Assembly (NCBI GenBank): GCA_025362495.1
Contig: JANYGI010000102.1
Coordinates: 124,001 to 188,000, forward strand
DNA: 64,000 nt
DNA from: Byssovorax sp.
GTDB lineage: Bacteria > Myxococcota_A > Polyangia > Polyangiales > Polyangiaceae
Direction: 5' to 3'
Position numbers and translations under genes: made by a program. Each line of letters starts with the position of its first letter. Within the stretch, counting starts at the first letter, position 1. Below the pieces are notes generated by a model. That model was not told where the DNA came from, did no database searches, and worked only from the letters and a program-made list of their open reading frames with translations. This document shows positions 1-64,000 of the stretch, piece by piece.

Positions 1-496
1 CGTCGACGAAGCACTTGCGCTTGTAGTCCATCACCAGCGACTCCGCGCAGCGCTTGCCCTCGTCGTAGCAGGCGCGGAGGCCGGTCGAGTCGACCGAGCC
101 GCGGTAGCTCTCGGGCTGCGGGTGGACCTCGGGATCGCCGTAGACCTCGCTCGTGGACGCCTGGAGGACGCGCGCGCGGTGGCGCCGGCCGAGGTCGAGC
201 GCGTTGCGCGTGCCGATGACGTTGATCATCGTGGTGCGCACCGGATCGCGCTGGTACTGCGGCGGGCTCGCGGGCGAGGCCAGGTTGTAGATGCGCTGGA
301 CCGCGAAATCGTAGGGGTTGGTGACGTCGTGCTCCACGAGCGAGAAGCGCCGACTGCGGAGCAGATGGGCGACGTTCGCGCGGGATCCGGTGGAGAGATC
401 GTCGAGCGCGATCACCTCGTGCCCTTCGTGGAGGAGGCGCTCGCAGAGGTGCGAGCCGAGGAATCCAGCGCCGCCGGTCACCAGGATACGCATCAT
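1..496 (-). CDS. UDP-glucuronate decarboxylase (UDP-xylose synthase)-like, C-terminus off the left edge
   Basis: NAD-dependent short-chain epimerase/decarboxylase that would convert UDP-glucuronate to UDP-xylose in the cytoplasm for glycan assembly. The N-terminus reads MMRILVTGGAGFLGSHL, the Rossmann GGxGFxGxxL motif. Near residue 115 is TSEVYG, and further on is CYDEGKR, the Tyr-x-x-x-Lys catalytic pair in the form typical of UDP-xylose synthases. About 165 codons are visible; the rest lies beyond position 1. Two ATGs stand in tandem (496 and 493). The first gives an ATGA overlap with the stop of the upstream glycosyltransferase, so I chose it. It is the most distal gene seen in an eight-gene operon. 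A dTDP-glucose dehydratase-type enzyme is less likely because of the DEGKR context. Confidence 0.88.
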   Translation of the reverse strand, partial: MMRILVTGGAGFLGSHLCERLLHEGHEVIALDDLSTGSRANVAHLLRSRRFSLVEHDVTNPYDFAVQRIYNLASPASPPQYQRDPVRTTMINVIGTRNALDLGRRHRARVLQASTSEVYGDPEVHPQPESYRGSVDSTGLRACYDEGKRCAESLVMDYKRKCFVD

Positions 497-1614
497 GGGT
501 CGATGATCTCCGGAGCGCTTGCGCTCACCTCTTCGATGCTCGGAGCCTGCGTGATCTCGCGCACGCCGCGATCCAGCGCCTCGGCGCGGTGAGCGCCGGT
601 GTGCTCCGCGAGGACGCGGGCGCGGGCGCGGGCGCCGATGGCGTCGCGCTCGCGATCGGTCGTCGTCGCGAGGAGGCGGAGCACGTCTTCCGCGGTGGAG
701 GCGACGAGGATCTCGCGGCCCGGCACGAAGAACTCGTCGAGCCCCGGCCAGGCGTCGCTGATCACCGGGACGCCGCACGCCGCGGCCTCGAAGAGGCGCA
801 CGCTGGGCGAGAAGCCGGCCTCCGCCATCTTCGGGCGCGTGACGTTGAGGGTGAAGCGCTGGGCGGCGTAGAACGCGCGGTGCGCGCCCGGCGACACGTG
901 CTCGATGCGCTCGACGTTCGCCGGCCAGGCGATCGACGCGGGGTACTGCGGCCCGGCGACGACGAAGCGGCCCGCGCCGAGGCGCCGCGCCGGATCGAGG
1001 AGGAGCCGCGCCAGCCCGGGCTGCCGCGCGTCGTCGTGGGTGCCGAGGTAGCCGAGGTCCCAGCGCCGCGGCACGGCGACGGGGCGGTACTCGCGCGCGT
1101 CCACCGAGCAGCAGAGAGCGCGCGCGCGCCGCGCCCCGAAGCGCCGCTCGAGGCGATCGAGCGTCGGGCCCGCCGTGAACGAGAGGTAGAGATCGAAGCG
1201 CGGCACCTGATCGGCCGCGAGGTACGGCGCGCCGCCCTGCTCCAGCGCGGCCAGCGTGATCGGGGTGTCGATGTCGTAGAACGCCTTGATTCCACGCGCA
1301 TTCGCGAGCACCCAGGCGACGACGCGCGCCCCCTCGGGGACGAACGAGCCGACGATCACCACGTCGGCGCCGGCGATCGCGGAGGCGAAGCGCCGGGCCA
1401 GATCGGGGAGGTCGGCGTAGAGCTCGGTGCGCGCATAGGGCGGGCTCGGCAGATCGCGGTTCTGCGCGTAGTACTCGAGATCCCGCTCCAGGAAGAGGAT
1501 CCGGTGGCCGCGCGCCGCCAGGGCCTCGAGGAGCCCGCGGTACGTCGTCGCGTGGCCGTTGCCCCACGACGAGGTGATCGAGAGGCCGAGCACGACGTAC
1601 GACAGACGCTTCAT
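493..1614 (-). CDS. CgeB-type glycosyltransferase (copy 3 of three)
   Basis: Predicted GT-B glycosyltransferase of 373 residues, similar to the spore-maturation CgeB family (glycosyl transferase family 1 C-terminal domain). It starts MKRLSYVVLGLSITSSWGNG, and the SSWGNGHA stretch corresponds to the N-terminal Gly loop seen in the two sister genes. The C-terminal half carries GFSPSVRLFEAAACGVPVISD, the donor-binding E-x-x-A-C-G-x-P signature. The start at 1614 overlaps the previous stop as ATGA; a longer in-frame extension upstream would run through the neighbouring gene and was rejected. Sugar donor and acceptor are unknown. It sits between a sister enzyme and the UDP-xylose synthase-like gene, so a pentose or uronic-acid-containing oligosaccharide is plausible, which is inference only. 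Confidence 0.85.
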   Translation of the reverse strand: MKRLSYVVLGLSITSSWGNGHATTYRGLLEALAARGHRILFLERDLEYYAQNRDLPSPPYARTELYADLPDLARRFASAIAGADVVIVGSFVPEGARVVAWVLANARGIKAFYDIDTPITLAALEQGGAPYLAADQVPRFDLYLSFTAGPTLDRLERRFGARRARALCCSVDAREYRPVAVPRRWDLGYLGTHDDARQPGLARLLLDPARRLGAGRFVVAGPQYPASIAWPANVERIEHVSPGAHRAFYAAQRFTLNVTRPKMAEAGFSPSVRLFEAAACGVPVISDAWPGLDEFFVPGREILVASTAEDVLRLLATTTDRERDAIGARARARVLAEHTGAHRAEALDRGVREITQAPSIEEVSASAPEIIDP

Positions 1615-2696
1615 CCCGTCCTCCCGTCGAGCAGCGCCAGCACCGTCGCCGCTCGCTGCGTGTAGGTGTGATCCGCGAGCGCTCGCCGCCGCGCGGCCGC
1701 GCCGATCGCGCGCGCCGACGCTTCGTCGAGCGAGCCGACGAGCCCCGCGACCTCGGCGCCGCTCGACGCGACGAGGATCTCGCGGCCCGGTTCGAAGAAG
1801 CGATCGACGCCCTCCCAGGCGTCGGTGATCACGCACGCCGCGGCGCCCGCGGCCTCGAAGATCCGCGTCGCGGGCGAGAAGCCCGAGGCGGCCATGCTGT
1901 CGCGCGCGACGTTGAGGACCGCGCGCGCGCCGGCGTTGAACCCGTTGTGGAGCCCGGTCGGGACGTGACCGATGGCCGCCACGTTCGCGGGCATCGAGCG
2001 ATCGCCCCAGCCGCTACCGCCGAGGAGAAATCGCTTCTCCGGGAGCGCCTGCGCGGCGTCGAAGAAGAAGGCGTCGACGCGCGCCTCGCGGTCGGGGAGG
2101 CGGTTGGCGAGGAGCGACAGATCGGCTTCAAAAACAGGGTCGGGCGCGACCGGGAAGTGGGTCTCGGGATCGAGCGCGTTGTAGATCGGCACGCAGCGCG
2201 CGGCCCCGAGCTCGGCGTACCCGCGCACGATCGGCGGGCCGCCGCCGTAGACGAGCACGAGATCGTAGCGAGGCACGAGGGCGCGCAGCGGGTCGTGAGG
2301 ATCGCGCGCGAGGCGCGCGAGGGTCGCGGGCGCGTCGACGTCCCAGTAGATCGCCAGCGCGCCGCGCCGCCGCCGATCGAGGACGCCGGCGTCGAGCTGC
2401 TCGTCGAAGACGCCGACGCCGCTGGCCTTGATCAGAACGTCGGCGGAGCGGGCCTCGTCGAGCGCGCGCTCCGCGGCGGCGGGATCGGTGCCCGAGTAGA
2501 CGACGACGCGAGCCCACGGCGGATCGTCGATGTCGCGGTGGCGCTGGCGATCCCAGGCGTCGGGCTCGTAGAAGGTGACGCGGTGGCCGCGCGCGGCGAG
2601 GGCGCGCACGAGGCCGCGGTAGTACGTGGCGGCGCCGTTCCAGTACGACGACACCAGGCTCGATCCGAAGAACGCGATCTCGAGGGGAGCGCTCAT
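1611..2696 (-). CDS. CgeB-type glycosyltransferase (copy 2 of three)
   Basis: Predicted 361-residue GT-B glycosyltransferase of the CgeB type. The N-terminus MSAPLEIAFFGSSLVSSYWN is followed by GAATYYRGL, matching the WGNGHATTYRGL region of the downstream copy, so the two are clear tandem paralogues. The C-terminal donor site reads GFSPATRIFEAAGAAACVITDAW, the same layout as its neighbour with one substitution region (GAAAC instead of AACGV). The last residues before the stop overlap the next start by 4 bp (ATGA at 1611-1614). The start at 2696 follows the upstream gene's TAA (2699-2701) after 2 bp, so translation is probably coupled. Confidence 0.85.
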   Translation of the reverse strand: MSAPLEIAFFGSSLVSSYWNGAATYYRGLVRALAARGHRVTFYEPDAWDRQRHRDIDDPPWARVVVYSGTDPAAAERALDEARSADVLIKASGVGVFDEQLDAGVLDRRRRGALAIYWDVDAPATLARLARDPHDPLRALVPRYDLVLVYGGGPPIVRGYAELGAARCVPIYNALDPETHFPVAPDPVFEADLSLLANRLPDREARVDAFFFDAAQALPEKRFLLGGSGWGDRSMPANVAAIGHVPTGLHNGFNAGARAVLNVARDSMAASGFSPATRIFEAAGAAACVITDAWEGVDRFFEPGREILVASSGAEVAGLVGSLDEASARAIGAAARRRALADHTYTQRAATVLALLDGRTG

Positions 2697-2698
2697 GG

Positions 2699-3796
2699 TT
2701 ACCTCGGCGCGGACTCGAGCTCGGCGTGGATCGCCAGCAGCTCGTCGACGCGGTGGGCGCAGGTGTGGCGCGCGAGGATCGTGGCGATGCCGCGCTCGGC
2801 CATCGCGGTCGCGCGCTCGGGCGACGAGAGCAGCGCGCCGAGCGCGCGCGTCATCTCGCGGCCGGTCTCGACGGCGATGAAATCGACGCCCGGGGTGAAG
2901 AGCCCCTCGTCGTCGCGGAAGCGCGCGACCACGAGGGGCACGCCGCACGCGAGCGCCTCGAAGACGCGGATCGTCGGGATCCCGGGGAGATCCGCGACGT
3001 ACGGTCGCCGCGGGATGTGCACGGTCGCGCGCGCCCGCGCGAAGGCGTCGGGCGCGAGGTGGTTCGGGAGCCACCCCGCGAGCTCGATCCCCGCGCGACC
3101 CAGGGTGGCGCGCGCCTCGGGCGGGTAGCGCACGCCGTGGACGCGGGCCGTGAGGCCGAGCGAGCGCACCGGGGCGACGAGGAGCTCGTCGATCTCGGCG
3201 CTCCGCTCGCCGTCGCCGTGGTTGCCGATCCACACGAGATCGCGCTCGGGGCGCGCCCGCTTCGGCGTGAACACCCGCGGATCGGCGGCCTCGTGCCACA
3301 CGAAGATCCGCTCGGCGAAGCCGCGCGCGAGGTACACGTCGCGCAGCGATCGCCCGAACGCGAGGACGCCGTCGTAGCGACCGAGCTCGCAGCGCGCGAG
3401 GGCGTCGGGATCGGTGACGGCGCGGTGGTGGGTGTCGTGAAAGAGCGCGCGGTAGCCCCCGTTGCGGCGGCGGTGCGCGCCGATGCGCCGCACCAGCTCG
3501 GGATCGTTCCACTCGTGAACGATCACCAGATCGACGCCGTCGAGCGCGCGATCGAGATCGAGCGTCGCGAGGTCGTAGCGGTAGGGCGCGACGGCGGGGT
3601 AGATGTGCTGCACCTCGGCGAGCGCCTCGGCGCCGGCCTCGGCGACGAGCTCGGCCGCGCTCCAGGACGAGGCCGGCTCGAACGCGCGCACCTCGTGCCC
3701 GCGGGCCGCGAGCTCGGTGACGACGCCGCGGAGAAAGTGCGCGTTGCCGTGGTTCCAGTCGGAGAGCAGCGAGTGGCAGAAGAGCGCTACACGCAT
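2699..3796 (-). CDS. CgeB-type glycosyltransferase (copy 1 of three)
   Basis: Predicted 365-residue GT-B glycosyltransferase. It starts MRVALFCHSLLSDWNHGNAH and has the same SxWNxGxA N-terminal loop as the two downstream copies. Its C-terminal signature is GIPTIRVFEALACGVPLVVA, a good E-x-x-A-C-G-x-P donor-binding motif. The ATG at 3796 is preceded by GGAGCG and lies 10 bp inside the 3' end of the upstream GT4 gene. It is more divergent than the other two copies (a DTHHR stretch and an IGNHGDGER stretch are peculiar to it), suggesting an older duplication or a different acceptor. Confidence 0.83.
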   Translation of the reverse strand: MRVALFCHSLLSDWNHGNAHFLRGVVTELAARGHEVRAFEPASSWSAAELVAEAGAEALAEVQHIYPAVAPYRYDLATLDLDRALDGVDLVIVHEWNDPELVRRIGAHRRRNGGYRALFHDTHHRAVTDPDALARCELGRYDGVLAFGRSLRDVYLARGFAERIFVWHEAADPRVFTPKRARPERDLVWIGNHGDGERSAEIDELLVAPVRSLGLTARVHGVRYPPEARATLGRAGIELAGWLPNHLAPDAFARARATVHIPRRPYVADLPGIPTIRVFEALACGVPLVVARFRDDEGLFTPGVDFIAVETGREMTRALGALLSSPERATAMAERGIATILARHTCAHRVDELLAIHAELESAPR

Positions 3797-4917
3797 GTCT
3801 CGCTCCTTGACGCGCGCGCCGCGCCGACGCGCACGGCGCCTCCGAGCGCCTCCGCGTAGACATCGATGTGAGCCCGCGCCATCGCGGCCGGCGTGCGATC
3901 GAGGGCCCGCGCGCGCGCCCGCTGACCTAGCTCGGCGCGGATCCCGGGCCGTCGGATCAGGAACCGGAGCGCGCCCTCGAGCGCGTCGAGATCGCCTGGA
4001 GCGACGTAGATCGCGCGGTCTTCGCCCCAGATCTCGCGCAGGCTCGGGAGATCGCCGAGCACCAGCGCGCACCCGGCGAGCGCGGCCTCGGCGACCGCGA
4101 GCCCGAACGGCTCGTAGCGCGCAGGGTGGGCGTAGATCGCGGCGCGCGAGAGCCAGCGCGCCGCCTCGCTCGGCGAGAGCACGCCGAGCGCGTCGAGGCC
4201 GGCCACGGAGCGCGCGTGGCCGTCGGGGTGGATCAGGCTGCCCCCCGCGAGGACCGGCCACGGCAAGCGCTCCGCGACCGCCGCGAGCGCGGCCAGGTTC
4301 TTCGCCGGATCCCAGAGGCGACCGAGCGTGAAGATCAGGTCTTCCTTCGGCCCGGGGTGCGCGCGCCGCGGATCGACCGCGTGCGGGATCACCCGCGCTC
4401 GCGCCACGGGCCCGTGCTGCGCGATCAGCGCGGCGAGCATCGCCCGCGTCGGCGCCACGACGGCCGCGGCGGCGTCGAGCCCGCGCCGCACCTCGCGGCG
4501 ATACCGATCGTAGCGAGGCGGCGCGGCCTCGCCGTAGACCGCGTCCCACCACGAGAGCACGCACGAGTGCGCCACGACGATCGCCGGCGCCCGGAAGCCG
4601 CACGCCGCGTGCGCATAGCTCGCGAGGTGCACGAGATCGGGGCGGAGCAGCCGCTCGAGATCGAGCAGCCACTCGCCGGATCGCGCGACGTCGTCCCAGG
4701 GATCGTCCATCCACTCGAGCCGGTGATCGCTGGTGAACAGCGAGAGCCCCGGGACCGCCAGCGCCGCGCGCTGCTGCCCCTGCGAGAGCGGGCCGCCCAT
4801 CGTCGCCAGCGCGATCTGCACGCCGCTCCCGGCCAGCGCCGACGCCAGCTCGATCGCGTACGAGAAGACGCCGCCCACCGTGTCGGCCGTCATCAGGAGT
4901 CGAAGCTTCGCGTTCAC
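3787..4917 (-). CDS. Glycosyltransferase family 4 (GT-B)
   Basis: Predicted 376-residue retaining GT-B glycosyltransferase. The N-terminal half has the acceptor-side Gly motif MTADTVGGVFSYAIELASAL. The C-terminal half has TLGRLWDPAKN (start of the nucleotide-sugar domain) and HPARYEPFGLAVAEAALAGC, the E-P-F-G-x-x-x-x-E-A signature of GT4 enzymes. It starts with GTG at 4917, overlapping the radical SAM gene stop as GTGA. It has no signal peptide or membrane segment, so it acts in the cytoplasm. It probably adds one residue of the oligosaccharide made by this operon; the donor sugar cannot be read from sequence. Confidence 0.88.
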   Translation of the reverse strand: MNAKLRLLMTADTVGGVFSYAIELASALAGSGVQIALATMGGPLSQGQQRAALAVPGLSLFTSDHRLEWMDDPWDDVARSGEWLLDLERLLRPDLVHLASYAHAACGFRAPAIVVAHSCVLSWWDAVYGEAAPPRYDRYRREVRRGLDAAAAVVAPTRAMLAALIAQHGPVARARVIPHAVDPRRAHPGPKEDLIFTLGRLWDPAKNLAALAAVAERLPWPVLAGGSLIHPDGHARSVAGLDALGVLSPSEAARWLSRAAIYAHPARYEPFGLAVAEAALAGCALVLGDLPSLREIWGEDRAIYVAPGDLDALEGALRFLIRRPGIRAELGQRARARALDRTPAAMARAHIDVYAEALGGAVRVGAARASRSETCV

Positions 4918-6224
4918 GTCTCACCCCGGTGTGGAAGTCGCCGCTCCAGCTCCGAGAGCGGGAGGGGACGGTTCTCTTGGATGTCGCTGAAGCGATCGAC
5001 GTGGCCGAGGTAGCTCGCGAGCGCGCGCTCCCACGCGTCGTCGTCGGGCTTCCCCCAGCGCGCGGTGTACTCGGGCGATCCCGGGTACGGAAAGAGCGGC
5101 ACCGGATCGTTGGCCCAGACCCCGGCCGCGGCGAGCTCGTCGCGAAACGCGGCGATCGCCGCTGGCTCGTCGACGCCGATGGCCAGCAGGTTGGCTTGCA
5201 CGAACGGCACGCGCCGCCGCGCGTGGACGAGACGCGCGACCAGCTCTCCAGTGCTTCTTTTGCAGCGTTTCTGGAGCAGGCTCCGCCCCTCGGGCGTCAG
5301 GCTCTCCACCCCGGCTTCGATCGATACGCAGCCGGCCCGACCGAGCCGGTCGAGCATCGCTTCGCTCCATTGATCGATGCGGAGCTGCACGCCGAAGAGG
5401 ACGTCGCGCGTCGTCAGCGCGTCGAGCAGCGCCGGATCGGCGATGAAGATCTCGTCGATGAAGTACACGTAGCGCGCGCCCTGCGCGATCAGCGCGTCGA
5501 GCTCGGCGAGCACCACCGGGAGCGGGCGCTTGCGGTAGTCGTCACGGAACTCGTCCTTCGCGCAGAACGTGCAATGGAACGGGCACCCGCGCGAGGCTTC
5601 GAGCTCGGCCCCGGGCCCCTCGGCGGGGCGCTCGAAGCGGTGATGGTGGTGCGCGTGCCGCGTCACCGCGGCGTCGTCCCAGCGCAGCGCGGGGAGGGCG
5701 CCGAGATCCGCGGCGCTCGATCCCGGCCGCCGCTGCAGCTCGCTGCGATCGTCGAGCCAGGCGATCGCCGCGAGCTCGCCCCAGCGCGCCCGCGCCGTCG
5801 CCAGAAGCCTCGGGATCACCTCTTCGCACTCGCCGAGCACCACCACGTCGACGCCGAGCTTGCGCAGCGTCGCGCCCGGCGTCGTCGACGGGTGCGGCCC
5901 GACCGCGATCGTCATCCCGGTCGCGTCGCCCATCGCCGCGAGCGCCTCCATCGGCGCGCGCAGCTCGGGCGGCGCGCAGCGCCAGAACAGGTAGCTCGGC
6001 GCCGTCGTCACCACCGTGGCGTCGGGCGCGATCGCCTCGATCCTCGCGCGCAGAGCCTGTGATTCCAGCCCTTCGGCGTGAGCGTCGACGATCACCGCCT
6101 CGTGCCCGGCGCGCTCCAGCAGCGCTCTCGTGTACCCGAGCTCGAGCGGCAGGTGCGGCTCGTGGCAGCCGAAGTAGATGCTGCCCTCGAACGCCCACCG
6201 CGGGTTGACGAGGGCGACCTTCAC
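4914..6224 (-). CDS. B12-binding domain radical SAM protein
   Basis: Predicted 436-residue class B-type radical SAM enzyme. An N-terminal B12-binding-like Rossmann domain (about residues 1-150, with AVGPHPSTTPGAT and VVLGECEE) precedes a radical SAM barrel whose cluster motif is RGCPFHCTFCAKDEF (C-x3-C-x2-C). A second conserved stretch is IEAGVESLTPEGRSLLQKRC. Such proteins modify or methylate sugars, lipids or other backbones. It starts with GTG at 6224, overlapping the epimerase stop as GTGA. The order radical SAM / epimerase / CgeB transferases / UDP-xylose synthase resembles, from memory, the conserved oligosaccharide set that annotators call the rhizo-twelve system; that link needs a profile search. 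Confidence 0.88.
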   Translation of the reverse strand: MKVALVNPRWAFEGSIYFGCHEPHLPLELGYTRALLERAGHEAVIVDAHAEGLESQALRARIEAIAPDATVVTTAPSYLFWRCAPPELRAPMEALAAMGDATGMTIAVGPHPSTTPGATLRKLGVDVVVLGECEEVIPRLLATARARWGELAAIAWLDDRSELQRRPGSSAADLGALPALRWDDAAVTRHAHHHHRFERPAEGPGAELEASRGCPFHCTFCAKDEFRDDYRKRPLPVVLAELDALIAQGARYVYFIDEIFIADPALLDALTTRDVLFGVQLRIDQWSEAMLDRLGRAGCVSIEAGVESLTPEGRSLLQKRCKRSTGELVARLVHARRRVPFVQANLLAIGVDEPAAIAAFRDELAAAGVWANDPVPLFPYPGSPEYTARWGKPDDDAWERALASYLGHVDRFSDIQENRPLPLSELERRLPHRGET

Positions 6225-7276
6225 GCGGTCGCCCCGGCGGCGCTGTCGCGCAGGAACGCGCAGAGGCGGGTGACGCCCTCGCGGATCCCCACGTGCGGTG
6301 TCCACCCGGTGGCGTCCTTGAAGCGCTGCAGATCCGAGACGTACCAGCGCTGATCCCCCGGGCGCGCGGGCGCGAAGCGGATCTCCGGTACGCGCCCGCC
6401 GATCTCCTGCAGCAGATCGACGAGCTCGAGCAGGCTCACCGTGTGCGCCGGGCCGCCGCCGAGGTTGAACGCCGTGCCGCGGAGGCGCGGCATCGCCGCC
6501 CGCGCGACCAGGATCGCGCCGACGAGATCGTCCGCGAAGAGCACGTCGCGCACCTGGAGCCCGTCGCCGTAGATGGTGATCGGAGCGCCTTTTCGCGCCT
6601 GGATCGCGAAGTGCGCGACCCACCCTTGCTCCTCGTTGCCGAGCTGCCGGAGGCCGTAGATGCAGCTCATCCGCAGGGCGATCGCGCTGAGCCCGAAGGT
6701 GCGCGCGTAGTCGAGGACGTACTGATCGGCGGCGCCCTTCGAGCACCCGTACGGGCTGTGGAAATCGAGCGGCCGCGCCTCGGAGATGCCGTGGGCGAGG
6801 AGCCGCGCGTCGGTGGGCTCGCAGCGCCGCCCGACCTCGCGCAGCGCCACGTCGGGCAGCGCGCCGTACACCTTGTTGGTCGAGGTGAAGATCAGCGGCG
6901 GCGGCGCCGGCTGGCGGCGCAGCGCCTCCAGCACGTTGAGCGTCCCGCGGGCGTTGATCTCGAAGTCGTCGAGCGGGCTCCGCAGGCTGGTCGTCACGGC
7001 CACCTGCGCGGCGAGATGCACCACGAGCGAGACGCCGCGGCAGGCCTCGGTGATCGAGGTCGCGTCGCGCACGTCGGCCTCGCAGAGCTCGACGCGATCG
7101 CCGTGGGATCGCCGCAGCCACTCGGCGTTGCGCGCCACCATCGGCCGCGAGAGATCGTCGAAGAGGATCACCCGCTCGCCGCTCTGGAGGAGCCGGTGCG
7201 CGAGGTTGGATCCGATGAAGCCCGCGCCGCCGGTGATCAGCACCGGCCGCGTCGATCCGCCGTTGGTCGCGCTCAT
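6221..7276 (-). CDS. CDP-paratose 2-epimerase-like NAD-dependent sugar epimerase
   Basis: Predicted 351-residue extended short-chain epimerase. The Rossmann motif ITGGAGFIGSNLAH is near residue 14. STNKVYGALP near residue 140 is the form characteristic of the CDP-paratose/tyvelose 2-epimerase group, where Asn follows the catalytic Thr. YGCSKGAADQYV supplies the Tyr-x-x-x-Lys pair. CIYGLRQLGNEEQGWVAHF fits the same family. The ATG at 7276 overlaps the upstream epimerase stop as ATGA. It likely makes a modified NDP-hexose for the glycosyltransferases downstream. The exact sugar is uncertain because this subgroup also contains enzymes of unknown substrate. Confidence 0.82.
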   Translation of the reverse strand: MSATNGGSTRPVLITGGAGFIGSNLAHRLLQSGERVILFDDLSRPMVARNAEWLRRSHGDRVELCEADVRDATSITEACRGVSLVVHLAAQVAVTTSLRSPLDDFEINARGTLNVLEALRRQPAPPPLIFTSTNKVYGALPDVALREVGRRCEPTDARLLAHGISEARPLDFHSPYGCSKGAADQYVLDYARTFGLSAIALRMSCIYGLRQLGNEEQGWVAHFAIQARKGAPITIYGDGLQVRDVLFADDLVGAILVARAAMPRLRGTAFNLGGGPAHTVSLLELVDLLQEIGGRVPEIRFAPARPGDQRWYVSDLQRFKDATGWTPHVGIREGVTRLCAFLRDSAAGATA

Positions 7277-8391
7277 CGTGTCAGCCCCCTCTGTTCCAGC
7301 TCGGCGCGGGCGAGGCTCGCGCCGTCGTCCGCGGTGCGTCCATCGAGCCACCCCGCGAGATCGCGGAGCCCTTCTTCCAGGCCCACCTGCGGCTCGTAGC
7401 CCAGCGTCCGCTGCGCCAGCGCGATGTCGGCGAAGCAGTGGCGCACGTCGCCGAGGCGGCAGCGGCCCGTCAGCTCCGGCTCGATCGCCCTCTTCCCGAG
7501 GACGCGCTGGAGCGCGAGGGCCACGTCGCGCACCGAGTGCGAGACGCCGCTGCCGATGTTGATCGAGAGCCCCACGGCGCCGTCGGCGTCGAGCGCGCGG
7601 CGGCAGGCGCGGGCCACGTCGTGGACGCTGACGAAGTCGCGCCGCTGGAGCCCGTCCTCGAAGATCGGCGGCGCGCCGTCGTTGAGCAACCGCGCCGCGA
7701 AGATGGCGAGGACGCCGGTGTACGGGTTCGAGAGGGCCTGTCGAGGCCCGTAGACGTTGAAGAACCGGAGCGCGACCGTGGGTATCCCGTAGGCCCGCCC
7801 CATGATCAGGCAGAGTCGCTCCTGATCGTACTTGGAGAGGGCATAGACGGACTCCAGCGAAGGAGGCTTCGTCTCCGGCGTCGGGAGCGGAAGCAGCGCC
7901 TCTCCTGCCTCGGTGCGCAGCTCCCACTCGCCGCGCTCGAGCTGCGCGAGCGGCCGGCTCACGCCGCTCATCAGGGTCCCGCCGGGCGTCCGGTACAGCC
8001 CTTCTCCGTACACGCTCATGCTCGAAGCGACCACGAGGCGCCGCACGGGCCGCTTCGCCAGCGCCTCGAGCAGCACCGCGGTCCCCACGCCGTTGACGGA
8101 CGTGTACTCGCTGATCTGATACATGCTCTGCCCGACACCGAGCCTGGCGGCGAAGTGGTAAACCGCGGTGACGTCCCGGAGGGCCGCCGCCACCGTGGCT
8201 GGATCGCGGACGTCGCCCCGAACGAGCTCGACCTCCGGCGCCAGGTAGCGTGGCCGGTGGTGCCCTGGCCCGTGCACCTGCGGCGTCAGATCGTCGAGCG
8301 CGCGCACGCGATGGCCGTGGCGCAGCAGCTCGTCGGCGAGGTGGGAGCCAATGAAGCCGGCTCCCCCCGTGATGAGAACGTGGTCAGACAT
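7273..8391 (-). CDS. NAD-dependent sugar-nucleotide epimerase/dehydratase (first gene of the glycan operon)
   Basis: Predicted 372-residue extended short-chain dehydrogenase/epimerase. It starts MSDHVLITGGAGFIGSHLAD. SSMSVYGEG carries the catalytic Ser, and VYALSKYDQERL the Tyr-x-x-x-Lys pair. RFFNVYGPRQALSNPYTGV is the C-terminal substrate-domain motif of GalE/WbpP-like epimerases. A frame extension to 8496 exists, but the ATG at 8391 begins right at the first beta strand and was chosen. It is the promoter-proximal gene of the block running down to position 1. About 110 bp upstream lies a perfect 9-bp inverted repeat (8501-8538), which could be regulatory. Confidence 0.87.
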   Translation of the reverse strand: MSDHVLITGGAGFIGSHLADELLRHGHRVRALDDLTPQVHGPGHHRPRYLAPEVELVRGDVRDPATVAAALRDVTAVYHFAARLGVGQSMYQISEYTSVNGVGTAVLLEALAKRPVRRLVVASSMSVYGEGLYRTPGGTLMSGVSRPLAQLERGEWELRTEAGEALLPLPTPETKPPSLESVYALSKYDQERLCLIMGRAYGIPTVALRFFNVYGPRQALSNPYTGVLAIFAARLLNDGAPPIFEDGLQRRDFVSVHDVARACRRALDADGAVGLSINIGSGVSHSVRDVALALQRVLGKRAIEPELTGRCRLGDVRHCFADIALAQRTLGYEPQVGLEEGLRDLAGWLDGRTADDGASLARAELEQRGLTR

Positions 8392-8500
8392 AGGCGCTCT
8401 CGCGGTGTGCCCGCGCCACAGCGGCGCGAGCGGTCGCCACCCCACGCTGGTCGACCCCGATGTCGTCGAACCTACTTCCCCAGCTCCGCCGCGCAAGCGA

Positions 8501-8538
8501 GAGCGGCCAGTCTTCTCAAAAGGATGGTTTGGCCGCTC
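8501..8538. repeat. Perfect 9-bp inverted repeat upstream of the glycan operon
   Basis: GAGCGGCCA at 8501-8509 is the exact reverse complement of TGGCCGCTC at 8530-8538, with a 20-base loop. No U-run follows on either strand, so it is not a normal intrinsic terminator. It lies in the 217-bp gap between the DUF1003 gene end and the operon start and could be an operator, a Rho-dependent end or a REP-like remnant. Nothing else was seen in this gap. Confidence 0.5.
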
Positions 8539-8608
8539 GCGGCGCCCGACTCGCGATGAGGAGATGTCCTAATCGTGATTGCCTTCAAAAGGAGCACCGC
8601 TTTCTCGA

Positions 8609-9169
8609 TCACCGATCGAGCTCCTTCTCGGCGCGGGCGATCTCCTCGAGCACGACCTCGGGCTTCACGTCCCGCTTCAGCGCGTCGAGGTTCTCGTCGC
8701 TCCCCGCGCGCGCGCCGACCTGGCGAGCGATGTCGTCCACGAGGTGAATCAAGCGGGTGATCTCGTGCTCGGCGAGCAGGTTGACCTGCAGATCCAGATC
8801 GGCGCGGCGGTCCGCCATCGCCGTCATCCGGTTCTGGCTGATGAGCACGAACGTCGAGAGGAAGATGGCCTCGACCGAGGCGATCATCGCCAGCATCACG
8901 AACGGGAACGGATCGAAGGGCTTCACGCCGGGGATGACGCCGGTGTTGAGCACGATCCAGCCGCCGAAGATCGCGGCGTGGATGTACACGAAGCGCAGGG
9001 TCCCGGTGAACGCGGTGATGGCGTCGGCGATGGTCTCCTGCCGGCTCTTCTCCTTCTCGCGGCGCTTCCGCACCTCGATCAGCGCGGCGATGTTCCGCCG
9101 CATCACGCCGTCGACCTCGCCCGCGTCCTCGTTCTCGTCCGCGTTCTCGTCCGCTGCCATGGCGCTCAT
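8609..9169 (-). CDS. DUF1003 integral membrane protein
   Basis: 186-residue protein with two central membrane segments (about residues 55-75, FVYIHAAIFGGWIVLNT, and 88-110, PFVMLAMIASVEAIFLSTFV) followed by SQNRMTAMADRRADLDLQVN. This is the conserved layout of DUF1003 proteins, whose function is unknown. The N-terminus is acidic (ADENADENEDAGEVD) and the C-terminus is a charged helix. The ATG at 9169 is preceded by GGAGCGGGG at good spacing; an ATG at 9160 has no better site. It is monocistronic and its 5' region is shared with the divergent zinc-ribbon gene. Confidence 0.8.
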   Translation of the reverse strand: MSAMAADENADENEDAGEVDGVMRRNIAALIEVRKRREKEKSRQETIADAITAFTGTLRFVYIHAAIFGGWIVLNTGVIPGVKPFDPFPFVMLAMIASVEAIFLSTFVLISQNRMTAMADRRADLDLQVNLLAEHEITRLIHLVDDIARQVGARAGSDENLDALKRDVKPEVVLEEIARAEKELDR

Positions 9170-9284
9170 CCCCGCTCCCGGAGAGCGAATAAGGAGCCAC
9201 CCGGCGCGCGTGTCAAACCGGGTCGAGCCGCCTCTTCTCCGGTGTCCGCCGGCCCGGTCGCTCTGCTATGCTCGGGGCCGACTC

Positions 9285-9662
9285 ATGAAGTGCGTCAAGT
9301 GTGAAGGGCAGCTTCATCGCGTGCAGGTGGGCGACATCGAGGTCGATCAGTGCGATCGCTGCGCAGGTATCTGGTTCGATGCGCGCGAGCTCGACCGCGT
9401 CCTCGGCCAGAAGAGCGTCGACGCCCTCCGCCGCCTCTCGTCACCCGACCTCGCCCTCGACCAGCGCCGCGGCCGCTGCCCGCGCTGCCGCAGCGGCGGC
9501 GACCTCGTGCGCGTCGCCAGCACGCTCGGCCCCATCCACATCGACACATGCTCTGTCTGCGGAGGCCAGTGGCTCGACGGCGGCGAGCTCGAGGTCCTGC
9601 GTCGCAAGGGCTTCACCGGCTCGATGAAGCGCCTCTTCAGCTGGATCCTCGACCTCGGTTGA
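9285..9662 (+). CDS. Small double zinc-ribbon protein (TFIIB-type zf)
   Basis: 125-residue protein with two similar Cys-rich modules. The first starts MKCVKCEGQL and closes with CDRCAGIWFDARELDRV. The second is CPRCRSGGDLV closing with CSVCGGQWLDGGELEVL. The C-x2-C...C-x2-C-x-G-x-W-x-D-x-x-E-L pattern is the bacterial zf-TFIIB family, thought to bind Zn; the partners are unknown. The ATG at 9285 begins the first zinc knuckle. The stop at 9662 is 9 bp from the convergent lipase stop at 9672. Two tandem knuckles in one short chain suggest internal duplication. Confidence 0.82.
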   Translation: MKCVKCEGQLHRVQVGDIEVDQCDRCAGIWFDARELDRVLGQKSVDALRRLSSPDLALDQRRGRCPRCRSGGDLVRVASTLGPIHIDTCSVCGGQWLDGGELEVLRRKGFTGSMKRLFSWILDLG

Positions 9663-9671
9663 TCCTGGATC

Positions 9672-11660
9672 TCACTGCGGATCGCAGGGCCCCGCGCAGA
9701 AGGCCTTGATGGTCCCCGTCCGGAAGAACTCGTTCGACTGATCGATGGCCTCGGGCAGCGAGCGGATCTTGTCGTGGGGATCGTCGTTGTCGCCGCCGGT
9801 GTTGGGCACGTTCTCCGTCGGCGCCGGCGGGAGGCCGAAGCTGAACTCCACGAGGCCCGAGCCCATGAACGGACCATCGGTGTCGGGAATGCCCCAGATC
9901 GTGCGGTTGACGGGCTTGAGATTCCTGGCCTTGACCGACCGAGCGATGATGTGCGCGCCGAGCGGCGTCACCTGAAAATCGCCGATGCCCGCGGCGATCA
10001 GCACCTGATGCTGCGGGGTGCCCGGGAGCATGTTCTCGTTGATGTACGGCACGTAGCCGTCGGGCTCGGTGCGGTCCCAGATCATCTGCACCAGTCCGAG
10101 CATGAGCTGGATGTTGCGCCCCGTCTGGTAAGACCCCTTGAGCAGCGTGAAGTAGAAGCCGAAGTCCGAGCTGCGGTTGAGGAGCAGGCTGTACGGCGCG
10201 CCGGGCTCGCCCAGCAGGCCTCGTGTCACGTCGGTGCTGACGGCCATGTAGCTCGTCCCGAAGATGCCTCCCTGGCTGTCACCGCGGTAGTAACGGTGGG
10301 CGGGATCGATCATCGATTTGCCGTTGAGCTGGACCAGCGGCTCGTCGACGAAGCGGCCGATCATCATCCGCATCGCGAGGAGGCTGTTGAGCAGGCCCTG
10401 GTGCTGCCGCTCGACAGCGCCCTTGAAGCCGCCGATGTCGGCGACGATAGAGTCGGTCACGATCGTCACGTCGTCGTGGGCCATGCCGATGAAATCGACC
10501 GAGAACGCCACGTAGTTCCACTTGTCGGCGATCTCGGCGAGGTAGCCGTCCTGCCCCTCGTGCTTCGAGCCGAGCAGGCCATGCCCGTTCTGGAGCAGCG
10601 CCGCCGCCGTCCCCTTCAGGGCCGAGTTCGGGATGTGAATCAGCACCTCGTACTCGGCGAACCCGTTCTGCTTCGGGAGGCCCTTGTCGTCGAGGGTGAA
10701 CCGCGCGCCGGGAGTGGCCTTGTCGAGGTAGAGCGGCACCTTCATCAGGGCCGTGATCCGCTTGTAAATGTGCGGGTTCGGGTTGTCCTCCACCATCGTG
10801 ATGGTGTACTCGGGGCCCTTGTCGCCGACGACAGCGAGGGCGTCGTCGCGCATGTGGAGGAAGCGCGAGGTGTTGTTCTCGCGGCTCGCCGTGGTGTAGT
10901 CCCAGGCCAGCTGGAGATCGTCTTTCTTGATCCCCGCCTTCGCGAGGCGAGCGAAGATGTCCTTGTAGAGATCGCGCCGCCGGGTCACCGAGACATCGCA
11001 CGAGTCGGCCCCGTCGCGGAGGGCCTTGAACGCCGGGGAAGGCGCGATCGCCTTGCCGTCCGCGTCGACCACCTTGCGCACCGCGACGATGTACCGAGTC
11101 CTGTCCTTCAGGCGCACCACCGGGCGGATGATCATCGCGCGGTCTTCGGGCTGCTCGCCGACCAGGCTCTCGTCGCGCTCGGTGAAGTGCGCGACGCGCT
11201 CGCCCGTCTCGGCGTCGATGATCACCGTGGCCGAGTCGGCCCCGAGCGAGCTCTCGATGGTGTCTTGCGTCGGGAGCCCCGCGATCGTCGCGCCGGGGAA
11301 ATAGAAGAGCGCCGGCTGCCCGGGCGAGAAGCCGTCGCTGTCGCTCCACACCGTGCGATCGACGCGCGCGCCGCCGGTGTACGAGGGCAGTGTCTTCTCG
11401 CCGAAGGCGATGTGCTTGCCGGTGACCGTCGTGGGATCGTCGGCGAGGTACACGTTCGAGGGGAACGGGTAGCCGCACTGGCCCGGCGAGATCGGATCGC
11501 AGTCCGCGCCGAGCAGCGGCAGGCCGGTCTTCACGTCGTCGGCCTTGCAATTCAGCGGCACTGGCGCGGGATCCACCGTGTCCGTCGAGCAGGCGGAGGC
11601 CGCGGCGAGCGCGAGCGTGAGGGCGGTGGCTGAACCGAGGGAGCGGAGGTTTCGCAGCAT
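9672..11660 (-). CDS. Lipoprotein lipase/esterase, large alpha/beta hydrolase (VolA-like)
   Basis: About 662-residue predicted lipoprotein with a lipobox ending at Cys24 (MLRNLRSL...LALAAASAC). The hydrolase nucleophile motif is YYRGDSQGGIFG with Ser near residue 462, and an HG oxyanion-type stretch NGHGLLGS lies near residue 360. Size, lipidation and motif layout recall surface-exposed phospholipases such as VolA, but the family call is by eye. The ATG at 11660 has a weak GGCAGG site; an in-frame GTG at 11672 is an alternative. It is the last gene of the PHA operon, 21 bp after phaC. It would release fatty acids or other acyl chains at the cell surface for the ligase two genes upstream. It could instead depolymerise external polyester. 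Confidence 0.75.
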   Translation of the reverse strand: MLRNLRSLGSATALTLALAAASACSTDTVDPAPVPLNCKADDVKTGLPLLGADCDPISPGQCGYPFPSNVYLADDPTTVTGKHIAFGEKTLPSYTGGARVDRTVWSDSDGFSPGQPALFYFPGATIAGLPTQDTIESSLGADSATVIIDAETGERVAHFTERDESLVGEQPEDRAMIIRPVVRLKDRTRYIVAVRKVVDADGKAIAPSPAFKALRDGADSCDVSVTRRRDLYKDIFARLAKAGIKKDDLQLAWDYTTASRENNTSRFLHMRDDALAVVGDKGPEYTITMVEDNPNPHIYKRITALMKVPLYLDKATPGARFTLDDKGLPKQNGFAEYEVLIHIPNSALKGTAAALLQNGHGLLGSKHEGQDGYLAEIADKWNYVAFSVDFIGMAHDDVTIVTDSIVADIGGFKGAVERQHQGLLNSLLAMRMMIGRFVDEPLVQLNGKSMIDPAHRYYRGDSQGGIFGTSYMAVSTDVTRGLLGEPGAPYSLLLNRSSDFGFYFTLLKGSYQTGRNIQLMLGLVQMIWDRTEPDGYVPYINENMLPGTPQHQVLIAAGIGDFQVTPLGAHIIARSVKARNLKPVNRTIWGIPDTDGPFMGSGLVEFSFGLPPAPTENVPNTGGDNDDPHDKIRSLPEAIDQSNEFFRTGTIKAFCAGPCDPQ

Positions 11661-11681
11661 CAGGCCTGCCACGATATCAAA

Positions 11682-12752
11682 CTATCTCGCCGTTGCGGAG
11701 GCCAAGCGCGTGGCCTTCGCGTCGTCGGCCGGGCCAGCGGCGGCGTCGCGCGCGGCCCACCAGGCCGAGATCCTGGGCCACAGCGTCGTCGCGGCCTTCT
11801 GCGAGACCACGGCGCCGACGTGGGTGCCCGGCAGATGAAGCCGCTGCTTGTCGACGGACGTGACGCGATCGACGAGGGCCGCCGCGCTCGGCCAGGGGAC
11901 GATGGTGTCGTGCTCGAACGTCACGGCCAGGGTCGGACAGGTGATGTTCTCGAGCCGCGCCGGGAGCCCCGAGAGGGTGAAGGTGCCCGCCAGCAGAGCG
12001 TCGTTCCGGTAGAGCTCCTCGACGTAGCGCTGGTAGCAGGCGCCGGGGAAGGGGATGTTGTCGTTCCCCCACATCTCGAGGGCCATGAAGCCTTCGAGGG
12101 ACTCGTCGGTCCAGGCCTTGTCGAGGAAGTGAACGAGCTTGGACGCCGTGAGCGTGGGCCGCAGCATCTTGAACGCCACCTGCAGCAGCCCTTCAGGCAC
12201 GTTGCCGAGCGCGCCGGTCAACGAGGCGACGTTGAACCGCGGATCTCGCGTCCAGGCCGAGAGCATCCCGTCGTCCTCGAAGCGCACCGGCGCCGCGAGC
12301 GCCAGGAGCGAGGCCACGTGGTCCGGGCGCACCGAGGTGTAGATCGCCGCGAGCGTGCCACCGAGGCAGTACCCGAGGACGTGGGCTTGGTTGCGCGCGG
12401 ACCGCCTGGCGACGAGCCGGGTGGCGCGCCCGAGGTAACCATCGCAGACGTCGTCGAAGGTCAGATACCGATCCTCGTCGGTGGCCACCCCCCAGTCGAT
12501 GGCGTAGACATCGTGTCCCCGGGACACCATGTATGCCGCGAAGCTCTTCTGCGGGAGCAGATCGAGCACGTAATGGCGGTTGATCAGCGACGGCACCAGC
12601 AGCACGGGCGTCTCGTGGACGATACCCGCAGCGCGCGGCCGATACCGCAGCAGCCTCCACTTGTTCTCGTGGTGGATGACGTCCGAGGGCGTCGTCCCGA
12701 CCGGAGGCGCGGGGCGCGACCAGATCGTCGCGAGGGTGCCGAGGCCCTTCAT
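11682..12752 (-). CDS. phaC: Class III-type polyhydroxyalkanoate synthase
   Basis: 356-residue alpha/beta-hydrolase-fold polymerase that joins hydroxyacyl-CoA units into polyhydroxyalkanoate on granules. The catalytic triad is visible: Cys129 in HVLGYCLGGT (lipase box with Cys for Ser), Asp282 in FEHDTIVPW, and His311 in LPGTHVGAVV. Length matches class III PhaC (about 355 residues), which needs a PhaE partner. A small PhaE/phasin-like protein is encoded two genes upstream. The ATG at 12752 overlaps the acyl-CoA ligase stop as ATGA, so ligase and synthase are translationally coupled. Polymer type cannot be inferred; the ligase neighbour hints at substrates activated from free acids. Confidence 0.87.
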   Translation of the reverse strand: MKGLGTLATIWSRPAPPVGTTPSDVIHHENKWRLLRYRPRAAGIVHETPVLLVPSLINRHYVLDLLPQKSFAAYMVSRGHDVYAIDWGVATDEDRYLTFDDVCDGYLGRATRLVARRSARNQAHVLGYCLGGTLAAIYTSVRPDHVASLLALAAPVRFEDDGMLSAWTRDPRFNVASLTGALGNVPEGLLQVAFKMLRPTLTASKLVHFLDKAWTDESLEGFMALEMWGNDNIPFPGACYQRYVEELYRNDALLAGTFTLSGLPARLENITCPTLAVTFEHDTIVPWPSAAALVDRVTSVDKQRLHLPGTHVGAVVSQKAATTLWPRISAWWAARDAAAGPADDAKATRLASATAR

Positions 12753-14479
12753 GCGTAGAGCGCCTCGAACGCCGCGAAAAACCGCTCGTAGACCTTCTTG
12801 CGCCGCACCTTGAGCGTGGGCGTGAGCAGGCCTCCCTGGACGGTGAGCGGCTCCTCGAAGAGGTGGAATTTCTTGATCGTCTCGTAGCTGGGGAGCGCGG
12901 CGTTGACCTTGTCGATGCGCTCCTGGATCAGGGCCGTCATCGCCGCGCGGTACGTGTCTCCCGTGCCCGCGGCCTCGCCGAGGTGGGACCGGATCGCGCT
13001 CTCCTCGATCCACACGCCGGCCGTGAGGTAACGCCGGGCGTCGCCGAAGATCACCAGGTGGACGATGAACGGATCGTCCTGGAAGCGGAGCTCGATGTTG
13101 GCCGGAGGCACGTTCTTGCCGTTCGCCAGCACCAGGATGTCTTTCTTGCGATCGATGATCTGGAGAAAGCCATCGTCGGTGAAGCGGCCGACGTCGCCCG
13201 TCTTGAACCAGCCATCGTCGGTGAAGGCCTCTTTGGTGGCCTCGGGATCCTTGTGATACCCACCGAACACGCTGGGCCCGCGGGCGAGGATTTCGCCGTC
13301 CTCCGCGAGCTTGACCTCGACCGACGGGAACGGCTTGCCCACGGTGTCGAAGCGGAACGCGTCAGGGCGATTGAGCGTCAGCGTGGGGGACGTCTCGGTC
13401 AGGCCGTAGCCCTCGATGATCAGGAGTCCAGCCGCGTGAAAGAGCTCTTTCACCTCGCGCTTGAGGCCGGCTCCGCCGGACAGGCAGAACTTGAGGTGTC
13501 CGCCGGTGAGGGCCAAGAGCTTGGCCTTCTGCGCCGCGGGATCGGGGTTCTGCGCCCTGGTCGCGAGCTTCTCCCACACCGAGGGTACGCTCATGAACAC
13601 GCTCGGTCGCACCTCGGGCAAACGATCCATCGCGCTCGCGGGATCGCAGAGGTAGGTGGTGAATCCGAGCGTGTTGCCGAGGCAGGCCTCGCCGAAGCCG
13701 AAGATGTGGCTCATCGGCAACCAGAGCAGATCGACCGCGCCCTCGTCGACGAGAGGCGCGTTGCTCACGAGCCAGTCGAGCCCGTTGACTGCCACGTTGC
13801 GGTGGGTCAGCGGAACGCCCTTGGGGTTGCCGCTGGTGCCGCTCGTGTAGAGCATCATCCCGGTCTGATCGAGGGAGACTCCGCGCATCGTCTTCTCGAA
13901 ATGGGTGGGATCCTCGGCGTCGCGCGCCGCGCCGATCGAGAGGGCGTCGGACCACGTGATCAGCTTCTTCTGCGCGTCGGCGAGAGAAGGCACCTTCTTG
14001 CCGGCGGCGGCGAGCTTCTCGAGGACCTTTTGCGCGTCGAGCGCGTCGTCCAGCAGCACGATCTTCGAGGCCGCGGCGTACTCGTCCCAGGCCTCGAAGA
14101 CACGGCCGAGCAGCGCCGGCGTATCGACGAAGACCACTTTCGCGTCACAGTGCTTTGCCACGTAAGCGGCCTGATCGGTGGTATTGGCGGCGTAGATCGG
14201 CACGATGGCCCCGCCGGCGGCCTGGATGGCGAGCGCGGCGGCGATCCACTCCACGCGGTTGGGCGCGAAGATGGCGGCGCGGTCCCCGGTGGTGAGCCCG
14301 ACCGATCCGAGGAACAGAGAGGCCTTGCGGATCTGGGCGGCGAAGGCCCCCCAGGTCACGGCGCGCCAGTCGCCGTCGACCGTGGGCAGCATGAAGCGGA
14401 CGCGGGTCTTGCGCTCCGAGAGCGTGTCGAAGACGGCGCGGGGAGCGATCTTGAGCTCGGTGTACGGGGTGATATCCAT
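12749..14479 (-). CDS. Acyl-CoA ligase (long-chain-fatty-acid-CoA ligase-like, AMP-forming)
   Basis: 576-residue ANL-superfamily ligase that adenylates a carboxylic acid and transfers it to CoA. The P-loop motif is LYTSGTSGNPKGVPLTH; the A5-type motif is IEGYGLTETSPTLTL; the hinge region is GWFKTGDVGRFTDDGFLQI followed by DRKKDILVLANGKN. The C-terminal Lys region is present (LTPTLKVRRKKVYERF), so the enzyme looks intact. Its style is that of FAA1/FadD15-like long-chain ligases. It sits between the PhaE-like gene (5 bp gap) and phaC (4 bp overlap), implying that it supplies the polymerase or channels imported acyl chains to CoA. Confidence 0.9.
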   Translation of the reverse strand: MDITPYTELKIAPRAVFDTLSERKTRVRFMLPTVDGDWRAVTWGAFAAQIRKASLFLGSVGLTTGDRAAIFAPNRVEWIAAALAIQAAGGAIVPIYAANTTDQAAYVAKHCDAKVVFVDTPALLGRVFEAWDEYAAASKIVLLDDALDAQKVLEKLAAAGKKVPSLADAQKKLITWSDALSIGAARDAEDPTHFEKTMRGVSLDQTGMMLYTSGTSGNPKGVPLTHRNVAVNGLDWLVSNAPLVDEGAVDLLWLPMSHIFGFGEACLGNTLGFTTYLCDPASAMDRLPEVRPSVFMSVPSVWEKLATRAQNPDPAAQKAKLLALTGGHLKFCLSGGAGLKREVKELFHAAGLLIIEGYGLTETSPTLTLNRPDAFRFDTVGKPFPSVEVKLAEDGEILARGPSVFGGYHKDPEATKEAFTDDGWFKTGDVGRFTDDGFLQIIDRKKDILVLANGKNVPPANIELRFQDDPFIVHLVIFGDARRYLTAGVWIEESAIRSHLGEAAGTGDTYRAAMTALIQERIDKVNAALPSYETIKKFHLFEEPLTVQGGLLTPTLKVRRKKVYERFFAAFEALYA

Positions 14480-14484
14480 GTCCG

Positions 14485-14763
14485 TTATTTCTTCTCCGCG
14501 AGGCGCTCTTCCAGGTCCATCAGGCGGCTCTCCAGCTGATTCAACGCGTGCAGGGAGCGCTCTTGATCACGCTTGGTGGGCAGGCCGAGGCCGGCCCAGA
14601 ACGACGTCTTGGCCCGGTCGGCGCGGGCCTTGGCCTTCATTGCCGCCGAGAGCAGCGCGCCGGTGGGCCCGAGGACCGTCGGGCTCTTCAGCGCCTTCTC
14701 CAGGTAGCCCGCCGTGGTGTTCTCCCACGCGTCGAAGCCCTTCTTGAACCTGTCCCACAGCAT
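14485..14763 (-). CDS. Small PhaE/phasin-like granule protein
   Basis: 92-residue helical protein starting MLWDRFKKGFDAWENTTAGY. The C-terminal part GLGLPTKRDQERSLHALNQL, then a charged coil to the end, resembles the end of PhaE and phasin-like subunits, where a P-T-x-R-D stretch precedes a leucine-rich heptad helix. By position (directly before the ligase and phaC) it is a candidate activating subunit of the class III synthase or a granule coat protein. It is much shorter than classical PhaE (about 300-400 residues), so if it is the partner it is a minimal form. Assignment is inference from context and the C-terminal motif. Confidence 0.55.
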   Translation of the reverse strand: MLWDRFKKGFDAWENTTAGYLEKALKSPTVLGPTGALLSAAMKAKARADRAKTSFWAGLGLPTKRDQERSLHALNQLESRLMDLEERLAEKK

Positions 14764-14774
14764 GTCTCAGCTCC

Positions 14775-15629
14775 TCACTGGCCGAGGCGGCGCACTTCGG
14801 CCGCCTTGGTGAAATTTGCTGTCGCTTCGCCGATGTGGCTGGTCGCGCGGGTGACCTCGCCGAAGCACTCGGAGACGAAGCCCACCTGCCAGGTGGTCTG
14901 GGTGGCAGGACCGACGGAAGGCTTCAGGGTCACCCTCGTCTCGATCTTGTGGACCTGCTCGAAGGTGAGATCGTGAAGCGCGAGGCTGCCAAGCGCGGCG
15001 TCCTTCACGTCGTAGGTGTCGGTGCTGGAGTAGGCGAGGCCGTTGATCATCCCGCCCATCATCACGCTTGCCTGCGTGCTCCACGCGAGCCCGGGCGTCA
15101 TGGGAAACCGGTACACGTCAATCGGCGCATCGTAGACGAGCAGCGTTTTCCCCTTCTTGGGCTTCTCCACGACAGAGGCGATGCCGAGGAGCGAGATGGC
15201 CTTGTCGGTGGCCGAGTAGACACCGTAGATCTCACCCACCGTGTCGACCGGCGAGGCGAAATCGCCGTCCGGGAACGACGAAGCGTACCACTTGCCAGCG
15301 ACCTTGGTGGCGGTGAGCAGCAGCGCCTTGTCGGTGGCGAAGTCCGGCGAGAAGTCCCAGGCGACGCCGCCCTTGCCATCGCTCTTGCCGGCGAGATTCA
15401 CCGTGCGATCCTCGCCTACCGGCGAGATCACGTACGAGACCTGGACGTCGAAGGCCGGGGCGAGCTCGGTCGCGTCGATCTGCCCGTCGAGGTTCGGGAG
15501 GCAGGTGAACGCGCTCCCGCCCGCGCCGGAGCTCGTGCTGGCGCCGCCGTCGCGATCCGGAGGGTGGGTGAGGTTGTCGCCGCAGGCCGCGAGGAGCAGG
15601 GCGAACGGGAGGAGATAGGCAGTCTTCAT
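14775..15629 (-). CDS. Lipoprotein B of the PHA operon (paralogue of 18219-19214)
   Basis: 284-residue predicted lipoprotein (MKTAYLLPFALLLAACGDN, lipobox LAAC) with a short Ser/Gly linker and no recognised domain. It shares a backbone with the protein encoded at 18219-19214: KWYASSFP versus QWFAASFP, VSECFGEVTRA versus VTECFGTVATM, and the C-terminal AAEVRRLG versus AAEVSRLA. The two are therefore diverged paralogues within one operon. The ATG at 15629 begins the signal peptide; an upstream TTG at 15638 is less likely. It lies 5 bp after the outer-membrane protein gene. A surface or periplasmic binding role next to a lipase and an outer-membrane protein is possible but unproven. Confidence 0.75.
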   Translation of the reverse strand: MKTAYLLPFALLLAACGDNLTHPPDRDGGASTSSGAGGSAFTCLPNLDGQIDATELAPAFDVQVSYVISPVGEDRTVNLAGKSDGKGGVAWDFSPDFATDKALLLTATKVAGKWYASSFPDGDFASPVDTVGEIYGVYSATDKAISLLGIASVVEKPKKGKTLLVYDAPIDVYRFPMTPGLAWSTQASVMMGGMINGLAYSSTDTYDVKDAALGSLALHDLTFEQVHKIETRVTLKPSVGPATQTTWQVGFVSECFGEVTRATSHIGEATANFTKAAEVRRLGQ

Positions 15630-15634
15630 GGGGC

Positions 15635-17212
15635 TCAAAACGCGTAGGTAGCGCGCATCCGGATGGACTGCGCAGGTTTGGCCGTGAGCTTGAGCTCCGG
15701 GTTGTCGAGCCCCGCGAGGGGGAAGAGCACGGCGTGCTCGAGCGCGAGGTTGAACCCGTCGCGGTTACCGTAGGTCAGCGTCGGATCGAGCTCGACGCCG
15801 AGGGGCGCCTTCTGCCCGGGCGTTGACGCGGCCTCCATCGCGAACGAGACGACCCCGGCGAGCTGCGCCGTGAGCTTGCTCGGACCGAGCTTGGCGATCG
15901 TGTAGCGCGCGTGGGGGCGGAGGTAGACAGCGTCGGTCACCGTCCCGATGATCTCACGGAACAGGATGCGATCCACGTGATAATCGGGGTGGAAGCGAAA
16001 GTTGTCGACGTGGTTGTCGTAGGGGGTATTGGCCTGCGACCCGTCGAGATCGCCCGGCTTCGGGACGGCGCCGGTGAGCGAGGCTTTCACGCCGAAGCCC
16101 GGGGCGGGATCGCCGCTGGCGAGGCCGAGATCGAGGCCGGCGCCGAAATCGGCCTCGGGCGCGCCGAGCTCGCTCTCGAGGGCGAAGCCGAACTGGCGTG
16201 AGCCGACCGGCTGACGCAGGAGGACGCCCGGGATGAGCGAGCCTTGCTCGATGTTGGCTACTATGCCAGCGACCTCCATTTCCAGACGAAATCCCGGCGT
16301 GGTGACGCGGAACCAGCCGTCGAGCGCCGAGGCGGTGTACCCGCGATACATCACCTGAGAAGCGTTGAGCTCCGGCGGCCGCGCGATGGGCAGGTAGTCC
16401 GCGGGGACGTCGTTCTGCTGCCAGCGATGCGAGAAGTAAGCGCCGTACTCCACGGTGATCTTGCCGGCCTTGCGGCGGCGCTCGCGCCCGATGTCGTCGC
16501 GGTAGCGGAGGAACGCGAGAGTGACGGTCCGCACGTCGTCGCTGGGATCGACGTCGATGGCGCGAGTCTCGATCGTCCGCGAACGGAAGGGCCCGCTCGA
16601 CGAGACATCGAACGACGCCGCGAAGATGTGGCCAAGCGCGGGAGTGAGGAACGCGATGCGATCGGCCGAGTCGCCGCTGTCGCAGTCGGCGCAGTCGCCG
16701 GCGTTGGCCAGCATGCCGAGGCCCCACTGGCTGCCCATGCGGCCGGCGCTGAAGACGCCAATCGGCGTCAGGGCCTCGCCGTAAGCGCGCTTGAGGCGGA
16801 GCGCGGCGACGGGCCTTTGCGACGACGAGCCCGAGGGGACGCCGTCGGGCGCGCTGCCGAAGACGAGGTTGTCCGGCGCGTCGAAGCGAGCCTTGACGGC
16901 GACCCCGAAGCCGGGCGCGTAGAAGGCCACGTCGGTGCGCAGGCGGAAGTCCATCGTCGACAGCGTCTGGGCCTTCGGATCCGAGAGCGGGACGGGGAAG
17001 AGCGGCTGTCCAGAGGGCGTGAGCCCGCGGTCGAGATCGAGGTTGTAGAGCAGCTCGCCGCGGACGCGGAAGGCGCCGTGCACGACGACGCTGGTCTCGG
17101 TCTGGGCGGCGATGTCGTTGCCGATGTCGGTGAAGCCGGTGGCGTGCGCCGCGGCGGGCGCCGCGAGGATCCCGAGGCCGAGCGCGAGGGCGCGAATGCG
17201 AGAAGAGCGCAT
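15635..17212 (-). CDS. Outer-membrane beta-barrel protein (TIGR04551-like)
   Basis: 525-residue protein with a Sec signal peptide (MRSSRIRALALGLGILAAPA, cleavage after AAHA) and long stretches of alternating residues, closing with an aromatic beta-strand end (SIRMRATYAF), typical of outer-membrane barrels. A CADCDSGDSADR loop lies near residue 180. It resembles the large barrel-like family of delta-proteobacteria and myxobacteria labelled TIGR04551, by memory. The ATG at 17212 shares one base with the upstream TGA (TGATG); a GTG 3 bp earlier is possible. In this operon it is a good candidate for a porin or uptake channel for the acyl substrates released by the lipoprotein hydrolases. Confidence 0.72.
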   Translation of the reverse strand: MRSSRIRALALGLGILAAPAAAHATGFTDIGNDIAAQTETSVVVHGAFRVRGELLYNLDLDRGLTPSGQPLFPVPLSDPKAQTLSTMDFRLRTDVAFYAPGFGVAVKARFDAPDNLVFGSAPDGVPSGSSSQRPVAALRLKRAYGEALTPIGVFSAGRMGSQWGLGMLANAGDCADCDSGDSADRIAFLTPALGHIFAASFDVSSSGPFRSRTIETRAIDVDPSDDVRTVTLAFLRYRDDIGRERRRKAGKITVEYGAYFSHRWQQNDVPADYLPIARPPELNASQVMYRGYTASALDGWFRVTTPGFRLEMEVAGIVANIEQGSLIPGVLLRQPVGSRQFGFALESELGAPEADFGAGLDLGLASGDPAPGFGVKASLTGAVPKPGDLDGSQANTPYDNHVDNFRFHPDYHVDRILFREIIGTVTDAVYLRPHARYTIAKLGPSKLTAQLAGVVSFAMEAASTPGQKAPLGVELDPTLTYGNRDGFNLALEHAVLFPLAGLDNPELKLTAKPAQSIRMRATYAF

Positions 17213-18222
17213 CACTTTCCCTCGTCTTTCTTCGGATCTTCAGGAGCAGGCTTGTCGGGCTTGTCGACCTTCGGCGGCGTGACGACGACGGGCGGCGCCT
17301 CGACGCTGGCGGTCGGGGCCCTCTCTTCTTCGTCGAGGAAGCGAATCAGCTCGGCGTTGGAGGCGCTCTTCGCCTCGAGCATCGGGAAGTGGCCGCAGCG
17401 CGGATAGACCACGAGCCGCGCGTGGGGGAGCTCGCGCGAGAGGCGCTCTCCGAAGGGCAGGGTCGTCACCACGTCTTCGCGGCCCCAGAGCAGGAGCGTC
17501 GGCTTGTCGATGGTGTGATACCGACTCTCGACCTCGGCGTAGTGCATGCCGCGCACGCCGGCGAGGGCCGCGGCGACGGTGCCCGGGCGCTCCAGCGAGC
17601 GCTCCACGGCCTCGGCGAGCGCCTCGGAGACGAGGGTCTTGTCGAAGAAGGCCAGCGACATCCGCTCGTCGGCGCGCTCGCTGTAATACATGGAGAAGAG
17701 CGCCTCGCCCACGCCGCCGGCGCGGGACATCACGAAGAAGGTGGGCAGCTGTCCCTCGTAGACCCAGGCGTCGTAGAGGGCGATGCGACTGACCCGCTCC
17801 GGCGCGAGGAGCGCGAGCTCGAGCGTCACCGACGAGCCCCACGAGTGGGCGACGAAGGCGGCTTTATCGATCCCGCGCGACTCCAGCAAGCGCAGCACGA
17901 GGTGGGCCTCGGCCTTCGGCGAATAGTCCCCCTCGGGCCGGTCCGTCCACCCGAAGCCCTTGAGATCCATGGCGATGACCCGGTGGGTCTTCGACAGCTC
18001 GGGGATCAGCGCGTCCCACGTCTCCAGCGACGATGCGAACCCGTGAATGAGCACCACGGGAGGGCCCTTGCCCACGTCGACGTAGCGCACCCGGGCGCCG
18101 TCCACCGTCGCGAACGTGGCCGTCTTCGGCTCGCCCGCCATGGCGCCGGCGTGAAACTCGAGGCAGCCCGCAAGGAGCGGGAGCGCGCAGAGGAGCGGTA
18201 AGGTGAAGAGAGGCAGTTTCAT
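17212..18222 (-). CDS. Alpha/beta-hydrolase lipoprotein
   Basis: 336-residue lipoprotein with a lipobox at Cys20 (LCALPLLAGC) and a classic alpha/beta-hydrolase fold. VVLIHGFASSLETW carries the oxyanion HG. The nucleophile is Ser127 in VAHSWGSS, the acid is Asp250 in LLLWGREDVV, and the base is His278 in PRCGHFPML, so the triad is intact. After the catalytic domain comes a Pro/Lys-rich tail (PPKVDKPDKPAPEDPKKDEG) that may span periplasm or bind envelope. Likely an ester or amide hydrolase at the outer membrane. Start and stop overlap both neighbours (ATGA upstream, TGATG downstream), so it is firmly within the operon. Confidence 0.87.
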   Translation of the reverse strand: MKLPLFTLPLLCALPLLAGCLEFHAGAMAGEPKTATFATVDGARVRYVDVGKGPPVVLIHGFASSLETWDALIPELSKTHRVIAMDLKGFGWTDRPEGDYSPKAEAHLVLRLLESRGIDKAAFVAHSWGSSVTLELALLAPERVSRIALYDAWVYEGQLPTFFVMSRAGGVGEALFSMYYSERADERMSLAFFDKTLVSEALAEAVERSLERPGTVAAALAGVRGMHYAEVESRYHTIDKPTLLLWGREDVVTTLPFGERLSRELPHARLVVYPRCGHFPMLEAKSASNAELIRFLDEEERAPTASVEAPPVVVTPPKVDKPDKPAPEDPKKDEGK

Positions 18223-19214
18223 GGTGCGAGTCGGCTGACCTCGGCCGCGGTGGTGAACTCGTCGGCCATCTCGTAGTCCTTCGAGACCATGGTGGCGACG
18301 GTGCCAAAGCACTCGGTGACGAAGACGAACCGGTGCGAGGTGGTGGTGACGCCGTTGAGGAAGCTCACCCGATCGACGCGGAGCCGGAGCACGGGGAACG
18401 TGGCAAAGGGCGTCTTCATCGTGCCGTGGGCGTCGACCTTGGAGTCGTACTGCTCGTTGTAGATGCCACCGACGGTGATGCCCTGGACCTTGCCCGTGAC
18501 GGCCGAGAGCGTCGACCAGGAGCCGCCCTCCTTGATCGGGAAGACGAGGACCTTGACCGGCGTGCCGTATGCGAGGTTGGTGGCCTGGGCGCCGTCGGCC
18601 GGTGAGGCCACGCCGCGGAGGAGCAGCGCGCCGGACGCGACCTCGAACACGCCGAGAAGATCGGCCGTGGACGAGAGTCGTGAAGCGTAGGTGGCGCCGG
18701 GGAACGACGCCGCGAACCACTGCCCCGCGATTGGCAGCGTTTCCACCTTCTCGTCGGCCTGGCCGCTGATCGCCGCCGAGAGATCCCACACGTGCTCCCC
18801 GCCGAGGCCGACCTTGCCGAGCGTATCGACTGGCACGCTCGCCGCGGCGCTGAAACTCTCGTGGAGGCCCACCGTCACCGGGAGCTCGTCCTGGGTTATC
18901 GTCCCATCGTTGTTGGGAGGGGAGCAGGGGCCCGCGGAGCCGCCGCTGCCGCCTGCGCCCGTGGTGGCGCTGCTGCTGCTCGTCGTCGACGTCGCGCTGG
19001 TTGTGCTCTCGTGGCCACCGGCGCCCGATCCGCCGGCGCCCGTGCTGCCTGACGCCGCCGTCGAGTTGCCCGCGCCACCGCACGTCCCATCGACGTTGCA
19101 CACGCCGGAGGCGCAGTCGGCGCCGACCTTGCAGCCCCCGGGCGTGCTCGCCGCGCAGCCGCCGAGCGAGGGAAGGAGCAACAGCATCAGTGGGAGGAGC
19201 GCGCGGTACGACAT
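18219..19214 (-). CDS. Lipoprotein A, first gene of the PHA operon (paralogue of 14775-15629)
   Basis: 331-residue lipoprotein (LLLLPSLGGC lipobox). The mature part opens with a small Cys-rich module (CKVGADCASGVCNVDGTC), then a long Ser/Thr/Gly/Ala linker, then a domain paralogous to the other lipoprotein of the operon (QWFAASFP, VTECFGTVATM and AAEVSRLA are shared positions). The function is unknown. As the promoter-proximal gene it faces phaR across a 125-bp gap holding two TGCA-type palindromes. The Cys-rich start is a common myxobacterial lipoprotein module and is absent from paralogue B. Confidence 0.75.
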   Translation of the reverse strand: MSYRALLPLMLLLLPSLGGCAASTPGGCKVGADCASGVCNVDGTCGGAGNSTAASGSTGAGGSGAGGHESTTSATSTTSSSSATTGAGGSGGSAGPCSPPNNDGTITQDELPVTVGLHESFSAAASVPVDTLGKVGLGGEHVWDLSAAISGQADEKVETLPIAGQWFAASFPGATYASRLSSTADLLGVFEVASGALLLRGVASPADGAQATNLAYGTPVKVLVFPIKEGGSWSTLSAVTGKVQGITVGGIYNEQYDSKVDAHGTMKTPFATFPVLRLRVDRVSFLNGVTTTSHRFVFVTECFGTVATMVSKDYEMADEFTTAAEVSRLAP

Positions 19215-19258
19215 CGCCGACGTGCTTATCGAGAACGCCCGCCCGGGTCAACCGCTTT

Positions 19259-19326
19259 TTGTGCAGTGCAATAAGCGCAGCAGTTTCTGTGGCTTTTCGC
19301 GCGGTTTGTTGCTATCGCGGTGCAAC
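19259..19326. promoter_or_regulatory. Two TGCA-type palindromes between the PHA operon and phaR (candidate PhaR operators)
   Basis: Site 1 at 19259-19274 reads TTGTGCAGTGCAATAA. Site 2 at 19308-19326 has GTTGC and GCAAC arms separated by 9 bp and ends 13 bp before the phaR start. PhaR regulators are known to bind TGCA/CTGC-type palindromes before phasin genes and their own gene. The sites lie in the divergent 125-bp region, so one regulator could control both directions. The pattern match is by eye; footprinting would decide. Confidence 0.45.
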
Positions 19327-19339
19327 ACGGAGGTGGCGA

Positions 19340-19936
19340 TTGATCGTCAAGAAATACTCGAACCGGCGGCTCTACGACACGGAGCAGAGTCGGTACATCA
19401 CGCAGGACGAGCTCGCCGACAAGATCCGCCTCGGCGCCGACGTGCGCGTCGTCGACGCCGCGACCGGCGACGATCTCACGCAGGGGACGCTGGCGCAGAT
19501 CATCCTCGAGAGCCGCGGCGCCTCGCGCCTCTTGCCCGTGCCGCTGCTGGTGCAGCTCATCCGTATGCGCGAGGACTCGCTCGCCGAGTTCTTCGGCCGC
19601 TACATGTCGGGCGCGCTCGATCTGTATCTCCACGCGAAGGAGGGCGCCGCGGCGATCGCGCCGTACAACCCCTTCGCGACGGTGCCCTTCGCGGCCACCA
19701 ACGCGCTGGCGCGGCTCCTCCTCGGCGGCGGCGGAGGCGCCTTCGGGTGGCGCGAGCCGCCTCCAGCCGCGGTGATCCCGGCCCCGCCGCCGCTCCCGTC
19801 GCCCCCGCCCGCGCGCGAGACCAGCGACGAGATGAAGGATCTCCGCCGCGAGCTCGACGAGCTCAAGCGCGCGCTGCGCCCGCAGCGGACGCGGAGAGCG
19901 TCCGCGAGCCTGGTCAGGAAGAAGCGCCGGTCGTGA
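19340..19936 (+). CDS. phaR: PhaR-type polyhydroxyalkanoate synthesis repressor
   Basis: 198-residue regulator. The N-terminal DNA-binding domain (residues 1-60) begins IVKKYSNRRLYDTEQSRYIT, the hallmark of the PHB/PHA accumulation regulator family. It is followed by the second family domain (RMREDSLAEFFGRYMSGAL), a Pro-rich linker and a basic coiled C-terminus. The family senses PHA polymer and represses phasin and its own genes. The start is a TTG at 19340, chosen because GGAGG sits 7 bp before it and the protein then begins at the conserved motif. It is divergent from the PHA operon, which supports the functional assignment of both. Confidence 0.88.
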   Translation: MIVKKYSNRRLYDTEQSRYITQDELADKIRLGADVRVVDAATGDDLTQGTLAQIILESRGASRLLPVPLLVQLIRMREDSLAEFFGRYMSGALDLYLHAKEGAAAIAPYNPFATVPFAATNALARLLLGGGGGAFGWREPPPAAVIPAPPPLPSPPPARETSDEMKDLRRELDELKRALRPQRTRRASASLVRKKRRS

Positions 19937-19942
19937 TCGCCC

Positions 19943-19958
19943 GTTGCTGCGCTGCAAC
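19943..19958. promoter_or_regulatory. Third TGCA-type palindrome, downstream of phaR
   Basis: Positions 19943-19958 read GTTGCTGCGCTGCAAC, GTTGC/GCAAC arms with a TGC-rich centre, resembling the sites upstream of phaR. It lies 7 bp after the phaR stop and about 100 bp before the helicase gene. It could be a further PhaR-binding site or a weak hairpin at the phaR mRNA end; no U-run follows. Confidence 0.35.
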
Positions 19959-20054
19959 ATAACTCTCCGATAGCCACGCTTCGTCCCGGGTCGGGGCGCG
20001 CCTACCGGAACGTCGCCCCTGTCTGTCCTGCCCGGTCCGTGCTAGCGACCGCGT

Positions 20055-22421
20055 GTGGAAGAGATGGCCCCGCTCCCCGACGATCCCGAAGAGCTCGGGA
20101 CCCCTTCATTCCCCGACGATCTCAACGATCCGCAGCGCCTCGCGGCCGCCCACGTGGACGGCCCGCTGCTGATCTTCGCCGGCGCCGGAAGCGGAAAAAC
20201 GCGCGTCATCGTCTACCGCATCGCCAACCTCGTCGCGGTCCACCGCGTCCCCCCGTACAAGATCCTCGCGGTCACCTTCACCAACAAGGCCGCGGGCGAG
20301 ATGAAGCACCGCCTCGAAGGCCTCCTCGGCGACAGCGTCGCCAAGGATCTCTACGTCGGCACCTTCCACGCGATCTGCGCGCGCCTGCTCCGCCGCTACC
20401 ACGACGCGGCGGGCCTCGAGCGCAGCTTCGTGATCTACGACGACTCCGATCAGCGCGCGGTGATGAACCGGGTGCTGAAGGAGCTCGAGCTCGACGAGAA
20501 GCGCTTCCCCCCGCGCCAGGTGCTCTCCCGCATCCACAAGCAGAAGCAGGAGGGCAAGGGCCCGGCCGATTTCCAGCCGGAGGGCTTCTTCGACGAGCCG
20601 ATCAAGCGGTGCTTCGAGGCCTACCAGCGCCACCTCCAGGCGGCGAACGCCGTCGATTTCGACGACATCCTCCTCCACGTGCTCCGCATCATCGAGGATC
20701 CGGCGAGCATGCCCGGCGAGGAGATCCGCCGGCGCTTCCGCTACGTGCTCGTCGACGAGTTCCAGGACGTCAATCAGGTGCAGTATCGCCTGGTGCGCGC
20801 CTTCGCCAGCTCGCCACCCCACAACCTCTGTGTCGTCGGTGACGACGATCAGAGCATCTACCGCTGGCGCGGCGCCGACGTGCGGATCGTCCGCGGCTTC
20901 CGCAAGGACTTCCCCGGCGCCCAGATCGTGAAGCTGGAGCAGAATTACCGCTCCAGCAACAACATCGTCAAGGGCGCCCTCGGCGTGATCAAGCCGGCCA
21001 AGGACCGCGAGCCGAAGGAGCTCTGGACCGACAACCGCGACGGCGAGCAGATAGGCGTCATCGCCTGCGACAACGAGCACGACGAGGCCGCGTTCGTGGT
21101 CGAGCGGATCCGCGAGCTGACCGAGCGCGGCCTCTCCGCCAAGGAAGTCGCCGTCTTCTACCGCACCCACGCCCAGTCGCGCGTGCTCGAAGAGGTGATG
21201 CGCGCCGAGCGCATTCCTTACCAGATCATCGGCGGCGTCCGCTTCTTCGAGCGCGCCGAGGTGAAGGACTTGCTCTCGTACCTGCGCGTGGTGGCCAATC
21301 CGCGCAGCGACGTGGATCTGCTGCGAATCATCAACAAGCCCTCTCGCAAGCTCGGCGACACCACGCTCGACAAGCTGGTGCAGATGGCCGACGGGCGGAA
21401 CACCTCGCTCTACGAGTCGATCCAGGCCCTCTGCGACAGCGGGTCGATCAACTCGGGCACGCGCCACAGCCTGCTCTCGTTTCGCGATCTGCTCCAGAAG
21501 CTGATGAAGGCAGCGCGGGACACGCGGCCGAGCCAGCTCGCCGAGCTGGTCCTCGCCGAGTCGGGCTACACCAAGATGCTCGACGCCGACGACAGCACCG
21601 AGAACGAGGCCCGCAAGCAGAACCTGAGCGAGCTCGTGGGCTCGATCCTCGACTACGAGGAAGAGGCCCTGTCGGCCGGCGAGGAGACGTCGCTGAGCGG
21701 CTACCTGGAGCGAGTGACGCTCTCCAGCGACATCGACGCTCTGGAGGACGCGCCGCGCGTGGCGATGATGACCGTGCACGCGGCCAAGGGCCTCGAGTTC
21801 GACTCGGTGTTCATCACCGGCATGGAAGAGGACCTGTTCCCCTTTCGCAACGCGGATCCCTCGCGCAACGAGGACGTCGAGGAGGAGCGTCGCCTGGCCT
21901 ACGTGGCGGTGACCCGGGCGCGCACGCGGCTCTGGATCACCTACGCCGGGCGGCGGATGATCTTCGGGCAAACGCGCTTCGGGCTGCCGAGCCGCTTCAT
22001 CACCGATCTGCCGCGGTCGACCGTGCGCCAGGGCGCGACTCCCGCCCTCGAACGGCAGCAGTCGACCCGCGAGACTGGCAATGTTGGATCGGTGTACGCC
22101 CGCGTGCGCGCCGGCGGCTCGCCGTGGTCGCACCCACAGGAGCGCGCCGCGAGCAGCGGTGGGGCGACGTACCCGGGCCGCCCGAAGGCCGAGCCGGAGC
22201 GCGCGCCCGGCGAGCGCTACGTCGAGCGCGAGCCCGAACTCGATCAGGGCGGCGGCGAAGACGGCGCGATCCACGTCGGCGGCCGCGTCCAGCACAAGAC
22301 GTTCGGCGTCGGCCTCGTGATGAGCATCGACAACGGGGCCGATCCCATCGTGTCGGTGAAGTTCTCGGGCTACGGCGTGAAGCGGATCAAGGCCGCGTTC
22401 CTGCAGCGCGCGGGCGGCTGA
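20055..22421 (+). CDS. pcrA: UvrD/PcrA-type ATP-dependent DNA helicase
   Basis: 788-residue superfamily 1A helicase that unwinds DNA 3' to 5' in repair and replication restart. Motif I is FAGAGSGKTR (about residues 41-50). Then come VTFTNKAAGEMKHRL (Ia), VDEFQDVNQVQY (II), VVGDDDQSIYRWRGAD (III), LEQNYRSSNNIV (IV), MTVHAAKGLEFD (V) and VAVTRARTRLW (VI). The C-terminal extension ends in the PcrA/UvrD Tudor-like segment GGRVQHKTFGVGLV...VKFSGYGVKRI. A GTG at 20055 is used; an ATG at 20064 with GGAAGAG before it is equally possible and removes three residues. It is monocistronic. PcrA is a better symbol than Rep because of the Tudor-like tail. Confidence 0.93.
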   Translation: MEEMAPLPDDPEELGTPSFPDDLNDPQRLAAAHVDGPLLIFAGAGSGKTRVIVYRIANLVAVHRVPPYKILAVTFTNKAAGEMKHRLEGLLGDSVAKDLYVGTFHAICARLLRRYHDAAGLERSFVIYDDSDQRAVMNRVLKELELDEKRFPPRQVLSRIHKQKQEGKGPADFQPEGFFDEPIKRCFEAYQRHLQAANAVDFDDILLHVLRIIEDPASMPGEEIRRRFRYVLVDEFQDVNQVQYRLVRAFASSPPHNLCVVGDDDQSIYRWRGADVRIVRGFRKDFPGAQIVKLEQNYRSSNNIVKGALGVIKPAKDREPKELWTDNRDGEQIGVIACDNEHDEAAFVVERIRELTERGLSAKEVAVFYRTHAQSRVLEEVMRAERIPYQIIGGVRFFERAEVKDLLSYLRVVANPRSDVDLLRIINKPSRKLGDTTLDKLVQMADGRNTSLYESIQALCDSGSINSGTRHSLLSFRDLLQKLMKAARDTRPSQLAELVLAESGYTKMLDADDSTENEARKQNLSELVGSILDYEEEALSAGEETSLSGYLERVTLSSDIDALEDAPRVAMMTVHAAKGLEFDSVFITGMEEDLFPFRNADPSRNEDVEEERRLAYVAVTRARTRLWITYAGRRMIFGQTRFGLPSRFITDLPRSTVRQGATPALERQQSTRETGNVGSVYARVRAGGSPWSHPQERAASSGGATYPGRPKAEPERAPGERYVEREPELDQGGGEDGAIHVGGRVQHKTFGVGLVMSIDNGADPIVSVKFSGYGVKRIKAAFLQRAGG

Positions 22422-22465
22422 GCTGAACGCCGGGCGCGTGGTTTCGCCGCTCGGAGCTCACGGCA

Positions 22466-22570
22466 TAAAAAAAGCGCTGCGGGCGACCTGGGGGGGTAGG
22501 TCTCATCCGCAGCGCTCGGGAACCTGGTATTGCAGGCAGTGTGCCAGGCTGTAGCCCAGCAGATCCCGAG
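22466..22570 (-). ncRNA. Candidate small RNA (about 105 nt) ending at an intrinsic terminator
   Basis: No minus-strand gene leads into the strong terminator at 22467-22516, so it probably ends a small RNA. On that strand a stem opens at about 22570 (CTCGGGA) and closes with TCCCGAG at 22518-22512. Inside are nested pairings (CCTGG/CCAGG, GGCA/TGCC). The closing stem abuts the terminator stem, giving a compact two-hairpin RNA. A loose promoter (TTGAAA at 22602-22597, 18 bp, TTACAA at 22578-22573) lies just upstream, though its spacing to the 5' stem is tight. No known RNA family was recognised with confidence. The 22425-22806 gap otherwise holds nothing recognisable. Confidence 0.45.
22467..22516 (-). 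terminator. Strong rho-independent terminator on the minus strand
   Basis: The perfect 10-bp stem AGCGCTGCGG (plus coordinates 22473-22482) pairs with CCGCAGCGCT (22507-22516). An inner GACCT/AGGTC stem caps it. On the minus strand it is followed by seven U (plus-strand A-run 22467-22473). The plus strand has no U-run after the hairpin, so it does not serve the helicase gene ending at 22421. Confidence 0.8.
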
Positions 22571-22808
22571 GCTTGTAAGGGGCTCCGCGGCGTCGATTTC
22601 AATCCTGCGATTCAGGCCGACAAAGTCGAAACGCGGCCGAGCAAAACGCCGCAACGATTTCGCTCCGGCGCTGGCGACGAGGCGCACGCGCGCCGTTTCA
22701 GCGCGAGCTGCGGCGTCGACCTCGCCGGTGAGAGCGCTGACCGAGGTGCCCCGACATCGTTGATGCTCGCCAGCAGATCGCGGATCCGGCTACGCTGAGC
22801 GCATCCAT

Positions 22809-23561
22809 GTGACGCGCCCGACGTCCTGTTCGAACCGGTTCGTGAAGGGCACGGCGATCCTGCTCGCCACGGTCGGCGTCGTGTCGGCGCTGATGCGCTA
22901 TCTGCTGCCCGCTGCCGAGCGCGCTCGCCTCGCCGGCCCGCTCTACGGCAGCTTCGGCACCGAGCACCTGCCAGTCATGGCCGCGCACCCGGGCGCCGAG
23001 GCGGTCCACCGGATCGGCGGAGCCGCGTACATGATCCTCGGGGTGCTCCAGTTCATGCCCTCCCTGCGCTCGAGCCGGCCGGGGCTTCATCGCTGGTGTG
23101 GCCGGGTGTTCCTCGCGCTGTCGATCGTGGCCGGCGTCAGCGGAGCGTACATGGCGCTGGCGTTTCCTTTCGAGCGGGGGGAGGGTCCTCCTTCGGTGGT
23201 ATTCAGCGGAGCTCTGGTGTTCTCCGCGATCAAAGCCTATGTCCACATCCGCCGTGGAGACGTGGTGAGGCACCGCGAGTGGGTGACGCGCACGTTCGCG
23301 GTGGGCCTCGGTGTCGGCACCATCCGGCTCATCGCCGTCGTCCTCCTCAATGCGACGAGCCTCGACGCACATCAGATCATCGCGGGTTCGTTCTGGGCCG
23401 GCTGGGTGGTGACCCTCGTCGGCGCCGAGGTCTGGATCCGCGCGCAGCGCCGCGCGCCGGCTCCGTCATCAACGCTTGTCGGTGGGCGCCCAGGGGAGCA
23501 CGCCGGCGTCGTCGAGGGCCAGCAGAAGCTCTCCTATCATCCGCCCGCGCTCGGTGAGTGA
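22809..23561 (+). CDS. DUF2306-type four-helix membrane protein
   Basis: 250-residue integral membrane protein with about six hydrophobic stretches. Conserved landmarks of the DUF2306 family are visible: AVHRIGGAAYMILGVLQFMP (His-containing helix start), LHRWCGRVFLALSIVAGVSG, VRHREWVTRTF, and DAHQIIAGSFWAGWVV. The His residues may bind heme or metal, but the function is unknown. The start used is GTG at 22809 (the ATG two bases earlier is out of frame); a GTG at 22842 is an alternative. The last 31 codons overlap the convergent DUF255 gene. The conserved domain ends before the overlap, so the tail is probably dispensable. Confidence 0.75.
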   Translation: MTRPTSCSNRFVKGTAILLATVGVVSALMRYLLPAAERARLAGPLYGSFGTEHLPVMAAHPGAEAVHRIGGAAYMILGVLQFMPSLRSSRPGLHRWCGRVFLALSIVAGVSGAYMALAFPFERGEGPPSVVFSGALVFSAIKAYVHIRRGDVVRHREWVTRTFAVGLGVGTIRLIAVVLLNATSLDAHQIIAGSFWAGWVVTLVGAEVWIRAQRRAPAPSSTLVGGRPGEHAGVVEGQQKLSYHPPALGE

Positions 23562-25136
23562 CCGCGGCGTGAGCGCGGCCCCGAGGGCGCGGCGGGCCCG
23601 ATCACGGTGGGCGCCGTCGCCGGTGAGGCGGGTGAGAGCGGCGAGAAAACGGGCCGCGGCGATGTTCGGATCGAAGGGGCGATCGCGCCGCGCGAACACG
23701 CCCGCAGCCGATGGATCGAGCGATTTCGCGAAGTAGCCACCCGAGGAAGGATCGGTGAAATCACGCTCCATCGCCGCGGCGATCTTCACGGCGGCGTCGC
23801 GGTACGCGGCCTCGCCCGTCACCTCGGCGAGGCGGGCCAGGGCGAGGCCGAAGCTGCTCGCGTCGGCGAGGTAACGCGCGGTCGTGCCGGTGCGCTTCAC
23901 GCTCCCGTCGGGCGCCACGAGCCGCGCGAGGACGAGATCCGCAGCGCGCCTCGCCGAGGTGAGCGCCGCCGGATCGCGAGCGACCTCGTACAGCGTGGCC
24001 AGCGCCGCGATGGCGAGGCCGTTCTCGTGCGCATAGACATGGTCGTCGACGCGCGGAACGCCGAGCTTGCGTCGCTCGGCGTCGGAGAGCCGGTAATAGA
24101 CGTCGCCGTCGACGAACTTCGCGCCGCGATCGTGGGCGTTGGCGTCGGCGTCCTGGCTCGGGAGAAAGGCCCCGTCCGGCGTCGAGAGGAAGGCGCCGAG
24201 ATACCGCGCGATCCCCCGGGCGTCGGCGAGTAGACCCGGATCCTTCGTGGTCGCGTAGCCGCGGGCGTAGGCCTCGAGGTTGGCCGCCTGATAGGACATC
24301 AGCTTCTCGTAATGAGGCTTGTCCCAGGTCGACGCGGACGAGTACTGATAGACCCCGCCCCACACCGGATCGAGGAGGGCGCGCTGCTGTTTCAGGCTGA
24401 AAATGGCGCGCTTCGTGGCCTCGGCGTCGCCGTGGGCACCGCGCCGGAGCTCGAGCTCGATGGCCGCGCCGAGGGGTGATTTCTGGCGGCGCCCCCAGCC
24501 CCCCTGCTCGGGATCGTAGTACGAATCGAGCTGGAACACCGTCGCTCCAGCGGCCCAGCCGAGGGCCTCGACCGGCGCGGGCAAGTCGGAGGGGCCGAGC
24601 GCCTCGGCCGCGGCCGGCGCGCCCTTCGCGAGCGACTCGAGATCGGCGAGGATCGTGCGCAGCTCTTCCGGAGGCAAATAGCCGCGGTATTTCCCGATCT
24701 CGCGGCCATCGGGGGAGAAGATGATCGTCGCGGGCCAGCCCCAGTCCCCGTAGCGCTCGGCGAGATCGGGGTGCTCGTCGACGTCGATGCGCACCGTGAC
24801 GAAGCGGTCGTGGAGGGCGCGGCCGATGTCCGGCTCGAGATACGTTGTCTCGTCCATGACATGGCACCAGTGGCACCACTCGGCTGCTCCGTCGAGCAGC
24901 AGATACTTGCCCTCGCGGCGGGCGCGATCGAACGCTTCGGGCGACCAGGCAGCCCAGGTGAAGGCGCGCTCGGCCGCCCGCGCCCGCGACGCTGCGATGT
25001 TGACCTCGTCGGGCGTGCCGGCGCGGACGAGGCCATGCGCGGCGTCCGGTGCGCGGGCGGGGCCGGCGCCCACCGTGGCGTGATCGACGCACGCGGCCAG
25101 GGAAAGAGCGAGGATCGGGGCGACAAGAACCTTCAC
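23469..25136 (-). CDS. Thioredoxin-domain/DUF255 lipoprotein (YyaL/SSP411-like)
   Basis: 555-residue protein. The N-terminus is a lipobox signal (VKVLVAPILALSLAACVD, Cys at LAAC). Then comes the DUF255 thioredoxin-like domain with the redox motif AEWCHWCHVMDE (C-x2-C) and DVDEHPDLAERYG, followed by a six-hairpin glycosidase-like toroid of repeated helices (KLMSYQAANLEAYARGYA, FLPSQDADANAHDRGAKFVD). It resembles the YyaL/spermatogenesis-associated protein 20 family, but those are usually cytoplasmic; lipidation here is unusual. The GTG at 25136 was chosen because it starts the signal peptide. Longer frames run into the divergent thioesterase. The 3' end overlaps the DUF2306 gene by 93 bp. Confidence 0.82.
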   Translation of the reverse strand: MKVLVAPILALSLAACVDHATVGAGPARAPDAAHGLVRAGTPDEVNIAASRARAAERAFTWAAWSPEAFDRARREGKYLLLDGAAEWCHWCHVMDETTYLEPDIGRALHDRFVTVRIDVDEHPDLAERYGDWGWPATIIFSPDGREIGKYRGYLPPEELRTILADLESLAKGAPAAAEALGPSDLPAPVEALGWAAGATVFQLDSYYDPEQGGWGRRQKSPLGAAIELELRRGAHGDAEATKRAIFSLKQQRALLDPVWGGVYQYSSASTWDKPHYEKLMSYQAANLEAYARGYATTKDPGLLADARGIARYLGAFLSTPDGAFLPSQDADANAHDRGAKFVDGDVYYRLSDAERRKLGVPRVDDHVYAHENGLAIAALATLYEVARDPAALTSARRAADLVLARLVAPDGSVKRTGTTARYLADASSFGLALARLAEVTGEAAYRDAAVKIAAAMERDFTDPSSGGYFAKSLDPSAAGVFARRDRPFDPNIAAARFLAALTRLTGDGAHRDRARRALGAALTPRSLTERGRMIGELLLALDDAGVLPWAPTDKR

Positions 25137-25167
25137 GAGGCCCGCTACGGGCGGGGAGGGGCAAAGG

Positions 25168-25641
25168 TTGCGGTATGCTGCCGCGGTGACCTCGATCTCT
25201 TCTGACGCCGACCCCGAAGGTGGCCTCTCCGCGCCGTTCCGACTCTCGATCACCCCGACTGCCGCCGACATCGACGAGCTCGGCCACGTCTCGAACCAGG
25301 TGTATCTGCGTTACATCCTCGACGCCGCGACGAGCCACTCGCACGCCGTCGGGCTCGATCACGCGGCGTACCTGCGGATCGGATCGGTGTTCGTCGTCCG
25401 CCGCCAGACCATCGATTACCTCGCGCCGACGTACGCTGGCGAAGATCTGGTGGTGACGACGTGGATCGCCGAGTGGTCGGCGGTGACGTCGGTGCGGCGC
25501 ACCTCGCTTCGAAGGATCGCCGACGGGCGCGAGGTCGCGAAGGCCGAGACGCTGTGGGCCATGGTCGCGACCGAGGGCGGGCGGCCGCGGCGGATCCCCG
25601 CGGATGTGCGAGCGATGTTCGCGCGCAAGGAGACGGCATGA
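25168..25641 (+). CDS. Acyl-CoA thioesterase, 4HBT hot-dog fold
   Basis: 157-residue thioesterase. The catalytic helix motif is DELGHVSNQVYLRYILDAA, with Asp in the position of the YbgC/4-hydroxybenzoyl-CoA thioesterase nucleophile and the GHVSN tight turn. It hydrolyses an acyl-CoA in the cytoplasm. The start is TTG at 25168, supported by GGAGG 8 bp upstream; GTG at 25186 lacks a site. It ends in ATGA overlap with the PDZ-CPBP gene, forming a two-gene operon divergent from the DUF255 lipoprotein. The substrate is unknown; short or aromatic acyl-CoA is typical for the family. Confidence 0.85.
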   Translation: MRYAAAVTSISSDADPEGGLSAPFRLSITPTAADIDELGHVSNQVYLRYILDAATSHSHAVGLDHAAYLRIGSVFVVRRQTIDYLAPTYAGEDLVVTTWIAEWSAVTSVRRTSLRRIADGREVAKAETLWAMVATEGGRPRRIPADVRAMFARKETA

Positions 25642-26984
25642 TCGATCGCGAGACGCCGGCACGAGGCGCGTTTCACATCGCGCTCGCGGGCGTGATCGTC
25701 CCCGTCGCGGCCTTCGCGCTCTCGGGGACGCTGGCCTTCCAGGCGCTCCGGCAGCCCAGCTACGGCGTCGATCCCGAGCAGCGCGTGTGGACGCGGCGCC
25801 TCGTGCTCCTGGCGATCGTCGATGCGCTCGTGATGATCGCCATGGTCGCGCTGCTCGCCGGGAAGGCGTCGATGCCTGCGCCGCGCGTCGCGGTGGCGCC
25901 TGGTCCGCGCATCGGCGTCGTGCTCGACGCGCGCGACGTCGGGCACGGCGTGCGCGTGATCGAGGTACGCGCGGGCTCGCCGGCCGAGCGCGCGGGTCTC
26001 TTGCCCGGGGACGTGATCGAGCGCGTCGACGGCCAGCCGGTCGACCGCAACGCCGATCTCACCGAGGTGATCGCGACCACGGCGGCCGGCGGATCCCGCG
26101 CGCTCGACGTCGTCCGCGACGCCTCGCGCGTGACGCTGACGATCACCCCCGAGGTGCTGAAGGCGAGCCCGGCGCGGCGATCGATCTTCCAGCGCGACGG
26201 GCCGAGCGAGCCGATCGCGTCCGGCGTGGCGTCGCTCGCGGCGGCGTGGGGCGGGGTCGCCTTGCTGCTGGTGATCGTCTGCGCCGTCGCCGCGCGTCGA
26301 GGCGGCGCGTCCCCGCGGCCGCTGACGTTCTGGTTCGCTTTCGCGGGAGCCCTCGCGGCCTCGGACGTCGCGCTGATCACGGCGCACACGATCACCGGGA
26401 GGCTCGTCGGCGGGGACTCGCTCGGAGGCGCCCTCGTGGGTCTCTGCGCGGGGAGCGCGACGCTGCTGGGCCTCGCGGTGCTCTGGCGTCGTCACCTCGG
26501 GTGGGAGGGCGAGCCGGGTGGGGCCGAGACGCTGCCCACCGTCGTCACCGGCGTCGCGTACATGGTCGCGGGCGTGGTCCGCCTCGGGATCATCCTCGTC
26601 GCCCTCGGGCCGCTACTGCACATCTCGCCGCCGGATCCCGGGCGCGAGATCCAGGATCTCGTCGCCCGCGGCCTCGGTCCCGTGGGCATCGCGATGCTGA
26701 TCTTCGCCGCGGTGATCCTCGCCCCGATCGGCGAAGAGACGCTGTTCCGCGGCGTGCTCTTGCCCTGGCTCCGCCGCTTCCTGGGCGTCGACGCGGCGGT
26801 GTGGTTGAGCGCCGTCCTCTTCGGGATTGGCCACCTCCGCTATGGCCTCTACCTGAGCACGATCGTGGTCTATGGCCTGGTGCTCGGGTGGGCGCGGCTC
26901 CGCACCGGGAACCTCCGCGCGTCGATCGTGCTCCACATGATCATCAACGCGGTCGCGACGGCGGTGGCGCTGAGCCGGCTCTGA
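25638..26984 (+). CDS. PDZ-CPBP intramembrane protease fusion
   Basis: 448-residue membrane protein. Two N-terminal membrane segments (to about residue 75) are followed by a PDZ domain (about residues 88-170, GVRVIEVRAGSPAERAGLLP and GDVIERVDGQPVDR). After further membrane segments comes a CPBP (CaaX protease/bacteriocin-processing) domain with catalytic PIGEETLFRGVLLPWLRR, GIGHLRYG, and the third motif LHMIINA. The catalytic Glu-Glu, Arg and His are all present, so it should be active in the membrane. PDZ domains normally regulate site-2 or HtrA proteases; joining one to a CPBP core is uncommon. ATG at 25638 overlaps the thioesterase stop. Confidence 0.85.
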   Translation: MIDRETPARGAFHIALAGVIVPVAAFALSGTLAFQALRQPSYGVDPEQRVWTRRLVLLAIVDALVMIAMVALLAGKASMPAPRVAVAPGPRIGVVLDARDVGHGVRVIEVRAGSPAERAGLLPGDVIERVDGQPVDRNADLTEVIATTAAGGSRALDVVRDASRVTLTITPEVLKASPARRSIFQRDGPSEPIASGVASLAAAWGGVALLLVIVCAVAARRGGASPRPLTFWFAFAGALAASDVALITAHTITGRLVGGDSLGGALVGLCAGSATLLGLAVLWRRHLGWEGEPGGAETLPTVVTGVAYMVAGVVRLGIILVALGPLLHISPPDPGREIQDLVARGLGPVGIAMLIFAAVILAPIGEETLFRGVLLPWLRRFLGVDAAVWLSAVLFGIGHLRYGLYLSTIVVYGLVLGWARLRTGNLRASIVLHMIINAVATAVALSRL

Positions 26985-27031
26985 TCGTCGCCGCGTCGTC
27001 ACACATTCGCCGGCTCGGTCGATGAGCCGGA

Positions 27032-27754
27032 ATGGGACGAAACACGCTCGCCTGGACGCTGTCGGTGCTGGCTCTCACGTCGGGGTGCGCGACCCCGGCG
27101 GCGCCGCTCCGCCCGAGCTCGCCGCCGCCGCCGATCGCGCTCGGCCTTCGTTTCTCGCCGATCCTCGCGAGCGCCCCGCGGGCCCCCGCGCCCCCGCTCG
27201 TGGCGGGCCCGGTGATCGCGCCGGCGTCGCCCGAGACACCGCTCGTCGCGCCCGAGCCTGCGGGGCCGCGATCACGCCCTCTGCGGAACGGCTCCCACAA
27301 CCCGATGCCCGGGGGCGTCATGGCCGGCTACCAGGCCGACACCGGGCTCGACATCGCCGGTAGCCCGCGGCCGGTCTTCGCCCTGGCGTCAGGCACCCTC
27401 GATTACTCCGAGCCTGGACACACCCTCTGGACGGGCGCCTCCGACACGGCCAACTGCGTCCGCTTCGAGCTCGACGCGCCGATCCCCTGGAAAGGGCGGC
27501 AGATCACCCATGTCTACTATGCTCACCTCTCGAAGCTGGCCCATCTCCAGCCCGAGGGGACGACGCCGAGGCGCCATGTCGAGGCGGGCGAGCTGCTCGG
27601 ATCATCCGGCGTGGCCAACCACAGCCCGCATCTCCACATTGGCTTGCTCCTCGACGGCGAGGTGGAGCAATACTGGGGTACGTTCCTCCTCGCCGACGAG
27701 ATCAGGAAGGTGATCGGCGGCTACCGCAACGGGGATATCCTGCCGAAGGAGTGA
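27032..27754 (+). CDS. M23/LytM-like lipoprotein with altered zinc site
   Basis: 240-residue lipoprotein (LSVLALTSGC lipobox, Cys19), a Pro/Ala-rich linker to about residue 85, then an M23 peptidase-like domain. YYAHLSKLA (His165), VEAGELLGSSGV and SPHLHIGLL (HxH, residues 200-202) are all present. The first metal motif, normally H-x-G-x-D, reads DTGLD with Asp103 in place of His. The enzyme may therefore be weakened or may act as an amidase activator, as with degenerate LytM proteins (EnvC/NlpD type). The start at ATG 27032 follows GGA. It is convergent with the barrel gene, the two stop codons abutting. Confidence 0.75.
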   Translation: MGRNTLAWTLSVLALTSGCATPAAPLRPSSPPPPIALGLRFSPILASAPRAPAPPLVAGPVIAPASPETPLVAPEPAGPRSRPLRNGSHNPMPGGVMAGYQADTGLDIAGSPRPVFALASGTLDYSEPGHTLWTGASDTANCVRFELDAPIPWKGRQITHVYYAHLSKLAHLQPEGTTPRRHVEAGELLGSSGVANHSPHLHIGLLLDGEVEQYWGTFLLADEIRKVIGGYRNGDILPKE

Positions 27755-28465
27755 TCACCGACTGCCCATCTGGACGGTGCCAGTCTTCTCCACCCGGGTG
27801 CCGCCCACGTCGAAGCGGCCCTGCACTCCCGCGAAGACGAAGGTGTTGAGCTTCTTGTCAGTGATGACGGCGTCGCCGGCCGGGCCCTCGGGGTTCCTCG
27901 CCACGAAGAGGTTCACGTCGCCGCCGATCATCGGGCCCAGCGCCACGTCGCGCGAGACACGGACGTCGAGGCCGAGCTGGCCGCGCGCGAGCTCGAAGCC
28001 GTGCAGGAGCACGTTGTTGCCGACGCCCTCCGGCGCGACCCACAGCATCCGGTAGCCCGCGCCGAGGCTGAGCCACGGATCGACGCGCTCGTACGGCTGG
28101 AAGTGGACCTTTCCTTCCACGCCGACCGCCGCGCCGCGCACCCGCGTTCCCTGCGGCTGTGCGGTCGCGGGGACGAGCTCTTGATACTGGCCCGTGAGGC
28201 CGACGGCGAGCTCGGGCGTGGCGCGGTAGCCGAGGCCGAGCCCGACGCCGATCCCGCCGCGCGCGACGTCGGACAGCGCGTCTCCCTGGCGCGCGCTGAT
28301 CCCGCCGAAGCCCTGCGTGTAGCCCGTATTGACGTCGATCTCGAAGGCGTCGCTCGGCGCGCCGAGCGGCCGGGGCGCCGAGCCCTCGACCTGCTGCGCC
28401 GAGGCGACCCCGGCGAGCGCGCAGACGATCGCCACCGTCGTAGCTCCAGTAGCCCACGTTTTCAT
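27755..28465 (-). CDS. Outer-membrane beta-barrel-like protein
   Basis: 236-residue secreted protein (signal peptide MKTWATGATTVAIVCALAGV, cleavage after ASA). The mature part has alternating beta segments (LGYRATPELAVGLTGQYQEL, HFQPYERVDPWLSLGAGY, LGLDVRVSRDVALGPM), the general look of a small outer-membrane barrel. No specific family was recognised. GGGAG sits 7 bp before the ATG at 28465. It lies convergent to the M23-like gene and divergent from the short-chain dehydrogenase. Confidence 0.7.
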   Translation of the reverse strand: MKTWATGATTVAIVCALAGVASAQQVEGSAPRPLGAPSDAFEIDVNTGYTQGFGGISARQGDALSDVARGGIGVGLGLGYRATPELAVGLTGQYQELVPATAQPQGTRVRGAAVGVEGKVHFQPYERVDPWLSLGAGYRMLWVAPEGVGNNVLLHGFELARGQLGLDVRVSRDVALGPMIGGDVNLFVARNPEGPAGDAVITDKKLNTFVFAGVQGRFDVGGTRVEKTGTVQMGSR

Positions 28466-28623
28466 GGATATCTCCCTTGCCGGCCGGGCGTGCGGGCCGG
28501 GCGCGTTTCGCGTTGATCCGAGCAGGACTCGTGCCCGCGGCGTCGCGCGCGATTTGCTCTCGCGACGCTCCGGCGGACGATCCGCGCTTTCCAACGTGCG
28601 CGCGCTCGGGCACCATCGCGCCC

Positions 28624-29391
28624 ATGTCCCCCTGGATCCACGTCGAAGGAAAGGTCGCTCTCGTCACCGGCGGGAGCCGCGGTATCGGCGAGTCGATCGC
28701 CAAGGCCCTCGGGCAGAGCGGCGCCAAGGTGGCGATCGCGTCCCGCAAGATCGAAGGCGTGAGCGAGGCAGCCGAGCGCCTCCGCGCCCACGGCATCATG
28801 GTCGAGCCGTTCGCCTGCCACACCGGCAAGACCGATCAGATCGAGGCCCTGGTGAAGGCCACGATCGCCCGCTTCGGGAAGATCGACATCCTGATCAACA
28901 ACGCGGCGACGAACCCGCATTTCGGGCCGATGCTCACCGGCGACGACGGCGCCTTCGACAAAACGTTCGAGGTCAACGTCAAGGGGTATCTCAACCTCGC
29001 CAAGGCCGTCGCGCGGCACCTCGTCGATCGTGGCGCGCCGGGATCGATCATCCACGTCGCGAGCATCATGGGCCTGGCGTCGGCGCCGCTTCAGGGCATC
29101 TACGGGATGACGAAGGCGGCGGTCATCTCGATGACGAAGACGCTGGCGATGGAGCTCGGCGGGAGCGGAATCCGCGTCAACGCCATCGCTCCTGGCCTCG
29201 TCGAGACGAAGTTCGCCCAGGCGATCGTCGCGAACAAAGACCTCACCGATCGCGAGCTCGCGCGGACGCCGCTCGGCCGGTACGCCCAGCCGGACGAGAT
29301 CGCCGGCGCGGCGCTCTACCTCGCCTCGGATGCCGCGTCGTTCGTCACCGGACACACCCTCGTCATCGACGGCGGCCGCACCATCGCTTGA
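28624..29391 (+). CDS. Short-chain dehydrogenase/reductase
   Basis: 255-residue classical SDR. The cofactor motif is TGGSRGIGESIAKAL (residues 15-29), then NNAAT, catalytic Ser in HVASIMG, and the YGMTKAAVISMTK Tyr-x-x-x-Lys pair. AIAPGLVETKFAQAI and the C-terminal FVTGHTLVIDGGRTIA complete the fold. It is likely NADPH- or NADH-dependent on alcohol/keto substrates. The stop codon TGA (29389-29391) provides the first base of a repeat element (29391-29517), so the element inserted at or replaced the immediate 3' flank. The substrate cannot be inferred. Confidence 0.88.
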   Translation: MSPWIHVEGKVALVTGGSRGIGESIAKALGQSGAKVAIASRKIEGVSEAAERLRAHGIMVEPFACHTGKTDQIEALVKATIARFGKIDILINNAATNPHFGPMLTGDDGAFDKTFEVNVKGYLNLAKAVARHLVDRGAPGSIIHVASIMGLASAPLQGIYGMTKAAVISMTKTLAMELGGSGIRVNAIAPGLVETKFAQAIVANKDLTDRELARTPLGRYAQPDEIAGAALYLASDAASFVTGHTLVIDGGRTIA

Positions 29392-29517
29392 TTTTCGCCG
29401 ATCCGGGCACGGGGAGCTCCCAGGCGGGCTCGCAAGCGAGCCCTTGACGTTGTCGTCGTCGCCGTTGTTCGTACGGCTCCTCCTCCGCCTTGGCCGCGCG
29501 CCCGGCTCGACGAAAAT
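29391..29517. repeat. MITE-like palindromic element, copy 1 (127 bp)
   Basis: The left end ATTTTCGCCGATCCGGGC is an inverted repeat of the right end GCCCGGCTCGACGAAAAT with two mismatches over 18 bp. The right half (GTACGGCTCCTCCTCCGCC and following) is nearly identical to copy 2 at 45235-45332. Copy 1 has an extra internal block with a perfect 8-bp hairpin (GGGCTCGC-AA-GCGAGCCC). It spans the gap between the SDR stop and the CpcT-like start codon. Confidence 0.75.
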
Positions 29518-29519
29518 CA

Positions 29520-30275
29520 ATGATAGCCAGCTGGAACGTGACGCGACCTGCTCTCGTTGCCGCCACTCTCTTCGTCCTCGTGGGCTGCGGCTCGTCGCTG
29601 AGCCCGGGATCGAGCGGCTCGATGAGTGTCGCGGCGAGCAGCAGTAGCAGTAGCGGGGGCGGCGGCGGTGCGGGCGGCGAGGGCGCGGGCGGCGGCGGCT
29701 CACCGCTCCTCGACGCGATCGAGGCTGATTTACTCGGTGATTTCGACAACTCGGCCCAGCACGCGATGATGGCTGGCAAGCTGATCGAGAGGCACGTTTG
29801 CGTCGTCCCCGGGCGCGCCGACAGCGCCTCGGTGCTCTGGCTCTTCGTCGAGCAGATCGACGATACGAGCGGCCTGCGCGAGACGTACTCCACGCGCGTC
29901 CACGAGATCCGTTTGAGCGCGGGAAAGGCGGTCGCGCGCGTCTTCAAGCTCGCGGTCACGCACCCGCTCGCCGACGATCCCTATGCGCTCGACGGGGCGC
30001 GCGACGGCTGCACGAAGCCGGCGATCCTTCAGGCGATCACCGACGCGGATCTGCTCTACCGCGACGGCTGCGATCTCACGTTCGCGGCGGGCGGGAGCGA
30101 TTTCGTGGCGGCGACCGAGGCCAACACCTGCGCTGTGCCGGGCGGGTTCATCAACACCAGCGAGAGCGTGAGCCCCGACGGGCTCACGCAGACGGACACC
30201 TATTTCGACGCGGCCTCGAAGAAGCCCCAACCGCTCTCGGCGCTCACGTTCGTTCGCGTCGTGCCCACGCCCTGA
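29520..30275 (+). CDS. CpcT/CpeT-like lipoprotein
   Basis: 251-residue predicted lipoprotein (VAATLFVLVGC lipobox) with a Ser/Gly linker, then a CpcT/CpeT-type fold. Landmarks: LLGDFDNSAQ, WLFVEQID, YSTRVHEI, ADLLYRDGCDLTFA and FVAATEANTC, in the order and spacing of the phycobiliprotein chromophore-lyase family. There is no photosystem or phycobilin context here, so the family role (attaching bilins to Cys) is not expected; a different ligand-binding job is likely. The ATG at 29520 lies 2 bp after the repeat element and has no ribosome site. GTG at 29538 is an alternative that starts the signal peptide more tightly. Confidence 0.68.
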   Translation: MIASWNVTRPALVAATLFVLVGCGSSLSPGSSGSMSVAASSSSSSGGGGGAGGEGAGGGGSPLLDAIEADLLGDFDNSAQHAMMAGKLIERHVCVVPGRADSASVLWLFVEQIDDTSGLRETYSTRVHEIRLSAGKAVARVFKLAVTHPLADDPYALDGARDGCTKPAILQAITDADLLYRDGCDLTFAAGGSDFVAATEANTCAVPGGFINTSESVSPDGLTQTDTYFDAASKKPQPLSALTFVRVVPTP

Positions 30276-30284
30276 GAGTGCCAG

Positions 30285-30475
30285 TCACGGTGGCGGCTTG
30301 CAGACGCCCTGTCCGCCGCAGCCGGGCGACGCCGGAGGGCAATCGGTGGCGCTCGCGCACTTCACGCTGCAGTGCATGCCTTTCTGCATGAAGGTGGCGC
30401 AAAGGCCGCTCGCGCAGTCGGCGTCGAGAACAAACCAGCGCGTAGGCGCGGCGATCTGCGGCGAGAGCGGCAGTC
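30285..30475 (-). pseudogene. Remnant of a Cys-rich lipoprotein C-terminus
   Basis: On the minus strand after the thioesterase stop, a frame reads DADCASGLCATFMQKGMHCS, then VKCASATDCP, PGCGGQGVCK and PPP before TGA. This repeated C-x3-6-C layout with C-P and G-x-C is typical of the Cys-rich C-terminal ends of myxobacterial lipoproteins. It has no start codon or signal peptide of its own. The only upstream room is occupied by the thioesterase in another frame, so it looks like a gene tail left after a deletion or insertion. A read-through product is less likely. Confidence 0.35.
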
Positions 30476-30993
30476 TACCAGCGGTGATGAGCCGGGTGAC
30501 CCTCTTTGACGGCGACGAACGTCCCGCGGCAGCGCGCCGTCACGTCGGCTCCGGAGAGCAACTCGGCCTCGACCACGGCGCGATCGGGCGTGGATTCGAC
30601 GACCCTGGCGCGGAGGCGCACCGGGCCCATCGGCGTCGGCTTGCGCAGCTTCACGTGAAAGTCGGCCGTCACGGTGCAGGGCGGGGCGCTCTCGCCCGCG
30701 GCCACCATCAGGTGATGTGCCGCCGCCCAGTTGCTGTGGCAATCGAGCAGCGCGCCGATGATTCCCCCGTTGAGCACGCCCGGAAAGGCATGATGAAACT
30801 CTTCGGGGGTGAAGTCGGCCACGACGGAGTCGCCCTCGACATGGCTCTTGATCCGCAGCCCCTTCTCGTTGGCCGGGCCGCAGCCGAAGCAAATGCTCTT
30901 CGGCGCATAGCGGTCCTGAAGAGACTGCGAATCACGCGCGCGCAGCGCGCCGGGGTCCGGGGCCGCCTGCGACCCCGGGAGAACAGAGCTCAC
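30475..30993 (-). CDS. PaaI-type hot-dog thioesterase
   Basis: 172-residue 4HBT/PaaI-like protein. The N-terminus has CFGCGPANEKGLRI, the Cys-containing lead often seen in PaaI homologues. The active segment FPGVLNGGIIGALLDCHSNW has the GG-x-x-x-x-L-x-D turn with Asn in place of the common His. It would hydrolyse an acyl-CoA or hold a related ligand. It starts with GTG at 30993, overlapping the odhA stop as GTGA, so it is in an operon with 2-oxoglutarate dehydrogenase, where a dihydrolipoyl succinyltransferase gene is more usual. Confidence 0.82.
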   Translation of the reverse strand: MSSVLPGSQAAPDPGALRARDSQSLQDRYAPKSICFGCGPANEKGLRIKSHVEGDSVVADFTPEEFHHAFPGVLNGGIIGALLDCHSNWAAAHHLMVAAGESAPPCTVTADFHVKLRKPTPMGPVRLRARVVESTPDRAVVEAELLSGADVTARCRGTFVAVKEGHPAHHRW

Positions 30994-33866
30994 GTGAAGG
31001 CCTCGTCGAGGAGCATCTTCTGCTCGAGCAGGTGGCTCGCGCGCGATCCCGTGGCGGGGCTGGCGCTGGACGCCCGGGCCACGCAGGAGATCGGGAAGCG
31101 ATGGTGGAGCGCGTCGGGCAGGTTGGCCGTGATGTAGTACCAGGCGCCGTAGTTACGGGGCTCTTCCTGGACCCAGATGAGCTTCGTGCCGTCCTTGTAG
31201 GGGGCGAGGGCCGCCGTCAGCTCCTCGTTCCAGGGATAGAGCTGCTCCATCCGCACGATGGCCACGTCGTGCATGCCGCGCTCCTCGCGGGCGACGGCGA
31301 GGTCGTAGTAGACCTTGCCCGAGCAGAGCAGGATCTTCTTCACGTCGCCGGGATCGACGCCGCTCTGATCGGGGATGACCCGCTGGAAGCGGCCCTCCGC
31401 GAGGTCCTTGATCGTCGAGACGGGGCGGTGCGGGCCCTTCGACGTCGCCGCGACGCGGAGCAGGCTCTTCGGCGTCATGATCACCAGCGGCTTGCGCCAC
31501 GGCCGCAGCACCTGGCGGCGCAGGGCGTGGAAGAGCTGGGCCGGCGTGGTCAGGTTACAGACCTGGATGTTGTCCTCGGCGCTGTTCTGGAGGAAGCGCT
31601 CGAGTCGAGCGCTGGAGTGCTCGGGCCCCTGACCCTCGTAGCCGTGGGGGAGATAGAGCACCAGGCCCGAGAGGCGATGCCACTTGTCCTCGCTCGACGT
31701 GAGGAACTGATCGACGATGACCTGAGCGCCGTTGAGGAAGTCGCCGAACTGCGCCTCCCAGATCACCAGGGCTCCCGGCGAATCGAGGCTGTAGCCGAAG
31801 TCGAAGCCGAGCACGCCCTGCTCGCTGAGAGGGCTGTTGTAGATCTGGAAGCGACCCGGCGCGACGGCCACCGTGGAGAGCGGGGCGAACTCGTCCCCGT
31901 TCTCGGTGTCCATCAGCACGGCGTGACGGTGGCTGAACGTCCCGCGCTTCACGTCCTGACCGCTGATGCGGATCGGGGTCTTGTCGTGGAGCAGCGACGC
32001 ATACGCCATCATCTCGCCGGTGCCCCAGTCGAAGGGCTCGCCCGACATGATCGCGTCGTGGCGGGCCTTGAGCATCGGCACGACCTTGGGGTGCGGCGTG
32101 AAGCCGTGCGGGAGCTCGAGGAGCTGGCCCGCGAGCTGGCGCAGGCGGTCTTCCGGGACGGCCGTGGAGACCTCCGGCGTGGCCGCGTCGGGGCCGCCGC
32201 GGTAGTTGTTCCACACGCCGCCCATCGCGTACGTGACCGGCGCGAAGCCCTTCTGCTTCACCTCTTCGAGCGCGGCGGCGAGTGCCTCGCGGCGGCGCAG
32301 GGTGATCTCGTCGGCCTTCTCCTTGGTGACGTTGCCCATCTCGAGCAGGCGCGCGACGTACATCTCGCGGACCGTGGGCTTCTTGTCGATCGCCGCGTAC
32401 ATCCGGGGCTGCGTGTAGCGCGGCTCGTCGCCCTCGTTGTGGCCGTAGCGACGGTAGCAGTACATGTCGATGACGACGTCTTTGCCGAACTTCTGGCGGT
32501 ACTCGATCGCCAGGTGCGTGACCTGGGCGACGGCCTCGGGATCCTCGCCGTTCACGTGGAAGACAGGGACCTTGATCATCCGCACGATGTCCGACGCGTA
32601 GCGCGTGGATCGGCTGTCGCTCGGGTTGGTCGTGAAGCCGATCTGGTTGTTGACGATCACGTGGACCGTCCCGCCCGTGGAGTAGCCTTCGAGGCCGGTG
32701 AGGTTCAGCGTTTCAGCGCAGATGCCCTGGCCGATGAACGCCGCGTCGCCGTGAATGAGCAGCGGCATGACGCGGAGGCGCGCCGACGCCGGATCGCCGA
32801 GGCGATCTTGCTTGGCGCGGACGCGACCCTCGGCCACCGGGTTGACGAACTCGAGGTGGCTCGGGTTGAAGCTGAGCGTGAGGTGCACGCTCTTGCCCGA
32901 CTCGGTGGTGCGGTCGGTGGAGTAGCCGAGGTGGTACTTCACGTCGCCGCCGCCGAGGTAGCGCTGCGCGTCCTTGTCCTCGAAGGCCGCGAAGATCTCG
33001 CGGAGGCCCTTGTTCATGATGTTGACGAGGACGTTGAGCCGGCCGCGGTGGGCCATGCCGAAGACGATCTCGTCGATGCCTTCGGCGCCCGCGCGCTCGA
33101 TCAGGAGATCGAGCAGCGGGATCAAGCTCTCGGCGCCCTCGAGCGAGAAGCGCTTGGTGCCCGCGCCGTAGCTGCGCTGGATGAACTGCTCGAAGATCTC
33201 CGCGTCGGAGAGCTTCGTCAGGATGCGGAGCTGCTCCTGGTGGCCGAGCGTGAGGCGGTTCTTCGTCGCCTCCATCCGCTGCTGGATCCAGGCGCGCTGC
33301 TCGGGATCGTCGATGTGCATGTACTCGACGCCGATGCTGCGGCAGTACGTCTCTTCGAGGCGCTGGATGATCTCGCGCAGGGTCTGGACGGGCGAGGCGC
33401 CCGCGAGATCGATCGTCGGGAAGGGCTTGTCGAGGTCCTCCGGCGAGAGCTCGAACCGGCTCAGCTCGAGCTCGGGCGGCGCCTCGGGCGGGACGCCGAG
33501 CGGATCGATGTGCGCGAAGAGGTGACCGCGCACGCGATAGGCGTTGAGCAGCTTGTAGACGCGCCCGCGGATCGCCGCTTCGGCGAGCACCTCACGCTCG
33601 TGCTCTTGCCGTGAGGGCACGGCGAGCGGCGAGGCGCCGCGCGTATCGACGTGCGGTTGGAACGCGAGGTCGAGGCTGCGCGCCAGGTGCCCGTTCGTGA
33701 GCGGGAAGCCGGGCGCGCGGCGCAGGAGCTCACCGTTTCCGTTCGTGGAGCCGAGTCGATCGTCGAAGTACGAGCGCCAGCTCGCCTCGACCGACTCTGG
33801 GTTCTCCAGGTACTGGGCGTAGAGCTCTTCGACGAAACCTGTATTGATGCCGAAATCAAGGGCCAT
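30990..33866 (-). CDS. odhA: 2-oxoglutarate dehydrogenase E1 component
   Basis: 958-residue thiamine-diphosphate enzyme of the TCA cycle that decarboxylates 2-oxoglutarate. It opens with the family motif [20 protein letters not shown]. Landmarks include [14 protein letters not shown]-type [27 protein letters not shown]...NNQIGFTT (the ThDP GDA...NNQ motif), [14 protein letters not shown], and [15 protein letters not shown]. Length matches the usual 900-950. Only E1 is present; the E2 and E3 genes are not in the window. The start at 33866 opposes pgi across 144 bp. The gene downstream is a PaaI thioesterase. Confidence 0.95.
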
Positions 33867-34010
33867 CGGATCGGCACCGGAGATACCTCGGGAGCGGCCG
33901 GTATGCCAGCGGCTCCGACCGAGCGGGCCCGATGGACGCGTATTTTTCGCGACTCGGGGGCGTGCGACCCCGTCTTTCCGTCAGCCGGAAGGGGGCGTAG
34001 AAGGTCCCTC

Positions 34011-35603
34011 ATGGATCTCTACACGCGTTTCCAGAGCCACTTCTACGACGATCCGAGCCTGGGGCTCTCGGTCGACATCAGCCGGATCCGCTTCGCCGAC
34101 GGGTTCTTCGCGGAGATGGAGCCGCGGATCCAGAAGGCCTACGCGGCGATGGCGGAGCTCGAGGGCGGCGCCGTCGCCAACCCCGACGAGAAGCGCATGG
34201 TCGGCCACTACTGGCTGCGCGCGCCCGAGCTCGCGCCCGACGCGGCCACGCGCGCGGCGATCGAGTCCGCGCTCGCGAGCATCCACGCGTTCGCGGAGAG
34301 CGTGCACGCCGCGCGGCTGCGGCCCGAGCGCGCCGAGCGCTTCGAGAACGTCCTGGTGATCGGGATCGGCGGCTCGGCGCTCGGGCCGCGCTTCGTCGCC
34401 GAAGCCCTGGGAACGCCGGCCGATCGGCTCCGCCCGTACTTCCTCGACAACACCGATCCCGACGGGATCGATCGCGTGTTCGATGCCATCGGCGCCGGCC
34501 TGCCGCGCACGCTCACGGTGATCATCTCGAAGAGCGGCGGCACGAAGGAGACGCGCAACGGGATGCTCGAGGCGCGCGCCCAGTACGAGCGCGTCGGCCT
34601 CACCTTCGCGAAGCACGCCGTCGCGGTGACGGGCGACGGGAGCGAGCTCGACAAATACGCTGTGAAAGAAGGCTTTCTCGCGCGCTTCCCGATGTGGGAC
34701 TGGGTCGGTGGGCGCACGAGCGAGCTCTCCGCGGTGGGGCTGCTCCCCGCTGCGCTGCAAGGGCTCGACGTCGACGCGCTGCTCGCCGGCGCGCGCGCCT
34801 GCGACGTGGCCACGCGCTCGCGCGAGACGAAGAAGAACCCGGCCGCTCTCCTCGCGCTCGCCTGGTACTCCGCGACCGGCGGCGTCGGCAAGAAGGACAT
34901 GGTGCTCCTGCCCTACAAAGACCGGCTCGAGCTCTTCTCGCGCTACCTCCAGCAGCTCGTGATGGAGTCGCTCGGCAAGAGCCACGATCTCGACGGCAAG
35001 GAGGTGCACCAGGGCATCGCCGTCTACGGCAACAAGGGCTCGACCGATCAGCACGCGTACGTGCAGCAGCTCCGCGACGGGCTCGACAATTTCTTCGTGA
35101 CCTTCATCGAGGTGCTGCGCGATCGCGCGCCGGAGCGCGCCGGGCTCGAGGTCGATCCGGGCTTCACTTCCGGCGATTATCTCGCGGGGTTCTTCCTCGG
35201 GACGCGGCGCGCGCTCACCGAGTCGGGGCGCGAGTCGGTGTCGCTGGTGATCGACGAGGTCAGCCCGCGGACGCTGGGCCTGCTCATCGCGCTGTACGAG
35301 CGCGCGGTCGGCTTCTACGCGTCGCTCGTGAACATCAACGCGTACCACCAGCCCGGCGTCGAGGCCGGAAAGAAGGCCGCGGTGGACGTGCTCGCGGTCG
35401 AGCAGAAGGTGTTCTCGGCGCTGCGCGAGGCCAAGGGCAAGCCGCTCACGGTCGACGCGATCGCCAGGGCCGCCGGCACGAGCGACGTCGAGACCGTGTT
35501 CTGGATCGTGCGGCATCTCGCGGCGAATCCGGATCGCGGGATCGTGCGCGAGCTCCCCGCGGGCGGCTCCCCGTTCGCGGCCACGTACCGGACGATCAGC
35601 TGA
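34011..35603 (+). CDS. pgi: Glucose-6-phosphate isomerase
   Basis: 530-residue phosphosugar isomerase interconverting glucose-6-phosphate and fructose-6-phosphate. Motifs: [33 protein letters not shown], and the catalytic-region signature [19 protein letters not shown]. The family Glu/His region (ESLGKSHDL) and the C-terminal [12 protein letters not shown] with the conserved Lys are in place. The C-terminal 60 residues add a winged-helix-like tail ([19 protein letters not shown]), as in several delta-proteobacterial isomerases. ATG at 34011 follows AAGG at usable spacing. An upstream frame extension runs into the odhA 5' end and was rejected. Confidence 0.94.
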
Positions 35604-35622
35604 GCGCGCCGCGCCGGAGAGG

Positions 35623-36564
35623 ATGACGATGACGATGATCTTCGATCAACGCTTCGTGACGACCCTCCTCGCGGCGACGGCGGCGTCGGTGCTCGGCTTC
35701 GGGTGCTCCTCCGGCGACACGCCGGGGACCGGCGGCGCGGGGGGCAGCGCCGGCACCAGCAGCGTCAGCAGCGGCGGAGCCGGCGGGACGACCAACCTCA
35801 ACCCTTCGAAGGCCTGCGGCGCCGCGAGCGGCGTCACCGGCGAGCAGAAGATCACCCTCGACGTCGGCGGACAGATGCGCTCGTACCTGCTCAGCGTCCC
35901 CGCGGGCTACACCGGCAAGGATCCGCTCTCGCTCGTGCTGGTGTTCCATGAGCGCGCGAGCGACGGCGCGAAGATCAAGGTCGACCTCCCGATCGAGGCC
36001 AAGGCCGGGGGAAAGGCGATCTTCGTGTACCCCGACGGGCAGCCGCAGGTCATCGCCAACAACGACACCGCGTGGGAGCTCCAGAGCGCGGCGGACGGGA
36101 AGGAGGGGCCGGATGTGCTGCTGGTCGACGCGCTCGTGGCGTCGATCTCGGACAGCTACTGCCTCGATACGAAGCGGGTGTTCGCCGCGGGCTTCGGCTA
36201 CGGCGCCGAGTTCGTCGACACGCTCGGCTGCTACCGTGGCGACGTGGTGCGGGCGATCGCGCCCGTCGCCGGCGGCGACGTGTTCCACGACGAGTTCTGC
36301 AAGGGCGCCCCGTCGACGTGGATCGCCCACGGCAAGGACGATGTGACGATCGGCTACGACAAGTTCGCGATCCCGAGCCGCGATCACTGGCTGACGCGGG
36401 ACGGCTGCGAGATGACGTCTTCGCCGACGGATCCCGCGCCGTGCAAGTCGTATCCCGGTTGCAAGAACGGCGCGGCGGTGACGTTCTGCGGCCACAGCGG
36501 CCTCGGCGTGCCGGACTTCGCGGCCCAGGCGATCTGGGATTTCTTCGCGAAGATCCCGGACTGA
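35623..36564 (+). CDS. LpqC/PHB-depolymerase-like lipoprotein lacking the catalytic serine
   Basis: 313-residue lipoprotein (SVLGFGCSS lipobox, Cys28), a Gly/Ser linker, and an alpha/beta-hydrolase domain of the polyhydroxybutyrate depolymerase/feruloyl esterase group (LVLVFHERASDG; FVYPDGQPQ; DTKRVFAAGFGYGAE). The nucleophile elbow, normally G-x-S-x-G, reads GFGYG with Gly192 in place of Ser. The acid (HGKDD, residues 236-240) and His291 (FCGHSG) are kept. It is therefore probably inactive as an esterase, and perhaps a sugar- or polymer-binding relic. There are three in-frame ATGs (35623, 35629, 35635); GGAGAGG touches the first, so the second may be the true start. Confidence 0.78.
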   Translation: MTMTMIFDQRFVTTLLAATAASVLGFGCSSGDTPGTGGAGGSAGTSSVSSGGAGGTTNLNPSKACGAASGVTGEQKITLDVGGQMRSYLLSVPAGYTGKDPLSLVLVFHERASDGAKIKVDLPIEAKAGGKAIFVYPDGQPQVIANNDTAWELQSAADGKEGPDVLLVDALVASISDSYCLDTKRVFAAGFGYGAEFVDTLGCYRGDVVRAIAPVAGGDVFHDEFCKGAPSTWIAHGKDDVTIGYDKFAIPSRDHWLTRDGCEMTSSPTDPAPCKSYPGCKNGAAVTFCGHSGLGVPDFAAQAIWDFFAKIPD

Positions 36565-36638
36565 AGAGGGGCTGTCGCGGGGGCGGCGAGAGAGCGGCAG
36601 ATCGCGAGGATCTGCCGCTCTTCATCGCACTCCATCAC

Positions 36639-38345
36639 TCAGCGGCGGTCGCGACGGCGACGGAGGCCGAGCGCGGCCGCGGCGAGGACGGCAAAGGCGC
36701 CTCCCGGGAGAGTGCCACTCTGCGGGTCCCCCGCGACGGTGCAGCCGCAGTCGCCCGCGCTGCTGTTGCCGGACGAGCCGCCCGAGCCGCCCGCGCCGTC
36801 GCTGCCGCCCGCGCCGCTGGTGACGGCGCTCGTCGTCGCGCCGCCGCTGGTCGTCGCCGCGCCGCTGCTGGTGGTCGCCGCGCCGGTGGTCGCGGTGCTC
36901 GCCATGCCGCCCGCGCCGCCCGCGCCGCCCGCTCCGCTGGTGCTGGCCGCGCTGGTGGCCGCGCTGGTGCTGCTGACGCTGGTGCTGCCGCCCGCGCCGC
37001 CGACGCCGCTCGTGGCCGCCGCGCTGGTGCCGCCGCCCGCGCCGCTGCTGGCGCTGCTGCTCGACGCCGCCGCGGTGGTCGCGCCGGTGCTGGCGGCGCT
37101 GCTCGAGCTCATCCCCGGACAGCCGTTGTCGACCGCGGGGCCGGCCATCGTCGGGCACAGGTCGCAGGCGTCGCCGACGCCGTCAGCGTCGGTGTCGACC
37201 TGGGTCGTGTTCGGGATCAGGACGCAGTTGTCCATCGCGTTGGCGACACCGTCGTTGTCGATGTCCACGTCGCAGGCGTCGCCTTGAGCGTCACCGTCGG
37301 TGTTGAGCTGGTTCGCGTTGGCGACGAGAGGGCAGTTGTCGCAGGAGTCGCCCACGCCGTCAGCGTCGGTGTCGAGCTGGTTGAGATTGGCAGTCGCCGG
37401 GCAGTTGTCGCAGGCGTCGCCGATCGCGTCCCCGTCGGTGTCGGTCTGGGCCGGGTTGGCGACCGTGGGGCAGTTGTCGTTGGCGTCCGGCACCGAGTCG
37501 CCGTCGGTGTCCACCGCGCCCGGGGTGACCGTGGTGCAGGCCGTCCAGGTGACCGAGGAGTTCTCGCTGGTCTCGTCGCGGCCGGCGATGCCGTTGCTAC
37601 CCGTGGCGATCTGCCCCGTCTCGGCGAGATCGCTGCGGCACGTGTTGTTCGTCCCGCCGGTGCCAGCAGGTGGAGTGTAGGTGGGCGCGTGGTGTGCCGC
37701 GGTGTCACCGACCTCCGGGAGATACGGGAGGCCAACGCTGCTCTTGTTGACTCCCGGGTTCGAGCCGCCGCCGACGCCGAAATAGACGTAGTCGACGTCG
37801 GTGATTCCCGCGCTGACACCGTCCCAGTAGAAGAGCACGATCGGCTCTCCACCGTTGGTGAGGTTGTGCAGCGTTCCGACAGCCACACCAGGAGCCGTGA
37901 TCGAAGGCGCGACCATGTCGGGAACGTTCGTCGACCCGTTCGCCGCGGTGGTGGGCGTGATCTCGTATTTCGGGTAGATGCCGAAGCCATTGAATTTGCC
38001 CATGCCGCCGCTCCCACAAGCGTTCTTGAAGCACTCGGCTCCGCCGATGGAGACGAACTGCTTCTCTCCAGGCTGGATGATTGCTCCGGCAGGGAATCGA
38101 ACGACGAAATCGTGCGAGTCCGTGGGACCGGTCATCGCGGTCACCGCGTAGTAGGTGCTGTAGTCGGCCAGGTAGAAGTTCGAGAGATCGATCGCCGTCG
38201 GGCCGGGATTGAAGATCGCGACGGCCTCTGCCGGGTCAGGTGCGAAGACGACCTCGCTCAGGAGGAGCTTTTGCGCCGCCGCCGAAGCCAGGGCGGGAGT
38301 GAGCAGCAGAGAAGAGGCGGCGAGCGCGGACGCGAGTCGTTTCAT
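36639..38345 (-). CDS. Lamin-tail/thrombospondin-3 repeat surface protein with MYXO-CTERM
   Basis: 568-residue exported protein. Signal peptide to about residue 23 ([13 protein letters not shown]). A lamin-tail domain ([32 protein letters not shown]) covers about residues 25-150. From about residue 285 come several Ca-binding thrombospondin type 3 repeats ([30 protein letters not shown] and similar). A long Ser/Thr/Ala/Gly linker leads to a MYXO-CTERM tail: [17 protein letters not shown], a hydrophobic segment and RRRRDRR. The tail is expected to be cut by a myxosortase at the double-Cys region and the protein held at the surface. It is probably adhesive or structural. The DNA of the repeats (37140-37520) is itself tandemly repetitive. 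Confidence 0.88.
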
Positions 38346-38441
38346 GAGGCCCTCGGGGTAAGCAGGGGCGGGCGCTTGGCGGCCCGGCCAGCGCGACCCT
38401 AGGCCAGCTTCGCCTTTGCGGCACCGGATTTCTGGAGTGGG

Positions 38442-39287
38442 CTATGCCGGCGCGAGCGAGAGGCGGGCGAGCGCGACGCGCGCCTCGGGTCGCAGGCGGC
38501 CGTGGCGGGCCGTGTAGAGCCGCAGCGGCGAGGACCCGTCGACGACGGCCTCGGTCGCGAAGATCCGCGGCGTGGCGCCGGGGCGCACCGCGTGGTCGGT
38601 CGCGAGGTGGGTGTGGCCGTGGAGCACGTGCACGTGATCGTGGGCGCCGAGGAGAGCGCCCAGCGCGACGTGATCGCGGAAGCCGTCGATCCATTGCAGG
38701 GGCAACAGCGGGTTGCGCCGCGGCGGGTGGTGCATCGCGAGCACCAGGGCCGCGCCCGAGCGCCGGCTGTCGGCGGCGGCGCTCTCCACGGCGGCGAGCG
38801 CGCCCTCCTGGAGCTCACCGCGAGAGCGGGTGTAGTGCTGCGCGACCGACGTCGACAGCGGGAGAATCGTCAGGCCGTGGAGGCGAACCGGAGCTCCGAG
38901 CGTGCTCGTCGTGCGGTACGCGCCGAGCGGACCGGACAGCGCATCATCCCACGCCGCGGCGCCGTCGTAGGCGTCGTGGTTGCCGGGGATCAGCGTGACC
39001 CGCTCCGGCGCCCAGCCGCTCGCGGCGAGCAACTCGGCCAGGATCGTGAACTGCGCGGGGGCGCCGTCCTCCGTCAGATCACCCGTCAAAACGAGGTGAT
39101 CGGCGCCGCTGCTGCGCGCGGCGGCGAGGGCCCTCGCGGCGCGATCGCGGCGGGCGCGGGGCTCGTACGCGCGCCCGAGCGAGATGTACGCGAGCCGGCG
39201 GCGCGCGGCCCCGCGCCGCTCTTCGTGGTTGTCTTCGAGCAGGTGGAGATCGCTCAGATGCGCTACCTGGGTCATGGGCTCGATCAT
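38442..39287 (-). CDS. Calcineurin-like metallophosphoesterase (CpdA-like)
   Basis: 281-residue cytoplasmic metallophosphoesterase. All five signature motifs are seen in order: AHLSDLHLLED, LVLTGDLTEDGAP, LIPGNHDAYDG, LAMHHPPRR and VLHGHTHLA. Such enzymes hydrolyse cyclic nucleotides or nucleotides; the size and order resemble CpdA-type class III phosphodiesterases. ATGs at 39287 and 39275 are possible; neither has a strong ribosome site. The longer frame (to 39629) extends beyond the divergent GT21 gene promoter and was rejected. It is monocistronic. Confidence 0.85.
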   Translation of the reverse strand: MIEPMTQVAHLSDLHLLEDNHEERRGAARRRLAYISLGRAYEPRARRDRAARALAAARSSGADHLVLTGDLTEDGAPAQFTILAELLAASGWAPERVTLIPGNHDAYDGAAAWDDALSGPLGAYRTTSTLGAPVRLHGLTILPLSTSVAQHYTRSRGELQEGALAAVESAAADSRRSGAALVLAMHHPPRRNPLLPLQWIDGFRDHVALGALLGAHDHVHVLHGHTHLATDHAVRPGATPRIFATEAVVDGSSPLRLYTARHGRLRPEARVALARLSLAPA

Positions 39288-39447
39288 GGTAGCGGCGAAT
39301 GTCGCTTCGACAACGGTACAGCGTGGATTCTCGCACACCGAGATGTCGACTTGGACACCCCGGTGTGACCCGGCCGACGCTGCGCCTTCCCCTCCGCAAG
39401 GCCGGGACGACACGTCGTTGCCACGCCGGTCTGCGAGCCTTGGATCC

Positions 39448-40626
39448 ATGGACTGGAACACTGTCTCCACCGTGGTCCCCACCGCTCTCTCTGCCACCCT
39501 CCACGCCGTCGCGCACACGGCCTTCCTCGTCGCGATGGCTCGCAAGAAGGCCCCTCCGCTGCTCACGGTGCGCCCCTGGGTCAGCATCCTCAAGCCGATC
39601 GCGGGCGCCGACGACGATCTCCGCGGCAACCTCGAGTCGTTCGCCGACCTGGACTATCCCGCTCACGAGATCTTGTTCGGTATTGCCTCGACCGACGATC
39701 CGGCCGTTCCGATTGTTCAAGCCTTCCTCGCCGCGCACCCGCGCGTCTCGGCGCGGCTCGTGTGGACGAAGCCCGCCGAGGGGCGCGCGTCGAATCCCAA
39801 GGTGGCGCAGCTCCTCGATCTCACCCGCGCCGCGCGAGGATCGGTGGTCGTCGTCTCGGACGCCAACGTGCGAGTCCCGCGGACGTACCTGCGCTCGCTC
39901 GTCGCGACGCTGCTGCAGCCGGGCGTGGGGCTCGTGTCGTCGGTCATCGTCGGCGGCGGAGAGCGCACCCTCGGCGCGGCGCTGGAGAACGCGCAGCTCG
40001 GCGCCCACGTCGCGCCGGCGGTCGTCGCGGCGCACCTGCTCTCGGTCCGCCCCGCGACGGTGGGGAAGTCGATGGCCATGCGCCGCGCGGATCTCGCCCG
40101 CGTGGGCGGCTGGGAGAGCGTCGCTGACGTCCTCGCCGAGGACGACGCTCTCGCGCAGCGCTTCGACGCGCTCGGCTACAGCGTCGAGCTCTGCCTCGAG
40201 ACCATCGAGAACCACAACCGCGACACCACGTTGCTGCGGACGATCGAGCGCCACGCGCGCTGGGCCAAGATGCGGCGCGCGCTCACGCCGGTGTGCTTCG
40301 CGCTGGAGCCCCTGAGCTCTCCGCTGCTGGTGGCGTCGGTCGTGGCGATCCTCGCGCCATCGGCGCTCGCCGCCAAGCTCTGGGGCTGCGCGCTCGGCCT
40401 CCAGATCACCGGAGCATTGCTGTGCTTCACCCTGCTCCGCGTGAAGCGGCCGTGGCTGCTCGCGGCGCTGGAGCCGCTGCGCGCGGCGGTGATCGTGCTG
40501 TGCTGGGCGCTCGCCTGCGTGAGCCGGCGGGTGAGCTGGCGCGGCAACGTGTTCACGCTCGCCGCCGGATCGAGGCTCGTCCCCGTGCGAGCGACGCGGG
40601 CGCGGGCTCGATCGCTCGCGGGGTGA
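39448..40626 (+). CDS. GT21-type glycosyltransferase (ceramide glucosyltransferase-like)
   Basis: 392-residue membrane-associated glycosyltransferase: one N-terminal and two or more C-terminal membrane segments around a GT-A domain. Motifs: VSILKPIAGADDDLRGNL, VVVVSDANVRVPRTYL (the DxD-type D2), LAEDDALAQRF (D3) and the RHARWAKMRR R-x-x-R-W acceptor motif, which together mark GT21 and hopanoid/ceramide glucosyltransferases. Sorangiineae make sphingolipids, so a glycosylceramide product is plausible but not shown. ATG at 39448 gives a sensible hydrophobic start. It is divergent from the phosphoesterase. Confidence 0.83.
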   Translation: MDWNTVSTVVPTALSATLHAVAHTAFLVAMARKKAPPLLTVRPWVSILKPIAGADDDLRGNLESFADLDYPAHEILFGIASTDDPAVPIVQAFLAAHPRVSARLVWTKPAEGRASNPKVAQLLDLTRAARGSVVVVSDANVRVPRTYLRSLVATLLQPGVGLVSSVIVGGGERTLGAALENAQLGAHVAPAVVAAHLLSVRPATVGKSMAMRRADLARVGGWESVADVLAEDDALAQRFDALGYSVELCLETIENHNRDTTLLRTIERHARWAKMRRALTPVCFALEPLSSPLLVASVVAILAPSALAAKLWGCALGLQITGALLCFTLLRVKRPWLLAALEPLRAAVIVLCWALACVSRRVSWRGNVFTLAAGSRLVPVRATRARARSLAG

Positions 40627-40645
40627 GCCGCCGCGCCCCGGTCGC

Positions 40646-41797
40646 TCAGCTCGGAGGAGGCGTCACGGGGGCGACCGTCGTCACCGCGGCGCCGGAGAAC
40701 ATGTTGGCCGGGTAATTCTTCACGAGGCACGCCGAGCCGTCGAGGAGGCTGATGTCGACCAGGTTCCCCTCGTGGCCGAAGCCATAGACCTTGTCGTTCC
40801 AGGTGGCGATCCCGTAGAGGAAGCCATACGACGAGTTGACGCTGTCGTTGCAGCCGGCGCGCTTCACCACCTGTCCGCGCAGCGATTTCTGCACGTTCTG
40901 GGTGCCTTCTGCGCCCATCTTGGCCATGTCGATCTCGATCAGCGTATCGACCTTGCTGCAGCCGGTGGGGCTGGGCGGGGCCGGGCAGTCGCGCACCGTG
41001 GCGAAGCCGACCGGCTTGCCGCCGTTCGAGAGGAACACGATGTCTCCCGAGATCTCCCAGGCCTTGGGCACGTTCGGATCATAGTTGGCGTAGGCGTGGC
41101 CGTGGCCGTCGGTCGCCGGGATGTTGCCGAGGTTGCCGTGCTGGGCAATCTTGCCATTGGCGTCGATCGACCAGAGCTCACCAGCGGTGTTGCCGGCGAC
41201 GAGCACCTCTTTGGCCGGATTGAGCACGCCCGTCGGCGCGAAGCTGAGCGAGTAAAAGCGCTTGTTCTTGTCGCTCAGCATCGGATCGGTGAGCGGGATG
41301 GGCGTGCCGCAGTGGACCGTGGTGCCGGTGACGGTGATCGGGTGAATCGCGAACGAGCTCACGCTCCACATCGCGAGGTTCTCGTCGATGGCGAGATCGG
41401 TCATCGAGGAGACCTTGCCCGGAGTGGCCATCTCGCCCGGCTTGAGGACACAGTCGAAGTCGCCAATCTGGGTGATCGGGAGGCCCGGCGCGACCGGATC
41501 GACCGAGTAGAGGGTGGTGTTGGTGTGCGCGTAGATCAGGAACGGCGGGCTGCCGCCCGAGGCTCCCCCGCCTTGACCGCTGCTGGTGCTGAAGAGATCG
41601 CCGCCGGCGCCGCCGTTGCCCGAGGCCGAGCTGCTGGTGGGGCCCGCGCCGCCAGTGCCGGCGCCGATCGTGGTCGTCGTCGTGATGTCGCCGCCCGTGG
41701 TGCTGGTGGTGGCGATGCCGCCATTCGCGCAGGCCATGAAGGCCGCCGCGGAGGAGAGCGTGAGCGCGATCGACGAGAGCGCGTGGAAGAGCTTCAT
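40646..41797 (-). CDS. Lipoprotein of unknown function
   Basis: 383-residue predicted lipoprotein (MKLFHALSSIALTLSSAAAF, lipobox FMAC) with a long Thr/Gly/Ser linker (about residues 25-90) followed by a domain with repeating short beta motifs: IYAHTNTTLYSVDPV, GELWSIDANGKI, DIVFLSNGGKPVGF, GFLYGIATWNDKVYGFGHEG. This looks like a beta-propeller or NHL/SMP-30-style fold but no family was fixed. It lies 27 bp downstream of the phosphatase gene stop on the same strand, so it may be co-transcribed with it, and is convergent to the GT21 gene. Confidence 0.7.
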   Translation of the reverse strand: MKLFHALSSIALTLSSAAAFMACANGGIATTSTTGGDITTTTTIGAGTGGAGPTSSSASGNGGAGGDLFSTSSGQGGGASGGSPPFLIYAHTNTTLYSVDPVAPGLPITQIGDFDCVLKPGEMATPGKVSSMTDLAIDENLAMWSVSSFAIHPITVTGTTVHCGTPIPLTDPMLSDKNKRFYSLSFAPTGVLNPAKEVLVAGNTAGELWSIDANGKIAQHGNLGNIPATDGHGHAYANYDPNVPKAWEISGDIVFLSNGGKPVGFATVRDCPAPPSPTGCSKVDTLIEIDMAKMGAEGTQNVQKSLRGQVVKRAGCNDSVNSSYGFLYGIATWNDKVYGFGHEGNLVDISLLDGSACLVKNYPANMFSGAAVTTVAPVTPPPS

Positions 41798-41824
41798 GGG
41801 CGGCCCCGGCGTGAAGTGAAGGGT

Positions 41825-43399
41825 TTACTTGGTGATCGTCAGCGTGTCGAAGACGGGATCGCTCGCGTCGGGCCGGAGCTCGTGCGCTTCGAGCTTCAAC
41901 GTGGTCTGCGTGGCCGAGAGGATGCCATAGAGCCCGAGCACCGTGGTGTCGTTGTAACCGTGGCTGAGCGCGGTGAAGTTGCTCGTCGAGGGAGCGTAGC
42001 TGTCGGCGCCCGAGCCGGCGCAGACCACGTAGACGGTGCCGTCCTTGGCGTCGGTGTGAATCGTGGGAGTCATCGCCGGGCCGGTGAGCGGCTTGGTCCG
42101 CTCGTAGTTGTGATCGTGGCCGCCGAGCGCGAGATCGACGTGGTACTTGTCCCAGATCGGGACGAAATAGGCCCGCCCGAGCAGCACGTCGGCGTCGCCG
42201 CCGTGGTTGGCCGACGAGAACGCCGAGTGGTGATTGACCGTCACGATCCAGGGCACCTTGGCCCGGTTCTTCGTCGCGGCGTCGAGATCGCCAGTCAGCC
42301 ACGCCGTCAGGGCAGGCTGGTAGTCGGGATCGTCGGGAGGGTTGACGATCCAGGCGTCGTCGAGGACGACCACGTGCACCGGGCCGACGTCGACCGAGTA
42401 GAAAAGCTCGGCGTACTTGGGGTATTTCGCGAGATCTTGCGGGAGGGTGAGGTTCCCGAAGAAGAGGCTCGTGTGGTTCTCGTGGTTGCCGTGGGCCGAG
42501 AGCGTGAGGATGGTCGAGAGGGTGAGAGGCGTCTTGTCGGTGTCGCGCCAGGCCGCGTCGAGCCACTGCTCCCACTCGGCCTGATCGGGAGCGAGGTTGA
42601 TGACGTCGCCCGAGAAGAGCTGCATCCCCACGCCGGCGACCTTGAGGCGACGCTGGATCAGGCGCCACGCGTCGCCCTGCTCGCCGCGCGAGTCGCCCGT
42701 GACGCCGAACGTCACCGGCGCCGCGGGATCGCTGGGAGCCGTGGTGAAGCTGTAAACGTCGCTCCAGGCCTCGCTGCCGGTGGGGCCGCCGCCGACGCGG
42801 TAATAATAGGTCTTCGCGGGGATGAGGCCGCAGAGATACGCCTCGTGCATGCGCTCGTCGGTGGGCGCGTTGAGGGTGCTCGGCGGCGTCGCCCACGTCA
42901 CGCCCGAGGTGCGGCTCTCGGCGGGCCACTTCGTCGGATCGGGATCGCTGCCCCACTCGGCCTCGCTCGCGAGCGTGTCGTCGCTCGACTGCCAAGCGAA
43001 GGCGACCGACGTCGCGGGATCGGCGTGGCCCTTGACGCCCGCGGCGACGTTGCCGCCGAGGCCGAGGCGGATGCGACGGAGATCCGGGCTCTTGCCGACG
43101 GTGGGCTGGCTCGGCGAGAAGCCCACGTACTCGGGCCGCCCCGCGATCGCGAACGAACAGCCCTGGGGCGTGAACGAGCTCGCCGCGCCGCCGCCGGCCC
43201 CGCCGCTGCCCGTGGCGCCGGTGCTGCCGCCGCCGCCGCTGCCGCTCGACGACGTGCCGGTGGGCGAGTCGCTGCCGCCGCACGACGCCGCGCCGAGGCC
43301 GCCGGCGCCCGCCACGATGACGCCGAGCGCGGTGAAGAGGGGGAGTGATCGCCACGCGCGCGGCGGGGCAGGGAGGGCGAGGGGAGCCTTGATTTCCAT
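41825..43399 (-). CDS. Purple-acid-phosphatase-like secreted metallophosphoesterase
   Basis: 524-residue secreted or membrane-anchored phosphatase. Signal/anchor about residues 19-40 (LFTALGVIVAGAGGLGAASC, possible lipobox AASC), a Ser/Gly linker, an Fn3-like domain (about residues 95-210, LCGLIPAKTYYYRVGG), then calcineurin-like motifs FGVTGDSRGEQ, LFSGDVINLA, SAHGNHENHT, VNHHSAFSS and LGGHDHNYERT. The order fits purple acid phosphatases, which release phosphate from esters at acid pH. The ATG at 43399 gives the signal; longer frames lack one. It is divergent from DUF47-Pit, a sensible phosphate-scavenging arrangement. Confidence 0.88.
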   Translation of the reverse strand: MEIKAPLALPAPPRAWRSLPLFTALGVIVAGAGGLGAASCGGSDSPTGTSSSGSGGGGSTGATGSGGAGGGAASSFTPQGCSFAIAGRPEYVGFSPSQPTVGKSPDLRRIRLGLGGNVAAGVKGHADPATSVAFAWQSSDDTLASEAEWGSDPDPTKWPAESRTSGVTWATPPSTLNAPTDERMHEAYLCGLIPAKTYYYRVGGGPTGSEAWSDVYSFTTAPSDPAAPVTFGVTGDSRGEQGDAWRLIQRRLKVAGVGMQLFSGDVINLAPDQAEWEQWLDAAWRDTDKTPLTLSTILTLSAHGNHENHTSLFFGNLTLPQDLAKYPKYAELFYSVDVGPVHVVVLDDAWIVNPPDDPDYQPALTAWLTGDLDAATKNRAKVPWIVTVNHHSAFSSANHGGDADVLLGRAYFVPIWDKYHVDLALGGHDHNYERTKPLTGPAMTPTIHTDAKDGTVYVVCAGSGADSYAPSTSNFTALSHGYNDTTVLGLYGILSATQTTLKLEAHELRPDASDPVFDTLTITK

Positions 43400-43559
43400 G
43401 GTTTGCGACGCTTCGTGACGAGTAGAGCCCGGCCCGAACGCGGACGCAAACGGCATCTCGGCGACGCGAGAACGCCGCGCAGATGACACGCGGCCGAGGC
43501 GCGGCTATGTCGCGGACGCGTGGCCTGCCGCGAGCGGGCGTGACTCTCGGAGGCCGGCG

Positions 43560-44207
43560 ATGTGGCTCGATCAAGCAGTGAAGTGGCTCCTCCCGCGGGA
43601 AGAGCATTTTTTTGATTTGCTGGAACGCGGGGCCCAGAGCGCGCTGAAGAGCAGCGCCATCCTCGTCGAGTGCTGCAAAGCGACCAACGCCGAAGAGCGC
43701 GCGGAGATCGTCACCCGCGTGACCGACGAGGAGCACGTCGGCGACAAGGTGATCCAGGAGGTCTACGACGCGCTCAACCGCACGTTCGTGACGCCGATGG
43801 ATCGCTCCGACATCTACAAGCTGGCGACCGATCTCGAGAACATCACCGACTGCGTCCACGGCACGGTGATGCAGATCTCGGTGCACGCGATCGAGGAGTT
43901 CCCGCCCGGGAGCCTCGAGCTCGCCGAGAAGGTCTACCTCGCCTGCGTGGAGATCGACGCGGCGGTGAAGCTTCTCCGCGGGATGAAGAAGCTCGACGTG
44001 ATCCGCACGCACTGCAAGAAGATCAACGCGCTCGAGCACGACGGGGATCAGGTCTTCCGGTCCACCGTCGCCGAGATGTTCAAGAGCGAGAAGGACGCGA
44101 TCCGGCTCCTCAAGAACAAGGAGTTCCTCGAGGGGCTCGAGTGGACGCTCGACGCCTGCGACGACGTCGGGAACGCGCTCGAGACGCTGGTCATCAAGAA
44201 CGGGTAG
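43560..44207 (+). CDS. DUF47/PhoU-like phosphate transport regulator
   Basis: 215-residue all-helical protein of the DUF47 family, PhoU-like. Landmarks: LLPREEHFFDLLERGA, VTRVTDEEHVGDKVIQEVY, FVTPMDRSDIYKLATDLENI and the metal-binding-type EHDGDQVFR. DUF47 proteins gate the Pit phosphate carrier encoded next to them, which is exactly the case here (5-bp gap to pit). The ATG at 43560 follows GGAGG at 6 bp. Residues with Asp/Glu-x-x-x-Asp in the helices probably bind metal as in PhoU. Confidence 0.9.
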   Translation: MWLDQAVKWLLPREEHFFDLLERGAQSALKSSAILVECCKATNAEERAEIVTRVTDEEHVGDKVIQEVYDALNRTFVTPMDRSDIYKLATDLENITDCVHGTVMQISVHAIEEFPPGSLELAEKVYLACVEIDAAVKLLRGMKKLDVIRTHCKKINALEHDGDQVFRSTVAEMFKSEKDAIRLLKNKEFLEGLEWTLDACDDVGNALETLVIKNG

Positions 44208-44212
44208 GCAGC

Positions 44213-45223
44213 ATGCACGGGCTTCTTCTGCCGCTGATCCTCGTCGTCGTGGTCGCGCTGATCTTCGACTACATCAACGGCTTTCACGACACCGCGAACG
44301 CCATCGCGACCGTCGTCAGCACCGGCGTGCTCCCGATCCGCACCGCGGTGCTGCTCGCCGCCACGCTCAATTTCGGCGGCGCCCTGCTCGGGACGGCGGT
44401 CGCCGGCACGATCGGCAAGGGCCTGCTCCACCCGAGCGTCGTGACCCAGGTCGTGGTGCTGAGCGCGCTGCTCGGCGCGACGGCGTGGAACCTGATCACC
44501 TGGTACTTCGGCATCCCGTCGTCGTCGTCGCACGCGCTCGTGGGCGGGCTCGTGGGCGCGGGGATCGCGCGGGCGAGCCGCTCTGCCGTGCAGGGCGCGG
44601 GCCTCGTCCGGATCATCGAGGGCCTGATCGTGAGCCCGCTGGTGGGCTTCATCATCGCGTTCCTGGTGATGATCGCCATCTTCTGGATCGCGCGTCGCGC
44701 CCGGCCGGCGCGGATGAACCGGGCGTTCCGCCGCCTGCAGATGGTCTCGGCCGGCCTGATGGCCGTGGCTCACGGGAGCAACGACGCGCAGAAGACGATG
44801 GGCATCATCACGATGAGCCTCGTCGCCTACGGCGCGATCCCCGGCGGCCACGAGAAGTTCGCCGTGCCGCTGTGGGTGGTGATCGCCTGCGCGACGGCGA
44901 TGGCCGCGGGGACCGCCGCCGGCGGCGTCCGCATCATCAAGACGATGGGCACCAAGATCATCGATCTGAAGCCGATCCACGGCTTCGCGGCCGAGACGAG
45001 CGCCGCGATCACCATCCTCACGGGCTCGTTCCTCGGCATGCCGGTGTCGACGACCCACGTGATCACCGGCTGCATCATGGGCGCCGGCGCGAGCCAGCGC
45101 GTGAGCGCCGTGCGCTGGGGCGTGACGACGCGGATCTTCTACGCGTGGATCCTGACGATCCCGGTGAGCGCCGTGGTGTCGTGGCTCTGCTACCAGGCGC
45201 TGCACATCCCGCTCGGGGAGTAG
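44213..45223 (+). CDS. pit: Low-affinity inorganic phosphate transporter
   Basis: 336-residue Pit-family carrier with about ten membrane segments. Family motifs: DYINGFHDTANAIATVVSTG near the start and a second copy VAHGSNDAQKTMGIITM in the middle, and GMPVSTTHVITGCIMGAG at the end (the two-fold repeated Pit signature). It imports phosphate with protons or as metal-phosphate. It pairs with DUF47 in a two-gene operon facing the convergent phoU gene. A repeat element (45235-45332) lies 11 bp after its stop. Confidence 0.93.
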   Translation: MHGLLLPLILVVVVALIFDYINGFHDTANAIATVVSTGVLPIRTAVLLAATLNFGGALLGTAVAGTIGKGLLHPSVVTQVVVLSALLGATAWNLITWYFGIPSSSSHALVGGLVGAGIARASRSAVQGAGLVRIIEGLIVSPLVGFIIAFLVMIAIFWIARRARPARMNRAFRRLQMVSAGLMAVAHGSNDAQKTMGIITMSLVAYGAIPGGHEKFAVPLWVVIACATAMAAGTAAGGVRIIKTMGTKIIDLKPIHGFAAETSAAITILTGSFLGMPVSTTHVITGCIMGAGASQRVSAVRWGVTTRIFYAWILTIPVSAVVSWLCYQALHIPLGE

Positions 45224-45234
45224 GAGCCTGGTGC

Positions 45235-45332
45235 TTTTCGCCGATCCGGGCGCGGGGCCGGCGTTGTCGTCGTCACCGTACGTGCGTACGGCTCCTCCTC
45301 CGCCTTGGCCGCGCACCCGGCTCGACGAAAAT
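45235..45332. repeat. MITE-like palindromic element, copy 2 (98 bp)
   Basis: Left end TTTTCGCCGATCCGGGC and right end CCCGGCTCGACGAAAA form an inverted repeat as in copy 1 (29391-29517); the inner right half is nearly identical. In place of the extra block of copy 1 it has a perfect 7-bp hairpin CCGTACG-TG-CGTACGG. It lies between the convergent stops of pit and phoU. No U-run is present, so it is not a normal terminator. Confidence 0.75.
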
Positions 45333-45373
45333 CACTGGCGGCTCCAGGGCCGGTGTCGATGGAGGACAGCCAA

Positions 45374-46105
45374 TCAGCGCTTGCCGGTGCCGGACTCGTT
45401 TGGCGGGGGCGGAGCGTCGCTGTCGTGCTTGCGGTTGTAGTGGCGGATGTCGGTGCCCTTCACGAGGAACACCGTCGTCTCGGCCACGTTCATCGCGTGG
45501 TCGGCGATGCGCTCGAGGTACTTGGCGATCGATTGCACGCGGGTCGCTCGATAGACGCTCTTCGGATCCTTCGCCATCAGCTCGAGGACCTGCTTGAAGA
45601 TGCGGCCGTAGTGCTCGTCGATGCCGTCGTCGCGCGTGAGGAGCTCGCGCGCCCGGTCGACGTCGCGGGCGACGAGGACGTCGAGCGCCTCGTGCACCAC
45701 CGCGATCGCCTCGCCCGCCAGGCTCTCCAGGTCGGCCACCGGCGGGAGCGGCGGCTCCTCGTTGAGCTCGATCACTCGCTCGCAGATGTTCACGCAGAGA
45801 TCGCCGATGCGCTCGAGATCGGTGACGATCTTCAGCGCCGTCGTGATGAAGCGGAGATCCGACGCCACCGGCTGGCGCGTCGCGAGGATCCGCATCGCCA
45901 GCTCGTCGACCTCGCACTCCAGGCGGTTGATCCGCCGGTCGAGGCGCATCGTCGACTGCGCGAGCGGCGTGTCGCGCGTGGAGAGCGCCGTCGCGCCCTT
46001 GCCGATCATCTCTTCCACGAGGCTGCCCATGAGGAGCAGCTTCTCGCGGAGGGTGCCGAGCTCTTGCTCGTAGAGTTTGCTGGTGTGCGTGCTGTTGACG
46101 GCCAT
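45374..46105 (-). CDS. phoU: Phosphate-signalling protein PhoU
   Basis: 243-residue PhoU with two three-helix bundles. Metal-site motifs: VDELAMRILATRQPVASDLR with RFITTALKIVTDLERIGDL in the first half, and SVYRATRVQSIAKYLERIADHAMNVAE in the second. PhoU links the Pst transporter to the PhoR kinase and switches off the Pho regulon in high phosphate. The ATG at 46105 is preceded by GAGGCGAG; the longer TTG start at 46117 is not needed. It lies 28 bp after pstB in the pst operon. No phoB/phoR pair is present in the window. Confidence 0.93.
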   Translation of the reverse strand: MAVNSTHTSKLYEQELGTLREKLLLMGSLVEEMIGKGATALSTRDTPLAQSTMRLDRRINRLECEVDELAMRILATRQPVASDLRFITTALKIVTDLERIGDLCVNICERVIELNEEPPLPPVADLESLAGEAIAVVHEALDVLVARDVDRARELLTRDDGIDEHYGRIFKQVLELMAKDPKSVYRATRVQSIAKYLERIADHAMNVAETTVFLVKGTDIRHYNRKHDSDAPPPPNESGTGKR

Positions 46106-46133
46106 GACTCGCCTCAATCTACCTGGCGTAAGC

Positions 46134-46925
46134 TCAACCGAACTTGCCGGTGACGTAGTCTTCGGTGCGGCTCACCTGCGGGTTCGTGAAAATCCGCTCG
46201 GTGCGGTCGAACTCGATGAGATCGCCTAGATAGAAGAACGCGGTGTAATCCGAGACTCGCGCGGCTTGCTGCATGTTGTGGGTCACCAGTACCAGGGTAT
46301 AGCGCTCCTTGAGCTCGTCGATCAGCTCTTCGATGCGCGCGGTGGCGATCGGATCCAGGGCCGAGCAAGGTTCGTCGAGGAGGATGACTTCGGGCTCGAC
46401 CGCGAGCACGCGCGCGATGCAAAGGCGTTGCTGCTGCCCGCCGCTGAGCGACATGCCCGATTGATCGAGCTTGTCCTTCACTTCGTCCCAGAGCGCCACG
46501 GCGCGGAGCGTCTGCTCGACGACCTCGTTCGGCGCCTTGACCTTGAGCCCGTTCAACGTGTGCCCGGCCAGGACGTTCTGCCGGATTGACATCGTCGGAA
46601 ACGGGTTGGGCTTCTGAAACACCATGCCGACCTGCCGTCGGAGGCGCACCGGATCGATCTTGCGATCGTAGACGTCGATCCCGTCGAGCGTGACGGCGCC
46701 CTCGGCGCGGGCGCCCGGCGTCTGCTCGTGCATCCGGTTCAAGCAGCGGAGGAACGTCGATTTCCCGCAGCCGGACGGGCCGATCATCGCCGTCACACGC
46801 TTCTCGGGGATGTCGAGATCGATGTCCTTCACCGCGCGGAACTTGTCGAAGTACGCGTTGAGCTTGCGGACCGAGATCTTCGTCGTCTCGGCGACGACCG
46901 CGGGCTGCGGATCGGTATCGATCAT
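46134..46925 (-). CDS. pstB: Phosphate ABC transporter ATP-binding protein PstB
   Basis: 263-residue ABC ATPase. Walker A is [21 protein letters not shown]-loop [12 protein letters not shown], signature [18 protein letters not shown], Walker [14 protein letters not shown], and the switch His in [13 protein letters not shown]. The FQKPNPFP and CxLNRMH sequences are diagnostic for PstB. It starts with ATG overlapping the pstA stop (ATGA). Confidence 0.96.
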
Positions 46926-47809
46926 CGGCGTGAGCCTCCCATGGCGCGAGACGCGGCGATCCGCGCCGTGAGGTTGAGGAAGAAGACCACCACGATCAGC
47001 ACCAGCGCGCCGGTCCAGGCCTGGTCCTGCCAGTCCTTGTACGGTGACGTGGCGTAGGTGAGGATCTGCACGGGCAGCGAGGCCATCGGCTTGTCGACGG
47101 CGAAGCTCCAGTAGCGGTTGTTGAAGGCGGTGAAGATCAGCGGGGCCGTCTCGCCCGCGATGCGGGCCACGGCCAGCATCACGCCCGTCGCGATGCCCGG
47201 AAGGGCCGTGCGGAGGACGATGAAGATGCTGGAGCGCCAGGCGGGGACGCCGAGGCCGAGCGCCGCCTCGCGGAGCTGCGGGGGCACGAGGCGGAGCAGC
47301 TCTTCCGTGGTGCGCGTGACGGTCGGGATCATCACGAGGGCGAGCGCGATGCCGCCGGCGAGCGCCGAGAAGCGGTGCATCGCCACGACCACGAGCGAGT
47401 AGACGAACACGCCGACGGTGATCGACGGGACGCCGCCGAGCACGTCGGCCGTGAAGCGGATCACCGTGCGCAGGCGCCCGCGGCCGACCTCGGCGAGGTA
47501 CACGCCGGCGCCGACGCCGATGGGCAGCCCGATCGCGCAGGCGATGGCGATCAGCACCAGCGTGCCGACGACCGCGTTGCCCATGCCGCCGCCGGTCTCG
47601 CCGACGGGCGCCGGCAGCCGCGTGAAGAACGCGATCGACACGCCCGCGAGCCCGCGCTTGATCACGTAGAGAACGATCGAGAACAGCGGCGCGAGCACCA
47701 CGACCGCGGAGAGGGTGCAGAGCACCGTGAAGAAGCGGCTGCGCAGGTGGCGGGCGCGATCGCCGGGGCCGGGCTCGAGCAAGCGGTGGGCTGCGGGGGT
47801 CGCGCTCAT
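46922..47809 (-). CDS. pstA: Phosphate ABC transporter permease PstA
   Basis: 295-residue permease with about six membrane segments. The inner-loop EAA-type motif that docks PstB is [37 protein letters not shown] and [11 protein letters not shown] are typical PstA landmarks. Both ends overlap neighbours by ATGA, so synthesis is coupled with PstC and PstB. Confidence 0.94.
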
Positions 47810-48816
47810 GCTGTGCCTCCCATGCGGTTCTTCGTCATCGCCACGAGCCAGCGGGCCATGAGGTTCATCACCAGGGCGACGCAGAGGAGCAGCAAGGCCA
47901 TCTCCGCGAGCGCCGAGAGGTAGAGATCGGAGTCGGCCTCGGCAAACTCGTTGGCGATGACGCTGGCCATCGAGTAGCCCGGCGCGAGGATCGACGCGGC
48001 GGCCTTCGGGCGGTTGCCGATGACCATCGTCACGGCCATCGTCTCGCCGAGGGCGCGGTTCAAGCCGAGGATGATCGCCCCGACGATGCCGGAGCGCGCC
48101 GCCGGGAGCACCGCATAGCGGATGGTGTCCCAGGGCGTGGCGCCGAGGCCGATCGCGGCTTCACGGTGGGTGTCGGGTACCGCCTTCAGCACCTCGCGGG
48201 TGATCGAGGTGATCGTCGGGACGATCATGATCGCCAGGATCACGCCGGCCGCGAGCATCCCGAAGCCGAGCGGCGGGCCCTCGAAGAACGGGATCGAGCC
48301 GAGGTACTTGATGATCAGCGGCTCGACCGACTCGCGCAGGGCGGGCACGAGGACGAAGATGCCCCAGAAGCCGTAAACGACGCTGGGGATCGCCGCGAGC
48401 AGCTCGACCAGGAAGCCGAGCGGCTTGCGGAGGCGCGACGGCGCGAGATCCGAGAGGAAGATCGCCAGGCCGATCGAGACCGGCACGGCGATCACCAGCG
48501 CCAGCAGCGACGAGAGCACGGTGCCGTAAATGAAAGGCCACGCGCCGAACTGCTGGTGAACCGGATCCCACGTCGATGACGTCAGGAACGAGAGCCCGAA
48601 CTTCGCCAGCGAGAGCTGCGAGGTGCGCACGAGCTGGGCCACCATCATCGCCGGCACGGCCAGGATGGTGAGCCCGAACAGCGTCATCACGCCGCGGAAG
48701 GCGCGGTCGCCCGTCGGGCTTCCGATGGGCGCGGCACGCATTGCATCCCTTGATCCCGCGGGGGTCGCGCGATCGCTGGTCACTTCCGGCACGGGTAGCT
48801 CTTCCACCTGGCTCAT
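47806..48816 (-). CDS. pstC: Phosphate ABC transporter permease PstC
   Basis: 336-residue permease with a hydrophilic N-terminus of about 35 residues and six or more membrane segments. EAA-type loop: [37 protein letters not shown] and [17 protein letters not shown] are diagnostic for PstC. It starts 84 bp after pstS stops; a structured hairpin occupies that gap. Both C- and N-terminal gene ends fit the operon order pstS-C-A-B-phoU. Confidence 0.95.
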
Positions 48817-48847
48817 CGCTTCCTCAGCCGCGGTTCGGACGCAAGGG

Positions 48848-48891
48848 GGAGGGCACCATCACCGCGTGGCGCGGGATGAGCGGGGCCCTCC
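48848..48891 (-). promoter_or_regulatory. Hairpin in the pstS-pstC gap
   Basis: GGAGGGC (48848-48854) pairs with GCCCTCC (48885-48891); inside, CCGCG and CGCGG (48862-48866, 48870-48874) form a second stem. It lies between the pstS stop and pstC start. Stem-loops at this place often protect pstS mRNA so that more binding protein than permease is made; partial termination is the alternative. Confidence 0.4.
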
Positions 48892-48900
48892 GTTCGCGGA

Positions 48901-50004
48901 TCAGGGCAGGAAGGCCTTGCCGTCGGGCCCCGTGACCAGCTTCAGCTTGGCGTCGGCCTTCTTCACGAGCTCGTCGGGCAGCGGAGCATAGTTGAGCGCC
49001 TGGGTGAGCTTCTGACCGTCGTGGAGCGACCACGAGAGGAAGCTCGTCAGGGCCTTGCCCTTCGCGGCGTCTTTCTGCTCCTTGAAGAGCAGCATGTACG
49101 TGAATCCGGCGATCGGATAGGCCGCGTCGCCCTCGGCGTTGACGATCGAGACGCGGAGATCGTCAGGCATCTTCGCGAGCCCGCTCGCACCGGCGGCGGT
49201 GACGCTCTCGAGGGTCGGCAGGACGAACTTGCCCGCCGCGTTCTTCATCGATGCATACGAGAGCTTGTTCTGCGCGGCATAGACCAGCTCGACATAGCCA
49301 ATCGCGCCGGGGGTGCTCGACACCTGGCCTGAGATGCCCTCGTTGCCCTTGGCGCCGAGTCCAGAGGGCCAGTTGACGCTGGTGCCCGAGCCCGGGCCCG
49401 CCTTCCACTCGGGGCTGACCGCGGTGAGGTAGTCGACGAAGATCTTCGTGGTGCCGCTGCCGTCGGAGCGGTGGACCGAGGCGATGGCCTTCTTGGGGAG
49501 CTTGACGCCGGGGTTCTCCTTGGCGATCGCCGGATCGTCCCAGTCCTTGATCTTGCCGAGGAAGATGCCGGCGGCGGCCTCGGGCGTGATCTTGAGGCCG
49601 CTCGGCACGCCTTCGAGGTTGTACGTGAGCACGACGGCGCCGAGGCAGGTCGGGATGTGGAGCATTCCCGGGGCCTTGCCGAGCTGCTCGTCGGACATCG
49701 GCGCGTCGCTGGCGCCGAAGTCGACGGTGCGCTCGGTGATCTGCCGGATGCCGCCGCCCGAGCCGATCGACTGGTAGTTGATCTGGAGGTCGGGCGTGGT
49801 CTTCGTGAAGTCCGAGATCCACTTGGTGTAGAGCGGATACGGGAACGTGGCGCCGGCGCCGGTGAGAGTGATCTTGCCGCCCGCGGCCGGAGGCGCGTCG
49901 GCCTTCTTCGAGCCGGGCAGGGGGGCGTCGCCCGCGCCCCCGTCCGACTTGCCACAGCCGACCGCGAGCGCGAGGATGGAGACTGCGAAGAGGGTTCGTG
50001 TCAT
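48901..50004 (-). CDS. pstS: Phosphate-binding lipoprotein PstS
   Basis: 367-residue periplasmic binding lipoprotein (VSILALAVGC lipobox, Cys17). Phosphate-site motifs: TGAGATFPYPLYTKWI, INYQSIGSGGGIRQI, DFGASDAPM and VHRSDGSGTTKIF, all standard for PstS. It captures phosphate for the PstCAB transporter. The ATG at 50004 has no good ribosome site and lies only about ten bases after the predicted start of transcription from the PHO box promoter. Confidence 0.95.
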   Translation of the reverse strand: MTRTLFAVSILALAVGCGKSDGGAGDAPLPGSKKADAPPAAGGKITLTGAGATFPYPLYTKWISDFTKTTPDLQINYQSIGSGGGIRQITERTVDFGASDAPMSDEQLGKAPGMLHIPTCLGAVVLTYNLEGVPSGLKITPEAAAGIFLGKIKDWDDPAIAKENPGVKLPKKAIASVHRSDGSGTTKIFVDYLTAVSPEWKAGPGSGTSVNWPSGLGAKGNEGISGQVSSTPGAIGYVELVYAAQNKLSYASMKNAAGKFVLPTLESVTAAGASGLAKMPDDLRVSIVNAEGDAAYPIAGFTYMLLFKEQKDAAKGKALTSFLSWSLHDGQKLTQALNYAPLPDELVKKADAKLKLVTGPDGKAFLP

Positions 50005-50013
50005 TTGCCGAAC

Positions 50014-50048
50014 ACGGATAGTCGCGCTCGGTGACAGCCGTGTGTCAG
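50014..50048 (-). promoter_or_regulatory. PHO box and -10 element for pstS
   Basis: On the minus strand the two 7-base half-sites CTGACAC and CTGTCAC are separated by ACGG (plus coordinates 50031-50048), matching the PhoB-binding PHO box layout of 7+4+7. A TATCCG -10-like hexamer lies about 10 bp downstream, at the right spacing for a PhoB-activated promoter. This would start transcription a few bases before the pstS ATG, almost leaderless. PhoB control is inferred. Confidence 0.7.
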
Positions 50049-50077
50049 CCCCGTGTGTGGGTCGGGGCGAGCACAGA

Positions 50078-50572
50078 TCAGCCGTGGGCTTTGCCGAGGA
50101 TGACCTGCATTTCGTGGGTCGGGATCTCGAACGCGCGGGCCAGCGCCTGGAGGGCGAGACCCTGCTTCACGCCGATGCCGCCGTCCTTCCACGAGACGGC
50201 GGAGGCCACCAGGAAGGCGCCCCGGCGGTGATCGGGATCGGGGATGTCGCTCCCGAGCGCGGCGATCCGCGCGGCCTGCCCCTCGTTCTCGTGGCGCGAG
50301 GCCGCGACGCCGAAGAGGGTGGCGAGGGTCTCTTCGGTGATGTTGGTGAGCTTGTAGAGGCCGTCCGACAGGGCGTCGGTCTCGGCCTGCGTGACCTCGC
50401 CGTCGGCCGCGGCGATCAGGTAGGCGGCCTCCACCAGGCCCGCGAGCAGCGTCGCTTCTTCGGCCGCCGCGCCCTCGTCGGTGATGCGCTGCTGCTCGGA
50501 GCTCACCTGTTCGATGAAGCTCGCGTTGTCCGCGAGCGTGCCTGCCACCGATTCCAGTCGTTCTTCGCTCAT
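50078..50572 (-). CDS. TerB-like tellurite resistance/phage-type acidic protein
   Basis: 164-residue acidic helical protein. The central segment LLAGLVEAAYLIAAADGEVT and the later SDGLYKLTNITEETL resemble the TerB family metal-binding fold, with acidic ADGEVTQAE as the metal-site motif. The N-terminal 50 residues are helical and charged. The ATG at 50572 has GGGAG 8 bp upstream. It is monocistronic on the minus strand, between the protease and pst genes. A stress or metal function is likely by family; no ter gene cluster is nearby. Confidence 0.7.
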   Translation of the reverse strand: MSEERLESVAGTLADNASFIEQVSSEQQRITDEGAAAEEATLLAGLVEAAYLIAAADGEVTQAETDALSDGLYKLTNITEETLATLFGVAASRHENEGQAARIAALGSDIPDPDHRRGAFLVASAVSWKDGGIGVKQGLALQALARAFEIPTHEMQVILGKAHG

Positions 50573-50613
50573 TGGTCGTCTCCCTGGTGCTGTTCCGGGC
50601 CGAGCCTATACCA

Positions 50614-52182
50614 TCATCCGACGCGGCGGCGGCGCCTCGCGACGATTCCGATCGCGCCGAGCGCGAGCGCCGCAAAAGGGGCCGTGTTGCCCCGCTCGCT
50701 CTCGGCCGTCGAGCACGCGCAGCCGCCGGCCTGGGTGTCGCCGCTGCTGCCAGCGCCGCCCGTCCCGCTCGCCGCGGTCGCCGAGGCCGCTCCGCCGACG
50801 CCTGCGGCCGTGGTGACGGCGCTCGCTTCGCCGCCGGCCCCGCCCGAGCCGCCCGCGCCGCTCGTCGTCGTCTCGCCGCTGCCCGTCGTGGCCGCGCTCG
50901 AGCTCGCCGCGGAGGTGGTGCCGCCCGCGTTCGCAGGATCGTTGACGTTGCACGCGCACGTGGTCTTGGCGCACGCGTAGTAGGCTGCGGCCTTGGCGTT
51001 GGTCGCGCACGCGGCGGGCGCGGCCCCGGTGGTGAAGCACTTCTTGCACGTGGCGTCGGACTGGCACTCCCATGCTTCGGCGCAGCACGCGGACTCCACG
51101 CACGTCTTGCAGGTGCCGTCGGTGACCTTGAGGCCGCACTTCGGCCCGGTGCAGGTGCTGGTCTGTCCGCAGGCCTGCGGGCAGGCGCCGGTGCAGATGC
51201 AGCTGTTGATGGCCTCGTATTTCTGGAGGCCACCGACGTGCGCGGTGTTGCAGGCGTTGATGCAGGTGGTGCTGGTGCAGGCCTGGTAACACTGCGCGAG
51301 GGCGCTGCACTCGGCGTCGTTGAAGCACTTGTTGGTGACGTCGGTGCAGCCGGCGTGCTGGGTGGCGGCCTGGCTGCAGACGTTGCAGTCGACGGTGATC
51401 GGGCAGACGGGGTTCGAGGGCTGGTCGGCCAGGAAGGGAGCGATGAAGCTCGTGTAGACGGCCGAGGTCCGCATGCTGGTACCGAGCTGATTGCACTGCT
51501 TGTCGCCGAACGACGTCACCGAGGCCACCATCTCCTGGCCGTTGACGGTGACGATCCCGGGGCCGCCGCTGTCGCCCTCGCAGGTGCCGCTCTGGCCGGC
51601 GTTCGCGTACTCGACGAAGTAGGTGTCGAGGCCGCCGATGGTCTTGTCGACCTTGCGACGCAGGCTGTTGCCGCCGCCCGGCGGCGCCGCGGTGATGCCG
51701 TAGCCAACGTAGGTGATCGGCGTGCCAATCGCGAGAGTGTCAGTCTGCGACGACATCGCGGGGATCGTGGGGATGCCCGTGGCGTTCTTGAACTTGAGCA
51801 TGCACACGTCGTCGGTGCCGCCGGCGTAGTCGAGGTAACAAGGATCCTTGTTGACCGAGCCCGGGACGATCTGGTGGCTGACCCCGGTGTTGTAATCGGG
51901 CCCGACGACGACCTCGGTGGGCAGATCGCCGGCCGGGCAACAGTGCGCCGCGGTGAGCACGTACCCGATGCCGCCCGCGACCTGGAGGACAGTGCCGGTG
52001 CACTCGAAGTCGGGCGCGAGGACGGCGACGACGGCCGTGTGCGTGGCGTCGAGCTGCCCGTTGATGATCGCGCTGTCCTCGCTCTGCACGCGCTCACCCT
52101 CGGTCGGCACCGGGCTTTCCTGGCCGCAGCCGAGGAGGAGCAGCGAGCCGACGAGGACCTGTGTGAGGAGCAGATGGCGCAT
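50614..52182 (-). CDS. Lipidated trypsin-like serine protease with MYXO-CTERM
   Basis: 522-residue exported protease. The N-terminus is a lipoprotein signal (VGSLLLLGC, Cys19). The S1 domain (about residues 39-255) has IINGQLDATHTAVVAV, His80 in VLTAAHCCP, Asp125 in TDDVCMLKF, and Ser205 in CEGDSGGPG, so the triad is intact. A Cys-rich region follows (about 255-420), then a Ser/Thr/Gly/Ala linker and a MYXO-CTERM tail: GGCACSTAESERGN, a hydrophobic helix and ARRRRRVG. Having both a lipobox and a MYXO-CTERM is unusual, as each normally anchors a protein. The start at ATG 52182 has GGAG nearby. Confidence 0.88.
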   Translation of the reverse strand: MRHLLLTQVLVGSLLLLGCGQESPVPTEGERVQSEDSAIINGQLDATHTAVVAVLAPDFECTGTVLQVAGGIGYVLTAAHCCPAGDLPTEVVVGPDYNTGVSHQIVPGSVNKDPCYLDYAGGTDDVCMLKFKNATGIPTIPAMSSQTDTLAIGTPITYVGYGITAAPPGGGNSLRRKVDKTIGGLDTYFVEYANAGQSGTCEGDSGGPGIVTVNGQEMVASVTSFGDKQCNQLGTSMRTSAVYTSFIAPFLADQPSNPVCPITVDCNVCSQAATQHAGCTDVTNKCFNDAECSALAQCYQACTSTTCINACNTAHVGGLQKYEAINSCICTGACPQACGQTSTCTGPKCGLKVTDGTCKTCVESACCAEAWECQSDATCKKCFTTGAAPAACATNAKAAAYYACAKTTCACNVNDPANAGGTTSAASSSAATTGSGETTTSGAGGSGGAGGEASAVTTAAGVGGAASATAASGTGGAGSSGDTQAGGCACSTAESERGNTAPFAALALGAIGIVARRRRRVG

Positions 52183-52340
52183 GAATCTCCGCGGGGGCTG
52201 GGTGTGGATCCCAGCCTGACCGTAGCGGCGATTGGCGCGGAAACTCAAGCGTGAACGCTGGCGCTGTGGGAATGCGGCGCGGGTGGACGTTGCCGGCTTT
52301 CCCGCGTCGTCGGTGCAGCTCGGGCGCCTCGGTGCTGACA

Positions 52341-52362
52341 CCCGAGGATATCACCCCTCGGG
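52341..52362. repeat. 7-bp inverted repeat
   Basis: CCCGAGG (52341-52347) and CCTCGGG (52356-52362) are exact inverted copies with an 8-base loop containing ATATCAC. It lies 28 bp before the larger palindrome. Confidence 0.45.
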
Positions 52363-52389
52363 CGTCGCCTCCTCGGCTCCGAGGTCCTG

Positions 52390-52431
52390 GCACGTCAGGC
52401 CAGCGGCGCACCGAAGTCAGGCCTGACGTGC
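52390..52431. repeat. 12-bp perfect inverted repeat
   Basis: GCACGTCAGGCC (52390-52401) is the exact reverse complement of GGCCTGACGTGC (52420-52431), with an 18-base loop. No U-run follows on either strand. It is the longest perfect palindrome pair outside the repeat families in this window. Confidence 0.6.
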
Positions 52432-52714
52432 GGCGGTCCCTGCGTCGCGCGGATCTCTCGTGGGCGCCGGACGGGGTGGGCTCCCGGAGCAGGTGTCGCG
52501 CAGCCTCGGCGGTGACGCGGCGGGATACCGGCGCAGAGGTGCTGCGGTCCCCGAGCTGAGGCGTCACGCCTCTGACGACGGAGCCCGCGGAGCTTACGGC
52601 CCGTGCGCCGAAGCTATTGATCTGGGGTGGAGAGACGCCGCGCCGTCCGAAGGCTCGGCGTTTTCACCGGGGGACGAGGCGCGATCCGCGCCCCGGTGGA
52701 CCTCGGGTCGGGGA

Positions 52715-53341
52715 TCAGCTCGGGGATGGCTTCTTGTCGGACGCCTTCTTCTCGGCGTCGGCTGCGGCCTTCTTCTCGGCGCGCGCCTCCGTCGCTCGCG
52801 CCCGCGCCTGCTTCGTCAGATCGCCGAACGCATTGAGCACCGGCGCCAGAACAGCGCGATGGGCCGCGCTCGAGAGAGCCAGTGTCCGCGCCAGGGCCAG
52901 CGCCAGCAGGCCGGGGCCGACGACCATCTCGCCCGTGTGCAATGAATCGTCGCCGAAGCTGCGGGCCAGCTTCTCGAACCGCGCCTGGATCTTCTGCTCG
53001 TACTCCCACCGATAGAGGCGGCGCGAGAGCAACTCCGGCTCGAATTTCTCGGGATCGGTACCGAAATCGGCGTCGCCGAGGCCGCTGAAGTACTTGAGAA
53101 GATCGCTCTCCTTGCCGTCCTTGGGCATCAGCAGATTGAAGAGCAGGTGAAGCGGAGTGCCGAGCACGCCCAGGCTGCGTCCGATGCTGTGGGTCCGCTC
53201 GTGCTGCGTTTGCTGGACGAGGCCCGCCCACCTGGCCTCCAGGACATCGAGCTGCTGGTTACTCTCGGCGTAGAGGGCGTCGAGCTCGGCCTTGGTGAGA
53301 TCGTCGATGTCTTTCGGAGTCGCCACGGTCTGTTTGGTCAT
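52715..53341 (-). CDS. Hypothetical protein, 208 residues
   Basis: Soluble, mostly helical protein with no recognised family. Features: an acidic start (DDLTKAELDALYAESNQQLD, coil-like), a moderately hydrophobic centre (GEMVVGPGLLALALARTLAL), and a Lys/Ala-rich C-terminal tail (EKKAAADAEKKASDKKPSPS). The ATG at 53341 has GGGAG 8 bp upstream, and a good -35/-10 pair lies further up (53361-53390), which supports it as a real gene. A structural or nucleoid-associated role is possible from the tail, but nothing decides it. Confidence 0.65.
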   Translation of the reverse strand: MTKQTVATPKDIDDLTKAELDALYAESNQQLDVLEARWAGLVQQTQHERTHSIGRSLGVLGTPLHLLFNLLMPKDGKESDLLKYFSGLGDADFGTDPEKFEPELLSRRLYRWEYEQKIQARFEKLARSFGDDSLHTGEMVVGPGLLALALARTLALSSAAHRAVLAPVLNAFGDLTKQARARATEARAEKKAAADAEKKASDKKPSPS

Positions 53342-53360
53342 TGGAATCTCCCTGTGACCC

Positions 53361-53390
53361 AGGTAACAGGATGTGAAATCATCCAGTCAA
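53361..53390 (-). promoter_or_regulatory. Candidate sigma70 promoter for the 208-residue gene
   Basis: On the minus strand TTGACT (plus 53385-53390) and TTACCT (53361-53366) are separated by 18 bp, and the ribosome site GGGAG follows. It is the clearest housekeeping-type promoter seen by eye in this window. Confidence 0.45.
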
Positions 53391-53632
53391 GACGAAACTG
53401 TTCGACCGAGCACGAAATGTGTCGTTCGCAGGCGGAAGCCAAAGCGCCGTCGGTGGGGAGTCGGTGTGTAGTGGGGCACGCCGCGCACCTGGTGAGATAC
53501 CGGGCCGCGCCCCACCGACGAGCTTCTTCATCAGCACGGTGGCCTGGTCTGTCGGTCGGGCAAGCCTGCGTGCTCAGCCAAGCGCGCCCGTCGTCCGCGG
53601 GGCGGGCAGCGCCGTACTCTTTGCTATTGACC

Positions 53633-53649
53633 GGCACCTTAAAGGTGCC
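53633..53649. promoter_or_regulatory. Candidate MqsA operator upstream of mqsR
   Basis: GGCACCTTAAAGGTGCC is an 8+1+8 palindrome 12 bp before the mqsR start. Its core ACCT-N3-AGGT matches the ACCT-N3-AGGT core of the operators bound by E. coli MqsA. A TTGACC hexamer abuts it (53627-53632), so repressor binding would cover the promoter. Confidence 0.6.
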
Positions 53650-53660
53650 AAAGTGTCGCG

Positions 53661-53963
53661 GTGGAAAAACGGCGCGCCCACTACGCGCTCGACACGATCA
53701 AGGCGACCTTCTCCACCCCGACGGCGCTGCGAATCACCAGGAGCGCCCTGACGTGTGCTCGCCACCTGGGCATCGACCTCGAAGGCATCATCGCCGTCGT
53801 TCAAGGGACGACACGCGAGCAGTTCTACAAGTCGATGACGAGCGATGCCAGCAGCGCCGTGGGGCAGGACGTCTATCACGTGCCGTGCGGTAGCGTCGTA
53901 CTTTACGTCAAATTCACGACGGATCTGGAAGGATATCTCGTGATCTCGTTCAAGGAGAAATAG
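53661..53963 (+). CDS. mqsR: MqsR-family toxin (RNA interferase)
   Basis: 100-residue toxin of the RelE-like MqsR family, which cuts mRNA at GC-type sites when the antitoxin is lost. It is close to the E. coli protein along its whole length: start MEKR, ALRITRSAL, LGIDLEGI, REQFYKSMTSD, GQDVYHVPCG and the final VISFKEK. The Lys in FYKSM and the Gln in GQDVY correspond to catalytic residues known in E. coli. It starts with GTG at 53661. Two base pairs separate it from mqsA, in the usual toxin-first order. Confidence 0.92.
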   Translation: MEKRRAHYALDTIKATFSTPTALRITRSALTCARHLGIDLEGIIAVVQGTTREQFYKSMTSDASSAVGQDVYHVPCGSVVLYVKFTTDLEGYLVISFKEK

Positions 53964-53965
53964 CC

Positions 53966-54424
53966 GTGGCCAAGGACGTCAAGACTCAACCGTGCGTCGA
54001 ATGCGGCGGCCCCATGCGGTACGAGGTGCGCGACGACGTGCTGGAGTACAAGGGGCAGACTCGCACGGTTCCCACGCTCGGCTGGTGGTGTACCCGGTGC
54101 GATGAAGCGATCCTGACGGGGGAGCCCCTCCTCGCGAGTGAGCGAGCGTTTCAGGAGCTCAAGGCCGAGGTCGACCATGTGCTGGCGCCCGGGGATGTCG
54201 CCCGGGTTCGCAAGACGCTCGGCCTCAGCCAGCGTCGCGCGGGCGAGCTGCTCGGCGGCGGGCCACGCGCCTTTCAGAAGTACGAGGCCGGCAAGCAGGC
54301 GGTGAGCGTGCCGATGAGCCACCTGCTCCGGCTCCTCGGCAAAGATCCGTCGCGCCTCCAGGAGATCGCGCCGCCGGAGCCGGCGAAGAGCGAGCCGAAG
54401 CCGGCGCGGAAGAAGTCGGCGTAG
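53966..54424 (+). CDS. mqsA: MqsA-family antitoxin/repressor
   Basis: 152-residue antitoxin. The N-terminal zinc domain uses Cys10 and Cys13 (PCVECGG) and Cys42 and Cys45 (WWCTRCDEA). A linker and a HTH_3/Cro-like domain follow (VRKTLGLSQRRAGELLGGGP, AFQKYEAGKQ), the DNA-binding helix that recognises the operator upstream of mqsR. A basic tail (SEPKPARKKSA) ends it. The GTG start at 53966 is preceded by AAGGAG. It neutralises MqsR and represses the operon. Confidence 0.92.
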   Translation: MAKDVKTQPCVECGGPMRYEVRDDVLEYKGQTRTVPTLGWWCTRCDEAILTGEPLLASERAFQELKAEVDHVLAPGDVARVRKTLGLSQRRAGELLGGGPRAFQKYEAGKQAVSVPMSHLLRLLGKDPSRLQEIAPPEPAKSEPKPARKKSA

Positions 54425-54543
54425 GCACCGCGGCGTGCTCGCCGGGGTTTCACACTCCCCATCTTGCCGAGGGGAACGGAGCGGGCACATCGCGAGGCCG
54501 CCATTGCTCCCCGGGCCGTCCGCGGCGTACGTTCTCGCCGCCC

Positions 54544-55062
54544 ATGTCCACCAAGCGCGACGTCCTTGCCCACCTCACCCGCGACGAGCTGATCGCCGTC
54601 GTCGACCGCTTCAGCCTGCCAGTGCCCGATCGGCGCGTCCGGGAGGGCCTGGTCGAGGCCGTGGCCGCATCGAAGAAGGCGACGCTCGCGGAGATCTTGC
54701 CGGGGTATTCGCGGGACCGGCTCGAGGAGCTTTGCCGCGCGCTCGGGCTCGACGACGGGGGGAAGGAGAAAGCGCCGATCGTGGAGCGCATCGTCGGGCT
54801 GGGGCTGTCTCACGATGGGGAAGAGAAGGACCGCAAGGGCGCAAGGGACGCAAGGGACGCAAGGGAGCCGGAAGAATCATCGGTTTCCTCCGGCCCCCTT
54901 GCGCTCCCTGCGCCCTTGCGGTCGACTCCGAGCCCGTCTGCAAAGGGAGCAGCGCGGTCGGGGAGCGGGGGTGTGGCGGCTCCGGTCGAGATCGCGCCTG
55001 GCGTCAAGCTGACGATTGATGCGCTCGAACGGTACTTGTGGTCGGCGGCCGATGCCTGTTGA
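54544..55062 (+). pseudogene. Type I restriction-modification HsdM remnant (SAP-like N-terminus only)
   Basis: 172-residue frame. Residues 1-85 (DVLAHLTRDELIAVVDRFSL, LEELCRALGLDDGGKEKAPI) form a short helical SAP-like module. The frame ends GVKLTIDALERYLWSAADAC and stops. LERYLWSAAD is, as I know the family, where N6-adenine methylases of type I systems begin their methylase body (LWGAADILRGSID...). Everything after it, including the methylase motifs, is missing. The linker (54829-54923) is a REP-like palindrome. It is therefore read as a truncated hsdM, supported by the adjacent YgjP-like gene, which often accompanies type I systems. Confidence 0.6.
54829..54923. repeat. REP-like 95-bp palindrome inside the HsdM remnant
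   Basis: The left arm is GACCGCAAGGGCGCAAGGGA then further CGCAAGGGA units; the right arm, read in reverse complement, is GACCGCAAGGGCGCAGGGAG. Several 9-bp direct units (CGCAAGGGA) are embedded. It can fold into a long hairpin and is translated as part of the linker of the remnant protein. Confidence 0.7.
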
Positions 55063-55200
55063 GCGTATGGGCTTCATGTCACCCTCTTCTCGGGCGTCAA
55101 CCTCGAGCTGGGACTCTGCGTTTCGCTGGACCCCGTGCTCATGACATCAGCCAGCGTGCCGCCAGGCCCAGGAAGGCTTACGCGCGGCGGTGTTGCAACG

Positions 55201-55704
55201 ATGCTCCGTCGAGGGTGGCTCGCGTGGGAGTGGGACCCGGATGAAGGCCCGATTCAGGTACTTGTCGGAGTGCCGCAGCCTGCCCCGCTCACGCTGGAGC
55301 ACGGCTGGCTGCGGATCGGCATGCCTGGCCTGATCGAGGAGCCGCACCGCGCGGGCTACGCGCGCGCCGCCCTCGTCGATTGGTATGTTCGCCGCGCGAC
55401 GAGCCGCGTGCCGGAGCGGATCGCCGCGTGGGCCGAGATCCTGAGCGTGCCTGTCCCGCGCGTGGTGATCTGCGAGCCGAAGAAGCGCTGGGGGAGCTGT
55501 CACCCGAGCGGGGTTGTCCGGCTCAACTGGCGCATCATCCAGGCGCCCGCGCGGCTCGTGGTCTACGTGATCGCGCACGAGCTCTGCCACCTGCGGCACG
55601 AGGGGCATGGGCGGCAATTCTGGGCGGCGCTCGGCCGAGGGATGCCCGACTACGGGGCGCGACGCGAGCGGCTCCGCGACATGGGGGCGCGCCTCGTGTG
55701 GTGA
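55201..55704 (+). CDS. YgjP/DUF45-type zinc metallopeptidase
   Basis: 167-residue cytoplasmic metallopeptidase-like protein. The zinc motif is AHELCHLRHEGHGRQFWAAL (H-E-x-x-H...H). The preceding RWGSCHPSGVVRLNWRII and the following GRGMPDYGARRERLRDMGA are standard for the YgjP family. The N-terminus (to about residue 50) is divergent and could be wrongly started; in-frame GTG/ATG candidates exist at 55135 and 55141. Family members commonly sit beside type I restriction-modification genes, as here next to the HsdM remnant. The target is unknown. Confidence 0.82.
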   Translation: MLRRGWLAWEWDPDEGPIQVLVGVPQPAPLTLEHGWLRIGMPGLIEEPHRAGYARAALVDWYVRRATSRVPERIAAWAEILSVPVPRVVICEPKKRWGSCHPSGVVRLNWRIIQAPARLVVYVIAHELCHLRHEGHGRQFWAALGRGMPDYGARRERLRDMGARLVW

Positions 55705-55757
55705 GACGCGGAGCGGCGGCGTCCGCTTGCTGGCGCGCGCCGCTCCAAATCGCTCCC

Positions 55758-56126
55758 TCAGGCGCGCGTATCGAGCCCGGTCGCGACCTTCTTCCGGTGC
55801 GATCGCCGCCGGTCGGCCGCGCCCGCCGACGGCTGCAGCACCTGAATGACGACGAACCGCCCCGACGCCTGGAGCGACGCCGGGCCCGCGGCGATGCCCC
55901 CGGGATCGGCGGGATCTCGCATCAACAGGAGCTGCGAGAACCCGTGGTTCACCACCGAGAGCGCGTCGATGGTCGAGAGGCCCTGAGCGCAGAGCAGCGC
56001 CAGGAGCTCCGTCGTCGGGAGCGGGCCCTTGCGCCGGAGGAGCTTCACCGAGGCGCGGAGGAAGCCCTCGCGCCGCTCGCTCGAGAGACCCTTGGATGCA
56101 CGTGTGTTGCCCGCAGTCCGCGCCAT
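55758..56126 (-). CDS. Hypothetical protein, 122 residues
   Basis: Small basic protein with a helix-rich middle (FLRASVKLLRRKGPLPTTELLALL, then CAQGLSTIDALSVVNHGFSQ) that looks like a winged helix, and a Lys/Arg tail. No family was recognised. The ATG at 56126 has no strong ribosome site. It lies on the minus strand next to the restriction-modification debris, so it may be part of the accessory patch. Confidence 0.5.
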   Translation of the reverse strand: MARTAGNTRASKGLSSERREGFLRASVKLLRRKGPLPTTELLALLCAQGLSTIDALSVVNHGFSQLLLMRDPADPGGIAAGPASLQASGRFVVIQVLQPSAGAADRRRSHRKKVATGLDTRA

Positions 56127-56190
56127 GTACCTCCCAGACTACACGGCGCGGCGCGTCCGCGAACGACATTTTTTCGAGGGGCGCCGAGGG

Positions 56191-56535
56191 TCAGAATCCG
56201 GGGCAGCCGAACTGCCGCGCGATCTGCCAGCACGCCGGCAGGCCGGGCACGGGCGGCACGACCGGGTTGGGGCCAGAGGGGATGTTGTTGTACCGGGCGC
56301 AGCTCACCACGGCTCCGCCGATCATGCGCACGTTGAGGACGCCGAGGATCGTCCCGCCGCCGTTGGTGCAGTCGAGGGAGAAGGCCTGAGGGGGCTCGGC
56401 GATCGGGCCCGGTCCCGGCCCAGGGCCGTACTCGTCGCCGGCGGAGGCGACAGCCGTCATCAAGGCGAACGCGGACACCAGCGCGAGGCCAGCGGCCGAG
56501 TGGAGAACACGGATCGCGCGCGGAGACGTCTTCAT
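56191..56535 (-). CDS. Small secreted protein, 114 residues
   Basis: Signal peptide about 1-32 (VLHSAAGLALVSAFALMTAVA, cleavage after ASA), then a Gly/Pro stretch (DEYGPGPGPGPIAEPP) and a short Cys-containing domain (SLDCTNGGGTILGVLNVRMI, VVSCARYNNI, CWQIARQFGCPGF) with four Cys, likely two disulfides. No family was recognised. The ATG at 56535 gives a proper signal peptide; a longer frame upstream does not. Confidence 0.6.
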   Translation of the reverse strand: MKTSPRAIRVLHSAAGLALVSAFALMTAVASAGDEYGPGPGPGPIAEPPQAFSLDCTNGGGTILGVLNVRMIGGAVVSCARYNNIPSGPNPVVPPVPGLPACWQIARQFGCPGF

Positions 56536-56724
56536 ACATGCCTCGTGGTTCACTCGAGGCCTCGCGGGCAAACGCTGCTCGACGCAGCCTCGATTGCCTC
56601 GTCCGTTTGCAACGGAGGTGCCAGGCGCGCACGTCACGTCAGCGCACGATCGCCGATCGATCCAGGCCTGGAGAGGGCGCGAAGGCGAGAGTATCGGGGG
56701 GCCGTGGAGCCGTGGAGCAGCCGC

Positions 56725-58395
56725 TCAAGGCGAGAGTCGGCGGACGTCGCGCGTCGGCAAGGCGAAATGGAACGTGGTGCCGCGCCCGGCCTCGCTCTCG
56801 ACCCAGAGCCGCCCGTTCTGCGCGTCGACGAGGCCCTTGACGATGGGCAGGCCGAGCCCGATGCCGCGGCGATCGGAGCGCTTGGCTTGCCAGTACCGAT
56901 CGAAGATGTGGGCCAGATCGTCGGCAGGAATGCCAGGGCCGCTGTCGCGCACCGCGAGGTGGATCTCGTCCGGCAGAGCCTCGACGGTGACGGCGATCGT
57001 CCCGCCCTCCGGGGTGAACTTGACGGCGTTGCCGAGCAGGTTCGAGAGCACCTGGAGAGTCCGCTCGCGATCGAGCCAGGCGACGGCGCCGACGGGACAG
57101 AGGCTCGTGAGCTGCTGGGATCGCTCGCGAGCCTGGGGGTGGATCATCTCCACGGCCTCGTCGACCAGGGGCCCGAGGGGGTGGGGGCCGAGCTCGACCG
57201 ACAGGCCCGCTCCGCGCAGGCGCTCGAAATCGAGGAGATCCTTGATCATCCCGGCCATTCGTCGGCCGTTGCGATCGATGATCTTCACGCACTGCGCCAG
57301 GGTCGCGGGATCGGTGCGCTCGGCCTCCTCGGCGAGGACGGCCGCAGCGGAGATGATGGCGAAGAGGGGATTGCGGAGATCGTGGGAGACGATGGCGAGG
57401 AGATCGTCGCGCATGACCGCCGCGGCGCGGAGCTGCTCTTCCGCGGCGGTGAGCTCGATTGCCGAGCTCAGCAGGGCGGCCAGCGAGGCGATGAGATCGA
57501 TCTCGTCCGGCGTGAACCTCCGCACCGAGCGGGTATAGACGCCGAGGACACCGTACATGCGCCGGCCGTCGATGGCGACGACGATACCGCTCGTCACCCG
57601 GGGATCGTGGCGCAGGGCCGCGGACGAGGCGCCCTCTCCGCTCGTCGAGGCGCCGAAGACGACAGGGACCGAGCCGCCGAGAGCGCGAGCTTCCCAGGTG
57701 GCCCCGTCGTCGTGGGGGCCCGGCGGAGCCGCGCTGGGCCAGCCCGAGCCCGTCCCGAGCTGGAAGCCCTGGCCCTCGTGGAAGGGGAAGATCCCCGCGA
57801 GATCGGCCTCGAGCGTCTCGCACACCGAGGTCGTCACCTCGGCGAAGAGGCTTTGCACGTCGTGCCGCGCGAGGAGGTGATTCTCCACCCGCGCCAGCAG
57901 CTCGCGCTGGCGCGCCCGGCCCTGGATCTCGCCCAGGCGCTCTTTCTCGAGCGCCACCATGGCTTGATCGGCCAGCGAAGAGAGCAGCCACTCTTCCTCG
58001 TCTTCCGGGATGACGGTCGCGCCGCGGACGACGGCGAGAGCGCCAGTCACCTTGCCACCAACGATGAGCGGTACGGTGACCGCGTTGTCCTCGAAGGCCT
58101 CGCCCAGGATCGTGCCCAGGAGCTCTTCCAGCGTGGCGTCCGGCGCTCCGACGCGCGGGCCGAGGAGATCGGCCGCGACCGCGTGGGTCGCGCGCACCTC
58201 GAGGCGCCCTTGCCCGTCGTAGAGCAGCACGGCTGCGCGCGAGCCGTCGAGGAGCAGAGCGGCCTCGGTCACAGCGAGCGAGAGGACTTGATCGAGCGAG
58301 GTCGCGTGGGTGAGGGCCCGGCTCACCTCGGTGAGCTTGCGAAGGCGACGGAAGCGAGGCGCCTCCGCGTCGAGCGCTGTGGCAACCTCACTCAA
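56725..58395 (-). CDS. GAF-domain sensor histidine kinase
   Basis: 556-residue cytoplasmic kinase. Two GAF-type sensor domains (about residues 30-155 and 180-320), a HisKA domain with the phosphoacceptor in VSHDLRNPLFAIISA, and a HATPase domain (NLLGNAVKFTPEGG, RDSGPGIPADDL, IGLGLPIVKGL) that looks complete. The start is a TTG at 58395, overlapping the KaiC-like stop by 8 bp, so it is coupled to that gene. It is the third gene of an operon with a receiver protein and a KaiC-like ATPase; it could read the ATPase state, but that is inference. Confidence 0.88.
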   Translation of the reverse strand: MSEVATALDAEAPRFRRLRKLTEVSRALTHATSLDQVLSLAVTEAALLLDGSRAAVLLYDGQGRLEVRATHAVAADLLGPRVGAPDATLEELLGTILGEAFEDNAVTVPLIVGGKVTGALAVVRGATVIPEDEEEWLLSSLADQAMVALEKERLGEIQGRARQRELLARVENHLLARHDVQSLFAEVTTSVCETLEADLAGIFPFHEGQGFQLGTGSGWPSAAPPGPHDDGATWEARALGGSVPVVFGASTSGEGASSAALRHDPRVTSGIVVAIDGRRMYGVLGVYTRSVRRFTPDEIDLIASLAALLSSAIELTAAEEQLRAAAVMRDDLLAIVSHDLRNPLFAIISAAAVLAEEAERTDPATLAQCVKIIDRNGRRMAGMIKDLLDFERLRGAGLSVELGPHPLGPLVDEAVEMIHPQARERSQQLTSLCPVGAVAWLDRERTLQVLSNLLGNAVKFTPEGGTIAVTVEALPDEIHLAVRDSGPGIPADDLAHIFDRYWQAKRSDRRGIGLGLPIVKGLVDAQNGRLWVESEAGRGTTFHFALPTRDVRRLSP

Positions 58396-59806
58396 TCTCG
58401 ATTCCCGTCGCGGTGATCTGGAAATCGTGGGGCTGGTGATCGTGGGCGCTGCCCCGGGCCTTCACCACCCGGATGGTGCGCGTGATCGGCTTGCGCGACG
58501 TCTGCTCGAGCAGGATGAAGGCGTCCGAAAGGTAGCTGAGGCGGCTCCCGTGGAAGGAATTGAACCCCTCGAGCACGCCGGTCGTTTCCATGACGAAGAT
58601 GCTGGTCACGCCGCGCACCGTGAAGTGCTGTATCAGCGCGTAGAGGTACTCGTGCAGGCGCTGCGGATCGCTCGACGCCGTGGCCAGATCGCCGATGGCG
58701 TCGATGACGATGCGGCGGATGTTGTTCTCGGTCACGAGGCGAAAGAGCTCGACCAGGATGCTGTCGATCTGGAGCTCGACGGGAGATCGGTAGAGCAGGC
58801 TGAGCCCGCGTCGCGTGGCGTCTTCCACGTCGATCCCGAACCCGTGAATGATCGCCGCGAGCTGCGACGGGTTCTCCTGGAAGTTGGCGTAGACGGCGGG
58901 CTCGCCGCGGGCCAGGCCCTCGAGCACGAACTTGAGGCCGAGCGTCGTCTTGCCCGAGCCGCTCGGACCGGCGATGAGCATGCTCGATCCCCGCCAGGGG
59001 CCGCCGCCCAGCATCTTGTCGAGCGCCGGCACGCCCGAGGAGACGCGGTCTTTCAGCGTGGTGTACGTCTTCGGGAACTCGGGCGAGACGAGGCGAGGAT
59101 AGATGTCGAGCCCGGCGTCCGTGATCCGGAATCCGTGGGCGCCCTCGCGGTAGCGGCTGCCGCGGAGCTTGCGCACGCGGAGAAACCGCTCGTCGCGCGC
59201 GCCCAGCTCCTGGCGGCTGAACTGGATGATGCCGTCGGCGACCGCGAACTCCGGGAGGATCGCGGCGTGCTCCTCGCCGTACTCGCCGACGAGGAACGTG
59301 GTCGCCTCGTAGGCGGAGAGCAGCCCGGAGAGCTCGTAAAGCATGCTCCGCATCGCCGGGACCGACGGCGCCAGATCGTGGATGGCTTTGAACGAGTCGA
59401 TGACGATGATCTTGGGCCCGATCGACTCGACCGACTCGCGGATCCGCGGGACGAGCGCGGCGATGCCGCCGGACGCGAGCTCGGCGCCGATGTCCTCGTA
59501 GATGATCTGACTGCCAATCTTCGCTTCGTCGAAGAAGGGGAATTGCTGGAGGTACTTGACGACCTTCTGCAGCGGCTCGCTCATCGTGGTCAGGATGAGG
59601 ATCGGCCGTTCCTCGCCCGCGTTGTGGAAGACGAGCTGCTCGATGAAGATCGTCTTGCCGGTGCCGGGCTGGCCCATGACGACGTTGATGGAGTCGACCG
59701 GGAAGCCGCCTCCGAGGATCTCGTCGGCCTGGGCGTTGCCGGTGGTGATCCGGGCGAGGACCTCGGGCTCGTGGGGGGGAGAGCTCGGCTGTTCGGTTCG
59801 GGTCAT
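58388..59806 (-). CDS. KaiC-like double RecA-domain ATPase
   Basis: 472-residue protein with two KaiC/RecA domains. Domain 1 (about residues 20-235): Walker A MGQPGTGKTIF (45-52), Walker B IIVIDSFKAI. Domain 2 (about residues 250-470): Walker A AGPSGSGKTTLG (280-287), Walker B RRIVIDAIGDL. It resembles the KaiC family in the GarK/circadian-clock-like signalling sense, without KaiA or KaiB nearby. The paired catalytic Glu seen in true clock KaiC is not clearly kept (MSEP and FQEN at those positions). ATG at 59806 overlaps the receiver stop (ATGA). It probably acts as an ATP-dependent oligomeric switch. Confidence 0.88.
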   Translation of the reverse strand: MTRTEQPSSPPHEPEVLARITTGNAQADEILGGGFPVDSINVVMGQPGTGKTIFIEQLVFHNAGEERPILILTTMSEPLQKVVKYLQQFPFFDEAKIGSQIIYEDIGAELASGGIAALVPRIRESVESIGPKIIVIDSFKAIHDLAPSVPAMRSMLYELSGLLSAYEATTFLVGEYGEEHAAILPEFAVADGIIQFSRQELGARDERFLRVRKLRGSRYREGAHGFRITDAGLDIYPRLVSPEFPKTYTTLKDRVSSGVPALDKMLGGGPWRGSSMLIAGPSGSGKTTLGLKFVLEGLARGEPAVYANFQENPSQLAAIIHGFGIDVEDATRRGLSLLYRSPVELQIDSILVELFRLVTENNIRRIVIDAIGDLATASSDPQRLHEYLYALIQHFTVRGVTSIFVMETTGVLEGFNSFHGSRLSYLSDAFILLEQTSRKPITRTIRVVKARGSAHDHQPHDFQITATGIEIE

Positions 59807-60189
59807 GATTCCTCGCGGCGCGTCGGCGCGTCCGGTCCACCGAGCACGCTCGCCACCCTGTCGATGAGCTTGCGCTGCGTCAGGGGCTTCTTGATGAAGT
59901 CGTCGGCGCCCGCTTCGCGCGAGCGCACCATCGCCGCCATGATGCTGAAGACGACGATCTTGATGTGCTTCGTCGCGGGATCGCCCTTGATGCGTTTGCA
60001 GAGCGCCAGCCCGTCGATCTTGCGGACCATGATCTCGGTGATGATGACGTCGGGGGGCGACTCGGTCAGCCGGACGAGGGCCTCGGCGCCGTCGGTCGCG
60101 AACGTCACGGTGTGGCCCGCGGCCGTCAGGAACGCGCGCGAGAGCTCACGCGCGTGAGCATCGCCGTCGACGATGAGCACGCTGGGCAT
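59803..60189 (-). CDS. Receiver-domain protein with Asp-to-Glu phosphoacceptor
   Basis: 128-residue single receiver domain. The acidic pocket is at Asp8/Asp10 (VLIVDGDAHAR), the conserved Ser82 at VVFSIM, and Lys101 at FIKKPL. The phosphoacceptor position, normally Asp, is Glu52 in DVIITEIMVRKIDG. Receivers with Glu there often behave as if permanently phosphorylated. It has no output domain, so it would act by binding, perhaps to the KaiC-like ATPase encoded next (ATGA overlap). First gene of the operon; start ATG at 60189. Confidence 0.87.
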   Translation of the reverse strand: MPSVLIVDGDAHARELSRAFLTAAGHTVTFATDGAEALVRLTESPPDVIITEIMVRKIDGLALCKRIKGDPATKHIKIVVFSIMAAMVRSREAGADDFIKKPLTQRKLIDRVASVLGGPDAPTRREES

Positions 60190-60677
60190 TGTCAGGCGAG
60201 TTCCAGGAAACGCACGGCGCCATAGGCTCACGAGCGCCGGGCCGCGTCAACCACCACGGCCGCGGCCGCAGGGGCGACGGCGCGACGACAAAACCTCTGC
60301 AAGTGAGCGCCTCCCCGGGGGGAGTGTTAGCTGCGAGGGCCGCGCCCCGGCGCGATTGTGGCTTCGACCTCACCGCGGCAGCGGCGCTTGGACGCGGGAT
60401 CGGCGCACGGCGGAATCGTGCTGACGCGCGCACGGGGCGCGACTGTCGATATGTGGCGTTATTGTGCGACGTCGCGCGCGGAAAGCGCTGTTTTGCGGTG
60501 GATCCGGGGTGCACACCGGCGGATCGCACGCGTCGTGCGCTTGGCCCCGTGATTGCTTGGTGGGTCGGCACGCACCCGAGAAGGCACTCCGCGGAGGACG
60601 CCTGTACGGGTAATCCACCCTCGGTTCCATTTCCGGATCGGCGTCGCCAGAGCGAGCGTCGTTTCACGGAGGCTATC
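60190..60677. other. Non-coding region between the KaiC-like operon and glsB-like gene
   Basis: About 490 bp between divergent genes with no supported gene; a longer frame leading into the GlsB-like protein has no start with a ribosome site and no motifs. It should contain the promoters of both operons, but no clear -35/-10 was seen by eye. Confidence 0.5.
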
Positions 60678-60935
60678 ATGTCGACCATCCTCTTTCTCGT
60701 GTTCGGTCTCATCGTCGGCGCCCTCGCTCGCTTGATCGTGCCGGGCAAGGATCCGGGCGGGTGGATCGTCTCGATGGTGCTCGGCGTCGTCGGCTCGTTC
60801 CTCGGCGGATTCCTCGGGCGCGCGCTCTCGATCTACCGTGAAGGCGAGCCGGCCGGCTTCGTGATGTCGCTCCTCGGCGCGGTCATCGTCGTCGCTATTT
60901 ATCACGCCATCGCCCACCGTCGCGCGCTGGCCTGA
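60678..60935 (+). CDS. GlsB/YeaQ/YmgE-family small membrane protein
   Basis: 85-residue membrane protein with three hydrophobic segments. The family pattern is seen in ILFLVFGLIVGALARLIVPG then KDPGGWIVSMVLGVVGSFLG and FVMSLLGAVIVVAIYHAI. Such proteins (transglycosylase-associated, stress-linked) are of unknown function. GGAGG lies 6 bp before the ATG at 60678. It faces away from the KaiC-like operon. Confidence 0.88.
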   Translation: MSTILFLVFGLIVGALARLIVPGKDPGGWIVSMVLGVVGSFLGGFLGRALSIYREGEPAGFVMSLLGAVIVVAIYHAIAHRRALA

Positions 60936-61049
60936 GCACCCGATGTCGGCGCACGGGTCGGCGGGCAGCTGCTCAGCGACCGCCTCGCGTCCCGACGTCG
61001 TCGGCCAGTGTCCGCGTCAACCCGACCCTCTTCCGAGAGACGACGAGCC

Positions 61050-61724
61050 ATGAATCCCAGCCTGTTCCAGACCCTGCCGAGCGCGAAATCCCAGGAGCCG
61101 TCCGGGGTCGACAACGCCTCTCCCGGGACCGTACGCAGCGACCGCGGCGGAGCCTCCGAGTCGGCGCGCCCCGCGGCCGAGCGCGCTCCTTTCACTCTGC
61201 TCGACGGCGTCAAGCTGCTCTCCGGCGCGGTCAAGGTCGCTCGGGCGATTGGCCCGGTCGTGACGCTCGCGCGCCTCGCTGGCCTGCGCAACCCGCTCTC
61301 CTGGGTGGGCCTCGCGCGCCGTCGTGGCCCGCTCGCGACGCTGTCGCTCTTCGGCGCGGGCCTCGCCGTGGGCGCGGGCGCCGGGCTCCTCTATGCGCCG
61401 CGGTCCGGCCCCGAGCTCCGCCGCGCTATCGTCGATGGATGGCTGACGGGCAACGCCCCTCCGGCCGACGGCACCTCGCAGAGTGCCAGTGATTCCACGG
61501 CTACCCGCGGCAGCCGGATCGCCCCCTGGGTATCGGCGAGCACCGTATCGATCCAGGACGCCGCGCGGCACGTCGTCGACGTCGACGCGGCCACCGCGCG
61601 CGACGGCGCCGCGCTGCACGCCCAGCCCTCCGCGGCGCTCCCCGATCACGAGCACGCCGTCGTCGACAGCGAGGCCAGCAAGCCCACCCGCGCGAACGGC
61701 GCCGCCGGCTACCGCTTCGGCTGA
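61050..61724 (+). CDS. YtxH-like envelope-stress-type protein
   Basis: 224-residue protein. The first 70 residues are low complexity. The central segment TLSLFGAGLAVGAGAGLLYA, followed by PRSGPELRRAI, is the single membrane helix plus cytosolic motif of YtxH-family proteins. The C-terminal 90 residues are Ala/Ser/Asp-rich and probably disordered. ATG at 61050 with GAGA upstream; a GTG at 61008 is an alternative. The role is unknown; YtxH members are stress-linked. Confidence 0.62.
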   Translation: MNPSLFQTLPSAKSQEPSGVDNASPGTVRSDRGGASESARPAAERAPFTLLDGVKLLSGAVKVARAIGPVVTLARLAGLRNPLSWVGLARRRGPLATLSLFGAGLAVGAGAGLLYAPRSGPELRRAIVDGWLTGNAPPADGTSQSASDSTATRGSRIAPWVSASTVSIQDAARHVVDVDAATARDGAALHAQPSAALPDHEHAVVDSEASKPTRANGAAGYRFG

Positions 61725-61808
61725 GCGCGCCCGCGCTCGCTCCGATTCTCTCTCCTCGCTCCCATCGTAGCTCGAGAACCCCTATTCAGAGGTCGAGGAG
61801 GAAGCTCC

Positions 61809-62474
61809 GTGTCGAAGTCCACGCTCGCGGTGCAGTACGTGACGGCCGCCGCGGCGCGGGGCGAGCGCGCCGCGATGTTCGTCTTCGACGAGAGCATCGG
61901 TACGCTGGTGTCGCGCGCAGAGGCCCTGGCGATGCCGCTCGCGCAAGGCATCGACGACGGCACGATCTTGATCAAGCAGATCGATCCCGCCGAGCTCGCG
62001 CCGGGGGAGTTCGGGAGCCTCGTGCGGCGCGCCGTCGAGGAGCACGACGTCAAGGTCATCGTCATCGACAGCCTCAATGGTTATCTCAACGCCATGCCCG
62101 AGGAGCGTTTTCTCACGCTCCACCTCCACGAGCTGCTCTGCTATCTCGGCGAGCGGGGCGTCGCCACCATCCTGGTGATGGCCCAGCACGGCCTCATCGG
62201 CCCCGGGATGACGTCGTCGGTCGACGTCAGCTACCTGGCCGACTGCGTGATCCTGCTCCGCTACTACGAGGCGCAGGCCCAGATCCACAAGGCCATCTCG
62301 GTGCTGAAGAAGCGGAGCGGCCCGCACGAGAAGTACATTCGCGACTACGGGATGAGCGCCAAGGGCATCTTCGTCGGGCCACCGCTCACTCAATTCCGCG
62401 GGCTGCTCACCGGTATGCCCGGTCAGAATGGCAATCCCCCGGAGGCGTTCAGCTCGAACGGGGGTAGAGGATGA
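61809..62474 (+). CDS. Truncated KaiC-domain ATPase starting inside its P-loop
   Basis: 221-residue single KaiC-like domain. It starts with GTG at 61809 and the first residues SKSTLAVQYVTAAAARGERA are the end of a Walker A loop. Read upstream in frame the sequence is GRGGSSVSKSTL, a P-loop with Ser in place of the last Gly. GGAGG is 8 bp before the GTG, so the missing loop coincides with the ribosome site. Walker B (VKVIVIDSLNGYL) is present. The chain lacks a first KaiC domain, so it is shorter than normal. It overlaps the hybrid kinase gene by ATGA and may work by binding rather than ATP hydrolysis. Confidence 0.8.
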   Translation: MSKSTLAVQYVTAAAARGERAAMFVFDESIGTLVSRAEALAMPLAQGIDDGTILIKQIDPAELAPGEFGSLVRRAVEEHDVKVIVIDSLNGYLNAMPEERFLTLHLHELLCYLGERGVATILVMAQHGLIGPGMTSSVDVSYLADCVILLRYYEAQAQIHKAISVLKKRSGPHEKYIRDYGMSAKGIFVGPPLTQFRGLLTGMPGQNGNPPEAFSSNGGRG

Positions 62475-64000
62475 CCGCGGACTCGGAGCGTGTCCTCATC
62501 CTGGCTCCGCGGGGGCGCGACGCGCCCATAGCCGCGCGGGTGCTGCACGACGCCGGCGTCGACTCCCTCGCTTGCGCCGACGTGATCGAGCTCTGCCGCG
62601 AGATCGACGCCGGCGCCGGAGCGGTGCTGGTGACGACCGAGGCCCTGCCTCGCGCCGCCGTCGAGGAGATCGTCGGCGCTTTGCAGCGACAACCCTCCTG
62701 GTCCGAGCTCCCCGTGCTGGTGTTCGCGGCGCCCGGCCTCGACGGCGCCGTACCCTCGCTCGGGCCGATCGAGGCCCGCGCCCACATCACCATCCTCGAC
62801 CGGCCCGTGCGGGTGAAATCGCTGATCAGCGCCACGCGATCAGCGCTGCTGGCGCGACGACGGCAGTACCAGCTCCGTAACCTGATGACGGAGCTTGAGG
62901 ACCGCGTCCACGAGCGCGACAAGTTCCTCGCCATCCTCGGTCACGAGCTGCGGAATCCGCTCGCGGCGATCCTCCTCGCGTCGCAGACGCTCGACACGGT
63001 CGACTCGAAGCTCGACTGGGAGCACGCCGCGCTGATCGAGAGGCAGTCTCGTCACCTCACGCGCCTCGTCGACGATCTGCTGGATCTGTCGCGGGTGACG
63101 GCCGGCAAGATCGTTCTCCAGCGGCAGATCGTCGACCTCAACCGCACGGTCGAGGACGCGATTGTCTCGCTCCAGAACATCTCCCAGAGCCAGGGGGTGA
63201 CGCTGCATTTCGCCGCCTCGGCGCGGCCGGTGCTCGTCGACGGAGATCCGGTGCGGCTCGAGCAGATCGTGGTCAATCTGCTGACCAACGCGGTGAAGTA
63301 CACGCTGGTGGGCGGGCGCGCCGACATCTTCGTCGAAGAGGCCGCCGACGAGGCTCGCGTCCGCGTCGAGGACACTGGCGTCGGCATCGATCCGTCGCGG
63401 ATCACCAGCATCTTTGGCCTCTTCATGCAGGCCGAGAACGCCATCGGCCGCGCCCGGGGCGGGATGGGGATCGGGCTCTCGCTGGTGCGCAGCCTGGTGG
63501 AGCTCCACAGTGGCGCGGTGACGGTGAAGAGCGACGGTATCGGGCAAGGTAGCGAGTTCACCGTGACGCTCCCGCTCGCGACGGCGGAGCAGCGGCTGGC
63601 GGGCGCGCCGACAGCCGTGCTCGACGTGTCCCCGAAGCCCCGGCTCTCGATCCTGATCGTGGAGGACAACTCCGACGTCCGGACGCTGATGCAGAACAAG
63701 CTGCGCAAGCTCGGGCACACGGTCGAGGGCTTCCGTGACGGCGAGGACGGGGCCGTGGAGATCTCGTCGCGCCTCCCGGATCTGGCGCTGGTCGATCTCG
63801 GCTTGCCCGGGATCGACGGTTACGAGGTGGCCAATCGCGTGCGCGAGGCGGTCGGAGATCGGGTGTACCTGGTGGCGCTGAGCGGCTTCGGACAGCCCGA
63901 GGACAAGCGCCGCGCGCTCGAGGCCGGATTCGACGAGCACGTGACCAAGCCGGCCGACGTGAAGGCCCTGAACGAGCTGCTGGGGCGCGTGCAGCAGCGG
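62471..64000 (+). CDS. Hybrid sensor histidine kinase, right edge truncated
   Basis: 510 residues visible, no stop before the window end. N-terminal pseudo-receiver-like domain (RVLILAPRGRDAPIAARVLH, lacking a clear Asp acceptor), then HisKA with His158 in LGHELRNPLAAILLA, a HATPase domain (NLLTNAVKYT, EDTGVGIDPSRI, GMGIGLSLVRSLVEL), and a C-terminal receiver with Asp442 in ALVDLGLPGIDGYEV. It is coupled to the truncated KaiC gene by an ATGA overlap, mirroring the KaiC-kinase pairing on the other side of the divergent region. Confidence 0.88.
   Translation, partial: MTADSERVLILAPRGRDAPIAARVLHDAGVDSLACADVIELCREIDAGAGAVLVTTEALPRAAVEEIVGALQRQPSWSELPVLVFAAPGLDGAVPSLGPIEARAHITILDRPVRVKSLISATRSALLARRRQYQLRNLMTELEDRVHERDKFLAILGHELRNPLAAILLASQTLDTVDSKLDWEHAALIERQSRHLTRLVDDLLDLSRVTAGKIVLQRQIVDLNRTVEDAIVSLQNISQSQGVTLHFAASARPVLVDGDPVRLEQIVVNLLTNAVKYTLVGGRADIFVEEAADEARVRVEDTGVGIDPSRITSIFGLFMQAENAIGRARGGMGIGLSLVRSLVELHSGAVTVKSDGIGQGSEFTVTLPLATAEQRLAGAPTAVLDVSPKPRLSILIVEDNSDVRTLMQNKLRKLGHTVEGFRDGEDGAVEISSRLPDLALVDLGLPGIDGYEVANRVREAVGDRVYLVALSGFGQPEDKRRALEAGFDEHVTKPADVKALNELLGRVQQR

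Follow-up and report, generated by a model that had tools for sequence, protein, structure and literature searches.

A proposed PhaR-regulated operon in Myxococcota that joins an outer-envelope module to PHA storage

The 64,000-nucleotide stretch of Byssovorax sp. DNA analysed here (the window) carries what may be an operon for PHA storage, controlled by PhaR and equipped with an outer-envelope module that supplies it, a reading to which we give an even chance. The evidence consists of gene content, gene order, conservation, active-site residues and operator sequences read from the DNA, together with predicted folds. The locus holds eight genes, g1 to g8, all on the minus strand and divergent from phaR on the plus strand, and an ORF check recovered them where the original prediction had placed them.

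18219–19214, minus strand: g1, a lipoprotein with lipobox LGGC, a Ser/Gly/Thr-rich linker and a beta-rich domain
17212–18222, minus strand: g2, a lipoprotein alpha/beta hydrolase and predicted esterase with lipobox LAGC
15635–17212, minus strand: g3, a TIGR04551 outer-membrane beta-barrel with 18 predicted strands
14775–15629, minus strand: g4, a lipoprotein with lipobox LAAC, paralogue of g1
14485–14763, minus strand: g5, a 92-residue protein resembling the PhaE C-terminus
12749–14479, minus strand: g6, an acyl-CoA ligase with AMP-binding and AMP-binding_C_3 domains
11682–12752, minus strand: g7, PhaC1, a class III-like PHA synthase
9672–11672, minus strand: g8, a lipase-like lipoprotein with a GDSQGG motif, attached to the operon
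19340–19936, plus strand: phaR, a PHA-binding-type transcriptional regulator with start TTG at 19340, divergent from the operon
20055–22421, plus strand: a uvrD-type helicase gene in the flank, which marks the place of a missing phasin-phaC2 arm

Neighbouring operon genes overlap by up to 4 bases or stand at most 21 bases apart:

18222–18219, minus strand: g1/g2, ATGA overlap
17212, minus strand: g2/g3, TGATG overlap
minus strand: g3–g4, gap of 5 bp
minus strand: g4–g5, gap of 11 bp
minus strand: g5–g6, gap of 5 bp
12752–12749, minus strand: g6/g7, ATGA overlap
minus strand: g7–g8, gap of 9 bp with GTG 11672 as the start of g8, 21 bp with ATG 11660

The prediction of a tight eight-gene operon with phaR on the opposite strand is thus borne out by all nine reading frames and their junctions. 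A search of the minus strand within the operon gave no terminator-like site. The operon also contains no beta-oxidation or PhaJ gene, which counts against the supply reading. The phasin-phaC2-reductase arm that usually follows phaR in relatives is absent from this locus; Minicystis rosea (L186) has its uvrD homologue (74%) some 7.3 kb past phaC2, with both genes to the same side of phaR. The culturable strain Minicystis rosea DSM 24000 has g1 to g6 together with phaC2.

The likeliest role of the block is uptake of small carboxylates or hydroxy acids that the esterase has freed, followed by their storage as PHA; we infer surface exposure, the direction of import and the substrate. The lipoprotein esterase g2 would cut esters at the cell envelope, g1 and g4 would bind the products or pass them to the 18-strand channel g3, and small carboxylates or hydroxy acids would cross the outer membrane through g3. 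The ligase g6 would turn these acids into CoA thioesters, and PhaC1, aided by g5, would join (R)-3-hydroxyacyl units into polymer, with the ligase product feeding PhaC either directly or perhaps via beta-oxidation and a reductase. PhaR, presumably by binding at the operators described below, would repress both the block and phaZ until sequestered by granules.

The original prediction proposed that the gene order be sought in other Myxococcota, and g1 to g7 prove to be conserved across the phylum, with the same order repeated in dozens of genomes from many families. Judged from sequence, g1 to g7 are an ancient block whose recurrence is far beyond chance, because the order recurs in dozens of genomes while the surrounding genes do not. 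The comparison covered 46 PhaC1 loci from Myxococcota whose upstream sequence extended for 7 kb or more. The PhaE-like g5 and the CoA ligase g6 were present in 46/46, and all four envelope genes g1 to g4 in 42/46. Four loci had the ligase and g5 without g1 to g4, so the envelope module can be dispensed with. Whole-block conservation, which the original prediction had asked to be tested, therefore applies to g1 to g7 but not to g8, which, like the uvrD, DUF1003 and zinc-ribbon genes, was beside the block in 0/46 other loci. When a g3 profile was scanned against 84,980 species, the best 80 matches considered came from genomes whose labels read Myxococcota or former Deltaproteobacteria (in a few cases just "bacterium" or "proteobacterium"), and nearly all of these 80 had the same gene order. 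Across relatives the median junctions in the block are -4, -4, 7, 29, 13 and 1 bp, mostly overlapping or tight.

Departures from this arrangement were also observed. One family (f4) has the block in two parts, phaC1-ligase-g5 and g1 to g4, which flank phaR-phaC2 on either side; the envelope genes there lie across phaR and adjoin the second synthase. Distant lineages retain g1 to g4 next to different PhaCs, different ligases, a reductase or a Na+ symporter. The symporter is rare (12/113 genomes) and adjoins phaC in 3 of those 12 (G063, G047 and G074). A point against the main reading is that no PhaC could be recognised near a few g1 to g4 sets (L123/L188, L148 and L197), some of which lie at contig ends. 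In many relatives phaR is followed by a phasin-like gene, phaC2 and a gene for a FabG/PhaB-type reductase; the label "phasin-like" rests on size and position, since the only Pfam match, to Phasin_2, is sub-threshold. A PHA phenotype reported for Bradymonas (PMC7460792) was considered in connection with the block and dropped; a genome that may belong to that strain matched PhaC only marginally (8.8e-4) and lacked a block-level g3 orthologue.

These variants bear on a rather unlikely alternative, in which g1 to g4 serve general carboxylate or ester scavenging and are co-regulated with PHA genes as both handle carbon surplus, their products reaching central metabolism instead of serving as direct monomers. 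The reductase in relatives could form monomers from acetyl-CoA, and the type of ligase differs between lineages while g1 to g4 stay constant, both of which fit such a role. By contrast, the translational overlap of g6 and g7 and the presence of a ligase beside PhaC1 at every sampled locus (46/46) favour direct supply.

The g2 protein matches PF00561 (4e-30) and has a complete Ser127, Asp250 and His278 triad that is invariant in 24 orthologues; with this Ser-Asp-His triad and the PF00561 domain it has the features of an alpha/beta hydrolase esterase. We thus describe g2 as a predicted envelope esterase, and "surface lipase" would go one step further. The claim of two paralogous lipoproteins was confirmed, as g1 and g4 share 32% identity (E=3e-28). 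A structure model of g4 (pLDDT 90) has a weak likeness to YmcC-fold lipoproteins, with a best Z of 10.

The g3 protein scored 346.6 bits against TIGR04551, above the curated cut-off of 300, and its AlphaFold2 model (pLDDT 76, pTM 0.76) resembles the 18-strand channels AlgE, MOMP and OprD/Occ (Z 22–25). A barrel-like outer-membrane protein had been proposed here, and both results agree with that prediction. Identity to these channels is about 8–14%; TIGR04551 is an uncharacterised family of its own that shares their predicted fold. A literature search for TIGR04551 returned no paper. In the model, conserved same-parity charges on predicted strands (D88-R90-R92-D94 and R309-E311-E313) are as expected for a charged pore. 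A FadL-like g3 is not indicated by the model, which has 18 predicted strands; FadL, which has 14 strands and carries long-chain fatty acids, was not among the matches listed for the g3 fold. The original prediction had external lipids cleaved, imported as acyl chains and stored as polymer. Of this, a PHA operon with an esterase, lipoproteins and a barrel stands, but import of long-chain fatty acids is not indicated, because FadL did not rank among the listed matches, and g8, one of the two lipases, is a local addition.

The closest PDB fold of g3 by Foldseek is AlgE, an alginate exporter, and this, with the weak YmcC-type match of g4, would suit a module that exports or displays hydroxy acids, oligomers, surface polymer or lipid during PHA metabolism. 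We think this unlikely, as the OprD/Occ uptake channels score about equally (Z 22–23 versus 24), and an esterase and a Na+ symporter suit uptake better.

The PHA function of the block is well supported by sequence features: PhaC retains its triad, the stretch between g1 and phaR holds a PhaR-type operator, and the other exact operator copy is upstream of phaZ. The synthase g7 matches solved PhaC structures (6e-31), its GXCXG box reads GYCLG, and Cys129, Asp282 and His311 are invariant in 20 sequences. Against TIGR01836 it scored 255.9 bits, below the curated cut-off of 365.3, and for this reason we file it as a class III-like PhaC and not as a strict member. The proposed class III-type synthase thus holds for the Cys-Asp-His triad and the GYCLG box but falls short of the family cut-off. 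Similarly, the small PhaE-like protein g5 does resemble PhaE, but only its C-terminal part. It aligns to that part of the PF09712 profile with E=0.013 and 15.2 bits, below the gathering score of 25.7; 17/21 g5 orthologues match PF09712 weakly (best 2.8e-6), and comparison of g5 with solved structures gave nothing significant. The ligase g6 matches PF00501 (3e-68) and PF23562 (7e-10) and is FadD11-like, yet under that family's cut-off. Class III systems of the Allochromatium vinosum type (PhaC-PhaE) likewise have a short PhaC (here about 355 residues) with a Cys-Asp-His triad, a small partner with the PhaE C-terminal likeness and PHA-type regulation. However, PhaE in those systems has about 320–360 residues compared with 92 in g5, g7 is below the class III cut-off, and the operon adds a ligase and four envelope genes.

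The phaR product carries the PF07879 DNA-binding domain (9.4e-25, 86.9 bits versus 25), and two candidate sites lie in front of its gene:

19259–19271, plus strand: TTGTGCAGTGCAA, a predicted operator of PhaR type in the promoter region shared by g1 and phaR
19308–19327, no strand: a TGTTGC...GCAACA inverted repeat, a possible second PhaR-type site

Upstream of phaR, TGCANTGCA occurs in 51/113 loci versus 0.75 in shuffles, and GTTGC-gap-GCAAC in 23/113 versus 0.85. The 10.8-Mb genome has two exact operator copies, one in the g1-phaR promoter and one upstream of the phaZ depolymerase gene. Around a second TGCAGTGCA in the window (30368) the sequence gives no hint of a promoter role. The depolymerase encoded by this genome belongs to the TIGR01849 (PhaZ) type, a family with short-chain PHA specificity, and points to short-chain PHA; this type of phaZ was absent from the 8 relatives searched. 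The core of both exact operators fits TGCRNYGCA, the footprinted Bradyrhizobium PhaR consensus (PMC6201568), and both of these putative sites are at PHA genes. Alpha- and beta-proteobacterial PhaR regulons of phasin and phaZ (PMC6201568; PMC12542648) have the same PhaR domain and TGCRNYGCA operator and include the depolymerase, but the operator here is at a divergent promoter that would drive the esterase, barrel and lipoproteins too.

PhaC1 and g6 might instead act as an acyltransferase pair that forms another ester and no PHA, as the low TIGR01836 score (256 versus 365 bits) would allow. This is very improbable given the full catalytic triad and INRHYVLDL signature of PhaC1, its PhaE-like partner, PhaR and a PhaR-type operator, phaZ under the same operator, and the linked phasin-like gene and second synthase. 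That the gene order is a frozen historical neighbourhood with no functional link we consider barely credible: the block genes do largely follow host phylogeny (pairwise-distance correlations 0.42–0.75), but neighbours are not conserved (0/46) and linkage is kept through the block split and rearrangement around phaR.

Within the storage reading, a narrower version is that the block is a polyester-to-polyester salvage machine, which we consider doubtful. Here g2 would depolymerise external ester-linked 3-hydroxy acids, such as PHB released when prey lyse or the 3-hydroxyacyl esters in prey lipids; g1 and g4 with g3 as an anion channel would import hydroxy acids or oligomers, g6 would re-activate them and PhaC would re-polymerise them. 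If so, prey storage polymer would be moved into the granules of predatory or saprophytic myxobacteria.

PHA gene clusters are usually described as cytoplasmic. In this predator-rich phylum the synthase, the ligase and PhaR have a predicted esterase lipoprotein, two further lipoproteins and a predicted outer-membrane channel as fixed neighbours, which suggests that surface ester scavenging is wired directly to carbon storage in Myxococcota. If true, scavenging and storage would be a single genetic unit. This gives a testable role for TIGR04551 and for an unannotated lipoprotein family, and it opens a direct route to finding out which prey material predatory bacteria store. We found no description of an envelope module coupled to a PHA synthase in the literature searched. 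Mass spectrometry has detected PHB in Enhygromyxa and Plesiocystis, both marine myxobacteria, and the same work notes that a PHB synthase is conserved in the phylum (PMC6226438); the portions of that study cited here make no mention of synthase-linked envelope genes.

Two lipoprotein hydrolases had been placed in the operon; the esterase g2 stands, but g8 is a local addition outside the conserved unit. We rejected g8 as a core gene, as it is absent from every other block examined and its family is multicopy. It matches TIGR03502 (VolA/Pla-1) weakly (E=0.0019, 16.4 bits versus a curated cut-off of 383.9), and a search of solved structures with g8 gave nothing. In Vibrio cholerae the VolA lysophospholipase gene lies beside the fadL homologue vca0862 (PMC9496633), likewise a lipoprotein lipase, there on the cell surface, adjoining a channel for uptake across the outer membrane; that system has no PHA genes, and g8, the sole VolA-like gene here, lies outside the conserved block.

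We confirmed the eight reading frames and the divergent phaR of the predicted operon (minus strand, 9672 to 19214). In reading order these are:

g1, minus strand: lipoprotein
g2, minus strand: alpha/beta-hydrolase lipoprotein (PF00561 by family search)
g3, minus strand: barrel (TIGR04551, 346.6 bits against a cut-off of 300)
g4, minus strand: lipoprotein
g5, minus strand: 92-residue protein
g6, minus strand: AMP-binding ligase (PF00501/PF23562)
g7, 11682 to 12752, minus strand: synthase PhaC1 (PhaC_N and class III PhaC, score under the curated cut-off)
g8, 9672 to 11672, minus strand: large lipoprotein (VolA/Pla-1 match only, very weak)
phaR, 19340 to 19936, plus strand: divergent regulator gene (PF07879)

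The tight coupling was also borne out: neighbouring genes overlap by up to 4 bases or are separated by no more than 21, and the minus strand between g1 and g8 showed no terminator-like site. By sequence comparison g1 and g4 are paralogues.

Relatives of g7 were found in 182 of 379 Myxococcota genomes, and we compared gene order in 60 loci fetched around them. Where a PhaC1 orthologue was present with 7 kb or more of sequence upstream (46 loci), g5 and g6 were kept in all 46, g1–g4 also in 42 and phaR in 45. By contrast, g8 and the flanking uvrD, DUF1003 and zinc-ribbon genes occurred in none of the 46. The original prediction joined all eight genes; g1–g7 recurs as a block, but g8 does not belong to it. 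Junction medians in block loci were –4, –4, 7, 29, 13 and 1 bp. The g7 search also showed one stop codon inside the PhaC1 match at several loci (L005, L006, L007, L010 and others), probably where the alignment ends. In a g3 profile scan across 84,980 species, the best 80 loci, nearly all with the same gene order, were labelled Myxococcota or former Deltaproteobacteria (a few only 'bacterium' or 'proteobacterium'), and the only named isolate among them was Minicystis rosea.

The block consists of two modules, synthase (g5–g7) and envelope (g1–g4), which are usually together but not absolutely inseparable. In one family (L039, L040, L053, L056), phaC1, the ligase gene and g5 lie on one side of phaR and g1–g4 on the other, behind a second synthase gene, phaC2; in two further split loci of this family, a second g1-like gene replaces g4 (L065) or no phaR or phaC2 was recognised (L044). 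Distant families (L191–L196) carry g1–g4 alongside other PhaCs, other ligases, a reductase or a Na+ symporter. A minority of PhaC1 loci have only the ligase and g5 (L058, L060, L063, L070), and no PhaC was recognised near a few of the g1–g4 sets (L123/L188, L148, L197). In L188, from a genome without a recognised PhaC, a 470-residue protein with no Pfam match (L188:1986-3395) adjoins g1–g4 in the place of the synthase-side genes of other loci.

Many relatives carry an arm beyond phaR that begins with a small phasin-like gene and continues with phaC2, which shares about 43% identity with phaC1, and a FabG/PhaB-type reductase gene; a Na+ symporter gene is sometimes present as well. In the window, uvrD (20055-22421) directly follows phaR. 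Because M. rosea has a uvrD homologue (74%) on this side of phaR too, about 7.3 kb past phaC2 (L186), the simplest reading is that the phasin–phaC2 arm was deleted in the window lineage. M. rosea itself (L092) shows the reverse loss, with the ligase gene followed by a reductase gene and no phaC1. Given these opposite losses, the two synthases look interchangeable. The Byssovorax genome gave one PhaC match, and as the assembly has 240 contigs and is 96.6% complete, a phaC2 gene could have escaped detection. A reductase, 65% identical, is on another contig.

Upstream of phaR, the palindrome TGCANTGCA occurred in 51 of 113 loci, where dinucleotide shuffles predict 0.75. The footprinted PhaR consensus of Bradyrhizobium, TGCRNYGCASMA (PMC6201568), matches the core of this palindrome, as does the Sinorhizobium core YGCRNYGCR (PMC12542648). 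The 13-mer TTGTGCANTGCAA has two exact copies in the 10.8-Mb Byssovorax genome, one at window position 19259 and the other about 50 bp upstream of phaZ on a different contig; a control pattern had no exact match there. This phaZ (L205:5556-6833, contig C54; TIGR01849, 539.6 bits) encodes a depolymerase of a type that acts on short-chain PHA; none of this type was found in the eight relatives searched. Its upstream region holds a candidate PhaR-type operator of perfect sequence and a second TGTTGCATCGCAACA palindrome. Just past the phaR stop codon (19943-19958), the palindrome GTTGCTGCGCTGCAAC resembles PhaR-type sites.

Cys129, Asp282 and His311 were invariant among 20 aligned PhaCs. Likeness to PhaE was weak but repeated among g5 orthologues (17 of 21, best 2.8e-6). 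PHB was detected in Enhygromyxa and Plesiocystis by mass spectrometry (PMC6226438), and most activated-sludge Myxococcota genomes are reported to carry PHA genes (PMC11821767).

In the envelope module, Ser127, Asp250 and His278 of g2 were kept in all 24 aligned orthologues. The g3 model (pLDDT 76, pTM 0.76) has 18 strands and among solved structures comes closest to the AlgE, MOMP and OprD/Occ channels (Z 22–25; Foldseek E-values as low as 3e-15). Conserved charged residues occupy alternate positions in predicted strands (D88, R90, R92, D94; R309, E311, E313) and so share one face, presumably that of the pore. The g4 model, a confident one (pLDDT 90), is a beta-rich domain that resembles YmcC-fold lipoproteins only weakly (best Z 10). 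The Na+ symporter is rare (12 of 113 genomes), and its position next to phaC in 3 of those 12 is a hint of small-solute uptake.

The evidence best supports a role in uptake and storage under PhaR. A surface-exposed esterase would release acids that move inward through the channel, and the CoA ligase would activate them, its product supplying monomer to the synthase. External esters or lipids had been proposed as substrate; lipids are possible, but nothing we found favours long-chain fatty acids. The OprD- or AlgE-like pore and the short-chain-type PhaZ make small carboxylates or hydroxy acids the likelier substrates. There is precedent for PHA clusters, for class III-like synthases and for PhaR, and in Vibrio a surface lipase is known with an uptake channel (VolA and a fadL homologue; PMC9496633). 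In line with the original prediction, none of the open-access literature searched describes a PHA operon with an envelope module; one may be reported elsewhere.

The g8 lipoprotein is one of a multicopy family in Polyangiaceae whose members have about 660 residues, a GDSQGG motif and no Pfam family. A 64% identical copy lies about 59 kb away on the same contig (C218:72964-74814).
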